Source: an uncultured Succinivibrionaceae bacterium (GTDB lineage Bacteria; Pseudomonadota; Gammaproteobacteria; Enterobacterales; Succinivibrionaceae). From it: DNA of 64,000 nucleotides. Below are positions 1-64,000 of this stretch, piece after piece. Both the position numbers and the translations under genes were made by a program. The notes below the pieces were generated by a model that was given only the letters and a program-made list of their open reading frames with translations, had not been told where the DNA came from and made no database searches. The stretch spans positions 1 through 64,000 of the forward strand of contig CALXOV010000026.1 in NCBI GenBank assembly GCA_944390105.1, written 5' to 3'. Numbering within the stretch: the first letter of the stretch is position 1; each line of letters starts with the position of its first letter.

Positions 1-35
1 ATATTGGAGCTCCTTCTCATGATGATGTAAAATGA

Positions 36-210
36 TACTGCGACCATAATGCCGCACAAAACATATTAAGAAGGGCAGGACTTGCCCGGATAGCCTGCCA
101 AGCGAACCTCATTGGAGGTCGGCAGCAGGAACTCACCTAAGCTTACAACAATAGCAGTATTGTTGTTTAGCTGTAGGAATCCTCGGCCTTTAGGCCGAGG
201 AGGAAGTCAA
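36..210 (+). mobile_element. IS200/IS605-family relic: tnpB 3' end plus right end
   Basis: In frame from 36 to the TAA at 138-140 the sequence encodes 34 residues containing YCDHNAAQNILRR, the last catalytic Asp and NAA-x-NI motif that ends TnpB proteins. The frame is interrupted by TGA at 33-35, so only the extreme C-terminus survives. It is followed by a perfect 8-bp hairpin (CCTCGGCC 181-188, loop TTTA, GGCCGAGG 193-200) and the terminal tetranucleotide TCAA at 207-210, the layout of an IS605-type right end. Nested stems between 72 and 130 resemble the scaffold part of a TnpB guide RNA, which in this family is encoded at the end of tnpB. No transposase gene is complete inside the window. 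Confidence 0.7.
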
Positions 211-271
211 TAAAATTAGGTCTCATGCTTAATTTTTGCAAAACTTATACTGCGGCCATATACGCCGCACA

Positions 272-313
272 ACACAGGCGGGAGCAGGGGGCATCTTCTG
301 CGCCCGCTTGTGT
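272..313 (+). other. Stem-loop in the rpoD leader
   Basis: An 11-bp imperfect stem (272-282 with 303-313, one G-T pair) lies about 57 bases before the rpoD start. There is no T-tract, so it is not a standard terminator. It could influence translation or simply be the old end of the upstream element. Confidence 0.35.
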
Positions 314-369
314 GTGCTTACATCATATTTAAATCAAAGCGCACTACAGGCAGAGAGAAGCTAGAAGAT

Positions 370-2328
370 ATGGATAACAATTCAGCCAGTACTGAGTTCA
401 AGCAGCTGATAGCCAAGGGTAAGGAGCAGGGCTATCTGACCATTGAGGAAATCAATGATCTGATCCCGCCGGATATTATTTCTGGAGATCAGCTGTCCGT
501 CTTCATACAGACCTTCATTGACATGGGCATTAACGTCTGCGAGACACCGCCTGATCCGGATGATATCCTGCTCAATGAAAGTTCACAGACGGCTGAAGAA
601 GACGTTGAAACCGTAGCTAATCAGCTTGATAGTTCGGTTGAAATCGGACGAACCACCGATCCTGTGCGCATGTATATGCGCGAAATGGGTAATGTTTCGC
701 TGCTGACGCGCAAGGACGAAATTGAAATTTCCAAGCGTATTGAAAAGGGTACTAATGATGTGCAGATGTGTATTGTCGAGTACCCGCCGGCAATGGAGGA
801 GCTGTTTGCCCGTTACGATGCGGCCAAAGAGCCCGAAGGCACGGTACGCCTGGGTGACATTATTGTCGGCTTTACTGAGCCTGAGGACAGCAGAAAAGAT
901 GGTGCTGCCGTTGATCTGTCTGAGGATGAGGCTGCAGAGGTAGTCGACATCGAAGCTTTGGCCGAAGATGTGGATGAAGAAGCGGTGGAGGAAGAAGTTC
1001 CGGCGCCTAAAGCGGCTAAAGGCAAGAAAAAGACTGCAAAGAAAGCTGCAGCTGTGGTTGATGAGGATGAGGATGATGAGGCCGATGAATCCGAGCAGGG
1101 GCAAGATAACGGCCCGGATCCTGCGATCGTAGCGGAGCGCTTTGCGTCTTTGCGTCTGCAGTATGACAAAGTAATCGCCTCCCGGCAGAAAAAAGGTGCT
1201 GCCGCTGAGCGCAAGTATCATGAGGAATTAGCAAAACTTGCTGATCTCTTTGTGACTTTCCGCTTAGTGCCGCAACAGCTTGAAGATTTACTCACACGCA
1301 TGCGTGACATGATGGATAGAGTGAAGCGTCAGGAGCGGCGTATCCGCGAGATTGCGGTCAATCGTTGCGGCATGAAGATTGATGAGCTCAAGGCTTTGTA
1401 TACTGATTCGGGCATGGAGTCCGATATTGCATGGTATGAAAAAGCGATCAAAGCTAAGAAGGCTTATGCGGCTAAACTTAAGGATTGCCGCGCTGATATT
1501 GAGGCCTGTATTGCATCCTTAAAGGAAGTTGAGGAGCAGACCGGCATCTCCATCGGTCGTCTGCGCGAATTGTCGCGCCGCGTGATGATGGGCGATGCGA
1601 TGGCTAAGAAGGCCAAGAAGGAAATGGTCGAGGCCAATCTGCGTCTGGTTATTTCTATTGCCAAGAAGTATACCAATCGCGGTCTGCAGTTCCTTGATCT
1701 GATTCAGGAAGGCAATATCGGCTTAATGAAAGCGGTAGATAAGTTTGAATACCGCCGCGGCTATAAGTTTTCCACTTATGCCACATGGTGGATCCGCCAA
1801 GCGATTACACGTTCAATTGCCGATCAGGCGCGTACTATCCGCATTCCGGTACACATGATTGAGACCATCAATAAGCTCAACCGTATTTCGCGCCAGATGT
1901 TGCAGGAAAAGGGGCGCGAACCGACTCCTGAAGAGCTGGCTGCAAAGATGGGCTTGCCTGAGGAGAAGATCCGTAAAGTGATGAAGATCGCCAAGGAGCC
2001 TATCTCTTTAGAGACCCCGGTGGGCGATGATGATGATTCGCATTTGGGCGACTTTATTGAGGACAGCTCAATTGTGGTACCGGCGGATGCTGCAACCTCA
2101 GAGAGCTTAAAGCATGCGATTAATACGGTACTCGATGAGATGCCGCCGCGTGAGGCTCAGGTGTTGCGTATGCGCTTTGGCATCGGTATGCCGTCTGATC
2201 ATACTTTAGAGGAAGTGGGGCGCCAGTTTGGCGTTACCCGTGAGCGCATTCGTCAGATTGAGGCCAAGGCGTTGCGCAAGCTGCGTCACCCGTGCCGTTC
2301 AGCCGGACTGCGTGGATTCCTTGATTAA
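370..2328 (+). CDS. rpoD: RNA polymerase sigma-70 factor RpoD
   Basis: Primary (housekeeping) sigma factor, which directs RNA polymerase to -10/-35 promoters. 652 residues; I chose the ATG at 370 because [21 protein letters not shown] aligns with the start of known RpoD, whereas the longer frame opens at a GTG at 310. Region 1.1 is at about 1-80. A non-conserved acidic and Lys/Ala-rich stretch (about 190-255) is longer than in E. coli (613 residues in total there). Region 2 holds [16 protein letters not shown] and [14 protein letters not shown], and region 4.2 holds [20 protein letters not shown] near the C-terminus. The gene stands alone, with a strong terminator behind it. Confidence 0.97.
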
Positions 2329-2378
2329 ACTTAAGTGTAGCTGAGCGCTTAAGTGCTCAGCGTTAGCTGCTTAGAATG

Positions 2379-2411
2379 CCCCTTAAGTTGCCACCGCTTA
2401 AGGGGTTTTTT
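2379..2411 (+). terminator. Rho-independent terminator of rpoD
   Basis: Stem CCCCTTAAG (2379-2387) with CTTAAGGGG (2397-2405) followed by six T. A further palindrome (tgagcgcttaagtgctca) sits just after the rpoD stop codon. Confidence 0.9.
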
Positions 2412-2595
2412 GCATCGCCAATTCTGCGACCATGGAGACGGCAGCGCCATAAATTTTTTGCATAAAGCGTGCGCTGACAGCTGCACATAAGTCACCAAAA
2501 GGTAACTTAGTAAGAAAAAAGTGCCTTATTGAACAATGACTTAACCTCGTATAACATCTTTTCCTACTTAATATAGCTCATGTATGGAGGATGTT

Positions 2596-3432
2596 ATGAA
2601 AAGAGTCTATTCCTGGTTTGGTGCCGTAGTAGTCGCTACACTGTTAAACACCGCAGCTGCAGGTGAATTTACGCGCACTACTTTTAAAGATTTTACCCTG
2701 CATGTCTACAATTCAGGCGATGTGATGGCTGATAGTAGCTATATCGTTGAAGGTAAAGACGCGCTGATCACCCTAGAAGAGCCGTTATTTAAACAGGCAG
2801 ACGCAGAATTTGAGAGTTACTTAAGTGCGCTGCATAAGCCGGTAGCGACGCGCATTGTGGATTATCATTTAGGAGGTACGGATGATCATGCGGTCTTCAT
2901 GCCTGCAGGTATGGAGCAATTTGTTAAAGGTACGCTGTACAACGGCATGATGCAAAGCTTTAAACGGCAGTTCGGCGAGGCTATGGTAGACCTGCCTACG
3001 GGCTCGGTATGCGAAGTTCCTTTTGATAAGCGCATAAACTTGTGCGGAATTGATTTTGTTTTTATGCATGGTGCAAGTACTGACTTTCCCGCAGCTAGCA
3101 TCCTGATTGGCGATAAGGTGTACTTGACACATTGGGCGCCGGTACTGGCGCATGCTAATGCGTTACAGTATTCTGCTAGAGCAGCAGTGGCGGCAGAGCT
3201 CAACGCCGCACAACAGGCTTTAGCCTCGCCGGCAGTGCTGTTTGCCGGCTCACACGGCGGGATTATGGAGCGCAAAGGAATGCAGTTTAAAGTGGCTTAT
3301 CTGCTGACAGTGCAACGTCTGTTGCAGCTGTACGCAGATGCAGCAAGCTTTAAGGTAGCGTTGATAGAGGCATATCCGGGACTGCCGGGAAGTGAAGGCT
3401 TAGATGCCTTAGCACAGGCCCTTTATCGCTGA
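2596..3432 (+). CDS. Exported metallo-beta-lactamase-fold protein
   Basis: About 278 residues. The start is the ATG at 2596, because GGAGG at 2586-2590 is ideally spaced for it and would lie inside the gene if the ATG at 2584 were used. The N-terminus MKRVYSWFGAVVVATLLNTAAA is a signal peptide, so the protein is probably periplasmic. The body has the shape of an MBL hydrolase (SSYIVEGKDALITLEEPLF, then VDYHLGGTDDHAVF, and later FAGSHGG). The metal-binding HxHxDH motif is present only in altered form (HLGGTDDH), so metal binding and activity are uncertain. It stands alone between terminator-like structures; the substrate cannot be told. Confidence 0.6.
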   Translation: MKRVYSWFGAVVVATLLNTAAAGEFTRTTFKDFTLHVYNSGDVMADSSYIVEGKDALITLEEPLFKQADAEFESYLSALHKPVATRIVDYHLGGTDDHAVFMPAGMEQFVKGTLYNGMMQSFKRQFGEAMVDLPTGSVCEVPFDKRINLCGIDFVFMHGASTDFPAASILIGDKVYLTHWAPVLAHANALQYSARAAVAAELNAAQQALASPAVLFAGSHGGIMERKGMQFKVAYLLTVQRLLQLYADAASFKVALIEAYPGLPGSEGLDALAQALYR

Positions 3433-3490
3433 TGCGGTAGTAAGTGACTGCTACCTCCGTGGCCGCTAATGGTATTTTTTCGTATACAGA

Positions 3491-3523
3491 CTAGCTCTCC
3501 AGATTTTGAGCGCGGAGAGCTAG
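3491..3523. repeat. 10-bp perfect inverted repeat
   Basis: CTAGCTCTCC (3491-3500) and GGAGAGCTAG (3514-3523) flank a 13-base loop between the convergent genes ending at 3432 and 3593. It probably acts as a bidirectional transcription stop, although a clean T-tract does not directly follow it. Confidence 0.4.
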
Positions 3524-3592
3524 GCGGAAGGTAGAGCGTTTTTTGCTCGTACGGCAGGCTCCTTTGTGCAATGTATATCCGTCCTTGGGCGC

Positions 3593-4726
3593 TTATTCCC
3601 ACGGATCGCCGAAATGATGAATGTTAGCATCATTAGTCTGCGGATGAGTGCGGGGTAGCGTAGGCGCAGGCTGCGATTCTAAGGAGCGGGGTACTTCAGT
3701 TGGTGTCGACTGTGCTGCAGCGGCGGCAGGCTCTTTGTCCGGGGCATTGATGCTGTCTAATTCCGCTTTGCGCTCCACCGGCGATGACATCGGCACCAGC
3801 GGCGTCTGCGTTTGCTGCATTTGTGCGGCCTCTTCTTGCAGCAAGGTACGCTGGAAATCATCCATAGCTTTGCGTTGCTGCTTTAAAATAAGCGCACTGT
3901 CTGTCGGTTGTTTGGCTCTGCGCTTGACCTCCTCAAGTTTGGCAAGCTGCAGGCCTTCTGCGGATGGACCTGGGTGCTTTGGCTTAGAGGTAGGGTATTT
4001 AGCTTTATCGGTAGGCAGCTTGGGCAGCGGGGCATTGCCGATGGCAATCGGATCGCCTAAGTAAGTCGGAGCAGTATCTAGCAGATACACTTCAGCGATG
4101 CACTTTAAGCGGGCAAAGAATTCGCGTACGCCGACTTTAAAGTTGGCAATAAAGGAATTAGGGTTGGCTGCATTAAAGCCCCACGCATCAATGCCGTTGG
4201 CGCGGGCAATAAAGATTGCACGCTCATTGTGAAAGTCCTGCGAGATGATCAGCATGTCGTTGAGCATGAACACGCGACGGGCGCGCAACACTGAATCTAA
4301 TGTACTGAAACCTGCAAAGTCCGCCACAATGTGCTCAAGCGGTACCCCGGCTTTGAGTAGCGCATTCATCATCATGCGCGGCTCATTGTAGGATGCATGA
4401 CGGTTATCGCCCGATACTAAGATGTATTTAATCTTACCCTTTTTATATAAATTCGCCGCCGCCATGATGCGATTGGTGAAAAAATCATTAGGCTGTCCTG
4501 GGGCCACATGCGAGGAGGTGCCTAGCAGCAATCCGACTTCATGTGCCGGTACTTCCTGATAGCTGTCGTAAGTGAAGAAGGCACAGCTTGAAATACGCAT
4601 GTACGACAGCACGATGAAGATAAAGAAGCTTAGGATGAGTAAAGCGCACAGATACAGCAGCGCTTTTAAAAAGCGGCTGAATTCTAAGCCAAAATCTTTA
4701 TTACGGTTAAACTCGCTGCGGCTCAC
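3593..4726 (-). CDS. SanA/YdcF-like DUF218 membrane protein
   Basis: 377 residues with a GTG start; AAGG lies about 8 bases upstream. One N-terminal membrane segment (about 22-44) is followed by a periplasmic DUF218 domain (about 58-225) with SSHVAPGQPN, YILVSGDNRH and LIISQDFHNERA, the pattern of SanA (vancomycin high-temperature exclusion protein), which is linked to envelope permeability and peptidoglycan metabolism. The last ~150 residues are low-complexity, rich in Pro, Ala, Gln and Lys, and extend well beyond the 239-residue E. coli SanA. Its position directly behind ybeD and dacA fits a cell-wall role. SanA is the closest match; the exact enzymatic activity of the domain is unknown. 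Confidence 0.75.
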   Translation of the reverse strand: MSRSEFNRNKDFGLEFSRFLKALLYLCALLILSFFIFIVLSYMRISSCAFFTYDSYQEVPAHEVGLLLGTSSHVAPGQPNDFFTNRIMAAANLYKKGKIKYILVSGDNRHASYNEPRMMMNALLKAGVPLEHIVADFAGFSTLDSVLRARRVFMLNDMLIISQDFHNERAIFIARANGIDAWGFNAANPNSFIANFKVGVREFFARLKCIAEVYLLDTAPTYLGDPIAIGNAPLPKLPTDKAKYPTSKPKHPGPSAEGLQLAKLEEVKRRAKQPTDSALILKQQRKAMDDFQRTLLQEEAAQMQQTQTPLVPMSSPVERKAELDSINAPDKEPAAAAAQSTPTEVPRSLESQPAPTLPRTHPQTNDANIHHFGDPWE

Positions 4727-4735
4727 GATGCAACC

Positions 4736-5035
4736 TTAGAGAACGTGCTTGACGTAGGAAATTTTGCCAAGGCCGGTATAAATGCCGTTTAACTCTTCGG
4801 CGCTGTGCACGCTAGCCCGCAGCGTATAGGAGATGTATTTGCCGTTGGCGCTGACGCGCGGCTCCCCTTGTACTGCATAATCTTGCGCACCGGCAAGCTT
4901 GGTTAGTTCCTGCTGCAGCTTTTTTAGCCCGTCTAATTCTAAAGCATCAATAATGATGCGAAAATCAATGACGGCAGGGAAGGTGAGGAGTTCTTTAAAG
5001 CCTTGAGCAGGCTTATTATTTAAGATAGCAGTCAT
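4736..5035 (-). CDS. ybeD: YbeD/DUF493 family protein
   Basis: 99 residues from the ATG at 5035. The longer open frame to 5161 overlaps dacA and has no match to the family, so the shorter start is preferred. The C-terminal part (YISYTLRASVHSAEELNGIY, then LGKISYVKHVL) fits the YbeD ferredoxin-like fold, whose last residues in E. coli are also a -VL ending. In E. coli, ybeD lies between dacA and lipB; here it follows dacA in the same way, but lipB and lipA are absent. Its role in this setting is unknown. Confidence 0.85.
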   Translation of the reverse strand: MTAILNNKPAQGFKELLTFPAVIDFRIIIDALELDGLKKLQQELTKLAGAQDYAVQGEPRVSANGKYISYTLRASVHSAEELNGIYTGLGKISYVKHVL

Positions 5036-5093
5036 GATGGCGCTCTCTTTAGTTAACGGCAGCTGCCTAGGCGGCAGCTGCCTGATGTCAGCA

Positions 5094-6371
5094 TTAGTCC
5101 TGCATGAAAAATAGGTAAATTTTATCCCACAGGCGCGAGAAGAAGCCGCCTTCAGCAACATCTTGCTTAGCCGTCAGCGGATAGGAAGCAAGGAGCTTAT
5201 CATCTAAGCGAAATTCAATTACTCCCAGCGTGTCGCCGGCCTTGAGCGGGGCAGTAAAGATGGCCTGTTTTAAGCGGTAGTTAATCTTAACCCGGTTCTG
5301 ACTGCCGCGCGGGATCATTAAGTTAACATCCTGCGGCACCACAAGTTCGATGCTATTTTCTTGACCCATGCGTACCTCACGGGTGAGAATGGTCTTGTCT
5401 TGAGCAAAGGGCTGATAATTTTCAAAGAAACGGAAACCGTAGGTAAGCATCTGCTTGCAGTAGTCGGCGCGTTGACTTTCTGACTTAGCGCCAATCACGA
5501 CGGCAATCAAGCGCATATTGCCCTGCTGAGCTGAAGCAGCCAGATTATAGCCGACGGCAGACAAATGACCGGTCTTAATGCCGTCCACTTGCATGCTCTC
5601 ATCCCACAGCAGACGATTGCGGTTGTACTGACGAATGCCGTTGAAGGTAAACTCCTTTTCTTTATAAATTGCATATTCCTCCGGCAGATCGGCGATCAGA
5701 CGGCGGCTTAGCACCGCCATGTCGTAGGCGGTGGAATAATTGTTTTCATCAAACAGTCCGTGCACATTGGCAAAGTGGGTGCCGGTAAGCCCCATTTGCT
5801 GAGCGTAATTGTTCATTACGCTGACAAAACCCTGTTCAGAGCCGGCTAAATGCAGCGCCATAGCGACGCAGGCGTCATTGCCGGACTGAATAATGATGCC
5901 GCGATTTAAGTCGCCGACCTTAATTGATTTGCCGACCTCAATGAACATTTTGGAGGAATCAGCGTAGCTTTGGTTTTTCGACCATGCTTCTTTGGAAATG
6001 ACGACTTCATCATCTTCATGTAAACGCCCGGCTTTAAATTCCATGCCGATGACGTAGGAGGTCATCATCTTAGTCAGCGAGGCGGGCCAGATTTTTTCTT
6101 GGGCATTGTGCTCAAACAGTACTTGGCCTGACGCGTAGTCCATCAGCACCCAAGACTGGGCATCAAAGACTGGCGGTTGAGGAATGATGATCGGGGTATT
6201 GGGATCGACCGGCTGGGCAAACGGGCTCTGCGCGGGGGCGTTCTGCGCTTGCTGCTGCTTTAAGGCAGCAAACGGATCGGGAATCGCTTCATCAGCAGCC
6301 TGTGCCATACTGAAAAAGGCCGTGCAACTTAATGCGCCGATTAATAAGGCAGCGCGGAATTTAAACGGCAT
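5094..6371 (-). CDS. dacA: D-alanyl-D-alanine carboxypeptidase (PBP5 type)
   Basis: Periplasmic serine peptidase that removes the terminal D-Ala from peptidoglycan pentapeptides. 425 residues. Signal peptide to about residue 25 (SMAQA), then a Gln/Pro/Ala-rich linker not seen in E. coli PBP5. Active-site motifs are intact: SxxK in PASLTKMM, SGN in IIQSGNDACVAM and KTG in VDGIKTGHLSAVGYN. A C-terminal beta domain ends in an amphipathic helix (FFSRLWDKIYLFFMQD), the usual membrane anchor. It lies between rlpA and ybeD on the same strand, as in E. coli. Confidence 0.96.
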   Translation of the reverse strand: MPFKFRAALLIGALSCTAFFSMAQAADEAIPDPFAALKQQQAQNAPAQSPFAQPVDPNTPIIIPQPPVFDAQSWVLMDYASGQVLFEHNAQEKIWPASLTKMMTSYVIGMEFKAGRLHEDDEVVISKEAWSKNQSYADSSKMFIEVGKSIKVGDLNRGIIIQSGNDACVAMALHLAGSEQGFVSVMNNYAQQMGLTGTHFANVHGLFDENNYSTAYDMAVLSRRLIADLPEEYAIYKEKEFTFNGIRQYNRNRLLWDESMQVDGIKTGHLSAVGYNLAASAQQGNMRLIAVVIGAKSESQRADYCKQMLTYGFRFFENYQPFAQDKTILTREVRMGQENSIELVVPQDVNLMIPRGSQNRVKINYRLKQAIFTAPLKAGDTLGVIEFRLDDKLLASYPLTAKQDVAEGGFFSRLWDKIYLFFMQD

Positions 6372-6430
6372 CTATGTCTACTCCCCTTAATGCGTATTTA
6401 ATTCTAATCAAATGCTTATTTTAACGCATT

Positions 6431-7573
6431 TCAGCGCTTGATAAAGGCATCCTTAAAGCCCAGATTCTTCATTTCAAGTAGTACGCGCTGCAAATCATTT
6501 TCCGCTATCGGACCAATGCGCACGCGGTATAAGCCTTCTTCAGCAGCAACTACAATCGGGTATGAGGTATTGTTGCGATAATCAGCCTGCACCTGCGCCG
6601 CGCGCTTTTGATCCATGGTGGTAAAAATCTGCACAAAGGCGCTGCCCGTACTCATCTGAGCGCTTGGGGTACTCGTTACTGTTGCGCTGGAGCTTGATGG
6701 AGAGGCATAGCTTACTTGATAGTTAGTGCCGTTGCTTGCTGCAGAGCTTGGGGGTGCGCTGTCCTCCAGAGCGTTACTGTGCTGCGCGATGGTGCTGGCA
6801 ATCTGCACTGCTGCCGCCCCGGCAGCAAGTGTGGTGCCAAGCGAAGGCTTAGTACCGTTTTGCAGGTCGGCAATTAAATCGCCGATAGCATCGGTTTGGC
6901 TACCTGCGTTGCCGTTTAAAATGCTGCTTCCTTGGCCGCTTAACACAGTGTGAGCAAGATTAGCAATAACATTGCCCTGGCGCACATCAATGTATTCTAG
7001 CTTAACGGTGGCAGTGCCTTTGCCGGTCATATCAATCGCTTTGGCGGCGCCTTCAGATAAATCAATGATGCGGCTGCCGTGGAAGGGACCGCGGTCATTG
7101 ACGCGCACTACCACTGCTTTGCCGTTATCAAGGTTAGTGACTTTAAGATAGGACGGCAGTGGCAGGTTTTTATGCGCGGCGCTGTAGCCTTTTTGATCGT
7201 AGACTTCTCCGTTGGAGGTTTTATTGCCGTGAAAACCCGGCCCATACCACGAAGCGGTGCCGATTTCCAGATAAGATGAGCAGTCACGCCACACTTGATA
7301 GTTTTGCCCAAGCACGGTGTAGTTTTTGTTACCACCGCGCGACAGCGGCTCGTACTTTACTGTGGCGCCACTGACGCCGTTTAAGTTTACCGGTTCGCTT
7401 TGCGGATAAGGTTTGGTATTGTCCGGGCCGCTGCCGTAGGTGGCGCCGTCATCGGCTTTGGCACCGTGGGTGGCGTTGATGACAGGGCTCGATGACGAAC
7501 AGGCGGTTAAAGTGAGTGCGGTCAGCAGCGCAGCTGCGCACAGCGGCAGATAAGCAAGCAAAGGTTTCATCAT
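6431..7573 (-). CDS. rlpA: Rare lipoprotein A (RlpA)
   Basis: Septal-ring lipoprotein; family members act as lytic transglycosylases on denuded glycan strands and help daughter-cell separation. 380 residues. Signal peptide with lipobox LTAC (Cys at about 25), a double-psi beta-barrel domain (about 100-195: GTASWYGPGFHGNKTSNGE, then VRVNDRGPF with the catalytic-type Asp and RIIDLS) and a C-terminal SPOR domain (AFVQIFTTMDQKRAAQVQ to the end). It is part of the mrd-rlpA-dacA cluster, though mltB and an aldo/keto reductase gene now lie between rodA and rlpA. Confidence 0.94.
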   Translation of the reverse strand: MMKPLLAYLPLCAAALLTALTLTACSSSSPVINATHGAKADDGATYGSGPDNTKPYPQSEPVNLNGVSGATVKYEPLSRGGNKNYTVLGQNYQVWRDCSSYLEIGTASWYGPGFHGNKTSNGEVYDQKGYSAAHKNLPLPSYLKVTNLDNGKAVVVRVNDRGPFHGSRIIDLSEGAAKAIDMTGKGTATVKLEYIDVRQGNVIANLAHTVLSGQGSSILNGNAGSQTDAIGDLIADLQNGTKPSLGTTLAAGAAAVQIASTIAQHSNALEDSAPPSSAASNGTNYQVSYASPSSSSATVTSTPSAQMSTGSAFVQIFTTMDQKRAAQVQADYRNNTSYPIVVAAEEGLYRVRIGPIAENDLQRVLLEMKNLGFKDAFIKR

Positions 7574-7739
7574 GAAGATCTAATATCCAGCGCATTTAAG
7601 GCAATGCGCCTAGTGTAGCGTAGCGTCGCTTTAGAGTACAGTCTATCTGCGCTTTGGGCTGTCTGCAAAACTGTGATAAGGTTCAGTCAGATGGAGACGA
7701 GTGTCTGTGGCGAAACTAATTTGTCAGAAGTAAAACAGG

Positions 7740-8537
7740 ATGCAGCATGTTAGTTTAAACAATGGCATGACGATGCCCAGCGTGGGACTGGGAACTTACA
7801 GCCTGCGCGGTGAGCGCTGTGTGGAGACGGTAAGCTTGGCGCTTGACCTTGGCTATCGGCTGCTGGATACTGCTTCACTGTATGAAAACGAAGCCGAGGT
7901 GGCGCAGGGGATACGCCGATCTGGAGTAGCGCGGGATAAAATTTTTCTTACAACTAAGCTCTATCCGCCGCAGTATGCTAAGGCCGCTGCCGCTATTGAT
8001 GCGGCTCTCAAGCGCATGGGAGTTGATTATATTGATATGCTGATGCTCCATCATCCGGCGGGCAATGATGTGGCGGCTTATCAGGCGATTGAAACTGCGA
8101 TCGCGGCGGGTAAAGTGCGCTGCGCGGGTATTTCGTGCTATTACCGCAGCGAATATGAGACCTTCAGATCTAAGATAGGTATCAAGCCGGTGGTGGTGCA
8201 AAATGAGATTCACCCTTACTATCAGGATACTGATAATGTGCGCTATCTGCAGGCGCAGGGGCTTATCGTACAGACGTGGTATCCGCTAGGAGGACGCGGC
8301 TATACCGGTAAGCTGTTATCTGATGCAACGGTGGTGGCCTTGGCGGATAAACACGGTGTCAGCTGTGCGCAGCTTATTCTGCGCTGGGATTTAGAGCGTG
8401 GCGTGTGCGTGATCCCTGGTTCATCTTCGCGTGAGCACCTGCAGCAGAATTTGCAGATATTTGCTTTTAGCTTAGATGATGAGGATATGCAGGCACTCGC
8501 GGCTTTAGAGCGCCGCGAGAAGCATGATTGGTATTAG
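7740..8537 (+). CDS. Aldo/keto reductase
   Basis: 265 residues, NAD(P)H-dependent reduction of carbonyl compounds in the cytoplasm. The tetrad of the family is visible: Asp and Tyr in LLDTASLYENE, Lys in FLTTKLYPP and His in MLMLHHPAG. The cofactor-binding C-terminus contains VIPGSSSREHLQQN. It resembles the 2,5-diketo-gluconate reductase (DkgA/B) branch, but the substrate cannot be told. It is on the opposite strand to the cell-wall genes around it and is therefore transcribed independently. Confidence 0.9.
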   Translation: MQHVSLNNGMTMPSVGLGTYSLRGERCVETVSLALDLGYRLLDTASLYENEAEVAQGIRRSGVARDKIFLTTKLYPPQYAKAAAAIDAALKRMGVDYIDMLMLHHPAGNDVAAYQAIETAIAAGKVRCAGISCYYRSEYETFRSKIGIKPVVVQNEIHPYYQDTDNVRYLQAQGLIVQTWYPLGGRGYTGKLLSDATVVALADKHGVSCAQLILRWDLERGVCVIPGSSSREHLQQNLQIFAFSLDDEDMQALAALERREKHDWY

Positions 8538-8548
8538 AAAAGAACAGC

Positions 8549-9571
8549 TTAAGGTATGCGACCTTTGGGCGCAATAACGTGGCCTTGGGCTTTTAACTGC
8601 TGCAGATAGCCAATACGGATGAACTCGGAGAGCTCATAGACGGCGCGGGCATACAGGGGGCTTTTGTTGTAGCGCATGATGACATGAAAGTTCTCTAAAC
8701 CCACCCCCCAGCTCTGCGAGCCGTCCTCTAGGTCATAGACAAATAGGCGCATCTTTTCGTCAGGATGCAGATTGACCTTAGTGGAAACTCCGGCCCCATA
8801 CAGTTCGCGCCCGTTTAAGTTCCATTCTTTATCTTTAAGCGCGGCGGCTTGGTCCGGTACTAAGGCGGGATAATAGATGCCATGCCCGCTCTGCCAGCCG
8901 TGCCCTTTGAAGTAATTGGCCACCGAGCCGATAGCATCTTCAATATCGGTAAACAGATTGACTTTGCCGTCGCCGTCAAAATCAATCGCGTAGTCAAGAT
9001 AAGAGCTGGGCATAAACTGTCCCATGCCCAAGGCTCCGGCATAGGAGCCTTTAACTGAGGTCAACACCCAGTTCTCGCGTTGCGCTAGCTTGACGAAATT
9101 GGCAAATTCCTTGGAGAAATAACTCTCGCGCGGCGGATAGTTAAAGCCTAAGGTGTAGAGTGCATCAAGAACCGACCATGTGCCCATATTGCGCCCATAG
9201 AAGGTCTCTACTCCGATGATGGCACAGATGATTTCAGGCGGAACGCCGAGATCTCGTTCGGCGCGTTGCAGCGTGGCTTCATGCTGCAGATAGAACTGCA
9301 CGCCGGCATCAATGCGCGAGGTGGTGATGAATAGCTTGCGGTACTGCCACCATGGCTTGCTCTCGTATGGACGCGTCATGGTTTTAATGATGGTCGGCTG
9401 CAGGGTGGAAGCGGCAACTGCATCGCGCAACATCTGCTCACTGACGCCTGAATAGGCAGCAAGTTCGCTCAGACTCGGAGCGGCCGGTACGGAGGCAGCA
9501 CTTAAACCTAGACTTAGCACGGCGGCACCGAGAAAAGTTCGCAGGGACAGGCGATGCTTTGTTGTCATCAT
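8549..9571 (-). CDS. mltB: Membrane-bound lytic murein transglycosylase B
   Basis: Cleaves the MurNAc-GlcNAc bond with formation of 1,6-anhydro-MurNAc. About 340 residues from the ATG at 9571 (AAGGAA about 10 bases upstream); the longer frame to 9610 precedes a signal-like sequence and is unlikely. The SLT_2 domain has the catalytic Glu in GVETFYGRN, then KGSYAGALGMGQFMPSSYLD and FDGDGKVNLF. The N-terminal signal (LGAAVLSLGLSAASVPAAPS) has no Cys lipobox, so it may be a soluble periplasmic form rather than a lipoprotein. It follows rodA on the same strand. Confidence 0.92.
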   Translation of the reverse strand: MMTTKHRLSLRTFLGAAVLSLGLSAASVPAAPSLSELAAYSGVSEQMLRDAVAASTLQPTIIKTMTRPYESKPWWQYRKLFITTSRIDAGVQFYLQHEATLQRAERDLGVPPEIICAIIGVETFYGRNMGTWSVLDALYTLGFNYPPRESYFSKEFANFVKLAQRENWVLTSVKGSYAGALGMGQFMPSSYLDYAIDFDGDGKVNLFTDIEDAIGSVANYFKGHGWQSGHGIYYPALVPDQAAALKDKEWNLNGRELYGAGVSTKVNLHPDEKMRLFVYDLEDGSQSWGVGLENFHVIMRYNKSPLYARAVYELSEFIRIGYLQQLKAQGHVIAPKGRIP

Positions 9572-9646
9572 GGCATACTTTCCTTCTTGAAACGGCAGTG
9601 GCAGCTGCATTAATCGTTCGTTCTATCCTAGCACAAAACCGTTACC

Positions 9647-10795
9647 TCACGATCGGAAGGTCAGCGAGCGCTTGTGGGTGTGAATCGACATGATAATGCC
9701 GAAGCTGACAGCGAGGGTGATCATTGAAGTGCCGCCGTAGCTTACCATCGGTAGCGGTACGCCTACGACCGGTAGGATGCCGCTGACCATGCCGATATTT
9801 ATAAAAATGTAGCAGGCAAAGGTAAAGGTAAAGGTAGCAGATAAAATGCGCTCAAAGGTTGAGCGGGCATTAAAGCTGATGATGACACAGCGCAGAATAA
9901 TATAGCTGTACACCCCAAGCAGAATTAAAAAGCCGATAAGCCCCGTTTCTTCTGCTAGTACTGCAAAAATAAAGTCAGTATGTGGCTCGGGCAGGAAATC
10001 TAATTGTGACTGTGAGCCTTGCAGCCAGCCTTTGCCGAAAAGACCGCCCGATCCTATAGCTATTTTTGACTGAATGATGTGATAGCCGGCACCGAGAGGA
10101 TCCGACTCGGGGTCAATTAAAGTCAACACACGCTGTTTTTGATAATCATGTAGCACGTAATTCCACATGATGGGTACCACCGCTGCAGCGGCGACGCCAC
10201 CTGCTATCAGCCACCACAGCGACATCCCGGCAATGAACACCGCAATAAAGCCTGAAATGCCGATAAGGCCGGCAGTGCCTAAATCCGGCTGCAACAGCAC
10301 TAAAGCGCAAGGAATGGAAATAAGAATAAAGGCGATAACTACGCTGTCAAAGCGCGGTGGTACTCCGCCGCGGGCTAAAAAAACCGAAATGATAAGCGGC
10401 ATCACCACTTTAAAAATTTCCGAGGGCTGAATGCGCATGAAGCCGAGATCTAGCCAGCGCTGCGCGCCTTTGGAGATGTCGCCAATCACTTCTACTAAGA
10501 TGAGCATGATGACGCCTAAAATGTAAAGATAAATAGCGCTTTTGGCATAAAAGCGCGGCGGCAGCTGCGCCACTGCAATCATCACTACGAAAGCAAGTCC
10601 GGTACGCATCAGCTGGCGTAGTAGCATATCAAAGTGTTGCCCGGAGGCGGAATACAATACAAATAGCGAAATGAGCAAGGTCATGACGAGGCCAAGCAGC
10701 AGCTGCACGTCAATATGCCAGCGCACAAAGAGCGAGGCCGGCATGCGGCCTAGCTCATTTAAATCCTGCTTATTTTTATCATCCATCATCAGCAT
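9647..10795 (-). CDS. mrdB: Rod-shape determining protein RodA
   Basis: SEDS-family peptidoglycan glycosyltransferase that polymerises lipid II with PBP2 during elongation. 382 residues with about ten membrane segments. SEDS landmarks include RWLDLGFMRIQPSEIFK, LVLLQPDLGTAG and, near the end, LPVVGVPLPMVSYGGTS. It starts 20 bases after mrdA, so the two are almost certainly co-transcribed. Confidence 0.96.
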   Translation of the reverse strand: MLMMDDKNKQDLNELGRMPASLFVRWHIDVQLLLGLVMTLLISLFVLYSASGQHFDMLLRQLMRTGLAFVVMIAVAQLPPRFYAKSAIYLYILGVIMLILVEVIGDISKGAQRWLDLGFMRIQPSEIFKVVMPLIISVFLARGGVPPRFDSVVIAFILISIPCALVLLQPDLGTAGLIGISGFIAVFIAGMSLWWLIAGGVAAAAVVPIMWNYVLHDYQKQRVLTLIDPESDPLGAGYHIIQSKIAIGSGGLFGKGWLQGSQSQLDFLPEPHTDFIFAVLAEETGLIGFLILLGVYSYIILRCVIISFNARSTFERILSATFTFTFACYIFINIGMVSGILPVVGVPLPMVSYGGTSMITLAVSFGIIMSIHTHKRSLTFRS

Positions 10796-10815
10796 AATAA
10801 GTTCTCTTAGGCCTT

Positions 10816-12834
10816 TTATTGCACTTGTACGCTGCCGCCTAAGCCGAATTTCATCAGCACCGGCTCGCTCTCTCCCATGTAACCGCCGGGGGCGAGCTCC
10901 AGCAGATATTTATCGATCATTTTGCGCGCCAGGGGGGCTGCTTTTGCCGAGCCGCCGCCTTCATTTTCCAAAATAATGCCGACCAAGATGCGCGGATGCA
11001 CAAATGGAGCGAAGGCAACGAAGAGCGCATTATCACGATGTTCAACTTTAAGTTTGGAGGCATCATATTTCGCGCCTTGCTTAATTGCCACCAGCTGCGC
11101 AGTTCCGGATTTACCCGCCGCTTTATATTTAGCGCCGTAAAAAGCGCGCCGTCCGGTGCCCTCGGGGCCGTTGACCACTAAGTACATGCCGGCGCGAGAT
11201 ACATCCCAATAGCTTTGATCTTTAACCGGGAACATGTGATCCTGCAGGGCATCGGTATAGGGCTTGCTCGGCTCATCGGGAGTGAGCGGATCGCGGGCAA
11301 ATTTCAACAGATGCGGCGTAACTTCCTTGCCGTAATTGGCCACGATGCAGTGCGCGCGCACCAGCTGCAGGAGCGTGGTGGTCCAGTAACCCTGACCGAT
11401 GCCGATGGGCACGGTATCGCCCAAATGCCAGCGATCCTTAAAGCGGCGCATCTTCCAATCGCGCGAAGGATTGACGCCTAAGGACTCTTCATGAATATCG
11501 ATCCCGGTACTCTTGCCAAAGCCGAAGAGATCTAAGTATTGATGAATGCGGTCAATGCCGGCACGGTAAGCCAGATCGTAAAAGTAAGTATCGGCCGACA
11601 GTTCAATGGCGCGGTAGACGTCAAGCCAGCCATGGCCCCAGGCGCGCCAGTCGCGGAAGCGATGCGTGGAGCCTGGCAGCATGAAGGCCGGACCGCCAAA
11701 ATAGGTTGAGGTCGTGGTGATAAGTCCCTCGTTAAGCCCCATGATGGTAAGCAAGGGCTTTACGGTAGAAGCCGGCGCGTAACCGCCTTGAGTGACGCGA
11801 TTAATCAGCGGCCGTCCGGGATGATTGAGTAGCTTAGAGTACTCAGACGAGCGGATGCCGCGCACAAAGAGATTAGGGTCGTAGGATGGGTTTGAGTAAA
11901 ATGCCAAGAGCTCGCCGGAGGACGGTTCAATCGCTGCAATTGCTCCACGCATGTTGCCAAGCAGCTCCTGTGCATAATACTGCAGACGGATATCTAAGGT
12001 GAGCGTCAGATCAAGGCCTGGCTTGGGCGGATTATAGTTTAAGGTACGGATCACGCGGCCATGGCTGTCGACTTCAACTTCGCGCGAGCCAGTGGTGCCG
12101 TGTAGCAGATCTTCATAGTATTTTTCAATGCCGAGCTTGCCGATGGCAAGGGTACCTTCATAATTATCGATTTTGCCAGCTTCGGTGAGGTTTTCTACAT
12201 CCTGCTGATTAATGCGTGATACGTAGCCGATTGCATGGGTGGCAATATTAGCAAAAGGATAAAAGCGCTTTAAGTTGGCTGAAATCTGCACGTTAGGATA
12301 CAGATGGCGATTGACCGCAAAGACAGCCAGCTGCTTGTCGGTTAGAGCATCGGCAATTTCCACGCCGTTAAAGCGATTGCGCGTGCGCGCTAAATACACT
12401 AAGTTATCCACCTCGCGTGGGGTTAAATTAAGATCGAGAAGTTCACTTAACTTTTCAATGATCCCCTTAGTGGAATAGTCCTTATGCGGAAAGAGTACTA
12501 AATGATAGACCGGGCGGTTGTCAGCTAATACCACATGGTTGCGGTCATAAATAATGCCGCGTTGCGGAACTACCGGCAGCACGCGGATACGGTTTTCATT
12601 AGAGCGGGTGGAATAGTCAGCATAAGAGACAATCTGCAGATAGTACAGATTGGCAAATAAAATGCAGGCCATTAAGATCACGCCGACGATGCCAATGATC
12701 ATGCGGCTTTTAAAGATCTGATTTTCCTGCTCAGTGCTGCGCACCGAGCCGCGCACCGGTTTACGGGTACGGCGCTTGCGCTTTTTCGTACGAAAGAGTT
12801 CGCGTTCTTTAGGACGGCGGCGTTTGAACAGCAT
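10816..12834 (-). CDS. mrdA: Penicillin-binding protein 2
   Basis: Class B transpeptidase of the elongasome. 672 residues: a strongly basic cytoplasmic N-terminus (about 1-44), one membrane helix (about 45-67), a pedestal domain (RGIIYDRNHVVLADNRP) and the transpeptidase domain with SxxK in APASTVKPLL, SxD in ELSADTYFYD and KSGT in AAGKSGTAQL. It begins 3 bases after rlmH ends and is followed by rodA, the standard order rsfS-rlmH-mrdA-mrdB. Confidence 0.97.
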   Translation of the reverse strand: MLFKRRRPKERELFRTKKRKRRTRKPVRGSVRSTEQENQIFKSRMIIGIVGVILMACILFANLYYLQIVSYADYSTRSNENRIRVLPVVPQRGIIYDRNHVVLADNRPVYHLVLFPHKDYSTKGIIEKLSELLDLNLTPREVDNLVYLARTRNRFNGVEIADALTDKQLAVFAVNRHLYPNVQISANLKRFYPFANIATHAIGYVSRINQQDVENLTEAGKIDNYEGTLAIGKLGIEKYYEDLLHGTTGSREVEVDSHGRVIRTLNYNPPKPGLDLTLTLDIRLQYYAQELLGNMRGAIAAIEPSSGELLAFYSNPSYDPNLFVRGIRSSEYSKLLNHPGRPLINRVTQGGYAPASTVKPLLTIMGLNEGLITTTSTYFGGPAFMLPGSTHRFRDWRAWGHGWLDVYRAIELSADTYFYDLAYRAGIDRIHQYLDLFGFGKSTGIDIHEESLGVNPSRDWKMRRFKDRWHLGDTVPIGIGQGYWTTTLLQLVRAHCIVANYGKEVTPHLLKFARDPLTPDEPSKPYTDALQDHMFPVKDQSYWDVSRAGMYLVVNGPEGTGRRAFYGAKYKAAGKSGTAQLVAIKQGAKYDASKLKVEHRDNALFVAFAPFVHPRILVGIILENEGGGSAKAAPLARKMIDKYLLELAPGGYMGESEPVLMKFGLGGSVQVQ

Positions 12835-12837
12835 GAC

Positions 12838-13308
12838 TTAAGCTCGATGATAGGGCAGACCTGCGCTGATGCTCCAAGCGCGATACAGCGTCTCGGCCAG
12901 CACTACCCTGACTAAAGGATGGGGCAGCGTGAGCTTGGACAGCGACCACAATTCATGCGCTTGAGCCTTGACTACAGGCGCTAAACCGTCCGGGCCGCCA
13001 ATAATGATGACGGCGTCGGTGCCTTGTGACTGCAGTTTTTCCACTTTATGGGAGAGCTCGACTGAGGTCATTTCGCGACCGCGTTCATCTAGGGCAATGA
13101 CGTAGGCGCGCTTAGGAATGGCCTTTAAGATAAGTTCTCCTTCTTTTTCCATCAGCTTTTGGGCGCTGCTGCGTCCGTCGCGCCGCTCCATCGGCAGCTC
13201 ATGCAACATTAGCGCAAAGTGATCGGGGAGACGCTTTTGATATTCCTCAAAGGCAGTGCTGACCCAAGCGGGCATTTTGGTGCCGACAGCGAGCAGGTGA
13301 ATCTTCAT
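12838..13308 (-). CDS. rlmH: 23S rRNA pseudouridine-1915 N3-methyltransferase RlmH
   Basis: Small SPOUT methyltransferase that modifies pseudouridine 1915 in helix 69 of 23S rRNA on the assembled ribosome. 156 residues (family 155). The SAM-binding knot is visible in VIALDERGREMTS, IIIGGPDGL and the conserved C-terminus TLPHPLVRVVLAETLYRAWSI. It lies 5 bases after rsfS. Confidence 0.96.
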   Translation of the reverse strand: MKIHLLAVGTKMPAWVSTAFEEYQKRLPDHFALMLHELPMERRDGRSSAQKLMEKEGELILKAIPKRAYVIALDERGREMTSVELSHKVEKLQSQGTDAVIIIGGPDGLAPVVKAQAHELWSLSKLTLPHPLVRVVLAETLYRAWSISAGLPYHRA

Positions 13309-13313
13309 GGGGA

Positions 13314-13688
13314 TTACGCAGCGCTCTCATCCATGCCGGCGGCCATGCAACGGTACAAATTTTCAAGGGCATAGCGCTCGCGCATTTCAGGCAGCATTAC
13401 ATGCACCATCACACCGCCTAAATCTACTAATACCCATTGTCCTTCGCGCTCGCCTGAAATTTGCGCGCCTTTAAGTCCGACATTGGTCAAAGCTTCCAAC
13501 ATGCGTTCGGCAATGGCGCTGACATGACGGGTGGAGGTGCCTGAGCAGATGAGCATGATGTCAGTCAAAATGGTATGCCCCTGCACATCAATTTCCACGA
13601 TGTTGTCTGCCTTTAAGGCCTCCAGACAATGCTTGCAGGCAGCAGCTAGTTTGTGGCTATCATTTAAGCTTTCAGGAAGCTGTACCAT
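13314..13688 (-). CDS. rsfS: Ribosomal silencing factor RsfS
   Basis: Binds ribosomal protein uL14 and blocks joining of the subunits when nutrients are scarce. 124 residues. The family core is clear: ADNIVEIDVQG, LICSGTSTRHVSAIAE, then GEREGQWVLVDLGGVMVHVM and the C-terminal ENLYR. First gene of the rsfS-rlmH-mrdA-mrdB run. Confidence 0.95.
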   Translation of the reverse strand: MVQLPESLNDSHKLAAACKHCLEALKADNIVEIDVQGHTILTDIMLICSGTSTRHVSAIAERMLEALTNVGLKGAQISGEREGQWVLVDLGGVMVHVMLPEMRERYALENLYRCMAAGMDESAA

Positions 13689-13716
13689 GTTGTAGGTCCT
13701 CAGTAAAAATTATGCT

Positions 13717-14607
13717 TTAAACTAAGCAAAAAAACTGTTCTTTAAGTCGGGCGGCGGCTTTCTGCCCGCACACGACATTCTCCGGCAGTACCGCCTGCCC
13801 TTTAAGATCGGTAAATTTACCCTGAGCCAGCGCTGCGCACAGATTGCAGATAAGCGGGGTCAGAGTGGTCACACTATCCTCCAAAGCTTTAAATTTAGCG
13901 GCATCAAAATTTTGCGGTTGTTCTTTGACAAAGGTCGCATAGTGCGCTTGGGTCTCTGCCAAATAGGCTGAGGCACTGTCCTTAAAACTGCCGGCGCTTA
14001 AATTAAGCTTAATGCGCTCCAGCGGAATGCCGGAGGTTTCTACCATCACGATACCCAGTTCAGGTTCATGCTTGTCGTTTTCCATCAGAGCGGCATAAAA
14101 GCCGCCGATATCGCGCAGCGTCGCCGGATAGCTGGCTTGTTCTTCTTTGCTTAAGTCAGCAAAGAAAGGCAGTGAGACAAAGATGCTCCACTGCGGCAGC
14201 TGAGTACAAGCCTGCAGCACAGCAGCTTCATCAGTATTGCCTTGCCAGATGGTTTGCAGCTGCGTTGGGGAGGCAAGGTAAATACCTTTATTGAAAAACC
14301 AAGGGATGAGCACGCTTGCCGAATACAGATAATAGATCACGCTGATAGTTAGCGGATTGCGGTGATAGGCAGGCTCTGTCATCAAATCATCATGCAGAGT
14401 TTCCAACGGCTGTTTATGTCCTTTTAAGGCTTCGTTAAACAGGCTGACTAAATGCGCATCACGCAGAAAGCCCGCATGAGGATTGTGGTTTAACCTCAGT
14501 TCGCGCTCCGGAAGCGCAGTCCCCACGAGACTGGTGCACAGTCCTGGTACAAATTCATCGAGTGCAAAGCAGTGATTGAGCAGAGTGCGCGCTTTGATAT
14601 ATGACAT
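13717..14607 (-). CDS. Unknown protein resembling the AcrVA2 family
   Basis: About 296 residues from the ATG at 14607; the open frame continues to a TTG at 14640, but GGAAA is placed for the ATG. No signal peptide or membrane helix. From memory of the AcrVA2 anti-CRISPR family, the stretch YYLYSASVLIPWFFNKGIY followed about 35 residues later by LPQWSIFVSLP resembles the LYLYG...GIYQL...LPDWCVYVDI core of that family. This is a motif-level similarity only. It sits between rsfS and nadD, where E. coli has no such gene, and runs on the same strand 28 bases ahead of rsfS. It could equally be a housekeeping protein of unknown function. Confidence 0.4.
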   Translation of the reverse strand: MSYIKARTLLNHCFALDEFVPGLCTSLVGTALPERELRLNHNPHAGFLRDAHLVSLFNEALKGHKQPLETLHDDLMTEPAYHRNPLTISVIYYLYSASVLIPWFFNKGIYLASPTQLQTIWQGNTDEAAVLQACTQLPQWSIFVSLPFFADLSKEEQASYPATLRDIGGFYAALMENDKHEPELGIVMVETSGIPLERIKLNLSAGSFKDSASAYLAETQAHYATFVKEQPQNFDAAKFKALEDSVTTLTPLICNLCAALAQGKFTDLKGQAVLPENVVCGQKAAARLKEQFFCLV

Positions 14608-14856
14608 GATGAGATATTTTCCGTGAACTGCGGTATACAATAATTGTTATATTAATAGCTAAAATACATTATGCTACTGTTTGTGCTATAACTATTTGTT
14701 ATTAGACGGTAATCAGTTTAAACTTCCCGTCTGCTCGTCGGCCTTGCCGCTGTATAGGGGCTGACAGCGGCATAAGTATAGCATGCCGGCCGCATTCACG
14801 CAGAAATTGCGGGCTTTGCTACAATCGGCACAGCAAATTAATTTAGGAACAGTCTC

Positions 14857-15720
14857 ATGCCAAGCTATATCGCAGCGATGCTGATTTTCGGCACCATTGG
14901 TCCTTTTATCAAATTAATTGCTCTTCCCTCCGAGTTGATTGCGCTGATGCGCGCGGTTCTTGGCGCCCTGTGTTTGGCAACTGCGCTCTTGGCGCTACAT
15001 CGCCCGATTAGCTGGGGGGTGATACGCCGCCGTTTAGGTTGGCTCCTGCTGTCAGGTGCTGCCTTAGGTTTTAATTGGATCTACTTATTTGAGGCTTATC
15101 GTTTAACTTCGGTGGCTTCAGCGACAGTATGCTACTACATGGCTCCGCTGATAGTGATGGCCTTAGCAGCTTTGTTATTTAAAGAAAAAGTCAGCACTTT
15201 TAAATGGTTGTGCGCCGGTATTGCCTTGTGCGGTCTGATGCTGACGGTTGGCATTTTAGACGGGCAAGCCGTGGCGCAGCTGCCGGGGGTACTGATGGGG
15301 CTTGCGGCTGCAGCGCATTATGCGGCGCTGGTGCTGCTGAATCGTAAATTAGGCGGCCTGAGCGCTCTGGAGCTTAGTTGTCTACAGTTGCTCCTAGCGG
15401 CCATGATCTTACTGCCATATGTTCTGTGGCAGGTCGATTTTGCCGCACTGCACTTTAGCGCACAAAGTGTTAGCTTGTGCACAGTGGTGGGCTTAGTGCA
15501 CACCGGTCTTGCTTATCTGCTGTTTTTTGCGGCACTGCAGCGCTTAAGTGCCGTACGCATCGCGATTTTTTCCTATATTGATCCGGCGCTGGCGGTGTTG
15601 CTGTCGCTTACGGTGCTGCGTGAGGAAGTTTCGGCTCTGGCCATGCTAGGTGCGGTGTTGATTTTAGGTGCAGCTGCCGCCTCCGAATGCGTGCCGCTGC
15701 TTTGCCGCAAACGCGCTTAA
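14857..15720 (+). CDS. DMT-superfamily (EamA) transporter
   Basis: 287 residues, ten predicted membrane helices in two EamA repeats, each ending in a glutamate-rich turn (LFKEKVSTFKW and VLREEVSALAM). This pattern is typical of small-molecule exporters of the drug/metabolite transporter superfamily; the substrate cannot be inferred. The last four bases overlap the convergent nadD gene. A ribosome-binding site (AGGA) precedes the ATG. Confidence 0.88.
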   Translation: MPSYIAAMLIFGTIGPFIKLIALPSELIALMRAVLGALCLATALLALHRPISWGVIRRRLGWLLLSGAALGFNWIYLFEAYRLTSVASATVCYYMAPLIVMALAALLFKEKVSTFKWLCAGIALCGLMLTVGILDGQAVAQLPGVLMGLAAAAHYAALVLLNRKLGGLSALELSCLQLLLAAMILLPYVLWQVDFAALHFSAQSVSLCTVVGLVHTGLAYLLFFAALQRLSAVRIAIFSYIDPALAVLLSLTVLREEVSALAMLGAVLILGAAAASECVPLLCRKRA

Positions 15721-16418
15721 GATCGATACAGCTGATGAGTGCGGATATAGTGTAGTACCGGGGCGCTTAACATGTTTTGTATCTGCGTGTTTGCGCTGGG
15801 GGCGGAGACACTTAGCGCTGCTAGCTGCGCGCGCAGCTGCGTTGAGGAGACATCATCCTCCTGCGAGGGCAGGATAAATACACGGCCTTGCGGTTGCTGC
15901 ACTTGCTGCTTGAAGGATTCATCCTGTAGCGGCGTAATATGGGCTGTAAGGTAGTTTTTGAGTGCACTATCTGCAATGGTATCTAAATTAAAGTAATACC
16001 CAGGTCGGGTAAAAGCTACCACATGGGCAAAGTCAGTTAGTTCCAGCCCGCGATGCCACGTATGGAGCATTAATAGTGAATCCATTCCCATGATGAAAAA
16101 GAGCCGCGCCTTTGGCCCATACTTAGTGCGCAATGCCTGCAGCGTATCGTAGGTATAGTGGCAGTGTGTGCTTTCCTCCTCCAGTGTCGAGACTTGATAC
16201 TGACGCCGATTTAAGGACTTTAAGGCCAATCGGCTCATCTGCAATCGTTCCTCAAAGCTGGAAAAGCTGCCATCTTTATGCGGCGGATTGGCATTGGGAA
16301 TCAAATACACCTTATCTAAGGCAAATACGCGTCTACATTGCTGCGCCAAATGCAGATGCCCTTTGTGAATCGGGTCAAACGCTCCCCCCAAGAAGCCTAA
16401 GGCTTTAGGCTGCTCCAT
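15717..16418 (-). CDS. nadD: Nicotinate-nucleotide adenylyltransferase
   Basis: Converts nicotinate mononucleotide and ATP to deamido-NAD, the step before NadE. About 233 residues. The nucleotidyltransferase motif is seen in FLGGAFDPIHKGHLHLA and the C-terminal motif SSTQLRAQL (ISSTxIR equivalent). The ATG at 16418 overlaps the last 14 bases of holA, in the usual holA-nadD order; the open frame extends to a TTG at 16433. Confidence 0.94.
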   Translation of the reverse strand: MEQPKALGFLGGAFDPIHKGHLHLAQQCRRVFALDKVYLIPNANPPHKDGSFSSFEERLQMSRLALKSLNRRQYQVSTLEEESTHCHYTYDTLQALRTKYGPKARLFFIMGMDSLLMLHTWHRGLELTDFAHVVAFTRPGYYFNLDTIADSALKNYLTAHITPLQDESFKQQVQQPQGRVFILPSQEDDVSSTQLRAQLAALSVSAPSANTQIQNMLSAPVLHYIRTHQLYRS

Positions 16419-17487
16419 AGCGCATTGCTCCAAAGTTAGTGACAGCTACCGCCATGGTCTGCAGCAGTTCCTGCGTACCTGTAAGTTCAAAGCGTGCATG
16501 GCGTAGCGCACATTCTTTTAAATTTAAGATAAGGAAGTTCAAAAGTTCTGGCGGCATCCCCTGCGCGGCCTGCAGACAGGCGCGCTTGAGTGCAGGGGTG
16601 ACAATGCCGTTTTTAAGTAAGAGTGCCTGCGCATCGCGATCATTTGTCCGCTGTGTGCGCAGTTTGACGATAAGATTTAAGCAGGTATCAAGCCGTCCGA
16701 TGATAAGCGGCAGATTGGCCGCAGCTCCGCCACTACCTGATGCCGTGACCGCATGCAGAATATTAAGCGCGCGCAAGCCTTGGCCGGACAGCAGCGCCTC
16801 GGTAAATTCAAAGGCTGAAAAGCGGCTGTCCTCAATAAAATAAGTATCCAAATCTTCAGGGGTAATGGCACCTTGTTTGGCATTGAGAGCCATCAACTGC
16901 AACGCTTGATCAATGGCGCTAAGATTGCCCTCGTTTAACGCCGACAGCAGGGCTGCGGTATTTTTATCGATGGTAAATCCTGCCTTAGCGCAGCGCTCAC
17001 CAATAAAGCGCGTCAGCTGCGCTCCACTGGGCGGATACATGATTTCAAGAATGGCGCCTAAATATTTTAAATTGGCAATAGCGGTATTCTTGCTGTCAGC
17101 ACGTTTATTGGGCTTGTCACTGATCTCTTTGGGAGCAAGTTTAACAAAGCTGGCATTTAAGCGCGGCAGGTCGATAATGGCAAAAATCCCTGGGCGAAAA
17201 TAGCGGGCTAAGCAACTTAGAACTTGGGCCGCCGTGGCATCATAGTCCTTAAAGTACAGCTTTAGAATACGATCGCCGCCGAAAAGCCCCGGGTCGCGCA
17301 GTTCATTTTCCAGTAGGGTTAAATTGGCCGGGCCGCCGGCTGCTTTAAAGTCGCCTTCGGTGAAGATTAAATACTGCGCATCAGGCAGTAACTTGCGGGC
17401 CGCAGTCATCAGCTCATCGGATCGATCTTTTTTCAGCAGCGGCTCATCGGAGCTTAAGATATAGATGTAAGGCGGTGAATCTGGCAT
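16405..17487 (-). CDS. holA: DNA polymerase III delta subunit
   Basis: Clamp-loader subunit that opens the beta sliding clamp. About 360 residues from the ATG at 17487, preceded by AGGAAC; the frame upstream to 17508 starts at TTG. Family landmarks: YIYILSSDEPLLKKDRSDEL at the N-terminus, LENELRDPGLFGGDRILKL and SRFSAFEFTEALLSGQ. It lies upstream of nadD as usual, but lptE, its normal upstream neighbour, is now more than 3 kb away. Confidence 0.9.
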   Translation of the reverse strand: MPDSPPYIYILSSDEPLLKKDRSDELMTAARKLLPDAQYLIFTEGDFKAAGGPANLTLLENELRDPGLFGGDRILKLYFKDYDATAAQVLSCLARYFRPGIFAIIDLPRLNASFVKLAPKEISDKPNKRADSKNTAIANLKYLGAILEIMYPPSGAQLTRFIGERCAKAGFTIDKNTAALLSALNEGNLSAIDQALQLMALNAKQGAITPEDLDTYFIEDSRFSAFEFTEALLSGQGLRALNILHAVTASGSGGAAANLPLIIGRLDTCLNLIVKLRTQRTNDRDAQALLLKNGIVTPALKRACLQAAQGMPPELLNFLILNLKECALRHARFELTGTQELLQTMAVAVTNFGAMRYGAA

Positions 17488-17767
17488 GGCGTTCCTATCA
17501 ATCTGCAAAAAAGCACGCTATGTTCTTACACTGCAGAAAAAAGCTTTAAATTAAATAAGATGTCTGTAATTTGCGGCGGCAAGTCAACGGTTTTCGGCTA
17601 ATTTATGCGAGTTTGGGGGCGTGCGTTTGCCTTTTTGTAATGCTATGTTAGTACAGAGCATGCTGCAAGCATAGCGCAAAACTTTAAAGGGTGGCAAGCC
17701 AACTTTGCTAGCTTCAGTGTGTGCAAATGACCTAAATTTTAGAAAAAACATAGCAGAGGAACTTAAT

Positions 17768-19014
17768 GTGAGTCCTATGCAGAACATTGGTATCATCACT
17801 TTAACGCATACGGATAATGATAATTTTGGCGCTTACATGCAGTCATATGCGCTAATTGAGGCTCTGCGCCTGCAGGGGACTAAGCTTAAAGCGCAGGGAC
17901 TCATTCAAGAGCAGGTCAATGCGGGATTAGTGCAGTATCGTGAGATGAGCCCTTATGCTATCGCCAAACAACGTTCGCGCCAAGTCTTAACTCAAAGCGG
18001 TGCGCCTGACCCCAAACGTGCAGCCTTGCAGGTCTTTAAAAACCATCTGCCGCGTCTACGCAAATTTGCTGCTTTTGGACAGGCGCAGATGCTGCGTTTA
18101 CCGCCGCAGAGTGATGCTAGAAAAATTAAATTTATTATTGGTAGTGATTGGGTATGGCATTTATATGCTGTTAATGGGTGGGGGGTATTGCCTTAAATAA
18201 AATACTGTTCGGGGATATACCTGGTTTTGATTTAAATCCTAAATATGCTTATGCGGCAAGTTTTGGCAAAAGCCTGCCTGGTAATACATCATATCAGCAT
18301 TTCAAGCCTTACATCGCGGCCAGTTTGGCCAAATTCCGTTTAATCAGTCTGCGTGAGCCCGATTGGCTCAATGAACTTACGGCCTTGCAGTTGCCGTGTG
18401 CGCCAATTACCGTAGCCTTGGATCCGGCGCTTCTGCTTGATGCTCCGCAGCATGCTGGATTTACGCGCCGTCCAATGCTTAGTGAGCCATATGTTTTGTT
18501 GTATCTCTTTGGGCCACATTATGGTGCTACTGAGTCCCAGATGCATACCGTGTTGGATTGTATTGCAAATTATCGTCGAGCTTTAGGTTTGGCTAATTTG
18601 GCCGTACTGGATATTTCGCCAGGTCCCATTTTTACAAATGCGGCTTTGCAGCAGCATGCAGCAAAGCTCAAACTTCGCTATGTATGGCGCTTTGCGACAT
18701 CGCCGCAGGAATTTGTTAGTTTTGCCGCCTACAGCAGCTTAAGCTTAACCAATTCCTTTCACTGCGCCGTCTTCAGCCTGATTTTTGGGCGCCCCTTCAT
18801 GTACTGTTTTCTGCATGCACACGATCCGCGTATGCGCTTTTTAGAAAATAGCTTCGGTATGGCAGCGCTGCAGCTAGACCCGGACTTGGCCGCAGATTGC
18901 GTAGCGCTACAGCAGCGCGTGGCAGGAGTACATGCGCGATTTACGCAGGAGCTGCCTAGAATGCGCGCCCATTCAATCGCGTTGCTACAGCGTATTATCT
19001 TGGATGAGCCGTGA
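17768..19014 (+). pseudogene. Polysaccharide pyruvyl transferase, split by a frameshift
   Basis: Two frames together make one PS_pyruv_trans protein of about 415 residues. The first runs from a GTG at 17768 (good site AGAGGAA; ATG 17777 also possible) through NIGIITLTHTDNDNFGAYMQ to FIIGSDWVWH and stops at 18194-18196. The second continues with ILFGDIPGFDLNPKYAYAASFGKSLP and ends at 19014, with SLTNSFHCAVFSLIFGRPF near the C-terminus. The break is at the G6 run 18180-18185; one more G restores the frame. Enzymes of this family add pyruvate ketals, or act on related sugars, in capsule, LPS or teichoic-acid synthesis. It is followed 10 bases later by a second broken gene and inserted between holA and lptE. 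Confidence 0.8.
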
Positions 19015-19024
19015 GGAGCTTAAC

Positions 19025-20660
19025 ATGAGCTATACGTATCTACATTATGCTGCCGCATTGCTGCACGCCTACGGCGTTAAGCATGTGGTAGCCAGTCCCG
19101 GCACACAGAATGCTTTTTTTAATCTAATTTTAGATAGTGATCCGCGTTTTACGGTTATCAGTGCAGTGGATGAGCGCTCGGCGGCTTACATTGCTAAGGG
19201 GCTGAGCGCTGCTACCGGAGAGCTGGTGGCGCTGACTTGCACGGAAGCAACAGCAAGCCGTAATTATCTGTCGGCACTTACGGAATGTTATTACAGTCAT
19301 CTGCCGGTAGTGGCACTTACTTTCTATAATGCCGCAGGCAGTGCGTCCTCCTTGGCACCGCAATTTTGCGATCGTTCGCAGCCGCCACGTGATACCCAGA
19401 TTTTTAGTGCACAGCTGCGTGCGCCGGCAAGTCAGTTTGAGCTTATGCTGGGGCTTGAGCTTATGCATCAGGCTTTGTTTACTGCACAAACTCAGCACGG
19501 TCCGGTGCATTTAAATATCCCAAGTATCTGTAATTGGTCGGCAGCGGCAGACTTAAGTCTGCCGCAGGTTGCTCCTTGTCGTACGATCACCCGTGATGAG
19601 CTTAGCAAAATTGACTGGAGTTCGCTGCAACATAGACGTACCGCTATTTTTATTGGTGCGCATGCGCGCTTTGAAGAGAGGGTGCAGGATTTAATCGGAA
19701 AGTGCGCCGAGCGTTACGGTTTACCCGTATTCTGCGAGCTAAGTTCAGGTTATTTCGGTGCCAATCGTATCAGCACGGCACTAGCAAGTGCACAGCTATC
19801 TCTGCCAGATGATGTGATGCCGCAATTTATTATAGACATGGGAGGGATCTGTGCTGACTATTTTGCTGCGCGTTTATTTGCACATGCGCAGGTATTACGG
19901 CTATCGCCTGACGGTAAATTTACCTGCCGCTTTCATCGTATTCCTCAGTTTATCTTTACGCTCAATGAAAAGGAATTTCTTTGCCGATTTATTACAGATT
20001 GAGCACTTTGGTAGCGATAATTCTTACGCAGGTTACGTGCTTAAAATGGCAGCACATTATCGCTATCCGCCGCTGCCTTTGAGTACCGCACTGGTGCAGT
20101 CGCTCTTGAGTGTACGTCTGCGCGGACGGTGCAGTTTGCACCTTTCTATTCTCAATGCCTATCGGATGGCTAACTGTTTTAATTTTGCTCCAGAGGTTGA
20201 GGTCAGTTGCAATACTGGAGGTTTCGGCATTGATGGTGCGGTCTCGACCTTAGTGGGCACGGCTTTGGCTGAGCGCAGTAACTTGTGCGTTGGGGTGGTG
20301 GGAGATCTAGCATTCTTTTATGATATGAATGTGTTGGGACTGCGCGATATCCCTCCCAATCTGCGCCTTATTGTCATTAATAACAGCGGCGGCGAGGAGT
20401 TTCGTCTCAATCGTGGATTGAATTTTTACGTAAAGGACAAAATAGAACCTACGGTAGCAGCTGCCGGGCATTATCGTCAGGGCGTCAAGGCTTGGGCTCA
20501 AAGCTGCGGTTTTCATTATCAACAAGTTACTAGTAGCGAAGAGCTGCCGCAACAGCTGGATGCTTTATGCTGTAAAGATGCTAAGCGTCCGATGTTACTT
20601 GAAGTCTTTACTCAAGATAAGAATGAACAGATAGCCTTTAGGCAGCTTTTTGGCAATTAG
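19025..20660 (+). pseudogene. MenD-like thiamine-diphosphate enzyme, split by a frameshift
   Basis: The first part (19025-20002, strong site GAGGAG) has the N-terminal TPP-enzyme domain: VKHVVASPGTQNAFF, VDERSAAYIAKGLS (Glu region) and GPVHLNIP. The second part, in another frame to 20660, has the TPP-binding domain with SCNTGGFGIDGAVST and GDLAFFYDMN...VINNSGGEEF, as in MenD and phosphonopyruvate decarboxylase-like enzymes. Removing one base in the run TTTCTTT near 19976 joins them into about 545 residues, the MenD length. No other menaquinone genes are near, and its pairing with a polysaccharide pyruvyl transferase suggests a role in a surface-glycan precursor rather than in quinone synthesis. 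Confidence 0.75.
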
Positions 20661-20917
20661 GTCGGCAATGGGAGAAGCTCTTATTATCAGGTGGCGCGGG
20701 GAGATTAGACCGTGCTTTGACGTTGCCTGTAATGCCAGGCACACAAGAGGCGTGACTGTGCTGGTTTGGCCGCATGCAGTTAAATACTTCAGCAATGTAA
20801 TACTGGATGATGTTGGAAAGGAGCGGATTGCAGTTAAAATTGTTTGTAGCAGGTAAGAGTCAAGCAACAGGGCAGAACCTCGCGCTCTGCCCCGCCACAA
20901 CTGCTATCATCCCAACT

Positions 20918-21688
20918 TTACATGCGGGTATTAATCGAGGACGGCGCTTCGTGCAGTAGCTGCGGTGTGACCGGTGGCAGTTTAGGATCGGTATACTTAC
21001 GGCCGTTATTGAGATCATCAAGCGTAGTAGCGTCAGCCTGTGCCGCTTCGGCGCTGTCCTGCGCCTGTAGTGCCTCAATAATCGTCATGCCTTCATATGG
21101 ATTTTTCGTTTCAACGCGTGAACTCGGGTCATCCGCGCTTTCCACTAAGTCCTGCGGCAGCGGCACGCGTGCATCAGGATCGGACTCGCGGCCTAAGTAT
21201 CCAAGGCGTAGCACCATCTGCGCGGCCAGCTCGTCGTAAGTTTCTGCCGTCACGATCGCAATCTCATTTTCCGAGGCCAAGGAGTGGCCGGTCTTATTGA
21301 GCACGGTACGCGTCAGCGAGTTCTTCATGATGATGGGGCGATGGTTGGGGATAAGCAATGTCATCGCTACTTGCACAAAAAGATTGCGCTCCAGCGCCTG
21401 TGCGCGTGAATCTACTGCTACCACGATGTTATCTACGGACGGCTCCGGGATAAGCAGGGTGGGTACAGCATCGTTGACCGCAAAGCCGGCATCGCCTTCA
21501 GCATTGACCTTAACGCCGCTGATACGCAGCTTCTGTACCACGAGCTTATAAAAAGCATGGTGATACTCGCCTTCGACATTGATCTCCGGCACTGCTTCAT
21601 TAAGCTTGGTCTGATGCGGAAGATGAAAGCCGCAGGCGCTGAGCGCAAACAGGCTCAGCGACAGCAGGCAGCAGACTGCAAAACGCAC
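20918..21688 (-). CDS. lptE: LPS-assembly lipoprotein LptE
   Basis: Outer-membrane lipoprotein that plugs the LptD barrel and helps LPS insertion. 256 residues with a GTG start; the lipobox LSAC puts the acylated Cys at residue 19. The RlpB/LptE pattern is visible in FYKLVVQKLRISGV and YDELAAQMVLRLGYLG. The C-terminal ~75 residues are an acidic, Pro-rich extension not found in E. coli LptE (193 residues). It follows leuS on the same strand, the conserved order. Confidence 0.9.
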   Translation of the reverse strand: MRFAVCCLLSLSLFALSACGFHLPHQTKLNEAVPEINVEGEYHHAFYKLVVQKLRISGVKVNAEGDAGFAVNDAVPTLLIPEPSVDNIVVAVDSRAQALERNLFVQVAMTLLIPNHRPIIMKNSLTRTVLNKTGHSLASENEIAIVTAETYDELAAQMVLRLGYLGRESDPDARVPLPQDLVESADDPSSRVETKNPYEGMTIIEALQAQDSAEAAQADATTLDDLNNGRKYTDPKLPPVTPQLLHEAPSSINTRM

Positions 21689-21731
21689 GTTAATACTCCT
21701 TTACTAACACTGAGCCTAGCATAGCACGTCT

Positions 21732-24329
21732 TTAGGCGGCCACGATATTCACCAAGCGGCCCTTGACGTAGATCACTTTGCGCACCTGTTTGCCCTCAAG
21801 GTGCTTGACCGTGTCATCGTGTTGCAGGGCAGCTTCCTTAATTGCATCTTCCGACGCATCTGCGGCGACATTGATGCGTGCGCGCACCTTGCCGTTGATC
21901 TGTACTACGATGAGCATGGTGTCTTCCTGCAAAGCATCAGGATCAACCTGCGGCCAGCGGGCCTCTTTATCGAGGTCTAAAGTGTTGCCCATCAGCTGAT
22001 AGAGTTTGTAGCAGATGTGCGGCACAATCGGATAGAGCATCAGGACTACCGCATTGTAGATCTCGTAGCGCACTGCCAGCCCCACTGCATCCTTGCGCTC
22101 ATACTTGGAGACGGCATTGAGTAACTCCATGATGGAGGCAATTGCAGTATTGAAGGTCTGACGACGGCCGATATCATCGGACACTTTTGAGATAGTGCGA
22201 TGCAGCGTGCAGCGCAGCTTCTTCTCTTCAGGACCTAAGGCCGCTTTGTCCAGCGCCGTCGGCTTGCCGTCGGTCACTAAGTCGGTGACTTGTTTGTAGA
22301 GCTTCTTTAAGAAGCGGTTTGCGCCTTCCACACCGGATTGACGCCACTCTAAGGTGAGCTCTGCAGGCGAGGCGAACATCATGAACAGGCGCACGGTATC
22401 AGCACCGTACATGCGCACCATATCCTCGGGGTCAATGCCGTTGTTCTTGCTCTTGGACATCTTGATCATGCCCTCGTGCACCAGCTCATGGCCGGCAGCA
22501 TCTACCGCTTTGACGATATTGCCCTTGCTGTCGCGGGTCACAATGGCCTCAAGCGGGCTGACCCACACGCGGGCACCGTCTTCATTGGTGTAATAGAAGG
22601 CATCGGCAAGTACCATACCTTGGCACAGCAGGCGCTTGAACGGTTCATCTCCGCTGACCATACCGGCATCGCGCATTAATTTGAAGAAGAAACGCGAGTA
22701 CAGCAGATGGAGCACCGCATGTTCAATGCCGCCGATGTACTGATCGACCGGAAGCCAGTAATCGGCAGCGCTGCGCTCGACCATGCCACCTTCATAGCGG
22801 GGTGAGCAGTAGCGTGCAAAGTACCATGAGGACTCCATGAAGGTATCAAAGGTATCGGTTTCACGGGTAGCCTTGCGCCCTGCGTAAGTGGTCTGATACC
22901 AGTTGGGATCAGTCTTCAGCGGAGAGTTGACACCGTCAATCTTGACATCAGTCGGCAGCGTTACCGGCAGGTTTTCGCTCTTTTCCGGGACGATTTCGCC
23001 GCTGTCATCTAAGGTCAGCATCGGGATCGGGGCACCCCAATAACGCTGACGGGAAATGCACCAGTCGCGCAGGCGGTAATTGACCTTGCGCTTGCCAATG
23101 CCCATGCCTTCAAGCTTAGCGGCAATTGCATCAAAGGCCTGCTTAAAGTTCATGCCGTCAAATTCACCGGAATTGCACAAAATGCCGTGCTCGGTGAATG
23201 CGGCTTCCTTTAAATCAGGAATATCACCATCCTCAGGGCGAATTACTGCTTTAATGGGCAGGTTGTATTTCTTGGCAAATTCATAATCGCGCTCATCGTG
23301 TCCCGGTACGGACATTACGGCACCGGTACCGTAATCCATGATGACGAAGTTGGCTACGAGCACTGGGAATTTAGCACCGGTGAGCGGGTGAATGGCATAC
23401 AGACCAGTCGGCATGCCCTTCTTTTCCATGGTGGCAATGTCGGCTTCAGCAAATTTTTGGGTGCGGCATTCCTGACAGAAGGCGGTCAGCTCCGGATTAT
23501 TTTCACAGGCTTTCTTAGCCAGAGGATGGTTGGCCGAAATTGCCATGTAGGTAATGCCCATGAAGGTATCCGGGCGGGTCGTATAGACGGTAACGGTGTC
23601 GTCATGACCGTCAATCTTGAAGGTGATCTCAAGACCTTCGGACTTGCCGATCCAATTGCGCTGCATGGTGCGTACGCGCTCCGGCCAGCCTTCGAGCATA
23701 TCAATATCCTGCAACAGCTCTTCGGCATAATCAGTGATCTTTAAATACCACTGCGGAATTTCGCGTAGCTCCACCTTAGCATCGCAGCGCCAGCAGCGGC
23801 CGTCTACGACCTGCTCATTGGCCAGCACGGTCTTATCGTTCGGGCACCAGTTGACGGTTGATACTTTCTTGTAGACAAGCCCTTTTTTGTACAGCTCGGT
23901 GAAGAATTGCTGCTCCCATTTGTAGTATTCGGGGCGGCAGGTTGCCACTTCGCGCTGCCAGTCGTAAGACAGGCCTAAGGACTTGAGCTGACGCTTCATG
24001 TAAGCGATATTGGCATAGGTCCAATCGGCCGGCTGCGCCTTATTCTTAATAGCTGCATTTTCTGCTGGCAGACCAAAGGAGTCCCAGCCAATCGGAGCCA
24101 TTACATTTTTGCCCAGCAGACGCTGATAGCGCGCGATCACGTCGCCGATAGTGTAATTGCGTACATGACCGATATGCAGCTTGCCCGACGGGTAGGGGAA
24201 CATCACCAGACAATAATATTTTTCCTTAGATTTATCTTCTTCGGCATGAAAGGTCTGGTGCTCCTCCCAATACTGCTGAATTTCCGGCTCAATCTCCTGC
24301 GGATTATAGGCAGTGTCATTGGTTGCCAT
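21732..24329 (-). CDS. leuS: Leucyl-tRNA synthetase
   Basis: Class I aminoacyl-tRNA synthetase charging tRNA-Leu. 865 residues (E. coli 860). HIGH motif in [24 protein letters not shown] motif in [16 protein letters not shown], and an editing domain (CP1) with [20 protein letters not shown]. The C-terminal tRNA-binding part is complete ([17 protein letters not shown]). First gene of the leuS-lptE pair; the 360 bases before it hold no recognisable T-box or attenuator. Confidence 0.98.
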
Positions 24330-24689
24330 AGTAGTTATAGCTCCGTTAAAAATTCGCTGTGCCGCTACGCGCTCTCGCGCCGGCAGTTAATACTCAATGG
24401 GAAATGTCGTCCCCTCCATGCAGCGGGACGATATGCAAATAACTCCTTATTGTGCCATGAAATGCAGGCATCTGCCGCAAAAATGCGCGTTGGCGCACAA
24501 AAAATTCCGCTCATTTGCGCTTTTTTTGTGCATGTTCCGGCAACTGGGCTGACTCGAGTGGCAAGGCAAGTGGCGTTTACCCGCGGTTATCTTTGGCAAA
24601 GCCGGCGTAAAGGCATAAAATAACGCTGATTTTAAATTTAATCACTTAGTGACGGCAGTCGCCGGCCGTCGGCGGATTTGAGGTTCAAT
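24330..24689. other. Divergent intergenic region leuS / L,D-transpeptidase
   Basis: 360 bases between divergent genes. It holds several short inverted repeats (for example around 24485-24535 and GCCGGCCGTCGGCGG near 24660) but no gene, no tRNA-like T-box signature and no clear promoter that I can name. Confidence 0.4.
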
Positions 24690-25649
24690 ATGCGCAAGCT
24701 TTCGGCTCTTCTGACACTGGCCATGTGCAGCTGCATTAGTGCTGCTGTAGCGTTTGAGGATACTACTCGCAATAATGTGCCAGACAGTGTGATTTTTCAC
24801 AGCTATCCTGTAACGGAGAGCACGCAGATTGTCGGCCGCGATGAAACATATTTAATCGATCCTGAAGGGGTGACGACGCTTGAGTACGTGGCGGCACATT
24901 ACAAGCTTGGCCTGTCCAACATGATTGAGGCCAATCCGTTGGTCGATCCAATTGTGCCGCTTAAAGGCAGCAATTTGATTGTGCCGCTGCAGTTAATTCT
25001 GCCGGAGGCTAAGCGTGACGGAATTGTGATTAATTCCCCGGAAATGCGTTTGTACTACTACCACGACAATGTGGTGGATGTGTTTCCTATCGGTATCGGC
25101 GAGGTTGGTAAAGGTACGCCGCTTAATTGGGTCACCAAGGTGGAGCGTAAGCGGGCTAATCCGACTTGGACACCGACAGCGCAGATGCGCCGAGAAGCCG
25201 CTGCTGCCGGTGAGCCGCTACCTGCCGTATGGCCTGCCGGCCCCGATAATCCGATGGGTTTATTTGCCCTCTACGTGGGGCGCTTGTTTGCAATTCACGG
25301 CACTAATGCGGATTTCGGCATCGGCCTGCGCGTTAGCCACGGCTGTGTGCGCCTGCGCCATGATGATATTGAATATTTGTTCAATAATGTACCGGTTGGT
25401 ACCCGCGTGGCCTTCATTAATCAGCCGATTAAGTACGTTAAGACCCCGGACGGCGCTTTGTATATTGAAGTACATCAGCCCTTGTCGCGCACTGCCGCTG
25501 AATTTGAAGAAATGTCCAATCAGCCGTTTGAGTTTACCAAGGAGGATTTGGACTTCTTTGCCGACCCGGCTATTGATCAGGAGATTTTACAGCGTGCCCT
25601 TACGGAACGCTCTGGGCGCGTAATTTTATTAAATCCAGCACAATTTTGA
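24690..25649 (+). CDS. L,D-transpeptidase (YkuD/ErfK family)
   Basis: About 319 residues from the ATG at 24690 (GAGG upstream); a TTG at 24678 extends the frame but is less likely. Signal peptide, a LysM-like stretch ([20 protein letters not shown], then [11 protein letters not shown]) and the YkuD catalytic domain with AIHGTN and [13 protein letters not shown], the His and Cys of the active site. Family members attach Braun lipoprotein to peptidoglycan or form 3-3 cross-links. Likely periplasmic. Its downstream neighbour starts 90 bases later on the same strand. Confidence 0.93.
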
Positions 25650-25738
25650 TTAAAGCTGGCTGCTTTTAAGGCAGGTTTTGCGTTATGCTGAATTCCGCTA
25701 CGAAGTTCAGATGACATCATAATAAGAAGAAATAAGGA

Positions 25739-28375
25739 ATGTCTTACTCCTCGGTGCAGCCGCTGGCCTTAATTTTAGCTGCAGCCTTGTATACGCTGAC
25801 AGCCGACTTTTCCTGCGCCCAGGAAAAGTCTGCAGATGCGAATTTTTCTTCATCCGTAGCTGCCCCACAGTCGACTGCCTTCGTTAATCCGCCAGCTGCG
25901 GCGCAGGCTAAGGACGCCGTTGCGTTCAGCACGACACATCCTAAATTTGCGGTAAGCTTAAATACCGGCCTGGCAATAGAGCAGATGGCTAAGTACGATT
26001 TATCTGGCGTTATCGTGCCGCGTGATGTGCTTCTGCCGGAGAATGCGCCGCCGTTAGTGACGCTGCCGTATGTTGACAGCCTTTTTGCGGATGACAAAAA
26101 TCATCAGGCCGGACTGATCCTGCCTTTTTTGTGTCTGCAAAGCAAAGCTTTGGCCCATTTGGAGGCTGAAAGCTCGCTGGGGAATAACGGCAAAAGCGCT
26201 GCGCAGACTTTTTTAGAGCAGCGCAGTCATGCTGCATCCGCGGCGGCGCTGGCCGATATCCCGCAGGCGGATGTTCCAGGATACGATCCGCAAGCGGGGG
26301 CGGCATGGCTAGAGCTGCCTGAGGTTTATTTGCGCCATGGTTTTGTCAATGAGCTCTCTGCACTACCGCGCAATGGCTATAAAATCAATTTACAGGCGAC
26401 GGCGCTGCGCACTTTACTGCAGAATTTAGCACTGTACTCTAATACCGATGCGCGCGGTTTTAAGCTGCCGGCTACCCCGTTTGATCAGCATATTTATGCA
26501 CGCTTTGCCAAGCGCATGGTCAAGGGTGATGCTTTTGCGGCACTAGGACAAGGGTGCAGTCTAACGCAGGAAGATAACTGTGGTTTGTATTTTGTCGGCG
26601 ACGCGGTTTCAGCGCTGCTGCAGGATGCCGGTAAGGATTCCCCTTTCTACATTGCTGACGGCATGTACGGTATTCCGTTGCGCTTTGATGAAAATGCTCA
26701 GCCGCAGCTGGTGCTGCGCTCTGCTTTAAGCTCGGACAGCAATTTCGTTAATTACGGCAATCTACTGGAACTTGAGCTGGCTGTCCTGCAAGATTTAGGC
26801 TACGTGATTAACCCGCGCACGCATTACGGACAGTCCATTTACAGCTTCGGCACGGTCAGTGAGCCGCGGAAGCGGCAGCTTAATATGCGCTATGCTGCAC
26901 TTGACCGCCAGGGACGATACAGCAGAGCTCCGGCCAGTGCTCCTATGGGGGTAGGGTTGCATGTATATGGCTCGTATAACGATCTGTATGCCTCTGGGTC
27001 CATTATAACCGCCGGACGCGGCTCAATTGGCGTACGCCTTGACGGCAGCGGTAATCGCTTGATCCTGCCGTATTTAACTCTCATCATGGCTGATGATGCT
27101 CAGGGCACTGCGCTGGCTGTCAGCGGAGGGCGCGATAATGTATTAAGCCTTGAGGGACGCCTCCATGCCCCCGGCAAGGAAGGCGTGGCGCTATTGGCGT
27201 CGTTTGGCTCTGACATTTATTCCACCTTAACCGAAAAGCAGGGCTCGTGGCAGCGAGTGCGCTCAGTACGTTCAGAGGATGGCCCGCGTTCAACCCATCT
27301 GCCGATGCCTGGGGCATTACAGGGACCGTTGTGCCGTAAGGTTAATATCAGCGGTATGTTGGAGGGAGGCAAAGCGGCGATTTGGGCCGATGAAACAGCT
27401 TTTATCCGTGAGCTCAACCTCAATGGTCAGGCGCTAATTCGCGGCGATATTAGGATTGATTGGCATCCGCAGCGCATTGAGCCTAAAAATGGTCTTGCCT
27501 ATTGGCAGGCACTGCCAAGCGACGAGGCTACAGGCTTTGCCGGTGCCCGCTTGGAGGTGCCGGAGGATACCCCTCAGGAAAGATTGCAGCCGCATCTGCA
27601 GCTGGGCCTTGATAAAGCAGCTGCGGCAGCGGGAGGGACGAGTGAGCGCATCGGCGATCCTAATGCGCAGGTGCGCATCAGCGGCTCAGTGCTGGCGCCC
27701 TTTGCTCGCCTAGAACAGGTGGGAGGGCGTGCAGAAATTAACGGTGCACTTAAAGTGTATGCTTTGCTGCAGGAGCAAGGGCTGCTCCGTCTGAATTTGC
27801 CGCAGGATACACCGGCTGAAGTCAACGAGTTGCAGTTGGGGGCCCGGGCTGTGCTCGATCTCGTTAATGGACGTGCGGATACGCTACAGGTTGGCAGCGG
27901 CTACTTTAAACGCAGTGCCAGTGTACGCGTGGATGCAGCGCCGAATGGAACCATTTTAGATACGCTCTCTTTTGCCCATGGTACGCAGTCAAGCTCGGGT
28001 TATTTAGTTCTAGAGCCGGCAGTAAGCTACGAAGTGCTCAAGAGCCTCGCGGCCGACCCAAAGCGCTTTTTAGACTTTATGTCTAATTTCACTTCAAGTG
28101 CTAATGTGCTGTTCAGTCGAGAAGATCTGTATATTGCGTTTCCTGAGCGCATTTGGGATAACGGCGGGACCTATGGTCGCGAGGTTACATGCTCGGCACG
28201 CGGCTGCCGCATCGGTGATTTTGTGCGCTCTTATGAGCAGCATCAGCAGGAAATTGCGCCGTGGCGCTATATGTTAAGTGCAGGTGGCTTAGCGGCATTG
28301 CTGGCACTTACCTATCTGTACTTCAGCTTGCCGTGGTTGAAGCTTAAGTTGCGCAAGCTGCTGCGCCGGATATAG
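25739..28375 (+). CDS. Autotransporter-passenger-like protein with a C-terminal membrane anchor
   Basis: 878 residues. The N-terminus (about 1-28) is a signal peptide ending near SCAQ. The middle contains LELAVLQDLGYVINPRTHYG, GVGLHVYGSYND and GSIGVRLDGSGN, a series I recognise from large autotransporter passengers. A beta-helix-like region of Gly- and Leu-rich turns follows (about 400-800). Autotransporters should end in a 12-strand outer-membrane barrel; here the protein ends with one hydrophobic helix (LSAGGLAALLALTYLYFSLP) and a basic tail KLKLRKLLRRI, so it is more likely anchored in the inner membrane facing the periplasm. Function unknown; it may be co-transcribed with the L,D-transpeptidase. 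Confidence 0.65.
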   Translation: MSYSSVQPLALILAAALYTLTADFSCAQEKSADANFSSSVAAPQSTAFVNPPAAAQAKDAVAFSTTHPKFAVSLNTGLAIEQMAKYDLSGVIVPRDVLLPENAPPLVTLPYVDSLFADDKNHQAGLILPFLCLQSKALAHLEAESSLGNNGKSAAQTFLEQRSHAASAAALADIPQADVPGYDPQAGAAWLELPEVYLRHGFVNELSALPRNGYKINLQATALRTLLQNLALYSNTDARGFKLPATPFDQHIYARFAKRMVKGDAFAALGQGCSLTQEDNCGLYFVGDAVSALLQDAGKDSPFYIADGMYGIPLRFDENAQPQLVLRSALSSDSNFVNYGNLLELELAVLQDLGYVINPRTHYGQSIYSFGTVSEPRKRQLNMRYAALDRQGRYSRAPASAPMGVGLHVYGSYNDLYASGSIITAGRGSIGVRLDGSGNRLILPYLTLIMADDAQGTALAVSGGRDNVLSLEGRLHAPGKEGVALLASFGSDIYSTLTEKQGSWQRVRSVRSEDGPRSTHLPMPGALQGPLCRKVNISGMLEGGKAAIWADETAFIRELNLNGQALIRGDIRIDWHPQRIEPKNGLAYWQALPSDEATGFAGARLEVPEDTPQERLQPHLQLGLDKAAAAAGGTSERIGDPNAQVRISGSVLAPFARLEQVGGRAEINGALKVYALLQEQGLLRLNLPQDTPAEVNELQLGARAVLDLVNGRADTLQVGSGYFKRSASVRVDAAPNGTILDTLSFAHGTQSSSGYLVLEPAVSYEVLKSLAADPKRFLDFMSNFTSSANVLFSREDLYIAFPERIWDNGGTYGREVTCSARGCRIGDFVRSYEQHQQEIAPWRYMLSAGGLAALLALTYLYFSLPWLKLKLRKLLRRI

Positions 28376-28490
28376 AACAATATGAAATCTGCAGCTGTCC
28401 TGTAGCTAAATATTTTCTGTCCCTTTGCCCTTTGCCTCAAGTCCCGTCAGCATGCAGTATCTGTTTGGCGCAGCATATTTTATGAATAAA

Positions 28491-30086
28491 TTACGGGCGT
28501 ACTAGCTGCTCTAAGGCCTCGCGCTGACGATTGCGCGGGCGGCGTACTTGCCACAATCCTGCCGCAAAAATCAGCAGAGTCAGCACTACGGTCGGAATTT
28601 CTCCTGCGATTGCGTAGGGAGTAAGCCCCGTGCGGGTCTGTACGGTAACGCGCAATACGCCGGGTTGATGCTGCGGTAGACGATCGATTACAGAGCCGTT
28701 GGCGTCAATTAATGCGGTAATCCCTGAATTAGTTGCGCGCAGCATCGGTTTTTGCAGTTCTAAACAGCGCATACGTGCGATATTTAAGTGTTGTATCGGG
28801 CCTGCGGTGGTACCAAACCACGAATCATTGCTCAGCATTAGGATAAAGCTACTGTCGCGCAGATTGAGTGCATTAATCGTCTGCGGGAAAATTGATTCAT
28901 AGCAGATAGCCGGAATAAAGGGATGGCTAAAAGCAGCAAGCGGCGCTTGATCATCTTCCCCGGCACTGAAGGATGACATCGGGAACGTGAAAATTGAGCC
29001 AAGGGGGCGCAGCAGGTCTGCAAAGGGCACCACTTCGCCAAACGGCACTAAACGGCGCTTATCATAGCGAGCAATGTCGGCCAAAGACTGTAGCTGTGCG
29101 TTATCACCTAAGACAATCAGCGAATTGTAGCTGCTGTCTGCTGTACGATGCTGAATGCCGGTGATAAGTCGCGCACCGTGCTGATGTGCCATACTGTTTA
29201 AATCGGCAAGTAGGCTGGGGGCATTTTCCAGATACAGCGGAATGGCGGACTCCGGCCATACTATTAAGCGCCCAGGGCTAAACTCATCTCGGCTTAGCTG
29301 CCAATACGTTGCCAAAGTGGGGCCAACCATGTCAGGGTTCCACTTAACGCTTTGCGCGATGTTGCCTTGTACTAAGGATGCCTCAAGACTCTCACCTTTA
29401 TCGGTAAAGCTTAATGAGGAGCAGAATACTCCCAGTATAAAGATGATGCCGGCAAGCGGCAGAAAGACAAATTTACGATAAAGTGCCAGTGCAATAGCCG
29501 CCGCGCATAGATAAAAAGCCAGATTGATGCCGTGTACGCCCAGTAGCGGTGCAAAGGCTGACAGCGGCCCCTGCAGGGCGCTGTAGCCGACATATACCCA
29601 AGGAAAGCCGGTAAAGAGCCAGCCTACCAAATAGTCAGCTCCCACCCAGGCCGGCGGCAGCAGACAGCATAAAAATTCATGGCGCCGTTCTTTAGTTAAG
29701 TGCCGCGCCAGCGCGGCAAGCAGCGCATAGGGCAGACTTAAATAGAGAGCAAAAAGTACGACTACGAGCCAGGATATGGGCACCGGCAGTTGGCCGAAGT
29801 CTTCGAGCACAAAGTTCAGCCACCATAAAGCGGCAGTGCACAGTGCAGTAAAATAAATCAGTACCCCCAGTAGCACTTGCCGTGCACGCGGATAAAATCC
29901 GCACAGCGCCAGCATCAGACTGAGGCCAGCTAAGGTCAGCGGCCATTTTTCCAGCGGGGCAAAGCCGCCTGAGGTTAAAAGCCCAAGCAGAGCAGGAAAT
30001 AACATCAAGCCCCATTTGGCAGTAAAGTAGCGCTGCCACAGTGCTAAATTGCCAAATTTTTCAAGATATATACGCAACTGATTCAT
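28491..30086 (-). CDS. lnt: Apolipoprotein N-acyltransferase
   Basis: Last step of bacterial lipoprotein maturation: adds the third acyl chain to the N-terminal Cys. 531 residues: N-terminal membrane helices (about 20-230), then a nitrilase-type catalytic domain with the Glu-Lys-Cys triad in IVWPESAIPL, YDKRRLVPFGEVVPF and ICYESIFP. A last helix is near the C-terminus. It follows corC, as in the conserved lnt-corC-ybeY-ybeZ-miaB cluster. Confidence 0.96.
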   Translation of the reverse strand: MNQLRIYLEKFGNLALWQRYFTAKWGLMLFPALLGLLTSGGFAPLEKWPLTLAGLSLMLALCGFYPRARQVLLGVLIYFTALCTAALWWLNFVLEDFGQLPVPISWLVVVLFALYLSLPYALLAALARHLTKERRHEFLCCLLPPAWVGADYLVGWLFTGFPWVYVGYSALQGPLSAFAPLLGVHGINLAFYLCAAAIALALYRKFVFLPLAGIIFILGVFCSSLSFTDKGESLEASLVQGNIAQSVKWNPDMVGPTLATYWQLSRDEFSPGRLIVWPESAIPLYLENAPSLLADLNSMAHQHGARLITGIQHRTADSSYNSLIVLGDNAQLQSLADIARYDKRRLVPFGEVVPFADLLRPLGSIFTFPMSSFSAGEDDQAPLAAFSHPFIPAICYESIFPQTINALNLRDSSFILMLSNDSWFGTTAGPIQHLNIARMRCLELQKPMLRATNSGITALIDANGSVIDRLPQHQPGVLRVTVQTRTGLTPYAIAGEIPTVVLTLLIFAAGLWQVRRPRNRQREALEQLVRP

Positions 30087-30224
30087 TTAATGTAATCATG
30101 ATAATGAGCGTTGGCAGCTGCTGATGGCGCCGACAAAGCGCTATCTGCATGGCGCTGCCATCATTGTCAGATGCTTTGATAGCCATCTTCCGGTTAAAAA
30201 GCCTCAGTTTCAGCTTGCCGTAGG

Positions 30225-31082
30225 CTACTCTTCATCTGTATCTTCAGGGGCCCCGACATAAACTTGTAGCAGCTGAACCTGTCTGCGGGTAGCGGTTACT
30301 ACTTTAAAGGTAAAACGTCCTATTTTAATGCTTTCATCTTTTGCCGGCAGATGACCGAACACATGGATGACTAAGCCTGCAATCGTATCGACATCTACTT
30401 TAGGCAACGTAGTTTGAAAGTAGGCATTAAAGTCTTCAATCTTGGTCAAGCCTTTGACTAGGTAGCAGTCTTTGTCAGTGCCTTTGACAATATTGGGAGC
30501 AGGCACCTCATCTTCATCGTATTCATCGCTGATGTCGCCGACAATGAGCTCTAAGATATCCTCAATGGTTACCAAACCGCAGACGCCGCCAAATTCATCT
30601 ACTGCTACTGCAATGTGCAGATGGTTTTCCTGAAACTGCTTTAGCATTGAGTCTACGCGCTTGGTTTCCGGTACGAAAACGCACGGACGCAGGATCTGCT
30701 CTAAGTCCTCCGGCATCGGCTGCAGTCCGGCGGCATATGGCAACAAATCTTTAGCGTTTAAGATGCCGATGATGTGATCTTTATCCTCAAGACTCACCGG
30801 ATAGCGCGAATGGCCGTGTTCTGCAATGATGCGGATAGCATCTAAGATGGAGCTGCGGCTGTCAATGGTGATCATCTGTGAGCGCGGAATCATGATATCT
30901 CCGATGCGTTGGGTGGAAATATCAAATACGCCGCGAATCATTTCTTCGGTATCTTCGTCAATAATGTCGCGTTCGCCTGCCTCTTTAATAACTTCAGCAA
31001 GTTCGCTGCGATTGTTCGGACGCATGCCGTGCCAAATTTTTTTAATTAAACTGTCTTTATCTTTTGCTTTGCGATCCCACAT
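30225..31082 (-). CDS. corC: CorC/YbeX CBS-domain protein
   Basis: 285 residues. Two CBS domains (about 65-190: IMIPRSQMITIDS, HGHSRYPVSLEDKDHIIGIL, and VAVDEFGGVCGLVTIEDILE) and a C-terminal CorC_HlyC domain (LPKVDVDTIAGLVIHVFGHLP). No membrane segment, so it is the soluble YbeX/CorC type. It has been linked to Mg/Co efflux and to ribosome metabolism. Lies between lnt and ybeY. Confidence 0.94.
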   Translation of the reverse strand: MWDRKAKDKDSLIKKIWHGMRPNNRSELAEVIKEAGERDIIDEDTEEMIRGVFDISTQRIGDIMIPRSQMITIDSRSSILDAIRIIAEHGHSRYPVSLEDKDHIIGILNAKDLLPYAAGLQPMPEDLEQILRPCVFVPETKRVDSMLKQFQENHLHIAVAVDEFGGVCGLVTIEDILELIVGDISDEYDEDEVPAPNIVKGTDKDCYLVKGLTKIEDFNAYFQTTLPKVDVDTIAGLVIHVFGHLPAKDESIKIGRFTFKVVTATRRQVQLLQVYVGAPEDTDEE

Positions 31083-31208
31083 TTAAGGACGAGTCCTCGG
31101 CTCGTTGCATGTTTAAGCTGCAGGCACGGGCGCATATGCGGCATCCTGCAGACTTTTTAATATTTTTAGCTTATGGTTAACTGATTATAGCAAGGTGCAA
31201 CCTACTTT

Positions 31209-31682
31209 TTAGTCCTTTTCGCTAAGATAGGGATCAGCAAAACCTAAAGTCATCACTATCTGCGTCTCTAAAGCTTCCATTACGGCAGCTTCATCATCTG
31301 TAATGTGGTCGTAGCCTAAAAGATGCAGACAACCGTGCACAATAAGATGCGCACAATGTTCAGTTACGCTCTTGCCCTGTTCAGCCGCTTCGCGATGCAG
31401 TACCTCAGGGCAGATAATCAGATCGCCAAGCAGCGGCAGTTGAACCTCAGGGGGGCATTCAAAGGGAAATGAGAGAATATTGGTCGGTTTGTCTATATGC
31501 CTATATTCACGATTTAAGGTTTGAATTTCAGCACTTTCCACAAAGCGAACTGTAATTTCGCTATCTATCTCATGCCGGGCAGCGCTTAAGGCCGCATGGG
31601 CCCAAGTGGTTATAGTTGCTTCATCAGGAAGCGCAGGATCGGGATTATCTAGTGCAAACTGCAGATCAATCGCTACTTGCAT
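31209..31682 (-). CDS. ybeY: Endoribonuclease YbeY
   Basis: Single-strand RNase involved in 16S rRNA maturation and ribosome quality control. About 157 residues from the ATG at 31682; the GAGGTG site lies at the end of ybeZ, and the open frame extends to GTG 31694. Zn-binding motif H-x3-H-x5-H in HLIVHGCLHLLGYDH. RHIDKPTNILSFPFECP is also characteristic. Almost contiguous with ybeZ. Confidence 0.95.
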   Translation of the reverse strand: MQVAIDLQFALDNPDPALPDEATITTWAHAALSAARHEIDSEITVRFVESAEIQTLNREYRHIDKPTNILSFPFECPPEVQLPLLGDLIICPEVLHREAAEQGKSVTEHCAHLIVHGCLHLLGYDHITDDEAAVMEALETQIVMTLGFADPYLSEKD

Positions 31683-31690
31683 GGTGCACC

Positions 31691-32896
31691 TCACTTTTGT
31701 TCAGTAAGTGGCGCGGGGGCGGTAGAGAGCAATGGCTCAGCGGCTGGGGCAGCAGTCAGAGCAGAAGTTAGGCTGTCGAGCTTTTGGCGACGCTGCTGCG
31801 CTTCACGGCGCTTTAACTCTTTTTCAGCCTCTTCTTTTTTCTCAAAGGCAGCATAGGCATTGACGATGGCGGCTACCACCGGATGGCGCACTACGTCTTC
31901 GGCAGCAAAATAAGTAAATGAAATGCTATCAATGCCGATTAATACGTCAAGTGCCTGTTTGAGCCCTGAGCGTACTGCGCGCGGTAAGTCAATCTGCGAG
32001 GGGTCACCGGTAATGACGGCTTTGGAATTAAAACCGATGCGGGTGAGGAACATCTTCATTTGCTCGGTGGTAGTGTTTTGTGCTTCATCTAAGATAATGA
32101 AGGAATCATTGAGTGTACGTCCGCGCATGTAGGCCAGTGGGGCGATTTCAATGATCTGACGCTCAATCAGTTTTTCTACCTTTTCAAAGCCTAGCATTTC
32201 AAACAAGGCATCGTAAAGCGGTCTTAAATAGGGATCGACCTTCTGCGATAGATCGCCTGGCAGAAAGCCAAGCTTCTCACCAGCTTCCACCGCTGGGCGG
32301 GTTAAGATGATGCGGCGTACTTCATTACGTTCAAGGGCATCCACTGCGGCAGCGACCGCCAGATAGGTTTTACCGGTACCGGCCGGTCCTACTCCAAAGT
32401 TGACATCATGGGTAGCAATTGCTGTTACGTACTGCGCTTGTGTCGGGGTGCGCGGCTTAATCACACCGCGCTTTAATTTTAAGGTTGCGGCCTTGCCGTA
32501 AAGTGCAGCAATCTCCCCGCGGGTGTCATGATCTGGGCCATCTTCTGGGGTGCCGGACATTGTAGCTTGGGATGCAACTGCTGCATCATCATCGTTCTGC
32601 TGTAGCACGCGGCTTTCAAGCAGCGCCAAATGGACTTTATCCGGGGTGATGAACTGCGCTTTGCTGTGGCGTCCTAAGGGGGCAGTCTCGACGTACAGAT
32701 CTTTAATAATGTGGCAGGCGGCTTTAACCTGACGTTCTCCGCCGGTGACCTGAAAATGCTGTCCGGAATAAGCAATAGTGACATTTAGTCTTTTTTCAAT
32801 TAAGCGCAGATTTTCATCCTCTGGGCCGATTAATCCTGCCAGGCGGCTGCGTTCAGCCGGCTCTAAGGTAAAGTCAGCAGCAAAAGGTTTAGACAT
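31691..32896 (-). CDS. ybeZ: PhoH-like ATPase YbeZ
   Basis: ATPase of the PhoH family that partners YbeY in RNA metabolism. 401 residues. Walker A GVGPAGTGKTYLA, DEAQNTT (Walker B region) and VITGDPSQIDLP. The ~45-residue C-terminal tail is a charged, coiled-coil-like segment (KKEEAEKELKRREAQQRR), and there is an inserted acidic segment around residue 110. The start overlaps miaB by 8 bases, indicating coupled translation. Confidence 0.95.
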   Translation of the reverse strand: MSKPFAADFTLEPAERSRLAGLIGPEDENLRLIEKRLNVTIAYSGQHFQVTGGERQVKAACHIIKDLYVETAPLGRHSKAQFITPDKVHLALLESRVLQQNDDDAAVASQATMSGTPEDGPDHDTRGEIAALYGKAATLKLKRGVIKPRTPTQAQYVTAIATHDVNFGVGPAGTGKTYLAVAAAVDALERNEVRRIILTRPAVEAGEKLGFLPGDLSQKVDPYLRPLYDALFEMLGFEKVEKLIERQIIEIAPLAYMRGRTLNDSFIILDEAQNTTTEQMKMFLTRIGFNSKAVITGDPSQIDLPRAVRSGLKQALDVLIGIDSISFTYFAAEDVVRHPVVAAIVNAYAAFEKKEEAEKELKRREAQQRRQKLDSLTSALTAAPAAEPLLSTAPAPLTEQK

Positions 32897-34253
32897 GGAC
32901 TAATTCTCCTTTTAAGGTATGCGCCATGACTTGAGTAATTTTAACGAAGGCCTGCTGTCCGATAAGCTCAGGACTGCCATCAAGGACCACAATATGATTG
33001 CTGGAGGTTCTAGCTTTAAGTTCAGCGCTGTTCTTGCGCGACAGGCCCTCTACGAGGACCTCTTGCACCGTGCCGTATAGGCGCTGTGCATTTGCGGCGG
33101 CAGAACGTTCCAGCAGCGCCTGCAGTTGATATAGTCGCTCCTTTTTCACTTCAAGCGCTACCGGATCGTCCATTTCCGCTGCCGGTGTGCCAGGACGCTT
33201 GGAGTAAATGAAACTGAAGCTTTGATCAAAGCCGATATCTTCAGCAAGTTGCATGGTTGCGGCAAAATCTTCATCGGTTTCCCCAGGGAATCCGACGATG
33301 AAGTCTGAGGAGACATGAATATCCGGGCGCACTGCACGGATTTTGGCAATGAGCCTACGGTAATCATTAGCACTGTAGCGGCGGTGCATTAATTTGAGAA
33401 TGCGATCGGATCCGCTTTGCACCGGGATATGTACGTGATTGGCAATAGTGGGCAGAAAACCGATGGCTTCAATGATGTCGTCGGTAAATTCCATTGGATT
33501 TGAGGTAGTAAAGCGGATGCGCTCAACCCCCTCCACGGCTGCGACTGAATAGAGCAGGGTGGAAAAATGCACTAGCTGCCCCTTAGCATTTAAGCCGCGA
33601 TAGGAATTGACGTTCTGTCCTAAAAGATGGATTTCTTTGACGCCATTGCTGACGTGGCCTTCTATTTCTTCAATGATGCTCTCAAGCGTGCGGCTTTCCT
33701 CACTGCCGCGCGTATACGGCACGATGCAGTAGGAGCATTTATTTGAGCATCCTTCCATAATGGTCACAAAAGCCGAGACTCCGCGTGCACCCTGCGCTGG
33801 CAGTGCATCGAATTTTTCTAGCGCATCGGCATTCACTGCAATCTGCGGGCGGCCTTCGTGCAGGTATTGTGCAATCAGTTGCGGCAGGCGGTGGGCAGTG
33901 CGCGGGCCAAAGACAATCTTGATGTCTGAATTAAGTTCGACCAACTTATCGGCAAGCTCTGCGCCGACGCAACCGCCTAAGGCAATGATGGTGTGATCAT
34001 CAATGATTCCCTGATGGCGCCAGCTGAGCAGTTGATTGAAGACTTTATCTTCAGCCTTGGCGCGTACCGCACAGGTGACAAGCACAATCACGTTTGCGCC
34101 TCTAGGCTCGTTTGACTGCTGCAGACCGGTGGCACTTAACAGATCAGAAATGCGCTCGCCGTCGTAGACATTCATTTGACAGCCCCACACCGCGGTATAA
34201 AAGGTGCCGCGCTGTAGCTGAATGGAAGAAGGATTGAAGGTAGTGGTAGTCAT
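32889..34253 (-). CDS. miaB: tRNA-2-methylthio-N6-dimethylallyladenosine synthase MiaB
   Basis: Radical-SAM methylthiotransferase acting on i6A37 of tRNAs. 454 residues: N-terminal UPF0004 domain with the first [4Fe-4S] cluster (YTAVWGCQMNVYDGE, then CAVRAKAED and GGCVGAE), radical-SAM CxxxCxxC in GCSNKCSYCIVPYTRG, and a C-terminal TRAM domain. First gene of the miaB-ybeZ-ybeY-corC-lnt operon. Confidence 0.97.
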   Translation of the reverse strand: MTTTTFNPSSIQLQRGTFYTAVWGCQMNVYDGERISDLLSATGLQQSNEPRGANVIVLVTCAVRAKAEDKVFNQLLSWRHQGIIDDHTIIALGGCVGAELADKLVELNSDIKIVFGPRTAHRLPQLIAQYLHEGRPQIAVNADALEKFDALPAQGARGVSAFVTIMEGCSNKCSYCIVPYTRGSEESRTLESIIEEIEGHVSNGVKEIHLLGQNVNSYRGLNAKGQLVHFSTLLYSVAAVEGVERIRFTTSNPMEFTDDIIEAIGFLPTIANHVHIPVQSGSDRILKLMHRRYSANDYRRLIAKIRAVRPDIHVSSDFIVGFPGETDEDFAATMQLAEDIGFDQSFSFIYSKRPGTPAAEMDDPVALEVKKERLYQLQALLERSAAANAQRLYGTVQEVLVEGLSRKNSAELKARTSSNHIVVLDGSPELIGQQAFVKITQVMAHTLKGELVHV

Positions 34254-34300
34254 AAGTTTACGTAATTACTGATATGATGCGGCTGATACTCTTTGAGGGT

Positions 34301-34882
34301 TTAGTTTTTTATGCATAGGGAAAACAGCTGTTCCATCAGCGAATAGTCGCCCCCAAAGGAAGCAATACTGGCCTCACGCATGCGCTCAGGCTTAACTCCG
34401 GCATAATTTACCTTAATGCCGCGGCGCAACAGCAGTTCCCGGATAAATTCGCGCTGAGCGCGGCCGTTGCCGTCGCGAAACGGGTGAATGGCATTAATTT
34501 CACTTAAATAATAGGCCGCCTTAAATGGCAGCTTTTCTAGCGGGCAGTCAAGCAGTAGATTTTCTGCATGCAGCGCGGCAAATAATTTATCGGCCTCGCG
34601 GCGAATGTAGGCGGCGCGGCAGAAAAACAGACCTTTAGCGATTTCCACGCTACGTAGCTGCCCGGCCCAAGTATAAATATCCTGAAAAATATAGTGATGA
34701 ATAGACTGCAGATGATTTAAATCAAAGCTGCCGGGGACGGGATGCTTGTACAATTCAATTAAGCGGGCGGCACTTAAGGTTCGCTCAGCTTGTTCTAGTT
34801 GCTGTGCATCCTGCAGATCCAAGCGGTTAATAAGAACGCTGCTTCCGGGGTAACAATAAAGGAGATCTGCTTCTGCGCTCAA
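34301..34882 (-). CDS. Fic-domain AMP-transferase (toxin-like)
   Basis: 193 residues; the likely start is a TTG at 34882, 3 bases after the antitoxin stop, with AGAAGG upstream. The Fic motif HPFRDGNGRAQREF is complete, including the catalytic His, so the protein should transfer AMP from ATP to a target hydroxyl (DNA gyrase and topoisomerase IV for FicT toxins). The flap region and IYTWAGQLRSVEIAKG are present. No N-terminal inhibitory helix is seen, in keeping with inhibition by the separate small protein encoded just upstream. Confidence 0.88.
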   Translation of the reverse strand: MSAEADLLYCYPGSSVLINRLDLQDAQQLEQAERTLSAARLIELYKHPVPGSFDLNHLQSIHHYIFQDIYTWAGQLRSVEIAKGLFFCRAAYIRREADKLFAALHAENLLLDCPLEKLPFKAAYYLSEINAIHPFRDGNGRAQREFIRELLLRRGIKVNYAGVKPERMREASIASFGGDYSLMEQLFSLCIKN

Positions 34883-34885
34883 AAT

Positions 34886-35041
34886 TCAGGCAGCCTTCTG
34901 CTTGGCGATTGAAGTCTTGACAAAATCCAGTAGCTCAGCAAAATTTATGCGTTCAGCAGCAAAATCCTGCAGCAGCTGTTCTTCAGCTGACGTTAAGTGC
35001 AGATTTTCCATCGCTAAAGTAGCTTTAATTTCATCAAGCAT
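34886..35041 (-). CDS. Small antitoxin of the Fic toxin (class I, VbhA/YhfG-like)
   Basis: 51 residues on the minus strand, from the ATG at 35041 to TGA at 34886-34888, directly before the Fic gene. It contains T-L-A-M-E-N, which matches the [S/T]xxxE[G/N] inhibitory motif of Fic antitoxins, and further on ERINFAELLDFVK, placed where VbhA has its GE-type second helix. The inhibitory Glu would compete for the gamma-phosphate position of ATP in the toxin. The pairing by motif, size and order is convincing, although overall similarity is low. Confidence 0.78.
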   Translation of the reverse strand: MLDEIKATLAMENLHLTSAEEQLLQDFAAERINFAELLDFVKTSIAKQKAA

Positions 35042-35064
35042 TGAAACCTCGTGAATAGATATCT

Positions 35065-35203
35065 ATGAACTACCTTTGCACTTACGTGTAAGGTTTGGCA
35101 AGATCGTAGCCTTGCTTCAGTAAGGCCCCTTCAGTGGGGTCTCAAGGGCATGTCCATAATGCCCCCATCAAGGTAGAGCTTTAGGCTCGTTCTTGAGTTT
35201 TTG
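35065..35203 (+). ncRNA. Structured-RNA candidate, copy 1
   Basis: 139 bases, about two-thirds identical by eye to 54887-55025 and almost gap-free. An outer stem closes it (CTACCTT 35070-35076 with AAGGTAG 35170-35176). Inside are GGCCCC/GGGGTC (35124-35129 with 35136-35141) and GGGCAT/ATGCCC (35159-35164) with the conserved loop GTCCA; GAGC/GCTC (35176-35188) follows. In the other copy several of these stems are kept with different bases. Strand is inferred from hairpin layout. I do not know the family; the HEARO/IscB guide-RNA class is one candidate. Confidence 0.5.
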
Positions 35204-35473
35204 CTTCTATTTTGCCAAGCACATATTTCTGTAATACCGCTGCTTTTTTTCCTCGCTTAAGCAAGGGGAATCTAGCAGCTTCAAGTTAAAATTATAAGCG
35301 AGATCACACTTTTCTGCAAGAAAAAACCGTGGTAGCAGTGGCACCGCATTAAGTCTTACTCGGGTTTTCGCTAAGCTATTGAGTGACCCTAAGCATGTGC
35401 TAATTTTGCCGGTGTAAAGTAATCCCCGATCAGAGGTTCTGCGGACAGTTGCGATTAATGCGAGGATCAGGAA
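35204..35473. other. Intergenic region before the YgiW-like gene
   Basis: Besides a near-palindrome (CCTCGCTTAAGCAAGG near 35251-35266), I see no gene or clear operator here. Confidence 0.4.
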
Positions 35474-35884
35474 ATGGTGAAATTATTAAAAAGAAGCCTC
35501 AGCGTGCTCATTTTTAGTACCGCCCTGCTTACAGCAGGTGTGCAGGCACATCCCTTTGACCATTTCTTTGAGCAAGGAGGACATCACGGTCCACGCGGCT
35601 TTCAGCGTCAGCAGATCACATCAATAGCAGACATTAAGCGCTCGGGCGTGGATGACGAGTATGTAGTAATGCGAGGGCGGCTGACTAAATATTACGGCGA
35701 TGAAATGTACGAGTTTATGGACTTAAGCGGGGACACGATTGAAGTCAAGCTCGATGATGATGAGGATTGGTCGTATTTATCCAAAGATCAGCTGATAGAT
35801 ATATTAGGCAAGCTCGATGTGGATCTCTTTTCATTAGAAGTGGACGTTAAGCGGGCGGTGCCAGTAGATGTCAATTCGCGCTGA
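35474..35884 (+). CDS. YgiW/YdeI-family stress-tolerance protein (BOF domain)
   Basis: 136 residues: a signal peptide (to about VQAHP), a Gly/His-rich linker and a bacterial OB-fold (BOF) domain (about 45-130) with YVVMRGRLTKYYGDEMYEF, DTIEVKLDDDEDW and SLEVDVKRAVPV, the layout of E. coli YgiW. These periplasmic proteins are associated with resistance to oxidative stress, metals or antimicrobial peptides. Monocistronic; AGGATCAGGA precedes the ATG. Confidence 0.88.
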   Translation: MVKLLKRSLSVLIFSTALLTAGVQAHPFDHFFEQGGHHGPRGFQRQQITSIADIKRSGVDDEYVVMRGRLTKYYGDEMYEFMDLSGDTIEVKLDDDEDWSYLSKDQLIDILGKLDVDLFSLEVDVKRAVPVDVNSR

Positions 35885-35890
35885 CTTAAC

Positions 35891-36379
35891 TTAATGGGAA
35901 AGCCAAATTCCTACTCCGGAACGAAAGCCCGGATGGCGATAGCGCCAAGACGGCCAATACATCGGCAGCTGATAGGGGCGATAGTAGGGATATAGCCAAT
36001 TTGGGCTGTAGGTGGCGGGGTAGGGAAGCTGCCGCATTTCTTGTTTAGCTTTTTCTATGCCGACAGGGGCTGGGGCTGGCTTATTTAAATTTGACGGCAA
36101 CAGCTCTTTGGCTCGCTGATAGGCGCGCTCAGTGACCTCTTGTAAGTGTGCTGCATCAGCGCTATCCGTACTTAAAGGTTTATACGGTCCGATTGCGGCA
36201 TTATCTAAAGACCCGTCGGGAGCCGGGGGAATGTCGGCATAGACAGCAGTTGACGTGGCGCTGTCATCAAAATTAATGCGGTAGGTATCGGCTATAGAGC
36301 TACATCCGCTAGCACACAGCAAAATGAAGACGCAACAGGCCGCCGCTAGCAACTTAGTTCTAGGCTTGTGCATATTCAT
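35891..36379 (-). CDS. Hypothetical lipoprotein
   Basis: About 162 residues from the ATG at 36379 (GGGGGA upstream). The lipobox CASGC gives an acylated Cys near residue 26. The mature part is low in known motifs; the C-terminus is very rich in Tyr, Trp and Pro (YSPNWLYPYYRPYQLPMYWP), as in small wall- or outer-membrane-associated lipoproteins. No function can be assigned. It is convergent with the YgiW-like gene, 7 bases away. Confidence 0.7.
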   Translation of the reverse strand: MNMHKPRTKLLAAACCVFILLCASGCSSIADTYRINFDDSATSTAVYADIPPAPDGSLDNAAIGPYKPLSTDSADAAHLQEVTERAYQRAKELLPSNLNKPAPAPVGIEKAKQEMRQLPYPATYSPNWLYPYYRPYQLPMYWPSWRYRHPGFRSGVGIWLSH

Positions 36380-36587
36380 CTGACTAAAATCCCCCAAGCT
36401 CTGCAGTCGGTATTATGACCCACAGCAAAATTCTAATAATACTTTGACATAAAAGTTCAGAGAAAGTTCTGTCTTTGCCATTATCCAGCTTTAGCTTTCA
36501 TTGTAATAAAAATGCTTAATTTTCAATTAATAAACATACGGTACTGCTGGATTGTAGTAAAAATAATGAAAAATTTTTAAAATTTTG

Positions 36588-36615
36588 TTGACAGCGGGTA
36601 AATTGTCTATATAAT
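36588..36615 (+). promoter_or_regulatory. Sigma-70 promoter of the tRNA operon
   Basis: A perfect -35 TTGACA (36588-36593) and a perfect -10 TATAAT (36610-36615) separated by 16 bases, in an AT-rich stretch about 70 bases before the first tRNA. Confidence 0.9.
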
Positions 36616-36681
36616 GTGCACCGTTCCTTGCGACGCTAGCACAGCCAAGCATAGAACTAGATGCCAAAGGTGCTAAGGGCT

Positions 36682-36757
36682 GGGGGTATAGCCAAGCGGT
36701 AAGGCAGCGGGTTTTGATCCCGCCATTTCCCTGGTTCGAGTCCAGGTACCCCTGCCA
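36682..36757 (+). tRNA. tRNA-Gln (TTG anticodon)
   Basis: Cloverleaf with anticodon TTG in GGGTTTTGATCCCG, T arm GGTTCGAGTCC and encoded CCA at 36755-36757. The acceptor begins at 36682 with a G-T first pair. Confidence 0.93.
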
Positions 36758-36767
36758 TCTAAACTTT

Positions 36768-36843
36768 TGGGGCATAGCCAAGTGGTAAGGCAGCGGATTC
36801 TGATTCCGCCATTTCCAAGGTTCGATCCCTTGTGCCCCAGCCA
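36768..36843 (+). tRNA. tRNA-Gln (CTG anticodon)
   Basis: 76 bases, anticodon CTG in GGATTCTGATTCC, T arm GGTTCGATCCC, CCA encoded at 36841-36843. 10 bases after the preceding tRNA-Gln; same operon. Confidence 0.94.
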
Positions 36844-36856
36844 AACTTTGTTAAGT

Positions 36857-36933
36857 GGCTACGTAGCTCAGTTGGTTAGAGCGCGGCACTCATAATGCTG
36901 AGGTCACTGGTTCAATTCCAGTCGTAGCTACCA
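36857..36933 (+). tRNA. tRNA-Met (CAT anticodon, elongator type)
   Basis: 77 bases, anticodon CAT in GCACTCATAATGC, D arm AGCTCAGTTGGTTAGAGC, acceptor GGCTACG as in the elongator tRNA-Met of enterobacteria; CCA encoded at 36931-36933. Its 3' end is next to the integrase, so it is the likely integration site. Confidence 0.93.
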
Positions 36934-37057
36934 ACCTGCCTATTTTTGTTTTCCATTCTGATAATTTTTTGCATTTTAAGTTCTTAATCTATAAGTATTT
37001 CTTGCCTTTTCTTTTACTGCTTTTTAAATTTTCCCCGATTAAACAATACGTTATCTT

Positions 37058-37280
37058 TTACCCTGCCATTTACCCTTTCCTTACCCTTTCGGGGTAATTC
37101 AGATAGAATAAAAAGCGAAAAGTCGGGGTAAGTTTGAGCAAATCGGGGTAAGGGTAATTGCCTGCAAACCCTCATTCTTAAGCCATTTCTTGCTCAGTCC
37201 TTACCCTGACTTTGACCTTTGGTTGAAAATATCAACTCGGGGTAAGGAAATACTCGGGGGTAAGGGTAAGATGAGGGTAA
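37058..37280. repeat. Array of the hexamer GGGTAA / TTACCC in front of the integrase
   Basis: Thirteen copies in 223 bases. GGGTAA starts at 37092, 37126, 37146, 37152, 37240, 37258, 37264 and 37275 (the 37146/37152 and 37258/37264 pairs are contiguous). TTACCC starts at 37058, 37070, 37081 and 37201. A further degenerate GGGTAT is at 37281 directly before the ATG of the integrase. Several copies are embedded in TCGGGGTAA. They are candidate arm-type sites for the integrase or an excisionase. Confidence 0.7.
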
Positions 37281-37284
37281 GGGT

Positions 37285-38427
37285 ATGCTAAATGCTATAC
37301 AAATCAAATCGTTACGAGTAGAAAAAACAAAAGACTTTACAGACGAGAACGGGCTCATACTAAGGGTAACGCCTAGGGGAAACAAAACGTGGGCATGGCG
37401 CAAAACAATCAACGGACGGATTGTCAAAAAGGTTATTGGCAGTTATCCTGAGGTTGGATTGCAAGAAGCGCGTAGGCAGGCTGTTCAGCTATCTTCAGAA
37501 ACTACGGCAAAAGCAGTGTCTAAACCGTCGTTTAAGACTAGATTTAAAGATGTTGTGCCTAAATGGCTCACTGAAAAAAGAGGCAAACTCAAAGTCCCGT
37601 ATAAATTAGATGAGCGTTTTAAATGCCATATCCTGCCGGCTATCGGAGATTGCTATTTAGAAGATATTAACGACAAGCTTTTGCTGGAACGTTTTAAATC
37701 GGTAATTGACCAAGGTAAAATCGCTACTGCTCACCGGCTTATGAGCACTATCAATGAAGTCCTACGGTGGTGCGTTAGTGAAGAATTGCTGGATAGGGTA
37801 AAGACAGAATATGTAACAACGCGATTACCAAAGAAGCCACCAGTGAAGCACCGTGCGGCATTAGCGCCTGAGGATTTAGGGAGAGTTATTAAGCCGGGTG
37901 ATAATCCGCCATACCTGATGTGGTCAATCTATTCCATGCTGCGCCCTAAGGAAAACGCCGGATTGAAATTTGAGTGGGTGGACTGGGAAAAGAAGCTGCT
38001 TACAATCCCTGCTGAAGAAATGAAAATGAATAGGTCGCATGTTGTTCCATTAACCAGGCAGATGATTGCGCTACTCAAACAGCAGCAAGAATACAATGAG
38101 CGGTTAGGTTTTTCCGGTGTCTGGATATGGCCGTCCACTCAATCCGATTCCGGGCATCTAAACCCAACTACGCTGAATATCACATTGCGCCGTATGGGAT
38201 TAAAAGATATTTGCTCAGCTCATGGATTCCGTGCTACGGCCAGAACCTACCTTGCCCGTATTCATGTTCCTGAAGCCGTGGCTGAAGCGTGTCTTGCTCA
38301 TGCTAAACAGAACGCGACGGTTGAGGCGTACGATAGGGAGCAGTTCATTGAGGAGCGCCGCAAGGTCATGCAGCAGTGGTGTGATTATGTGGACACGTTT
38401 ATGATAGACAAGAACAATCAAAAGTGA
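37285..38427 (+). CDS. int: Tyrosine recombinase (phage/island integrase)
   Basis: 380 residues. N-terminal arm/DUF4102-type domain (TDENGLILRVTPRGNKTWAWR) and a C-terminal catalytic domain with the first Arg in MLRPKENAGLKFEW, the HxxR box in SAHGFRATARTYL, the third His in CLAHAKQNATVEAYDR and, in the same stretch, the nucleophilic Tyr. This is the P4-type integrase family, which inserts islands into the 3' ends of tRNA genes; the tRNA-Met gene is 350 bases upstream. The ATG is preceded directly by GAGGGTAAGGG, so the ribosome site overlaps the hexamer array and could be subject to autoregulation. No other phage genes accompany it except the HicBA remnant. Confidence 0.94.
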   Translation: MLNAIQIKSLRVEKTKDFTDENGLILRVTPRGNKTWAWRKTINGRIVKKVIGSYPEVGLQEARRQAVQLSSETTAKAVSKPSFKTRFKDVVPKWLTEKRGKLKVPYKLDERFKCHILPAIGDCYLEDINDKLLLERFKSVIDQGKIATAHRLMSTINEVLRWCVSEELLDRVKTEYVTTRLPKKPPVKHRAALAPEDLGRVIKPGDNPPYLMWSIYSMLRPKENAGLKFEWVDWEKKLLTIPAEEMKMNRSHVVPLTRQMIALLKQQQEYNERLGFSGVWIWPSTQSDSGHLNPTTLNITLRRMGLKDICSAHGFRATARTYLARIHVPEAVAEACLAHAKQNATVEAYDREQFIEERRKVMQQWCDYVDTFMIDKNNQK

Positions 38428-38437
38428 GGTTTAGTAA

Positions 38438-38725
38438 ATGTATTATCACATCGGCTGGCCTTTCTGGAAGCTCGCTTATCGTCTAGGTTTCAAATTAAGA
38501 TGCCGGTTTGTTATCTCTAAGGATACCGATCACAACGATTACTTCGCCTACAGTCCGGATATTAAAGGGCTGTTTGCCGAAAGTGAAAGCTTTGATGAGG
38601 TTGTCTCTGCTATGAAAGCCGGTGCAATAGATTTTGTCCATATAGATTTGCACGGTTGTTTACCTGAGCAGTCAAAGATAAAACCTGCTCTCGCCTTTAC
38701 ATCAATCATGCATGGGGCTTGCTAA
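38438..38725 (+). CDS. HicB-like antitoxin
   Basis: 95 residues. The middle shows the HicB partial RNase-H fold: DYFAYSPDIKGLFAESESF and DEVVSAMKAGAIDFV. There is an N-terminal extension and no obvious C-terminal DNA-binding domain. It follows int by 10 bases with GAGG ahead of the ATG. The last codon overlaps the ATG of the next frame (TAATG at 38723-38727), giving the order hicB-hicA. Confidence 0.72.
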   Translation: MYYHIGWPFWKLAYRLGFKLRCRFVISKDTDHNDYFAYSPDIKGLFAESESFDEVVSAMKAGAIDFVHIDLHGCLPEQSKIKPALAFTSIMHGAC

Positions 38726-38928
38726 TGGACGGATATTACAAAGCCGTGATACAAATTATTAAAAAGCACGGCTATGTTTATTTACGCAACGGCACGGGTT
38801 CTCACGAAATTGGGGGTTAGAGATTAACGGAAAAATCAAAGGGCATATTTAAGAGTCGGTTCACTGAAGGGATAAACACAAAGCAAATTTTATCCTCGCT
38901 TAATCTCGACTTCAAAGAAAGAAGTTAG
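38725..38928 (+). pseudogene. HicA-like toxin interrupted by a TAG codon
   Basis: ATG at 38725 overlaps the HicB stop. The frame reads MDGYYKAVIQIIKKHGY, then LRNGTGSHEIGG, which keeps the HicA G-[S/T]-H-x core, stops at TAG (38818-38820) and goes on in frame for 35 residues (KSKGIFKSRFTEG, then INTKQILSSL) to TAG at 38926-38928. The downstream part looks like the rest of the same domain (-SR-T---ILK-AG-like). One base change would restore the toxin, so it is probably inactivated. Confidence 0.6.
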
Positions 38929-39208
38929 TGGTTTTTTCTAATTTTATGGAGGTCAAGTGAGCGATCAAGATCACTCCCTTGTTCCCGCCATATAAAGGCT
39001 GTTTTCTACACCTATATTTTCTTAAGAAAAACCTTGCGCTGCCGATAAAGTAATCAGAGCTTATACATGGAGGCATGCCAATGCTGACATTGAAAGAACC
39101 TTGCCAAATGAGCAGGCCTTAAGCATCAGGAGAGAAAGTGCCGCTCTCGGCAGTAGCCTCGGCGGCACCTCCAATTCATTTCAGCATTTTAGTTCGCCGT
39201 AACAGCGA

Positions 39209-40327
39209 CTACATCAGACTACGGTATATACTCGCAATTTCTCCGGCAGACAGTTGCACGTAGCCGTTGGCTATCAGCATGTTTTGGCGCGTCAGTACCA
39301 TATCGGTAAATTCTAGAGCTTGACCTTCCTGCATACCACATTGAGTAAGTGTCCGCTTGGGCAAGAGAGATTGGCAAAGTTCATCAAAAATACGCCAGGC
39401 TGCAGCAGGCTGGCAGTTAAGCAGTGCCGCCAGTACGGCAGTGAGGTCAGAGATTGCACCATGCGGGTTTTTCTTGACGTACATTTCCATCACCGCACGG
39501 AATACTAAATAATTAGCCTCGCCGTGGGCAATCTTAAGGCGTGTGCACAAAGGGTAGGCTAGCGCATGCACTGCTGCACAGCCGGCATTGGCGTAGCTGA
39601 TCCCGGCCATGCAGCCTGCGAGCTGCACATTCGCGCATTCGTGTTCCAGCATACCGGATCCCTGTTGCACGATGTTTTGCCAAGCGCAGATGAGAAGTTT
39701 CATCGCCTGTAGCGCCAACAACTGCGAGAAAGGAGTTGCTAGCGCAGATAGGTAAGATTCGCAGGCATGGGTAAAGGCATCAAAGGAACTGGCAGCAAAG
39801 ACATTAAACGGAATGTCATTTAAAAATTCTGGGCATAGCAACACCGTGTCGGCGTATAACGCCTGCGAATTTAAAATAAGCTGTGCACCTAAATCTGGAA
39901 AGTAGACTGCGCAGTAGGGAGTAACCTCTGAGCCGGTTCCCGGGGTGGCCGGCACTAAAATCAGCTCGCGCGCTTTACGTAGCCTATCTTGCTGTGTAAA
40001 GGCTTCACTCAAGGGGAGGACATGTTCGAGGCTTAGCAGTTTAGCTAGATCTAAGGTGGCTCCGCCACCGATGCCGATGATGCGACCCGTTGCTGCGCCA
40101 GCAGCCTTAACCGCCTGTGTAACGCTCGGTTCACTGTTAGGACCTGGTCCGAAGCTTTCGCGTATTAGTACTTTAACAAAAGACGGTAGTTGGAGTTTGT
40201 CTATTAGCCGCGCCTCAGTGAGCACGATATCGCCGTCACGAAACGGCAGCAGAGCGCGCAGTGCCGTAAAATCTGCGGCATGGATGATTTGGGATTTGAC
40301 CTGAAAGGCTTTCTGCATGACTAGCAT
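39209..40327 (-). CDS. Iron-containing alcohol dehydrogenase, 4-hydroxybutyrate dehydrogenase type
   Basis: 372 residues, NAD-dependent, Fe-binding ADH fold. Nucleotide motif IIGIGGGATLDLAKLLSLEH; metal ligands in SFDAFTHACESYLS (Asp, His), CAAVHALAYPL (His) and AHGEANYLVF (His). Several long stretches (YANAGCAAVHALAYPL, HGEANYLVF and KKNPHGAISDLTAVLAALL) closely follow the 4-hydroxybutyrate dehydrogenase of Clostridium kluyveri as I remember it, so oxidation of 4-hydroxybutyrate or reduction of succinate semialdehyde is likely. It stands alone; no succinate-semialdehyde or CoA-transferase genes are near. Confidence 0.85.
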   Translation of the reverse strand: MLVMQKAFQVKSQIIHAADFTALRALLPFRDGDIVLTEARLIDKLQLPSFVKVLIRESFGPGPNSEPSVTQAVKAAGAATGRIIGIGGGATLDLAKLLSLEHVLPLSEAFTQQDRLRKARELILVPATPGTGSEVTPYCAVYFPDLGAQLILNSQALYADTVLLCPEFLNDIPFNVFAASSFDAFTHACESYLSALATPFSQLLALQAMKLLICAWQNIVQQGSGMLEHECANVQLAGCMAGISYANAGCAAVHALAYPLCTRLKIAHGEANYLVFRAVMEMYVKKNPHGAISDLTAVLAALLNCQPAAAWRIFDELCQSLLPKRTLTQCGMQEGQALEFTDMVLTRQNMLIANGYVQLSAGEIASIYRSLM

Positions 40328-40538
40328 AGCATTCTCCTTACGCTGCCGCCGTATGCTGGGCAGGACTTACCGACTGAAAGTTTTTTTTAATCAAAGCTTA
40401 AAGGTCTTGGTGGAAAAATACTTTGACCAGTGGCAAAAAAGACTTTTAGTGACAAATATTTTTCGTTGAATTTGCGCGCTTAATCACAGAATTAAGCCAG
40501 ATAATTTATAATACCGCGGATAACTGGAGAGTGCCTGT

Positions 40539-43286
40539 ATGCCGAAATTTTTTGCCACCTGTCCTAAGGGTTTAGAAAGTCTGATTGTATCCGAGCTTGG
40601 CGCACTAGGGGCGCAGCATGTGAAGGAAACCGTGGCCGGTGCGTCCTTCAGCGGTGATTTTGCCCTAGCTATGCGTGTCTGCTTATGGTCGCGTTTTGCT
40701 ACACGCGTGCTGTGGGAGTTGAGCCAATTTGCCTGCCGTGATGATATGGATCTATACATGGGGGTATACGGGGTACGTTGGGATGATTATTTTGCGCCGC
40801 ATAAGACCATTGCAGTGGAGTTCAGTGGCAGTAGCGACGCAATTAATAATACGCAGTACGGCGCGCAGAAGGTCAAGGATGCCGTATGTGATTATTTTGT
40901 TAATCGTAAAATGTCGCGTCCGAATGTCGATAGACGCGATCCGCAGGTGCTCATTTACGCAAGACTGCATCATGGGCAGGTCTCAGTAGGTTTAGACTTA
41001 TCTGGCAAGCCCTTATTCATGCGCGAATTTGAGCGTGAAACAGGCAAAGCCCCACTTAAGGAAAATTTAGCGGCTGCAATGCTAGTGCGTAGCGGCTATC
41101 AGGGCGGCAATTTCTTTGATCCGATGTGCGGTTCCGGCACTTTGCTGTGGGAAGCTGGTCTATTGCTTACCGATACAGCGCCAGGTCTGCAACGCCGTCA
41201 TTACGGATTTTTTAATTTTAAAAACTTTGATGAAACAAGGTGGCAGGAACTTATTGCAGAGGCTCAGCGCCGTTCGGCCGTGGGCCTTGCTAAAGCTCAG
41301 CAGGATGGCTGTAAGCTCTGCGGCTGCGATGCCGATGCTCGTATGATTGAGCTGGCGCGCGAAAATGCGGAACGTGCTGGATTTGCCTCCTTGGTACAAC
41401 TGCAGTGCTGTAAGGTCGAGAATTTGACCTCTGACACGATAGCAGAGGCTAAAGCGCCGCTTACCATTGTAACTAATCCGCCGTATGGTGAGCGTATGGG
41501 CAATTTCAATGAGCTCATTGTGCTTTATACCGCTTTGGGCTCTAGGCTTAAAGCGCTATTCGGCGGAGCACGGCTGGGGGTTATCTCAAGCTCAGAGGAC
41601 CTGCTCTCTTGTCTGCGTCTTAAGGGTGAGCGCAGCTATACCTTATACAATGGTGCATTACCGTGCCAACTGCGAGTCTTTACTTTAGAAAAAAGAGATA
41701 CTGTGTCAGCAGCTGATGCATTGCCGGAAATTGCCCCGGATTTTGCCAATCGTTTGCTGAAAAATCAGACGCGTTTGAAAAAATGGGTGGCAGCGCAGGG
41801 GCTTAATGCCTATCGTCTTTATGACGCCGATATTCCGGAGTATAACGCGGCGGTAGATATCTACGGAGATTATGTGGTACTGCAGGAATATCAGGCTCCC
41901 GCTGCTATAGCACCGGGATTGGCGCGCCGCCGACTGATGGATATGATTGCCGCCACCGTGCTGACGTTGCATATTCCAGGAAGGCATTTAATCGTCAAAA
42001 GCCGCCAGCGTCAACAGGGCAGTGCGCAGTATGAAAAGAATGCGGAAAGCTTACATGTCGAAGTCATGGTGCATGAGGGCGATCTGACCTTTAAGGCGCG
42101 GCTGGATGATTATTTAGACAGCGGCATCTTTTTTGATGCACGGCCGATTCGCGCGCTGTTGCGTAAAGAAGCTGATGGCAAGGATTTTTTAAATCTATTT
42201 GCTTATACCGCCACCGCTTCGGTAGCAGCGGCGGTAGGCGGCGCTAGCTCAACCTTAAGTGTGGATATGAGTCGCACTTATTTAGAGTGGGGCTTGGAGA
42301 ATTTTGCGTTAAACGACATTGCCCTAGGAGAAAAACACGAGTTTTTACAGGCTGACTGCCTTACTTATCTGTCAACTGACAGTGATCGTAAGTTTGATCT
42401 TATCTATATTGATCCGCCGACTTTCTCCAACTCCAAGCGCATGAGCCGTAGTTTTGAGGTGCAACGCGATCATGTAGCGCTGCTGGCTAACTTAACTCGG
42501 CACTTAAAGGATGTGGGTACGGTAATTTTCTGCTGCAATAAGCGCGGCTTTAAGTTAAATCAGGAAGCGTTGGCTCCGTATGGCTTTACGCAGTGTGAAA
42601 ATGTAAGTGCAGCTACCATCCCCGAGGATTGTGCGCACGATCAGCAGATTCATGCCTGCTTTAAATTAAGCTACAGCGCAGCTGCGCAAAGCGCGCAACC
42701 TGAGCCGATGGTAGAACTTAAAGCCATACCGCGCTGGTCTAAGCTGTTGGGCGGCAGTACCGCGGCGCGACCGTTTGGTGCAAAGCCGTCAGGACGAACA
42801 TCTGCGCCCCATCAGCCTTCCGTCGCAGCATGGAGTGAGGATACGTTCCAGCCTGGGCGTAGCCGCAACTGGGGCACTGAGAGAGCCGCATCTACCAATG
42901 GACGTGCTCTGCCTGTAGCAGAGGATTCTGTACCTTTTAACCGCGGGCGCGGTCGTCCGCTGGCCGAGCGGGGGCGCCCGCTTACCAACCAAAGCCGCGT
43001 GCCACGTAAACGTGGACAGCGGCATGAGGATAATGATACCTGGCCGCGCGCACCGCGCCGGGACGGTGCAGATTTACGCACAGATGGAACGGCTTTATCG
43101 GAACGTCGCAGGAGTTTTGCGCGTCGGAGCAATTGGGACAGCGATGCGACAGTATCGCAGCATCGCTCCGAGCGCCCCTTTGAACGTCGCAAACCGTCGG
43201 GGCGTCGTCTGGAGCGGGCGTCAACTGCTCAGCGCGCAAAAGGACGGGTGTGGGGGCCTGATGGGATTAAGGAAGACGTAGAATAA
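40539..43286 (+). CDS. rlmL: 23S rRNA methyltransferase RlmKL with an Arg-rich tail
   Basis: Methylates guanines 2069 (RlmK) and 2445 (RlmL) of 23S rRNA. 915 residues against about 702 in E. coli. A THUMP domain leads, then the RlmL methyltransferase (FDPMCGSGTLLWEAGLL, and TNPPYGERMG), then the RlmK methyltransferase (GKDFLNLFAYTATASVAAAVGG and YIDPPTFSNSKRM). Residues from about 720 to the end are low-complexity, Arg/Ser/Gly/Pro-rich (many RR, GR and RG pairs), not part of the family. Start at ATG 40539. The stop overlaps the uup ATG (TAATG). Confidence 0.95.
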   Translation: MPKFFATCPKGLESLIVSELGALGAQHVKETVAGASFSGDFALAMRVCLWSRFATRVLWELSQFACRDDMDLYMGVYGVRWDDYFAPHKTIAVEFSGSSDAINNTQYGAQKVKDAVCDYFVNRKMSRPNVDRRDPQVLIYARLHHGQVSVGLDLSGKPLFMREFERETGKAPLKENLAAAMLVRSGYQGGNFFDPMCGSGTLLWEAGLLLTDTAPGLQRRHYGFFNFKNFDETRWQELIAEAQRRSAVGLAKAQQDGCKLCGCDADARMIELARENAERAGFASLVQLQCCKVENLTSDTIAEAKAPLTIVTNPPYGERMGNFNELIVLYTALGSRLKALFGGARLGVISSSEDLLSCLRLKGERSYTLYNGALPCQLRVFTLEKRDTVSAADALPEIAPDFANRLLKNQTRLKKWVAAQGLNAYRLYDADIPEYNAAVDIYGDYVVLQEYQAPAAIAPGLARRRLMDMIAATVLTLHIPGRHLIVKSRQRQQGSAQYEKNAESLHVEVMVHEGDLTFKARLDDYLDSGIFFDARPIRALLRKEADGKDFLNLFAYTATASVAAAVGGASSTLSVDMSRTYLEWGLENFALNDIALGEKHEFLQADCLTYLSTDSDRKFDLIYIDPPTFSNSKRMSRSFEVQRDHVALLANLTRHLKDVGTVIFCCNKRGFKLNQEALAPYGFTQCENVSAATIPEDCAHDQQIHACFKLSYSAAAQSAQPEPMVELKAIPRWSKLLGGSTAARPFGAKPSGRTSAPHQPSVAAWSEDTFQPGRSRNWGTERAASTNGRALPVAEDSVPFNRGRGRPLAERGRPLTNQSRVPRKRGQRHEDNDTWPRAPRRDGADLRTDGTALSERRRSFARRSNWDSDATVSQHRSERPFERRKPSGRRLERASTAQRAKGRVWGPDGIKEDVE

Positions 43287-45184
43287 TGGCACTTATCAGT
43301 ATTCTGCATGGCTCACTGGCCTATGGCGATCTGCCTTTACTTAAGGATGCCGATTTTGCGGTAGAAGAAGGGGAGCGCATTTGTCTGGTTGGACGCAATG
43401 GTACCGGTAAGTCCAGTTTGCTGAAGGTGCTGTGCGGCGACAGTATGCTTGACGACGGACGTCTTATTATGCGTCAGGGGCTTAAAGTTGTGCGTTTGGA
43501 GCAAGACCCGCCATTGTCGGTACAGGGTACAGCCTACAGCATGGCGGCATCTGCAATTCCTGTGGTCGGCGAGGCCTTAGCTAAAGTGGCTTTGGGGCAA
43601 GATGAGAACGGCGAGTTGGCAGCTTTTATTGAAAAGCATGATGGCTGGCGCTACGACGGAATCATCTGCAAAATCTTAAATAAGATGAATATTGACCCGC
43701 AGCTGCCGCTAGCTCAGTTATCGGGAGGTTGGCGCCGTAAGGCCGCTTTAGCGGCAGCGTTGGCCTGTGAGCCTGAAGTATTGCTGCTTGATGAGCCGAC
43801 CAATCATTTGGATATTGAAACCATCGGTTGGCTGGAAGAGTGGCTGCTTAATTTTCCCGGAACCCTTATCTTTGTGACGCATGATCGCGCCTTTGCTGAT
43901 GATTTAGCTACGCGCATTGTTGAGCTTGATCGCGGTAAACTCTATTCTTATCCGGGCAATTTTGCGGCGTACCTTAGACTGCGTGATGAGCGGCTGCGGA
44001 TGGAGGAACTTGCCAATAAGGAATTTGATCGCGTATTGGCCGAAGAAGAGGCATGGATCCGCCGCGGTGTGAAGGCGCGTTTGGCGCGTAACGAGGGGCG
44101 CGTGCGCAACCTTGAAGATCTTCGTCGCCAGCGTCGTGAGCGCCGTGATCGCCAAGGGCGCCCCATCATGCAGATCTCTGAGGCCGATCGCTCAGGCAAT
44201 ATCGTCTTTGAGCTTACCGACGTTACAGTAAGCTTTGACGATAAAACCTTAATTGATAATTTCTCGGCTGCGGTAATGCGCCAAGACCGCATCGGCATTG
44301 TCGGCCCAAATGGGGCAGGCAAAACCACTTTAATTAAGATTATGCTGGGTCTTGCGCAGCAGACGCATGGAAAAGTGCGTCGTGGCACCAATGTGCAATA
44401 TCAGTACTTTGATCAGTATCATGAAAAGCTGTCCCTGCAAAAAAGTGTGGCTGACAATGTGGCAGAAGGGCGGCGCGATGTCATTATTAACGGCAAAACG
44501 CGCCATGTTATTTCCTACCTCGGTGATTTCCTGTTTACCGGACGCCGTGCACGCAGTCCAGTGTCTGTTCTTTCAGGGGGTGAGAAAAACCGCCTGCTCC
44601 TTGCGCGTATGTTTGCTCGTCCGTGCAATGTGCTGGTGATGGATGAGCCAACCAATGATCTTGATTTAGAGACGCTTGAGTTGCTTGAGGAACTCATTGC
44701 TTCCTTTAATGGCACTGTAATCGTCATCAGCCATGATCGGCGTTTTATCGATAAAGTGGCGACCGAAACTTGGGTCTTTGACGGCAAAGGGCATATTGAA
44801 ACCATTGTTGGCGGATGGAGCGATGTGCTCGCTTTCTATCAGCGCCGTGACGCAGCGCAGCGTGAGGAAAAAACATTGCAGAAATCTGCTGTGCCGAAAA
44901 GTATAGCGGCACAGACCTCACCTAAAGCCGCTAGCGCACGCAAGGGCGGCATTTCCTTTACCGAGCAGCATGAATTGGCAGAGTTGCCGGCACAGATTGA
45001 AAAGTTGGAAGCTGAGTTGGCGGCCTTGGATGCTCAGGTGTCAGATCCGGCACTGTATGCGGATGATACAGACGGCTCAAAGGTAAAAGCTTTAATGGCG
45101 CAGCGCACGGCACTAAATGCTGAGCTTGAAGCCAAATATGCGCGCTGGGAAGATTTGGAGGAAAGATCGCATGACGGAGCTTAG
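43286..45184 (+). CDS. uup: ABC-F ATPase Uup
   Basis: Ribosome-associated ABC-F protein; reported effects include resolving stalled ribosomes and reducing transposon excision. 632 residues (E. coli 635). Two ABC cassettes: Walker A GRNGTGKSSLLK and GPNGAGKTTLIK, signatures LSGGWRRKAALAAAL and LSGGEKNRLLLARMF, DEPTNHLD and DEPTNDLD. A linker (EEEAWIRRGVKARLARNEGR) and a C-terminal coiled-coil DNA-binding region follow. Overlaps rlmL at the start and rnm at the end. Confidence 0.96.
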   Translation: MALISILHGSLAYGDLPLLKDADFAVEEGERICLVGRNGTGKSSLLKVLCGDSMLDDGRLIMRQGLKVVRLEQDPPLSVQGTAYSMAASAIPVVGEALAKVALGQDENGELAAFIEKHDGWRYDGIICKILNKMNIDPQLPLAQLSGGWRRKAALAAALACEPEVLLLDEPTNHLDIETIGWLEEWLLNFPGTLIFVTHDRAFADDLATRIVELDRGKLYSYPGNFAAYLRLRDERLRMEELANKEFDRVLAEEEAWIRRGVKARLARNEGRVRNLEDLRRQRRERRDRQGRPIMQISEADRSGNIVFELTDVTVSFDDKTLIDNFSAAVMRQDRIGIVGPNGAGKTTLIKIMLGLAQQTHGKVRRGTNVQYQYFDQYHEKLSLQKSVADNVAEGRRDVIINGKTRHVISYLGDFLFTGRRARSPVSVLSGGEKNRLLLARMFARPCNVLVMDEPTNDLDLETLELLEELIASFNGTVIVISHDRRFIDKVATETWVFDGKGHIETIVGGWSDVLAFYQRRDAAQREEKTLQKSAVPKSIAAQTSPKAASARKGGISFTEQHELAELPAQIEKLEAELAALDAQVSDPALYADDTDGSKVKALMAQRTALNAELEAKYARWEDLEERSHDGA

Positions 45185-46043
45185 CCTTATCGATTTACAC
45201 ACTCATTCAAGTGCTTCAGACGGCGCGTTAAGTCCTAGCGCCTTAGTGGATTTTGCCTGTACGCGTGGTCTTAAAGTAGTGGCTTTGACCGATCATGACA
45301 CAGTAGGAGGCGTAGCTGAGGCTCAGCGTACAGCCCAGGGAAGACTGCAGCTTATCCCGGGCATCGAGATGTCCACGGTGTGGCGCAGTTTTCAAATTCA
45401 TGTGGTAGGCCTTTTTTTAGATATCAATCATCCTGAGCTTCAAGCCTGTCTTGCAGAGCAGCATCAAAAACGTATTGAGCGTGCAGAGGAAATCGGACAT
45501 AAACTTGAGCGTTTGGGCTTTACTGATGCCTATGCTCGCACCAAGGCGCAGGCGCAGGAGGGGGCTAGCATTACCCGCGGTAATTATGCGCGCTTTATTG
45601 CTTCTACCGGAGCGTGCCGCAGCAGCGATGAGGCCTTTAATAAATACTTAAAGCGTGGGCGCCCCGCGTACGTGAAGACGCAGTGGGGTAGCGTGGAGCG
45701 TGCGGTACAGGTCATTTTAGCGGCAGGCGGTATTCCTGTTTTGGCTCATCCTCGCCGCTACATCATGACTAATACCAAACTGCGCGAGCTGATTGATGAG
45801 TTTAAACGCGCAGGCGGTGTGGCATTGGAAGTGTCATCGGCGCAGCAGCGCCCATGCGATCGGCAATATTTAGCCGAGCTGTGCGGGCGTTTTGATCTGC
45901 TGGCATCGGTGGGATCAGATTTTCACTGTCAAGGCGCGTGGCGCGATGTCGGATTTAATTTAGCGCTGCCAGATAACTGCACTGCACTGTGGCAGAGTCA
46001 GCAGTATGCAGAACGCTTTGATATTCATACCCAGTTTGCCTAA
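45171..46043 (+). CDS. rnm: PHP-family 5'-exonuclease RNase AM (YciV)
   Basis: 290 residues from the ATG at 45171 (GGAGGAAAG upstream; the frame is open further but lies within uup). The PHP motif is clear: LIDLHTHSSASDGALSP, ALTDHDTVGG and GSDFHCQGAWRD, and IPVLAHPRRY. In E. coli the protein matures 5' ends of 5S and 23S rRNA as a metal-dependent exonuclease. Overlaps the 3' end of uup by 14 bases. Confidence 0.9.
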   Translation: MTELSLIDLHTHSSASDGALSPSALVDFACTRGLKVVALTDHDTVGGVAEAQRTAQGRLQLIPGIEMSTVWRSFQIHVVGLFLDINHPELQACLAEQHQKRIERAEEIGHKLERLGFTDAYARTKAQAQEGASITRGNYARFIASTGACRSSDEAFNKYLKRGRPAYVKTQWGSVERAVQVILAAGGIPVLAHPRRYIMTNTKLRELIDEFKRAGGVALEVSSAQQRPCDRQYLAELCGRFDLLASVGSDFHCQGAWRDVGFNLALPDNCTALWQSQQYAERFDIHTQFA

Positions 46044-46056
46044 AACCTATATTTAA

Positions 46057-46836
46057 ATGGCACAGCTTGACTTTTTTACCGGACGGCGGGTCTTTATCGC
46101 CGGAGCCAGTGGTGGCCTCGGGGCGGCCTTAGTAGAAAAGCTGTGTGCACGTCAGGTAGCCGGGCTTATGTTAAGCGCACGGCGTTGTGAGGTGCTGATT
46201 GCGCTGCAGGAGAAAGCTACGGTTTTCGGGGTTGAGGCAAAAATTTGTCCTGCTGACTGTAGTGACGCTGCTGCTTGGCACGAGGCTCTGCAGGCGGGGC
46301 TGCGGTTTGGTTGTGATATTTTCATTTTAGCTATGGGGACAGTGCCGGCACATGCGCGTGATGCGCTGGAGTCCTCAAGTGCGGCTGCAGCGGTGTTTGC
46401 CGTCAATACGCTGGCCCCGCTGCAGGCTCTTTATCAGCTGTCGGCAGCCTTGCCGCCGGGCAGTGCTGTCGGGGTGATTTCATCGCAAGGCGCACGCTAT
46501 CCAATTCCCTCCATTCCGTTGTACGGTGCTAGCAAGTGTGCGCTGTCATATGCTGTACAGGCGCTACAGCCGTATTTTCAGCACCGTTGTCTTAAGTTGT
46601 CATTAATTGAACCCGGATTTTTTGACAGCCCGATGGGGCGGCGCTTTGTCGGACGGACCTGGTTTAAACTTTCAGCGTCAGAGGCGGCCGAGCTCTGTCT
46701 GCGGGCAATTGCGACAGGGCAGACTCATGCGGTGTTTCCGCTTACGCTACGTTTTGGTATTGCGCTGCTTCCATGGCTGCCGCCTGCACTGCGTAAAGCT
46801 GCGTTGCGCTACTTTGCCTTTGACACAACCGCTTAA
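46057..46836 (+). CDS. Short-chain dehydrogenase/reductase
   Basis: 259 residues, NAD(P)-binding Rossmann fold with IAGASGGLGAALVE, catalytic Tyr-Lys in PLYGASKCALSYAVQ and a Ser in VGVISSQGARYP. The C-terminal stretch is hydrophobic (GIALLPWLPPALRKAAL), suggesting membrane association or a lipid-like substrate. It runs 14 bases after rnm on the same strand and may belong to the rlmL-uup-rnm transcript. Substrate unknown. Confidence 0.86.
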   Translation: MAQLDFFTGRRVFIAGASGGLGAALVEKLCARQVAGLMLSARRCEVLIALQEKATVFGVEAKICPADCSDAAAWHEALQAGLRFGCDIFILAMGTVPAHARDALESSSAAAAVFAVNTLAPLQALYQLSAALPPGSAVGVISSQGARYPIPSIPLYGASKCALSYAVQALQPYFQHRCLKLSLIEPGFFDSPMGRRFVGRTWFKLSASEAAELCLRAIATGQTHAVFPLTLRFGIALLPWLPPALRKAALRYFAFDTTA

Positions 46837-46965
46837 TTTAATAACGTTAGCGCACCATCTGCTATCGTCGGTTTATCTAGGCGGCGCATAGCATATTATC
46901 CATGCTAGAATTTTTTCATCCGCTGTCTGCGGGGGTGTTGGAAGTGTTGTTAAGGAGTTAAGACT

Positions 46966-48858
46966 ATGCCAGAGCTCAATGATTATCGCTGGCGCTATTT
47001 AAAGCAGCTGTCGCGTGAATATCCGACGCGTTATGCCGCTTTTACCGAGATCATCAATCTGCAGGCAATCTTAAATCTACCTAAGGGCACGGAGCACTTC
47101 ATCAGCGATGTGCATGGCGAGTATGAGGCTTTTCTTCATATCGTCAATAATTGCTCGGGCGTGATCCGTGAAAAGGTGTGTCAGGTATTCAATGACATGA
47201 GTACGGAGCAGCAGAGCGAGCTGTGCACCTTAATCTATTATCCGCATGAAAAGCAGGAGCTGCTACGCCGGCAGGGCCTTGATACCGATGCATGGTATCG
47301 CCGCACCCTCTACGAGCTAATTACCTTAACAAAGTTTCTCTCCTCGCGCTATACCCGCTCTAAGGTGCGCAAGGCCATTCCACGGGACTTTAACTATATT
47401 ATTGATGAGCTCCTTCATGCTCAGGCCGATGAGGACAATAATCGCCAGCGTTACCATGAGCGCATTATTTCTTCAATTATTGAAACCGGCGCGGCTCATC
47501 ACTTTGTTAATTCTCTTTCCACTCTAATTAAGCGCTTGGCGGTGGATCATCTGCATCTTGTCGGTGATGTCTTTGATCGCGGGGCTCACCCCGATGACAT
47601 CATGGATTTACTGATGCATCTGCCCTCTCTTGATATTGAATGGGGCAATCACGATATGTTGTGGATGGGGGCGGCCTGCGGCTCGGAGGTGTGCATTGCA
47701 ACTGTAGTGCGCAATAACATCAATTACGGCAACTTTGAGCTGCTTGAAAACGGCTATGGTATTTCAATGCGGGCTTTAGCCTTATTTGCTGCTAAGTACT
47801 ATCGGGATGATGATAAAACCACCGCGTTGTTTAAGGCGCTGTCGGTCTTGGTCTTTAAGCTGCAGGGGGCGGTGATTAAGCGCAATCCTGATTTTGATAT
47901 GCAGGATCGGCTATTTTTAGACAAGATTGATTATACGCGCGGGACGGTACACATTGACGGTCAGGATTATCCTTTAAAAGTTACCACTTTCCCAACGATA
48001 GATCCGCAAGATCCGTATCGTTTAAATGATGATGAGGCGGAGCTGATTTCCTCGTTAAAGCAGGCCTTTTTACACAGCAAACGCCTGCAGGAGCATGTGA
48101 CTTTTTTATTTGCTCACGGCTCAATGTATAAAATTTACAACGGTAATCTGCTTTATCATGGATGCATCCCGCTGACAGCCGATGGCAGCTTTGCCAAAGT
48201 CTTCTGCGACGGTGAGTTTGTGCAGGGGCGGGCGTATCTGGATGCGGCCGAGCGGGTGGCACGCCGCGGCTTTGACAAACGCGATCGCGAGAGCCTTGAT
48301 CACATGTGGTATTTCTGGTGCGGCAAGAAGAGCCCGTTGTCAGGACGTGTCATTAAGACTTTTGAGCGCGCTTTTATTGAAGATAAGGCTATGCATGTTG
48401 AACCGCGAGACCCGTACTATACCTTTTACCATCAAGAAGAAACCTGCCGCATGATCTTGCGCGAGTTCGGACTTAATGAAGATACTGGGCATATCATTAA
48501 CGGCCACACCCCGATAAAGGTTTCCTCCGGTGAAAGTCCAGTGCGCGGCGGGGGACGCTTGTTGGTGATTGATGGCGGCTTCTGTTCAGCTTATCACCAG
48601 ACTACTGGCATTGCCGGTTATACCTTAATCTTTAATTCCCATGGGTTGCGACTGAAGGCACATCGTCCCTTCCAAGGTATTGCGGAGGCGTTGCGAGATA
48701 ATCAGGACATTAGCTCGGAGAGTATTGAGGTGGAGCATTTTGCGCGCCGTTGGATGGTGGCCGATTGCGATAATGGTCGCGAAATTAAGATGCAGATTGA
48801 AAGTCTGAAGGATCTGCTGGCGCAGTATCGTCAGGGGACGCTGCCTGAGCATTATTAA
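46966..48858 (+). CDS. fbp: Fructose-1,6-bisphosphatase class III
   Basis: Gluconeogenic fructose-1,6-bisphosphate to fructose-6-phosphate. 630 residues, of the calcineurin-like class III type (Bacillus subtilis Fbp): TEHFISDVHGEYEAFL, LVGDVFDRGAHPDDI, IEWGNHDMLWMGAACGSEV, and INGHTPIKVSSGESP near the end. This class is typical of Firmicutes; most gammaproteobacteria use class I or II, so transfer is plausible. AAGGAG precedes the ATG. Monocistronic. Confidence 0.95.
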   Translation: MPELNDYRWRYLKQLSREYPTRYAAFTEIINLQAILNLPKGTEHFISDVHGEYEAFLHIVNNCSGVIREKVCQVFNDMSTEQQSELCTLIYYPHEKQELLRRQGLDTDAWYRRTLYELITLTKFLSSRYTRSKVRKAIPRDFNYIIDELLHAQADEDNNRQRYHERIISSIIETGAAHHFVNSLSTLIKRLAVDHLHLVGDVFDRGAHPDDIMDLLMHLPSLDIEWGNHDMLWMGAACGSEVCIATVVRNNINYGNFELLENGYGISMRALALFAAKYYRDDDKTTALFKALSVLVFKLQGAVIKRNPDFDMQDRLFLDKIDYTRGTVHIDGQDYPLKVTTFPTIDPQDPYRLNDDEAELISSLKQAFLHSKRLQEHVTFLFAHGSMYKIYNGNLLYHGCIPLTADGSFAKVFCDGEFVQGRAYLDAAERVARRGFDKRDRESLDHMWYFWCGKKSPLSGRVIKTFERAFIEDKAMHVEPRDPYYTFYHQEETCRMILREFGLNEDTGHIINGHTPIKVSSGESPVRGGGRLLVIDGGFCSAYHQTTGIAGYTLIFNSHGLRLKAHRPFQGIAEALRDNQDISSESIEVEHFARRWMVADCDNGREIKMQIESLKDLLAQYRQGTLPEHY

Positions 48859-49731
48859 GCGTCCAATTTGTAACGGTATCCTAATGCCACCGCAGTGAGT
48901 AAGCGCTTGCGGCGGTATGCTTTACGTTAACCTGCAATGTGCAGATAGGAGATCATACCTCTAGGCGTCGCAGCGACGCGTCTTTGTGCAAATGTAACGC
49001 GCGCCTTAGATCAATCCTTCACTAAGTTCTGATACAAGGCCGTTTTGGAGAGCAGGCGCAGTTTGCAGATAATTATGCGTTTGTACAGTAAGTTCAAACG
49101 CGTTAGTAAAATTACAAAAAAATTTTTTCCGTAAGCGTTTGCATTTTGTGAATTAAATAAATTTATTTAATATTAAAATATATTTATTTAATTAAATTTA
49201 AATTTAGATAAATATCACAAGGAAGGAGTTATTAAATGTAGTTTATTAAGTAGTTTTAATAAATTGCCTAAACGTCGTGGTTAAAGCATTATTTTTAATA
49301 TTTTATTTTATTTTCAAATTGTTAACTTGTCAGATCTCCTTTTGCCTCCTTATATTAGAGCGCGAAAGCTAAAATGGTTATATTGATATATAAGAGAATT
49401 TTGTGATGGCACTCACAATCAGCAGCGCAATAGTACTTTTGTGCCGTCCCTAAAAGTACAGGCGGTTATGTAAAAAAGTAATAATAAGATTTATAAAAAT
49501 AAAATATTTAAAAATTAGATTTTATCTGGTTGTAATTTTGCCAATGTTCAGCCCGCGTCTGCGGCGGTTTTGATAGTTTTTTGCCAAGCGACAACTCTTC
49601 TCAGGTGGGCTTATTGTCAGTACGGATAAAACTTTATATTATGGCGTCACTTTCAGGGGGCAAGCCCTGAGGCAAAAGTTTCAACCAACCATAGAGCAAC
49701 TACAGTGCTCGTACGTTATTGGAGTTTTTTT
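48859..49731. other. Long AT-rich leader of pflB
   Basis: 873 bases without a protein gene. The part 49100-49330 is strongly AT-rich. I can point to: a weak stem-loop behind fbp (48884-48918), a strong ribosome-binding sequence AAGGAAGGAG (49219-49228) in front of ATGTAG (49236-49241), a CRP-type site at 49402-49417, and a stem-loop TCAGGG/CCCTGA at 49653-49670. No complete FNR site (TTGAT-N4-ATCAA) is found. Confidence 0.6.
49402..49417. promoter_or_regulatory. CRP-type binding site
   Basis: Perfect palindromic arms TGTGA-N6-TCACA with spacer TGGCAC, about 315 bases before pflB. It matches the enterobacterial CRP consensus exactly in both half-sites. Confidence 0.7.
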
Positions 49732-51978
49732 ATGAGATCTGAATGGCGTGGCTTTAAAGGAACCCACTGGCTGGACGACGTCAATGTACGTGACTTCGTG
49801 CAGAACAACTACACTGAGTATCATGGTGATGAGTCCTTCTTAGTCGGCCCGACCGAGGCTACTACCAAGCTGTGGGATGTGCTGCAGGACCTGCAGAAGC
49901 AGGAACGTGCCAAGGGAGGTGTACTTGATATGGAGACTGAAGTGGTTTCCGGCATCACCGCTTACAAGGCAGCCTACATCCGTGAGGATCTCAAAGATTT
50001 AGAGAAGGTGGTTGGTCTGCAGACTGACAAGCCGTTAAAGCGTGCTTTCATGCCGTACGGCGGCATTCGCATGGCGCAGGAAGCCTGCACCACCTACGGT
50101 TATACTCCTAACCCGAAGTTTGAGCAGATTTTCAACGAGTACCGCAAGACTCACAATCAGGGCGTGTTCGATGCCTACACTCCGGAAATTCGTGCGGCTC
50201 GTAAGAACAAGATCATTACCGGTCTGCCGGATACCTATGGTCGTGGACGCATCGTCGGCGATTATCGCCGTGTGGCCCTTTACGGTATTGATTACCTCAT
50301 TGAGAAGAAGAAGGAAGACCTCCTCAACTGCGGCTGCGGCGTGATGACCGATGATATCATTCGTCAGCGTGAAGAATTATCTGAGCAGATCCGCGCTTTA
50401 GCTCAGATGAAGGTCATGGCTTTAGATTACGGCTTTGACATCTCTGGCCCGGCGAAGAATGCTCGTGAGGCGGTGCAGTGGCTGTATTTTGGTTACTTAG
50501 CTGCCATCAAGACCCAGAACGGCGCTGCCATGTCGGTCGGCCGTATTTCTACCTTCCTCGACATTTACATTGAGCGTGACCTGAAGGAAGGCACCTTAAC
50601 TGAAAGCGAGGCTCAGGAGCTTATCGATCATCTGGTGATGAAGTTCCGCATGGTGAAGTTTGCCCGTATTCCTTCCTATAATCAGCTGTTCTCCGGCGAC
50701 CCGGTGTGGGCCACCTTAGAAATGGCCGGTATGGGCATGGACGGCCGCAGCATGGTCACCAAGAATGACTTCCGCTTCCTCCATACTTTAGAGAACATGG
50801 GTCCTTCGCCGGAACCTAACCTTACGGTGCTCTATACCAAGCACTTACCGGAAGGCTTCCGTAAGTATTCTGCTTCCATCTCTATCCGTACTTCTTCTGT
50901 GCAGTACGAGAACGATGATGTGATGCGACCGATTTGGGGCGATGACTACTCAATTTGCTGCTGCGTGTCTGCTACCGAGACCGGTAAGGAAATGCAGTTC
51001 TTCGGTGCCCGCGCCAACTTAGCTAAGTGCATGCTGTACGCGATTAACGGCGGCATTGATGAGAAGAGCTTAGCTCAGGTCGGACCGGAGATGCGTCCTA
51101 TCACCTCTGATTACCTTGACTACGATGAAGTGATGCACAAGTTTGACATCATGATGGATTGGCTAGCTGGTCTGTACGTCAATGTGCTCAACCTCATTCA
51201 GTACATGCACGACAAGTACTACTACGAGGCCGCTGAGATGGCTCTCATCGATACCGACGTGCGTCGCACCTTCGCCACGGGTATTGCCGGCTTCTCGCAT
51301 GTGGTCGATTCACTGTGCGCCATTAAGTACGCTAAGGTTAAGGTGATTCGCAATGAGCAGGGCGTGGCGATTGACTACGAGACGGAAGGCGACTTCCCGC
51401 GCTATGGCAATGACGATGATCGTGCAGATGAAATTGCGGTGTGGCTGCTCAAGACCTTCTTAACTAAGATTAAGAAGCATCACACTTACCGTGATTCCGA
51501 GCCGACCACCTCGATTCTGACCATTACCTCCAACGTGGTGTACGGCAAGGCCACGGGTTCGCTGCCGGACGGCAGAAAGGCCGGTGAGCCGCTGTCCCCG
51601 GGTGCTAATCCGTCTTACGGTGCAGAAAAGAGCGGTCTCTTGGCTTCCCTTAACTCCGTGGCCAAGCTCCCGTACGAGTATGCCTTAGATGGTATCTCCA
51701 ACACCCAGACCATCAGCCCGGATGCTTTAGGTCACGACTTGGCTGAGCGCACCCAGAACCTGGTCAATGTGATGGACGGTTACTTCGAGCGCGGTGCTCA
51801 CCACCTGAACGTCAATGTCTTCGGTACTGAGAAGTTAATTGATGCGATGGAGCACCCGGAGAAGCCGGAGTACGCTAACTTCACTATCCGCGTTTCTGGC
51901 TACGCTGTGAAGTTCATTGATTTAACCCGTGAGCAGCAGCTGGATGTGATCGCCAGAACTTGCCACAAGACCATGTAA
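49732..51978 (+). CDS. pflB: Pyruvate formate-lyase
   Basis: Glycyl-radical enzyme: pyruvate plus CoA to acetyl-CoA plus formate, central to anaerobic fermentation. 748 residues. The ATG at 49732 is preceded by GGAG; the frame open to 49705 is not needed. Active-site cysteines lie in [16 protein letters not shown], and the radical Gly is in [11 protein letters not shown] (about residue 723). Full length for the family (760 in E. coli). Codon use looks optimised (GGT, CTG, AAG, ACC), consistent with strong expression. Followed by pflA after a hairpin. Confidence 0.97.
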
Positions 51979-52024
51979 GTTGCGTGTTGACGTAAGCTTA
52001 TAATTTAGGTTAAATCATTAAAGA

Positions 52025-52052
52025 GGGCTCAAGTTATGCTTGGGCCCTTTTG
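52025..52052 (+). terminator. Hairpin between pflB and pflA
   Basis: Stem GGGCTCAAG (52025-52033) with CTTGGGCCC (52039-52047), one G-T pair, followed by TTTTGTT. It would lower pflA expression relative to pflB. Confidence 0.7.
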
Positions 52053-52064
52053 TTAGGAGCAATT

Positions 52065-52811
52065 ATGACTACAGCGCGCATTCATTCCATGGAAACCTTC
52101 GGCTCGGTAGATGGGCCGGGCGTCCGTTTTGTGCTTTTCCTGCAGGGCTGCCGCATGCGCTGCCGCTATTGCCATAATCCAGACAGCTGGAAGTTAGATG
52201 GTGGTGAGGAAAAAAGCGCTGAGGAAATTCTGCGTTTTGCCCTGCGCTACAAGAGCTATTGGGGAGCTCAGGGCGGCATTACGGTAAGCGGCGGGGAACC
52301 GCTTTTGCAGCTGGATTTTTTAATTGAGTTCTTTAAGCTGTGTAAGGCCGAGGGCATTCATACCACCATTGATACGGCTGCTGGGCCATTTACGCGCGAG
52401 GAACCCTTTTTCAGCAAGTTTAATGAACTTTTGCAGTACACCGATCTCCTCATGGTCGATGTGAAAGAAATTGATGCCGATAAGCATCTTGATCTGACCA
52501 AAGTTAAGCTCGATAACATTATCGATTGTCTACGCTATCTGGATGAAGTTAAAAAACCGGTGTGGATCCGCCATGTGCTGGTACAGGGTTATACCGATGA
52601 CGACGGCGAAATCACCCGCCTAAAGGAGTTCATCGCTACTCTTTCTAATGTGCGTAAAGTCGAAGTGTTGCCGTATCATAGCTTTGGCATGTACAAATGG
52701 GAGAGCATGGGCCTGAAGTACAGTATGAGTGACGTTGAGCCGCCGTCAGCTGAGCGCGTGCAGCAGGTTTTAACCATGCTTAATGCACAAAGCTATCCTG
52801 ATTTTAAATAA
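52065..52811 (+). CDS. pflA: Pyruvate formate-lyase activating enzyme
   Basis: Radical-SAM protein that installs the glycyl radical on PflB. 248 residues; the ATG at 52065 follows AGGAGC, and the longer frame to 52050 is discarded. Motif CxxxCxxC is in CRMRCRYCHNPDSWKL, then GITVSGGEPLLQ. Full length (E. coli 246). Located 86 bases behind pflB. Confidence 0.96.
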   Translation: MTTARIHSMETFGSVDGPGVRFVLFLQGCRMRCRYCHNPDSWKLDGGEEKSAEEILRFALRYKSYWGAQGGITVSGGEPLLQLDFLIEFFKLCKAEGIHTTIDTAAGPFTREEPFFSKFNELLQYTDLLMVDVKEIDADKHLDLTKVKLDNIIDCLRYLDEVKKPVWIRHVLVQGYTDDDGEITRLKEFIATLSNVRKVEVLPYHSFGMYKWESMGLKYSMSDVEPPSAERVQQVLTMLNAQSYPDFK

Positions 52812-52937
52812 CAGCTCGAAGCGCCAAGCAGTGTACGTTAAAGGCGGGGCAAGAAAAAAGATAAGCGCCGGCAAGCGCGAGAACTGCATCTAAGGCAGCG
52901 CTGAGACGCTGCCACTTTGCTTATTAAGCGGCAGTAT

Positions 52938-53126
52938 TTAGACGGAGAGCCATAAGTCGGCCGTTGACTGCAGGTCTTCTGCCTGAGCCGCGTGGCATTC
53001 TGCGTGCTGCGGCGCGGAGGTCTCAGAGGCAGTGTCGTCGTCATCTAAAGCCTGCATGAAGATGTACTGCAGGGCTTCATCAGATGATATTTTCAATAGT
53101 TTTTCATCGACGGCAAAGTGTTCCAT
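52938..53126 (-). CDS. Small acidic hypothetical protein
   Basis: 62 residues: MEHFAVDEKLLKISSDEAL, then a run of Asp (QALDDDDTASE). GGGGAGC lies 8 bases before the ATG at 53126. No match recognised; a Fur-box-like sequence and a TTGACA -35 element sit 70-90 bases upstream. The reading frame is short, so this may be chance, but the ribosome site and promoter support a real gene. Confidence 0.4.
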   Translation of the reverse strand: MEHFAVDEKLLKISSDEALQYIFMQALDDDDTASETSAPQHAECHAAQAEDLQSTADLWLSV

Positions 53127-53201
53127 GATGAGCTCCCCAAAAACTCAGTTCATGTTTAAACTGCGTTTAGTTTAAGAAAAATATGTGAGTCTTGTCAAAA
53201 A

Positions 53202-53220
53202 GATAATTTTATTGATTATC
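53202..53220. promoter_or_regulatory. Fur-box-like sequence
   Basis: The 19 bases GATAATTTTATTGATTATC match the E. coli Fur consensus GATAATGATAATCATTATC at 15 positions by my count. A TTGACA on the minus strand (complement of 53194-53199) is next to it, facing the small ORF 52938-53126. Confidence 0.45.
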
Positions 53221-53415
53221 AATATACTGTAATATTTTTTGTAAAATTGACGGGTTTGACCCTTTACAACGCAGTTGGGACGCAAGAAAGGCACAAACTA
53301 GCGGGGTAAATTTAACAGAAAGCTGCAAAATTCCTCATGCGTGAGCGTGGGAGAGTTCATCCTTGCCAAGACACCGTAGCGGCGCGTGCCTTGGCAGGGG
53401 AAAGGTGTTGCTGAG

Positions 53416-54411
53416 CTAAGCGTGGTTAGCCGTCTCAAAGGGGAAGGTTACATCCCACTGCGAGCGGAGCTTATCCATGACTTCCATCACTTCAATGGTT
53501 TCTTGATGGCTCATCTCCGGGCAGGACAAGCGCTCATGCTTGAAGGCATTTAAGCAGGAGATGAGTTCATATTCATAGCCTGTGACCTGTGCCGGTAGCG
53601 GGTAAGTCTTAATGAGTTCGTGATTTTTGTTAAATAATTCAACTTTGGACGGATTATTAATATTGGTTACCGCTAAATAGCCGGTTTCACCGTAGATATA
53701 GCCCATGCGATCGGAAGGGCTGCAGGCATTGGCCATTAAAGAAGCAAACTTGCCGTCAGCAAAAGTCAGGCTGATACTTTCCATCAAGTCGACCCCCGAG
53801 GAGCCTTTGACACATGTGCCGTTGATGGCACTTAGGTCGTGACCAAAGAACATCATCGCAAAGTTAATTGGATACACGCCCAAATCCAGCAGAGCACCGC
53901 CGGCTAAACGTGGTTCGATAATGCGCGGCTTGTGCATGATGGGGTAGCTTAAATTGGCCTGAATCGCACGCACTTCACCAAGTTCACCATGGGCAATAAT
54001 ATCGCTGATGATAGTGCGCGAAGGCATGTAGCGCGTCCAGATGGCCTCCGTGATGAAGACTTGTTCTGCTGCAGCCTGCTCTAACACTTCCTTGGCCTGC
54101 TGCGCATTGGCGGTAAAGCTTTTTTCCACAAGCATCGCCTTTTTGTGCGCAAGGCAGAGTTTAATGTTTGCATAGTGCTCGGAATGCGGAGTGGCGATAT
54201 AAATGAGGTTGATCTCTGGATCCTGCAGCATAGCTTCGTACGAGCCGAAAGCGTGCGGTATTTGATATTCTCGTGCGAAGACCTCTGCTTTTTCCTGCGA
54301 GCGCGAGGCGATGGCATACAGAGAAATTTCCGGATGCTTTAATCCGTTAATGGTACGAGCCATGGTGCCGGCAATCGCACCGGCGCCCATTAATCCTACT
54401 TTTAAAACCAT
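53416..54411 (-). CDS. Gfo/Idh/MocA-family oxidoreductase
   Basis: 331 residues. Rossmann GLMGAGAIAGTMARTING, SRSQEKAEVFAREY, and EKSFTANAQQAKEVLEQA (EKP-type motif with Ser in place of Pro). The C-terminal domain (GGALLDLGVYPINFAM) fits the trans-dihydrodiol dehydrogenase/NAD-sugar dehydrogenase group. Cytoplasmic, NAD(P)-dependent; the substrate is not known. Monocistronic, with a G10 tract 194 bases ahead of the start codon. Confidence 0.9.
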   Translation of the reverse strand: MVLKVGLMGAGAIAGTMARTINGLKHPEISLYAIASRSQEKAEVFAREYQIPHAFGSYEAMLQDPEINLIYIATPHSEHYANIKLCLAHKKAMLVEKSFTANAQQAKEVLEQAAAEQVFITEAIWTRYMPSRTIISDIIAHGELGEVRAIQANLSYPIMHKPRIIEPRLAGGALLDLGVYPINFAMMFFGHDLSAINGTCVKGSSGVDLMESISLTFADGKFASLMANACSPSDRMGYIYGETGYLAVTNINNPSKVELFNKNHELIKTYPLPAQVTGYEYELISCLNAFKHERLSCPEMSHQETIEVMEVMDKLRSQWDVTFPFETANHA

Positions 54412-54604
54412 TACTGTTTCCTTAATTTAGTTTAACGCACCTGCGAGATAAAGCCGCTACGGAGGTAATTTTCGGTGCATTGTAGCAACAAAAGCTGATG
54501 CTGACTGATTTTGTTTTGGTACTAAGGTCAAATTTTGATTAATAAAACATCTTGCTTTTTATTACTGAATCTGTTTGAAAAATAAAGTTATTTTACAAAA
54601 AGCA

Positions 54605-54614
54605 GGGGGGGGGG
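54605..54614. repeat. G10 homopolymer tract
   Basis: Ten consecutive G in the intergenic region upstream of the minus-strand oxidoreductase and before the second IS relic. Confidence 0.85.
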
Positions 54615-54716
54615 TGAAGGTTTTTATATGAGCGTGCGCAGAAAACCTGCAAGCTTAAACTTGCAGGATAAATGCGATCCCGATAAACATCAGTGAATTA
54701 TGATATAGTCATTTCT

Positions 54717-54840
54717 GAGTACGGACGGGCCATTTTAGCAGCTGAAGCGAACAGCCAAGGACTTTCTGCCTTTTAAGGCTGAATGGTTACAGCTGTTGGC
54801 AAGCGGAACCCCACCAAGCTTTAGCTTGTGGGAGCGTCAC
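54717..54840 (+). mobile_element. IS200/IS605-family relic, tnpB tail plus right end (copy B)
   Basis: In frame from 54717 to TAA at 54774-54776 the sequence reads EYGRAILAAEANSQGLSAF, a tail-like end of TnpB. A guide-RNA-like region and a hairpin (54810-54832, CCCAC and CAAGC with GCTTG and TGGG, one bulge) follow, and TCAC at 54837-54840 ends the element. It resembles the relic at 63261-63375 over its whole length. The rest of the transposon is missing. Confidence 0.6.
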
Positions 54841-54886
54841 GGTAGGTCGCAGTAAACGAAGCTACCGCTTAAGAATAGACGGCAGC

Positions 54887-55025
54887 ATGAACTACCTACG
54901 CACTTACGTGCGAGGTTTATGAGGTTGATGCCGCACTTTTAGTAAGCACCCATTTCAGGGCGCTTACGGGCATGTCCACCATACCCCCATCAGGTAGGAG
55001 CAAAAAGCTCGTTCCTGAATTCTTG
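54887..55025 (+). ncRNA. Structured-RNA candidate, copy 2
   Basis: 139 bases, same length as the copy at 35065-35203. Stems: CTACCT (54892-54897) with AGGTAG (54992-54997); TAAGC (54943-54947) with GCTTA (54962-54966) plus CCC with GGG; GGGCAT (54968-54973) with ATACCC (54981-54986); GAGC (54998-55001) with GCTC (55007-55010). It begins 46 bases after the end of an IS relic and ends 97 bases before the stop codon of the minus-strand gene 55122-56084. Confidence 0.5.
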
Positions 55026-55121
55026 GGGTTATTGTACATGCTAAAAAAGTGCTGTACCCGCCGCTTACATCCCCTAGATCACGCAAGGGTAACTCCGTGC
55101 CATCTGTTAAAGTCGTGGGCT

Positions 55122-56084
55122 TTATCCGCGCGGGAAGGCCTTTAAGGTCAGCTCATCAATGGCATCTTCTTTAAAGCTAAGCTCGTAGCGTATGCCCGGG
55201 CTTTGGGCTTGGACCGGAGCAAATACTTTACCGGCAGGATTGGCATCGGGCTGCGGCGCAATGTCTAAGGCCTGTAAAATTTCATCACAGGTGCTTAAAT
55301 CCGTGGTGTTTTCGCAGGCGGCAATAAAAGCCTTAAGCGCAGTGAGACTCTCAGGCGGCAGCGCATCGGGATAACGCGTCTGCAGCTGCATGTAGGCAAT
55401 CTGCTGTTCATTAGGACGCATTACTCCGCGCAGCTCAATGGCCGGAGAGAGCACGGCTACAAAGCCTTCGGTACTGTCATTAGCATTGGCAGTCGGTAAC
55501 GAGGAACGCTGCGCATTAATCGCGCGGTTAAAACGCTCGCGGAAAGCTGCAGGATCGGCAAAGACATCTTGGTTTGCAGCTTTAATCATTTGTGATGATG
55601 TCTGAGCATTCTCGGCTTGTTTTTCCTGATACCAAGTATAGCCGGCAGAGACAAAGTAATAGGCCGCGACAGCTAGTGCAATGATGCGCAGATTGCGGCG
55701 GATGCGGTTGTGTTTCTCCTGCTTCAGGCGCGCCAGTTTCTGCTCTTCAGTTTCCTCAACGCTGTCGGCTGGCGCGGCGCTGGGGTTAGCAGCAGCTCCA
55801 GCGGCAGCCCCAACAGCGCCTGCAGCAGCGGCTGGAGCAATCGCGTCATCAGGGGAGGGCGTGTCATCCTGGCTTGCGTCGTCATCGTCGTCATCGGTGT
55901 AGACGTATTCGTATTCAGCGTCTGCTCCGTCATTTTCAGCAGCGCCGTGCGCTGCGTCGTCAGCGCTGTCGTCATCAATGTAGACGTATTCGCCTTCGCT
56001 GTCATCATCGGCATCAACGTAGACATATTCGTACTGCTCTTTATCATCAGCAGTGTTGGGGCGGGGCTCTTTATCCTCGGCCAT
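55122..56084 (-). CDS. Acidic-repeat, single-span membrane protein of unknown function
   Basis: 320 residues. The N-terminal ~75 residues hold three copies of a Tyr-Asp repeat (YEYVYVDADDDS, GEYVYIDDDS and YEYVYTDDDDDD). An Ala/Pro-rich linker, a basic stretch (KQEKHNRIRRNL), one membrane helix (about 130-150, IIALAVAAYYFVSAGYTW) and a C-terminal domain of ~165 residues with two Cys (ACENTTDLSTC) follow. By the positive-inside rule the acidic part is cytoplasmic and the C-terminal domain periplasmic. I recognise no family. Confidence 0.7.
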   Translation of the reverse strand: MAEDKEPRPNTADDKEQYEYVYVDADDDSEGEYVYIDDDSADDAAHGAAENDGADAEYEYVYTDDDDDDASQDDTPSPDDAIAPAAAAGAVGAAAGAAANPSAAPADSVEETEEQKLARLKQEKHNRIRRNLRIIALAVAAYYFVSAGYTWYQEKQAENAQTSSQMIKAANQDVFADPAAFRERFNRAINAQRSSLPTANANDSTEGFVAVLSPAIELRGVMRPNEQQIAYMQLQTRYPDALPPESLTALKAFIAACENTTDLSTCDEILQALDIAPQPDANPAGKVFAPVQAQSPGIRYELSFKEDAIDELTLKAFPRG

Positions 56085-56163
56085 GGTTCAATCCTTGTGT
56101 TGCTCAAGCAAAATAATAGGAGACAGCGCCTCGTACTGCGGCGCTGTAAAATTTAGACTTAGT

Positions 56164-58281
56164 TTAAGCCGGACTTATCAGCATAACAATAGATCGCGCC
56201 TGCACTTTGAGCTTTTCACCGGCGCTGTAGCGTTTAAAGTTAAGGCCGATGATCACATCATCCGGAGCTTTCTTTGAAGTATCCACTACTGGCAGCCAAT
56301 GCCGCTTGGTGTTGCGGGGTTGCGGCGGCAGCTCAATTTCTAAATCTTCCCAGAAGGCATTAACAAAGACGTAGGCATAGATTGAATAGGTACTCCAATA
56401 CACGAGTACGCCGATGGAATGCGAATCGTAGGACCAATCCGGCTGGAATGGGAGTACGCCGTGCCACTGCAACTTAGTGGAGCGCAGCACGGAGTCGAGC
56501 ATCTTCACATGACGGCGCTCATGCCCTTCTGCACGTGAGCGGATCGTGCGGCGCTTAATGATAGCCTGCGTGAAATTGAGCATGTCGCGCTGGCGCTCAT
56601 TTAAATTCCAGTTCATATAGCTAAGCTCATTGTCCTGGCAGTAGGCATTGTTATTACCATGCTGGGTACGCAGGATTTCATCTCCCATCATGATCATCGG
56701 GGTGCCCATCGACAGCACGGTAAGAGCCAGCATATTCTTGGCTTGCCGCAAGCGTAGATCGTTGAGCGCATCGTCATCGCATTCGCCTTCGCAGCCGTAA
56801 TTAGCCGAATAATTGGCATTATTACCGTCACGGCCTTGTTCGCCGTTGGCATCATTATGCTTGTGGCTGTATGACACTAAATCCCACAGCGTAAAGCCGT
56901 CATGGCAGGTAATGAAGTTGATGCTCTTTTGCGGATCAACTTCTTTTTCATTGTAGATATCAGGAGAGCCCAGCAGGCGCGACACGAAGCGCTTGATCAT
57001 GCCACTATCGCCGCGAATAAAGGAGCGCACATCATCGCGGAACTGTCCGTTCCATTCACGCCATTTTGAGCCTGCGATATTACCGAGCTGATACAAACCG
57101 CCGGCATCCCACGGCTCGGCAATGAGTTTGGTCTCAGCAAGGCGCGGATTGCTGTCAATGTCCAGTAGTGTTGGCGAATTGGGGATCGGCACGCCATTTT
57201 CATCACGCGCCAAAATTGAGGCTAAGTCAAAACGGAAGCCATCAACATGCATTTCTTCTTTCCAGAAAATCAGCGAGTCGATGATGAGATTGCGCACTAC
57301 ACTATTGGTGCCGTTGAAGGTATTGCCACAACCAGAGTAGTTGCCGTAATAGCCATCGCGATTAATGATGTAATAGTCTTTTTTATCAAAGCCCTTAAAG
57401 CAGTAAGTGGGACCGTTCTGATCGCCTTCGGAGGTGTGGTTGTAGACCACATCTAAAATGACCTCCAGACCGTTGCGGTGCAGAGCTTTGACCAGATCGC
57501 GAAACTCATTGATAGGTCCCATGTAGGACTTATCGGATGAATAGCCTTCATGTGGGGCAAAGAAGGCCATCGGGCTGTATCCCCAGTAATTCTTTTTGCC
57601 AGGCAGTGCATCCTGCTCATCAAATTGATACACCGGCAGCAGTTCTACCGCGGTGACGCCTAATTCGACTAAATAAGGGATTTTTTCGATAAGCCCGCGA
57701 TAAGTGCCACGCAATTGCGCACTGACGCCCGAGGACGGATGAGCAGTAAAGCCCTTGACGTGCATCTCGTAAATAACAGTCTTATTGAGCGGATGGCGCG
57801 GGGAAATATCAAGGCCCCAGTCGTAATCATCTAGGTTAAGTACGATGCTCTTAGCAGCAGTGGCGCAGTTTTCCTCCATGGAGCCGCGCTGAAAGCGCTG
57901 ATAGCCTTTGGGGAAAATTACGCGCTTGGCGTACGGATCAATCAGGATCTTGCCGATTTCAACATGTGAGGAAGCGGCCTTATAGGTGCGGATAGCCTCA
58001 CGCACGCGCCATGCATAAATCTGCTCAGATTTAAGACCTAAAACTTTAACATGCCAATAATAGACCGAGCGGAAAATCGGGGAAGCGAGGGTAATGACTG
58101 CAGGATTGGGGTCTTCTGGGTACTTAAAGAGTAACAGATCCATGGCAGAAGCGGCTGGACACCATACTGCGAAGTTAACACCGTCCGCCTCTATGGTGGG
58201 CCCGAGCTTGCGGCAGTGTCCGGCTTTTATGATATAGCTTGGATTGGTATTTTCTTTATTGTTCTGCAGTTTATCCGTCAT
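56164..58281 (-). CDS. glgX: Glycogen debranching enzyme GlgX
   Basis: Glycosyl hydrolase family 13 isoamylase-type enzyme that removes alpha-1,6 branches from limit glycogen. 705 residues. CBM48 (about 15-130), then the barrel with ILDVVYNHTSEGD, VDGFRFDLASIL, TKLIAEPWDAGGLYQ and NFITCHDGFTLWD; catalytic Asp and Glu are intact. No other glg genes are in the window. Long leader upstream (236 bases) shared divergently with nadE. Confidence 0.95.
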   Translation of the reverse strand: MTDKLQNNKENTNPSYIIKAGHCRKLGPTIEADGVNFAVWCPAASAMDLLLFKYPEDPNPAVITLASPIFRSVYYWHVKVLGLKSEQIYAWRVREAIRTYKAASSHVEIGKILIDPYAKRVIFPKGYQRFQRGSMEENCATAAKSIVLNLDDYDWGLDISPRHPLNKTVIYEMHVKGFTAHPSSGVSAQLRGTYRGLIEKIPYLVELGVTAVELLPVYQFDEQDALPGKKNYWGYSPMAFFAPHEGYSSDKSYMGPINEFRDLVKALHRNGLEVILDVVYNHTSEGDQNGPTYCFKGFDKKDYYIINRDGYYGNYSGCGNTFNGTNSVVRNLIIDSLIFWKEEMHVDGFRFDLASILARDENGVPIPNSPTLLDIDSNPRLAETKLIAEPWDAGGLYQLGNIAGSKWREWNGQFRDDVRSFIRGDSGMIKRFVSRLLGSPDIYNEKEVDPQKSINFITCHDGFTLWDLVSYSHKHNDANGEQGRDGNNANYSANYGCEGECDDDALNDLRLRQAKNMLALTVLSMGTPMIMMGDEILRTQHGNNNAYCQDNELSYMNWNLNERQRDMLNFTQAIIKRRTIRSRAEGHERRHVKMLDSVLRSTKLQWHGVLPFQPDWSYDSHSIGVLVYWSTYSIYAYVFVNAFWEDLEIELPPQPRNTKRHWLPVVDTSKKAPDDVIIGLNFKRYSAGEKLKVQARSIVMLISPA

Positions 58282-58517
58282 ATTGCGCTTTGTTTCCGCT
58301 AAATCTTTGAAGGTTTCACGAAAGTTTTAACCGCAACATTTGTGAAGCCTGTGGGCTCATCAAAATGGGTCACTAAATCCACTCATTTTAACAAAAAATG
58401 CTTAATTGTGTGCATAAAGGCGCAGGCAGGCTGTTTTGTGGCAAACTGTGTGCTGGAATTGATGATTTGGCTTGAGGCCGCCGGTTAAACGGCCGCCTCT
58501 CTTTTCAGGATCAAGAA

Positions 58518-60368
58518 ATGAACCCTTGCAAAAAGATAGCTTTAGGCTCAATTAAAACTGCGGCAGCCGATCTACACGGCAACCGTAGCAAGTTGCTTAA
58601 CGTGTGCGCGCAGGCTGTGGCGCAGGGCAAAAAGCTGGTGCTTTTTCCTGAGCTGGCTTTAACTGGTACCGATTGTCAGGACTTGCTTTTCAATCAAAGT
58701 TTTAAGCAAAAGGTCAATCAGGAACTGTGTGATTTGGTAAATGCGCTGCCGGATGGGTTAACGGTAGGCGTGGGTACAGCGCTTACGGATGTGATAGGCT
58801 CGCTGTACGATGCTTACATCTTTGCGCGCCGCGGGGAGATCATTGCCATTTACTGTGCACACGGATTTACGCGCACCCCATTGGAGTATCGCGAGCGCTA
58901 TTTTACTGTCGGCAAGAAGTTAAATCCGGTGTTCAGCCTCTTGGGCAAGGGCATTAAGGCCTGTGCCAATGGTTTTGAAGTGGACGGCATTACTACTGCG
59001 GTGCTGTTTGATGTCAATTTTGACAAGAAGTTCAAACATGCGGATTTGGTGGTGCTGCCATCTGCACGCATTTATGAAACGTATGGACTGCAGGCTGCTG
59101 CCGAGGCGCTAGTGACGCTCTCCGGACGCACTAAAGCACTGCTGGCTGCTCCTAATCTGTGCGGTAATGAAAGCGGCGGCGCGATTTTAGACGGTGTGTG
59201 CATGTTGGCGCGTAAAGGTGAGCTATTAGTACGCAGCTCGGCGTGCTTCTTTGCCGACAGTAAGCTTATTACCTTAGAGGATGGGGTGAGCGCTGACGAT
59301 GACTATTACGATGAAATGTTGCGTGCGGTTGCTTTGGGCGTTGATGATTTCATGTACAACAGTCATGGGCACGGCTTTGCGCTATCCCTCTCGGGCGGGG
59401 CTGACTCTGCGCTGTGCGCATCTTGCGTTGCTATTGCTCAGATCTGTGCTTTAAGCGAACTTGGCGCCGAAGCCTATTGTGCGCGCTTGGCTCGGCTGGG
59501 CTTTGCCTTCCCACGCTGCGAAGGCGATATTATAACCTACGTGCGTGATGTGGTGATGCCGCAGCTGTTAGTTACCGTATATCAGGGCTCGGATAATTCT
59601 AGCGACGTGACGCGTACCGCAGCGCGCATGCTAGCTAAGGGCGTCGGCGCGAGCCATCATGAGTGGTCCATTTCACAGGTGGTTAAAGATTATGTGGCGC
59701 TCTTTGACGGCATTTGCCCGGATAAACCGCTTTCATGGGAACACGATGATGTGCCGCTGCAGAATATTCAGGCACGCTCGCGCCTGCCGGGTATTTGGCT
59801 TACTGCCAATCGAGAGGGACGACTTTTAATTGAAACCTCCAATTTATCGGAGTCGGCGGTTGGATATTGCACCATGGACGGCGATACTGCAGGCGGTCTG
59901 GCCCCGATTGCCGGTATTGGTAAGAGTGTAGTGCGTCGCATCAATAAACATTTAGAAACTGACGGCTTTAAGGTCAATGCCGAGCTTACCTTCAAGCTGC
60001 CGGAGATGTCGTATATCACCGCGCAGGCGCCGACTGCGGAATTGCGTCCAGGAGGCACGCAGACTGATGAAGGTGATCTGATGCCGTACGTGGTGCTAGA
60101 TGCCATCCGCAAGTTATTTGCGCAAGATTACTTAGGCCCCAAGGATATCCTTGCACGTTTGCAGCAGGAGGATGAGTTTAAGCCGTATACCGCCAAACTG
60201 CCAGATTACGTACAGCGCTTCTTTGTGTTGCATAGCCGCTCACAGTGGAAGCGGGTGCGCTATCCGGTAGGTTTTCATATTGAAAAGGATGATGAATCGC
60301 CTTGCGGGTATTGGCGTTTCCCGATCTTCAGCTACGATCTTAAGATTTTGACTGAAGATTTGCAGTAA
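58518..60368 (+). CDS. nadE: NAD synthetase with a degenerate glutaminase domain
   Basis: Amidates deamido-NAD to NAD. 616 residues, two domains. The N-terminal nitrilase-fold domain keeps the Glu (LVLFPELALTG, E45), but Lys and Cys are not where they should be: GFTRTPLEYRERYF has no Lys, and the Cys of the usual VEICED is Phe164 (AVLFDVNF). The synthetase domain is intact: ALSLSGGADSALCA (292-297), LIETSNLSESAVGY and TAELRPGGTQTDEGDL. So it probably uses free ammonia, or an ammonia source other than its own domain. Good ribosome-binding site AGGA. It is followed by a terminator. Confidence 0.9.
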   Translation: MNPCKKIALGSIKTAAADLHGNRSKLLNVCAQAVAQGKKLVLFPELALTGTDCQDLLFNQSFKQKVNQELCDLVNALPDGLTVGVGTALTDVIGSLYDAYIFARRGEIIAIYCAHGFTRTPLEYRERYFTVGKKLNPVFSLLGKGIKACANGFEVDGITTAVLFDVNFDKKFKHADLVVLPSARIYETYGLQAAAEALVTLSGRTKALLAAPNLCGNESGGAILDGVCMLARKGELLVRSSACFFADSKLITLEDGVSADDDYYDEMLRAVALGVDDFMYNSHGHGFALSLSGGADSALCASCVAIAQICALSELGAEAYCARLARLGFAFPRCEGDIITYVRDVVMPQLLVTVYQGSDNSSDVTRTAARMLAKGVGASHHEWSISQVVKDYVALFDGICPDKPLSWEHDDVPLQNIQARSRLPGIWLTANREGRLLIETSNLSESAVGYCTMDGDTAGGLAPIAGIGKSVVRRINKHLETDGFKVNAELTFKLPEMSYITAQAPTAELRPGGTQTDEGDLMPYVVLDAIRKLFAQDYLGPKDILARLQQEDEFKPYTAKLPDYVQRFFVLHSRSQWKRVRYPVGFHIEKDDESPCGYWRFPIFSYDLKILTEDLQ

Positions 60369-60429
60369 AAGCAAGGAGTGCTGCCGCCTGACAGCGTGGA
60401 GATGCAGTCAGGTGCAGTCCTGAGCACAC

Positions 60430-60463
60430 GGCCGCGTTCTTGAGCTAGGACGCGGTCTTTTTT
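60430..60463 (+). terminator. Rho-independent terminator of nadE
   Basis: Ten-base stem GGCCGCGTTC (60430-60439) with GGACGCGGTC (60448-60457), with two G-T pairs, then TTTTTT. Confidence 0.85.
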
Positions 60464-60621
60464 ATGTCTGATGCCGGGGGTGAGTGCATGACACAATCTT
60501 TGGTTGCAACTGGTATGGTGATCGCTCTGGCATAAATTTCAAGGCTGTAGCGTCGATAGCTTCGGTGCTACATGAGGCTGCAAGATGTGGTAAATAAAGT
60601 CGCGAGGCACTTCACAAAGTT

Positions 60622-60708
60622 ATTACATTACCGTAATTGCTACTTTTATTTGTAGCAAATGATAGTATTATGTCATTGTTTTTTAAAACCATGAAACAAA
60701 ACTTTCAT
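60622..60708. promoter_or_regulatory. Cluster of inverted repeats before gnd
   Basis: Three perfect inverted repeats: ATTAC-N6-GTAAT (60622-60637), TGCTAC-N8-GTAGCA (60638-60657) and ATGAAA-N6-TTTCAT (60691-60708), the last 33 bases before the gnd start. They are candidate operators, for example for the RpiR-type regulator encoded behind gnd. No experiment supports this. Confidence 0.4.
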
Positions 60709-60740
60709 AAAGTATCATTTGGTCCCTACGGAGTGTTGCT

Positions 60741-62174
60741 ATGACCATGCGTAATGATATCGCTCTCATCGGCTTAGGTGTGATGGGCAGCAATTTAGCG
60801 TTAAACATCGCCGATCACGGCTATAAGATTGCGGTATATAACTACACCGCTGATCTGGTAGAAAAGTTTGTCAAAGAAAATCCGCATCCTAATGCTGAAG
60901 CCTTTACCGATTTAAAAGCGATGGTGGCAAGCTTAAAGCGTCCGCGGCAAATCATTATCATGGTCACTGCCGGTAAACCCGTTGATGCAGTGATTGAGGC
61001 TTTAAAGCCGTTGCTGGATAAGGATGACATTGTACTTGATACCGGCAACAGTTTTTATCAAGACAGTATGCGCCGCTTTGCGCAGCTGCAACCCTTGGGC
61101 ATTGTCTTTGCCGGCGTCGGAGTGTCGGGCGGGGCCGAAGGCGCTCGTCATGGTCCGGCTATCATGGTTGGTGGTACGCATGAGGCCTATCAGAGTATCG
61201 GTCCGGTGTTAGAAGCAATTGCGGCTAAAGCTGCTGACGGCAAGCCATGCTGTGCTTTTATGGGAGAAGGCGGTGCTGGGCATTATGTCAAGATGGTACA
61301 CAACGGCATTGAGTATGCCGATATGGAGCTGATTGCTGAAAGCTATTTAGTGTTAAAGCGCTTAGGCGGTTTTACTAATGCAGAGCTGGCGGATATTTAT
61401 GAACGCTATCAGCAGGGGCCGCTGCAGAGCTATTTGATCTCCATTACCTCTAAGGTGCTACGTGAAAAGGATCCGCAAGGAAAGGGTGATCTCGTTGACA
61501 TGATAGTGGATGCTGCCGGGCAAAAGGGTACTGGCAAGTGGACCTGCATTGACGGCTTTGAGACGGGAGTTGCACTGTCAATGATTGATGGCGCCTGTAA
61601 TGCGCGTTTTATCTCCGGCAAGGTCGCCGAGCGTACCGTACGCGCGCAGCAGGCTGTTCCGCGGACGATTAAGCTTGGCATGGATAAAACCAGTTTGATA
61701 GCTAAAGTGGAACATTATCTGTATGTCGGCAAGATTGCAGCCTATGCTCAGGGCTTTGATCTTTATCGTAGTGCGTCAGAAAAGTACGACTTTAAGCTTA
61801 ATTTAGCTAAGATTGCCGAAATCTTCCGCGCAGGATGCATTATTCAGGCGCGCTTTTTAAATGATATTACGGCAGCCTTTACTGCCGAACCGCAGCTGGC
61901 AAATTTAGTTGATGCCCCTTTCTTTAAAGCACGTCTGGCCGACTGCCTAGAGGATGCGCGAGAAGTCTGTGCTTTGGCTATAGGCAATGCGATTCCCAAC
62001 CCGGTTATGGCCGCTGCTATTTCCTATCTAGATGCATTGCACAGTGAGTGCGTCGGTGCCAATTTAATTCAAGGTCTGCGTGACTATTTCGGTGCGCATA
62101 CCTTTGAACGCAAGGATGCACCGGGTTTTATTCACCATACATGGAGTTGCAAAGCATCGTTTAACGCTGTTTAA
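60741..62174 (+). CDS. gnd: 6-phosphogluconate dehydrogenase (decarboxylating)
   Basis: Oxidative pentose-phosphate step: 6-phosphogluconate to ribulose 5-phosphate. 477 residues. Rossmann IALIGLGVMGSNLALNIADHG, catalytic region VGVSGGAEGARHGPAIMVGG, and KMVHNGIEYADMELIAES. The last residues (FIHHTWSCKAS) fit the family. CGGAG precedes the ATG. A terminator follows. Confidence 0.97.
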   Translation: MTMRNDIALIGLGVMGSNLALNIADHGYKIAVYNYTADLVEKFVKENPHPNAEAFTDLKAMVASLKRPRQIIIMVTAGKPVDAVIEALKPLLDKDDIVLDTGNSFYQDSMRRFAQLQPLGIVFAGVGVSGGAEGARHGPAIMVGGTHEAYQSIGPVLEAIAAKAADGKPCCAFMGEGGAGHYVKMVHNGIEYADMELIAESYLVLKRLGGFTNAELADIYERYQQGPLQSYLISITSKVLREKDPQGKGDLVDMIVDAAGQKGTGKWTCIDGFETGVALSMIDGACNARFISGKVAERTVRAQQAVPRTIKLGMDKTSLIAKVEHYLYVGKIAAYAQGFDLYRSASEKYDFKLNLAKIAEIFRAGCIIQARFLNDITAAFTAEPQLANLVDAPFFKARLADCLEDAREVCALAIGNAIPNPVMAAAISYLDALHSECVGANLIQGLRDYFGAHTFERKDAPGFIHHTWSCKASFNAV

Positions 62175-62211
62175 CAAAGTTTTCCTATTGATAGTCATGT
62201 TGATGCCTTTT

Positions 62212-62238
62212 GCCCAAGTCACGAACTTGGGCTTTTTT
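62212..62238 (+). terminator. Rho-independent terminator of gnd
   Basis: Stem GCCCAAGT (62212-62219) with ACTTGGGC (62225-62232) and TTTTTT. Confidence 0.92.
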
Positions 62239-62275
62239 GTCTTTGCGGGGAAATAAGCGCTACCCTTGCGGCGCA

Positions 62276-62288
62276 GGGGGGGGGGGGG
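62276..62288. repeat. G13 homopolymer tract
   Basis: Thirteen consecutive G about 95 bases before the start of the RpiR-type regulator, in its leader or promoter. Confidence 0.85.
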
Positions 62289-62382
62289 TAGCAGGCTAAT
62301 GCTCCGGCGCAGTGGCGCAGACCCGGATAGATTTGTTATTATTCGCTATTGTCCAAGCGATGAGTTCATAGGCAAATCGATC

Positions 62383-63264
62383 ATGTCTGAGCAGTCTGCA
62401 TTTAAAAACGGTCTGAGTCCCAAAGCTCAGGATTTGCCGCTATTTTCGACGGCGGCGCCTAGCTTGACGCCGTCCGATGCCAAAATTGCCAATTTCATAG
62501 CCGATCATTTATCTGATTTTATGGAGATGACGGTTTCAGATTTGGCGCATGCGGCGGCCGTCTCGGAAATTACTTTGTCGCGCTTTTGCAAAAAACTGGA
62601 GCTACCTGGGCTGCAGGCTTTGAAAATTGCCCTGAGCCAAGAGCTGCACAGCGCCAGTCCTTTTTTAGATAGTGATCTCAACTTGCACGATAGTTCGCAG
62701 GTTATCACGCAAAAGCTCTTTGCCAATATTCAAGAAGGCCTGCATAATTCTTTATCGCTGCTTGATTTTGCAGCTATTGACGCGGCAGCCGGCATGATTG
62801 CGGATGCATCCCGTTTGTTGCTGTTTGGCTACGGTAATTCGGCAACGGTGTGTCAAGATATTGCGACACGTTTTGTGCGCTTATCCAAAAGTTGCGAAGT
62901 GTCATCCGATCCGCATCAGCAGATGACCTTGGCATCCATTTGCACCAAGGGTAGCGTAGTTATTGCTGTCTCATATTCAGGTGCCTCGGTAAATCTTATT
63001 GATGCCTTGATGCAGGCCAAGTGTAACAGCGCTGGCATTATCCTCATTACATCGCACAAAAATTCACCGGCCTCGCGGCTTGCCGATGTAACTTTAATCG
63101 GTCTTGGCCCTGAGGTAAAGCATAATTCTGAGTCATCGGTGTCGCGACTGATTCACATGGCCATCGGTGATGTACTCTATACGCGCGTTTCCTTCATGCA
63201 CAATCAGGAGTTTGAGCACAGCATGACCAAGATGCGCGCAGCAATTTCAACTTTAAAATCGTGA
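62383..63264 (+). CDS. RpiR/HexR-type transcriptional regulator
   Basis: 293 residues from the ATG at 62383; the open frame begins at 62266, across the G13 tract, and gives a low-complexity Gly/Arg start, so it is not used. N-terminal HTH_6 domain (SDLAHAAAVSEITLSRFCKKL) and C-terminal SIS phosphosugar domain (LLFGYGNSATVCQDIATRF, VVIAVSYSGASVNLIDAL). These proteins usually sense phosphosugars such as KDPG; HexR controls central carbon genes including the pentose-phosphate and Entner-Doudoroff pathways. Its position behind gnd supports this role. The stop codon touches an IS relic. Confidence 0.88.
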   Translation: MSEQSAFKNGLSPKAQDLPLFSTAAPSLTPSDAKIANFIADHLSDFMEMTVSDLAHAAAVSEITLSRFCKKLELPGLQALKIALSQELHSASPFLDSDLNLHDSSQVITQKLFANIQEGLHNSLSLLDFAAIDAAAGMIADASRLLLFGYGNSATVCQDIATRFVRLSKSCEVSSDPHQQMTLASICTKGSVVIAVSYSGASVNLIDALMQAKCNSAGIILITSHKNSPASRLADVTLIGLGPEVKHNSESSVSRLIHMAIGDVLYTRVSFMHNQEFEHSMTKMRAAISTLKS

Positions 63265-63375
63265 TGCTTCCACAAGCTAAAGCTTTGTGGGCTTCCACTT
63301 GCCGACAGCTATAACTATTTCTGCCTTTTAAGGAAGAAAGTCCGTGGTTATTCGCTTCAGAGGCTAAAAAGGCAC
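63261..63375 (-). mobile_element. IS200/IS605-family relic, right end (copy C)
   Basis: Reverse-complement similarity to 54717-54840 over 100 bases: GRAFLASEANNHGLSSL is the tnpB-tail equivalent of GRAILAAEANSQGLSAF, followed by the hairpin (63268-63291) and TCAC (complement of 63261-63264). The TCAC end coincides with the TGA stop of the RpiR-type gene. No stop codon ends the tail frame here, and the rest of the transposon is missing. Confidence 0.6.
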
Positions 63376-63563
63376 GTCCGGTCAGGATAGAAAACGGTGC
63401 GTGGATAGGTGGCGGAGCAATCATCCCGCCTGGCGTGACTATTGGAGAAAGCGCCGACATCGGTGCGTGCAGTGTAGTAACAAAATCTATTCCGGCAAAT
63501 TGCGTAGCGGTGGGAAATCCGTGCAGGGTAATCAGGCAATTTGATAATCGAAGTCAGTCATGA
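63363..63563 (+). pseudogene. Truncated hexapeptide acetyltransferase
   Basis: Only the C-terminal ~66 residues remain: AKKARPVRIENGAWIGGGA, then IPPGVTIGESADIGACSVV and VAVGNPCRVIRQF. They fit the left-handed beta-helix acetyltransferase family of maltose/galactoside O-acetyltransferases (NodL/LacA type). The N-terminal part is missing next to the IS relic. The stop overlaps the ATG of the next gene (ATGA). Confidence 0.8.
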
Positions 63564-64000
63564 AACAATACAAGCATACCATTTTCGACATAGAAGGCAC
63601 GCTACTCTACACGGAGGAAGCCATTTTGAAAAGTCTGCAAGGCACGTTTTTCGATATGCTGTGCAAAGATGTACCGATAAAAGAGTTGGTATTCGTGCTC
63701 GGTATACCCGGAGAAACAGCTTTGCATGCGTTGGGTATCGCCACTTCCAAAGACAGGAACGAATATGCCACGGATTTCCTGCTCTTTGGTATTGGTGATT
63801 ACTTCAACGTAACGATATGCGTATAGGACGTTCCTCGTCCGAAGCCTTTTCCCGCCCCTTTTGCTTGCCTATCTTTCTCAAGTGGGTGCAGAGGCGGAGA
63901 TTGCCTTTTACATCGGAGATATGGATTACGACTGTCTTTGCGCGGAACAGGCGGCGTATGACATACCGGCTTATGTCGTCGATTGCTTGGAGAGAATACC
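63560..64000 (+). pseudogene. Degenerate HAD-family phosphatase (runs off the window)
   Basis: Begins MKQYKHTIFDIEGTLLYTEEA with the HAD DxDGT motif altered to DIEGT. The cap segment ends at LGIPGETALHALGI and is joined directly to ATSKDRNEYATDFLLFG, so about 60 residues of the core are missing. The frame stops at 63824-63826 (TAG); a second frame resumes at about 63856 with LLAYLSQVG, then AFYIGDMDYDC, the last HAD motif. It is a decayed phosphoglycolate-phosphatase-like gene. Confidence 0.75.

Follow-up and report, generated by a model that had tools for sequence, protein, structure and literature searches.

When a gene for a surface glycan is found split at a run of Gs, is the run a switch that turns the gene on and off, or merely the place where the gene broke? 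The question is raised by a polysaccharide pyruvyl transferase gene (PF04230) of an uncultured Succinivibrionaceae bacterium (GenBank assembly GCA_944390105.1), within positions 1 to 64,000 of contig CALXOV010000026.1. This 64,000-nt stretch is called here the window. The initial annotation took the form of the interruption to be that of a phase-variable locus and named assembly error and decay as the alternatives.

A transferase gene in two frames

The gene lies in two reading frames (Table 1), and the change from one to the other is confined to 21 bases. No single open reading frame encodes the whole enzyme. On the downstream side the frame is open from directly 3' of a TAA all the way to 19014, and on the upstream side the first half runs into a premature stop. 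The zone between contains GGGTGGGGGG (18176-18185), that is, GGGT at 18176-18179 and then G6 at 18180-18185.

The second half belongs clearly to the PF04230 family, its score lying above the curated Pfam cut-off of 25.3 bits, and intact homologues of 423-427 amino acids exist in two genomes of Anaerobiospirillum (G060 and G062). Unlike those intact enzymes, the window gene is divided, and its first half gives no match in the Pfam scan. In alignments to three homologues from Anaerobiospirillum, that half nonetheless pairs with the N-terminal half of each (33-37% identity) and the second half with the C-terminal half (36-38%); further comparisons of the second half with Anaerobiospirillum homologues gave 38-40%. 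Apart from the break, both halves are open and well conserved. It was correct, then, to see here one surface-polysaccharide gene split at G6.

Is the coincidence of break and run telling? For a 21-base zone placed at random in this window, the expected number of overlaps with a G/C run of at least six is 0.0034. So low an expectation is still no proof of a switch, because ordinary indels favour runs too. A programmed frameshift was also considered and was ruled out by a loop whose length is unlike that of the homologues and by the broken state of the next gene. A search of solved structures returned only chains named 'Glucanase', at E 0.37 or worse, and no relatives. An AlphaFold model of the intact G062 enzyme, meant to locate the tracts on loops, had a mean pLDDT of 44 and was not usable.

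Table 1. Positions of the split genes, the frame-break zone and the flanking genes in the window
Feature	Position	Strand	Remarks
holA (presumed), intact flank	16405..17508	-	one frame; 65-75% identical in four genus-mates
Transferase gene, first half	17777..18196	+	open frame, ATG at 17777 to premature stop at 18194-18196
Frame-break zone	18175..18195	+	TAA at 18172-18174 in downstream frame; stop at 18194-18196 in upstream frame
Transferase gene, second half, other frame	18178..19014	+	PF04230, 55 bits, E 1.5e-14
Thiamine-pyrophosphate (TPP) enzyme gene, first half	19025..20002	+	PF02776, E 8.2e-18
TPP-enzyme gene, second half, other frame	19977..20660	+	PF02775, 19.8 bits, under its cut-off
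lptE (presumed), intact flank	20918..21688	-	adjoins holA in three genus-mates

A second break, and an insert

The gene that follows is broken as well. It encodes a TPP enzyme (19025-20660), whose first half is 49% and second half 54% identical to an intact homologue of 550 amino acids in G062, the second half corresponding to its C-terminal part. Its frame changes at about 19977-19993, where the sequence is rich in T (TTTCTTT) and has no G run.

The two broken genes stand together between two intact ones, which from knowledge of the family I take to be holA and lptE. Among the comparable genus-mates (G004, G003 and G001; the holA contig of G002 has a different neighbour, without lptE), only this genome has the transferase-TPP pair at this place. 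The spacing between lptE and holA is 95 nt in G004, 134 nt in G003 and 235 nt in G001, and 3.4 kb in the window. The pair also differs in composition, with third-position GC of 0.44-0.48 against 0.53-0.65 in nine neighbouring genes. The protein of the second half, used as a query against 59 genomes, matched only in this genome and in G005, with no match in genus-mates G001-G004. Queried with a four-row alignment, genus-mates G002 (best E 2.4e-10) and G003 (1.9e-7) gave weak matches.

Are the breaks real? Between 3.6 and 36.4 kb of the window, all 25 conserved neighbours are unbroken, each matching in one frame and one alignment. The control drew its open reading frames from the matching stretches of the genus-mates, after removal of overlapping lower-scoring matches, mostly antisense shadow frames. 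Since 25 of 25 neighbours keep a single frame, two breaks in adjacent inserted genes look real.

Homologues in Anaerobiospirillum

The four-row alignment was searched against 56 genomes of the family, of which 18 matched at E <= 0.001. Strong matches (best E 1.4e-120 or better) were confined to five: this genome and G062, G005, G059 and G060, all four of the genus Anaerobiospirillum, which holds the nearest relatives of the transferase. A profile search of genome contigs with the transferase alignment confirmed 12 of 56 stretches. Four of these were from Succinivibrionaceae, three of them titled Anaerobiospirillum and the fourth 'uncultured Succinivibrionaceae bacterium'. A contig search with the second-half protein alone gave 20 pattern matches, none confirmed.

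The relatives differ in the state of the gene. In G062 it is intact, with 426 residues and an in-frame G9. In G005 a G11 is in frame, yet a TAG lies upstream of the tract. The G059 gene is broken and reads GGGGAGG at the site of the G062 tract, the two being 95% identical across the part they share. G060 has two intact copies and a fragment, and the 17-kb stretch that holds both copies contains no run of seven or more.

The tracts do not share a site. The loop from GSDWVW to YAYAASFG measures 72 nt in G005 and in both G060 copies, 90 in G062, 88 in G059 and 86 in the window. The run starts 18 nt into the loop in the window and 67 nt into it in G062, and in G005 the tract is upstream of the loop altogether. 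Each of these three (window, G062, G005) has its tract at a different position in the gene; the tracts therefore do not represent one inherited tract and are either separate gains or a coincidence.

The company the gene keeps is likewise only partly the same. In all four Anaerobiospirillum genomes the PF04230 gene is accompanied by a gene like that for the F420-hydrogenase beta subunit (a name given by resemblance). A TPP enzyme follows the cassette in G062, which has an intact three-gene version, and in G059. The window resembles these last two in its TPP gene, and it is unlike all four in having no F420-hydrogenase-beta-like gene, the TPP gene beginning 10 bases past the stop of the transferase.

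Is the run a switch?

The standard for comparison is Campylobacter, where, in the available part of the PhasomeIt survey (PMC6321876), poly-G tracts of at least seven are candidates and those of at least eight have been shown to switch. The window gene resembles the Campylobacter glycan genes described there in having a G run on the sense strand of a surface-glycan gene and a change of frame within a zone that includes the run. It differs in length, its six Gs, with a T between them and GGG, falling short of both the candidate cut-off of 7 and the length of 8 that was tested. It differs also in that its operon has a second break elsewhere: the transferase halves are open, and the TPP gene, rather than being intact, is broken.

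The longer G tracts of the window, of 10 and 13 bases, had been offered in support of a switch. They exist (54605-54614 and 62276-62288), and both are intergenic, for which reason they were dismissed as support. The second lies about 95 bases upstream of a gene that by resemblance is RpiR-like. With two further tracts just beyond the window (G000:C26 64455-64465 and 64609-64621) it makes three G/C tracts, of 13, 11 and 13, inside 2.4 kb, all outside clear coding frames.

I propose that the locus is probably a laterally acquired, decaying two-gene surface-glycan cassette whose transferase is locked OFF. A cassette of pyruvyl transferase and TPP enzyme would have entered this lineage between lptE and holA, its source probably a relative in or near Anaerobiospirillum. 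A change of length in or beside the G run of the variable loop would have cost the transferase its reading frame; the TPP enzyme would have been broken by an indel of its own, at a place with no G run. Neither a complete transferase nor a complete TPP enzyme could then be produced from these genes, and G6, cut off by a T from three further Gs, would be too short to slip back efficiently. The proposal is favoured because the run is under both Campylobacter lengths, its partner gene is independently broken and the insert looks recent. Decay is thus the best fitting of the alternatives that the initial annotation had named. Two considerations pull the other way. The break in the transferase could be recent, the halves being otherwise open and well conserved. 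The TPP gene may be dispensable to the transferase, given that G005 and G060 have only weak TPP matches, located elsewhere in the genome.

Could the run be what is left of a switch? Under this finer form of the decay explanation, compatible with it, the donor was phase-variable, and a T substitution together with shortening locked the gene OFF, so that G6 is the shrunken and frozen relic of a longer tract. Relatives do carry G9 and G11 in their copies of the gene, and the GGGGAGG of G059 shows the G062 tract site interrupted, at another length, in a gene that is broken. A type ISP restriction gene of G060 has G6 exactly where its relatives have G10-G11. The loop of the window is 14 nt longer than that of the tract-free G060 copies. 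Against this, the window run is off the alignment position of both the G062 and the G005 tracts, and any G6 would be favoured by ordinary indels as well. I regard the idea as tentative, possible but somewhat doubtful.

It is improbable that the run is an active switch, flipping at low frequency in this species. The gene is of the right kind, in a bacterial family that seemingly uses poly-G tracts, and a G13 of the same genome splits a glycosyltransferase-like gene in a polysaccharide locus. It is too much, though, to ask this of a G6 under the switching lengths known from the available part of PMC6321876, in an operon whose partner is broken by a lesion outside any repeat. What stands of the phase-variable interpretation is that relatives carry G9 (G062) and G11 (G005) in this gene family. 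What does not stand is an active switch here, in view of the short run, the TPP break away from any G run, the insert and the different sites of the relatives' tracts.

Finally, the possibility that both breaks are errors of sequencing or assembly in an intact cassette, raised by the 66-contig draft state of the genome and the error-prone nature of G runs on some sequencing platforms, is very unlikely, as it needs two independent errors in adjacent genes, one of them off any G run, amid 25 conserved genes that show none.

Poly-G tracts beyond the window

How common are such tracts, and in what genes? This genome has 21 G/C tracts of nine or more, the two long tracts of the window included. A survey of coding tracts, where coding means that an open frame of 240 nt or longer flanks the tract on each side, took in 50 tracts of at least nine, 20 of them in this genome and 30 in G005, G060 and G062. 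The tract at 54605 was outside the script and was seen separately to be intergenic. Neighbourhoods covered 14 of 16 distinct tracts of ten or more in G005, 9 of 10 in G062 and 4 of 8 in G060. Tracts close to contig ends were excluded as possible sequencing artefacts, two in G060 and some in G062 being kept despite such a position.

Three of the 20 tracts tested by script in this genome were coding, as were 16 of the 30 surveyed in the three Anaerobiospirillum genomes. All but one of these 16 carry their Gs on the coding strand (binomial p 0.0005), a bias like that of Campylobacter as given in the available part of PMC6321876, and seven are in frame and nine out of frame. A Pfam scan of protein pieces from tract-bearing genes found a family for 15 of 19 and none for four. 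The families include DNA methylases (PF01555), type ISP and Eco57I-type restriction enzymes, FkbM methyltransferase, glycosyltransferases and the sulfatase fold; among the other matches is a pyruvyl-transferase-like gene, under its cut-off.

In the window's own genome, a glycosyltransferase-like gene is divided by a G13 (G000:C53 45257-45269; L065:8885-10299); its PF01501 score, 23.5 bits, lies just below the cut-off of 24.3. The locus includes a gene resembling that for UDP-galactopyranose mutase and a second, intact transferase-TPP pair. This gene is the best candidate for phase variation in the genome. A glycoside hydrolase family 32 gene is also split, at a C9 run (G000:C20; L055:3301-4763).

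In the methylases among the loci compared, the motif CTK(I/T)V is followed directly 3' by G9-G10 in 8 of 8 occurrences, a count that leaves aside two more motif-like matches in unrelated DNA of genus-mates. An array in G061 (G061:C90, L193) contains five tracts, G9, G9, G11, G9 and G8. Clusters of PF01555-type methyltransferases with G8-G11 were seen in Anaerobiospirillum, in G061:C90, G059:C23, G029 (two stretches), G005:C16 and G062:C127, and their tracts mostly come right after CTK(I/T)V. These clusters look like a large phase-variable methyltransferase set. Methylase genes with no internal run of at least seven also occur: three in an array of G018 and those of the G062:C99 and G033 stretches. 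Type ISP restriction genes have G11, G10, C9 or G6 at one site just before the motif TAIQCKFF (L120, L139, L174, L175), and other type ISP homologues have no run at that site.

It might be supposed that unstable tracts reflect a missing mutS. This was ruled out, MutS being matched in 51 of 56 genomes of the family, this one included. In 10 of 10 Anaerobiospirillum genomes the match to the model is in two parts, and there is an insertion near model position 372.

A contingency system in the Succinivibrionaceae?

On balance I favour a broader proposal, to be taken as a whole: that the Succinivibrionaceae have an undescribed contingency system based on poly-G tracts, to which the window gene belongs as a stray. 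Anaerobiospirillum would switch enzymes of surface glycans, pyruvyl transferases among them, through sense-strand tracts of G8-G13. Many genes for DNA methyltransferases and restriction enzymes would be switched by the same kind of tract. Some of these would stand in tandem, as many as five methyltransferase genes in an array, and share one conserved site for the tract. Glycan cassettes that carry tracts would also reach neighbouring genera, there to decay or persist.

The literature searched held no report of phase variation in Succinivibrionaceae or Anaerobiospirillum, the papers on restriction-modification concerning, by their titles, other organisms. Nor did it hold one of a poly-G switch in a pyruvyl transferase gene, the available parts of PMC6333632 and PMC13343947 included. 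The capsule of Akkermansia is phase-variable through DNA inversion, another mechanism (PMC13343947, available part).

Taken alone, the window offers something modest, a decaying glycan cassette acquired laterally. The tract repertoire of Anaerobiospirillum as a genus is of more interest than the window's own gene. It is the relatives that suggest that, in this family of gut bacteria, surface sugars and DNA methylation are subject to phase variation of the simple-sequence kind.

Follow-up and report, generated by a model that had tools for sequence, protein, structure and literature searches.

The window analysed here, a stretch of 64,000 nucleotides from an uncultured Succinivibrionaceae bacterium, contains two copies of a short element, the first of which lies 24 bp upstream of a Fic-antitoxin-like ORF. 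A sequence-only reading had described the pair, on the plus strand, as a 139-bp block of constant length and nearly without gaps. Alignment confirmed the positions, the equal length, and the near absence of gaps, and the distance to the Fic antitoxin was also given correctly; strand and extent had to be revised. The features are listed under the identity for which we argue below with high confidence:

35065 to 35285, minus strand: copy 1, whole non-autonomous IS200/IS605 element; left end at 35285, right end at 35065, with homology among the copies running from ATGAAC to TTAAA
35065 to 35203, minus strand: copy 1, TnpB reRNA/omegaRNA scaffold (the block first described), corresponding to the tnpB 3' end in autonomous relatives; 40 of 43 family pairs kept
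35045 to 35064, minus strand: copy 1, predicted guide, the flank just 3' of GTTCAT; about 0 bits after GTTCAT in 79 copies, guide position by analogy with ISDra2 (PMC8612924)
35239 to 35279, minus strand: copy 1, left-end hairpin, read from the sequence; position and shape conserved in MITEs and autonomous elements
35286 to 35290, minus strand: copy 1, TTTAA target motif (predicted TAM) adjoining the left end; TTTAA at the left end of most copies, variable outside
54887 to 55106, minus strand: copy 2, whole non-autonomous IS200/IS605 element, from BLASTN, covariance model, and alignment of the copies
54887 to 55025, minus strand: copy 2, TnpB reRNA/omegaRNA scaffold; 42 of 43 family pairs kept, fold z=-6.4 on the minus strand and -4.5 on the plus strand
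54867 to 54886, minus strand: copy 2, predicted guide, the flank 3' of GTTCAT, assigned as for copy 1
55031 to 55036, minus strand: copy 2, TACAAT, a -10-like hexamer located in the MITE-specific spacer 11 nt before the reRNA begins; conserved, with a putative function
55060 to 55101, minus strand: copy 2, left-end hairpin, read from the sequence; position conserved among copies
55107 to 55111, minus strand: copy 2, TTTAA target motif (predicted TAM); most copies have this motif next to their left end

When the copies are aligned with their flanks, homology passes the 139 bp and runs on to TTAAA, giving a mobile unit of about 221 bp. The biological strand is the minus strand, on which the order is target TTTAA, left-end hairpin, a spacer of about 36 nt, the 139-nt RNA block, GTTCAT, and unrelated flank. 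Among 79 copies, the right boundary is sharp, with information dropping to about 0 bits directly past GTTCAT on the minus strand, and most copies begin on the left with TTTAA followed by the hairpin, the sequence outside being variable. The left-end and right-end hairpins differ in sequence, that is, the element has subterminal hairpins and no inverted terminal repeats. In two congeneric genomes, G013 and G016, the copy 1 locus lacks the element upstream of the same antitoxin-like gene, and there is no target duplication. The motif at this empty site is TTTAG in both genomes, which may be expected of orthologous sites that are not the actual precursor. Given the sharp ends and the empty copy 1 sites in G013 and G016, the copies are therefore inserted mobile elements.

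Copy 1 has cut off the Fic-antitoxin-like ORF (window positions 34886-35064) from its ancestral upstream sequence, which is uninterrupted in G013 and G016. Elsewhere in the window, three tandem tRNA genes are followed by a phage-type integrase ORF (36682-38427), an arrangement that probably marks the attachment site used by an integrated island. Just left of copy 2, at 54740-54841 on the plus strand, is an IS605-type right end of another kind (GGAACCCCACC-hairpin-GTGGGAGCGTCAC). It has close relatives at several loci of G018 and G017 and so probably represents another, unrelated TnpB-type right end or MITE family.

A BLASTN search of the 2.53-Mb genome with 35065-35203 recovered 54887-55025 at 73% identity (E=3.5e-11). 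Where two copies had been reported, the family occupies at least 17 places in this genome by BLASTN and 45 by covariance model, and a third copy is located on the contig of the window (81298-81437). The covariance model was trained on MITEs and one tnpB-linked copy; copies 1 and 2 were part of the training set and their model scores were not counted as evidence. By this model, G015 contains 53 copies, G001 49, and nine other genomes 4-19 each. Using a 230-bp query, we detected the family in 12 of 57 related Succinivibrionaceae genomes, representing three of 14 genera, and these 12 genomes together hold more than 200 copies. Plasmid and phage collections contained no DNA resembling the element. 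At least three MITE lineages (main, G001 type, and G002 type) have the guide scaffold with differing interiors and spacers (L068 1588-1727, L050, L061, L071, L051). One copy of the bacterium's own genome (L017 1173-1315) carries a near-perfect palindrome (GTGAACTAGGGGTTACCCCCTAGTTCAC) in place of the interior, which a further small mobile repeat may have left behind.

In G002, G014, and G006, a full-length tnpB gene lies between the same two ends. Element positions 1-138 and 176-230 flank tnpB on either side in G002, whereas the elements of G014 and G006 also contain a divergent Y1 transposase gene or fragment, and the proteins of the latter two show Pfam OrfB_IS605 and Cas12f1-like TNB domains. 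For the G006 TnpB, no relative with a solved structure was found by sequence at E<=0.001. The 139-nt block constitutes the 3' end of tnpB in G014 and G006, from the codons KELGDEW through VDKPVV to the stop, which falls within GGTAGTTCAT; the window copies have lost the tnpB reading frame and kept the RNA shape. With other stem bases, the same block is found at the tnpB 3' end of Aphodousia, Thiopseudomonas, and Sutterella, which the covariance model matches with E from 5e-13 to 8e-20 (5e-13 to 9e-24 once the tnpB 3' ends of G014 and G006 join them). We conclude that the element is very probably a non-autonomous (PATE/MITE-like) IS200/IS605 derivative with a whole TnpB guide RNA (reRNA/omegaRNA) scaffold. 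The ends of a known IS, which the sequence-only reading had named as the explanation that would speak against it, thus essentially account for the element, as it consists of two IS605-type ends plus a TnpB guide RNA. Its suggestion that the RNA may be new stands for the family, which is not in Rfam, and falls for the kind of RNA, which is already known. At one G002 locus (L072 998-1290), the guide RNA at the end of tnpB is a truncated coding version, and a second, non-coding copy of MITE type follows directly, as though the original right end had been exchanged for that of a MITE.

On the minus strand, the scaffold comprises five stems together with a pseudoknot, in which GUGGAC, in the loop of the first core stem, pairs with GUUCAU, the final six nucleotides before the predicted guide. 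In Sutterella the pseudoknot reads UUGAUG/CAUCAA and is fully paired, with three of its six pairs changed on both sides. The earlier proposal of a structured RNA was well founded: among 86 distinct sequences, 36 of 39 pairs have changed on both sides with 89% of cells paired, and 429 double changes were observed where shuffles gave 116 and slid controls no more than 97; the observed counts are inflated by kinship and come from an alignment fitted to the structure. Covariation thus lies far above the shuffled and slid controls, yet a tree-aware test of the proposed pairs only was significant for six of 45 when all sequences were used, for two among the MITEs, and for one among the own-genome copies, and the tree-aware test of all pairs returned no significant pair. 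Deep covariation is good between lineages and weak within the own genome. Between copies 1 and 2, the stems are largely kept as the bases change, as had been noted: with 40 and 42 of the 43 family pairs intact, three of the differing pairs are fully compensated (A-U/G-C, C-G/U-A, A-U/G-C) and another five carry a one-sided change that leaves pairing intact in both copies. The inner hairpin, first chosen to illustrate this, is the weakest example, given that copy 1 has two broken pairs on the family helix. Non-Watson-Crick cells in the stems number 355 G-U and 136 A-C on the minus strand of the whole alignment, partly since G-U is the ancestral state of two pairs in the pseudoknot. Taken by itself, copy 1 has the better fold on the plus strand (z of -4.1 vs. 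-2.8 on the minus strand); tnpB and the pseudoknot, rather than folding, are the main basis of the minus-strand assignment.

Within the own genome, substitutions amount to 0.15 in stems and 0.25 in loops, and 39 compensatory double changes are canonical compared to 14 expected from within-copy permutation, a difference inflated by shared ancestry. Derived single mismatches are about equally often G-U (70) and A-C (78), as expected of neutral drift after insertion. Most own-genome copies look like decaying relics now. Shuffle-based covariation was also considered as proof of present selection and rejected on the tree-aware test and the G-U vs. A-C count. The own genome is rich in decaying IS200/IS605 elements more generally, where the TnpB TNB domain is matched 21 times and Y1 transposase 14 times, many of the matches being broken or at contig ends. 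Cognate TnpB is represented in this genome by degenerate remnants only, the best being 35-37% identical with three stops in frame. Full-length or near full-length cognate TnpB occurs in G002, G006, G014, G017, and G018; a full-length version was not found in the own genome, G015, G005, and G007, all of them incomplete MAG assemblies, from which repeated elements readily drop out. Because G015, with its 53 copies, and G007, in which seven MITEs have exactly equal scores, are among these incomplete MAGs without a full-length cognate TnpB found, TnpB may be dispensable for spread.

The spacer between left-end hairpin and RNA is specific to the MITEs and absent from tnpB-coding versions. In other genomes, 17 of 20 distinct spacers contain a hexamer that matches TATAAT at five or more of six positions and is located 11 or 12 nt before the RNA begins, and the G001-type spacer has an extended TGnTATAAT. 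A -10-like hexamer at offset -11 is present in 10 of 31 own-genome copies, and in none of 14 tnpB-coding versions at offsets -11/-12. The conserved hexamer may hint at independent transcription of the RNA, but the copies that carry it share ancestry. A sigma-70 consensus scan around copy 1 detected no promoter; the case for one is therefore based on the hexamer that other copies conserve.

Taken together, a parent IS200/IS605 element with a TnpB guide RNA at its right end very probably lost tnpA and nearly all of tnpB. The remaining element would be moved as single-stranded DNA by a Y1 transposase (TnpA) acting in trans, as suggested by IS605 biology; Y1 transposase genes or fragments are present in the own genome. 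A cognate TnpB acting in trans could load the retained RNA, which the promoter-like spacer may express; the flank would serve as guide and TTTAA as TAM, and the loaded TnpB would cut excised sites, resulting in the element being copied back. That TnpB uses the retained RNA in this manner is a possibility that we consider rather improbable. Slightly more doubtful is the broader proposal that these MITEs are guide-RNA parasites, in which an orphan guide made from the MITE's own spacer promoter would be loaded by TnpB made elsewhere in the cell, by other elements or by ones arriving horizontally, so that the MITE would secure its retention and spread without encoding a protein.

About evenly balanced is the chance that the RNA is idle in the MITE, in which case the long right end would simply be inherited, and the action of TnpA on the DNA ends would be all that matters. 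Decay of the own-genome copies, with equal G-U and A-C mismatches, is consistent with an idle RNA, and so are high-copy MITEs in assemblies for which no full cognate TnpB was found. However, several MITE lineages (main, G001 type, and the G002 type of L051) keep the scaffold complete, even though terminal hairpins are normally all that IS605 ends require, and L051 is little beyond a left end and the RNA. The excess of canonical double changes in own-genome copies (39 vs. 14 expected, inflated by shared ancestry) and the conserved -10-like hexamer in the MITE-specific spacer just before the RNA start also argue against idleness.

Far less probable than either an idle RNA or use by TnpB is a cis-acting regulatory RNA for neighbouring genes, for example the Fic module, or a TldR-like guide RNA repressing a neighbour. 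Its appeal stems from copy 1, whose minus-strand RNA runs in the same direction as the antitoxin (it had been described as antisense) and whose predicted guide falls over the leader of the Fic-antitoxin-like ORF 24 bp downstream, but the roughly 45 copies sit at unrelated loci, and G013 and G016 conserve the Fic locus while lacking the element. A HEARO/IscB omegaRNA with a 5' guide on the plus strand and a lost IscB gene, the class first put forward for comparison, can practically be dismissed: dispersed ORF-less copies with conserved structure and a mirror topology, with a guide beyond one end and a motif at the opposite one, make the two superficially alike, but neither the element loci tested nor the autonomous elements tested matched HEARO (RF02033) or any other Rfam family at the gathering threshold or at E<=1, every autonomous relative found has tnpB with the RNA at its 3' end and the guide 3' of it, and a TnpB-type terminal pseudoknot is conserved by covariation. 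Gene linkage contradicts this candidate as well: the autonomous relatives carry tnpB, with the RNA downstream of it, and show no IscB or IsrB association.

The very probable reading as a non-autonomous IS200/IS605 derivative with a TnpB guide RNA scaffold relates the element to several known systems. The ISDra2 TnpB reRNA/omegaRNA likewise comprises the tnpB 3' end plus the right end, measures about 140-150 nt, and contains several stems; it forms a pseudoknot between the nucleotides just before the guide and a region inside stem 1, and takes a guide of ~16 nt from the flank (PMC10097598, PMC8612924). Shared features are a terminal pseudoknot that involves the first core stem's loop, a 3' guide from the flank, which is predicted here, and a TAM-like motif at the left end. 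Unlike in ISDra2, most copies studied here are not beside tnpB, whose C-terminus they no longer encode, and the target motif is TTTAA instead of TTGAT. The PATEs of Haloquadratum walsbyi, notably HqIRS71, are similarly short and ORF-less, with near-terminal palindromes, no inverted terminal repeats, no target duplication, and an IS605-type origin (PMC3119063). These PATEs, however, are archaeal and were described before guide RNAs were known, and guide-RNA structure was not considered (PMC3119063). RAGATH-18, the reRNA of IS607 TnpB, is another TnpB guide RNA recognisable as a conserved RNA motif, of which 64% adjoin IS607 tnpB and the rest do not (PMC11061315); it is a different motif from another transposon family, and our element has no Rfam match. 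HEARO/IscB omegaRNA (Rfam RF02033) is also a transposon-borne guide RNA with ORF-less copies, and differs in nuclease and orientation and by the lack of any sequence or structure match. A full-text search, which most subscription papers lay beyond, found no literature linking MITEs to retained TnpB guide RNAs, and a multi-copy non-autonomous element with a guide RNA as preserved interior was not found in the literature searched.

The more than 200 copies, together with the tnpB-linked versions from several genera, provide a deep natural alignment of a TnpB RNA family that is not in Rfam. Orphan transposon guide RNAs are not without precedent, because stand-alone IscB omegaRNAs have been reported. 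TnpB guide RNAs, in turn, are normally cut from the tnpB message and regarded as cis-acting. A high-copy miniature element with a complete scaffold, a conserved spacer resembling a promoter, and no protein gene makes the exploitation of TnpB in trans testable, and likewise the idea that PATE/MITE-type repeats may serve as reservoirs of orphan guide RNAs.
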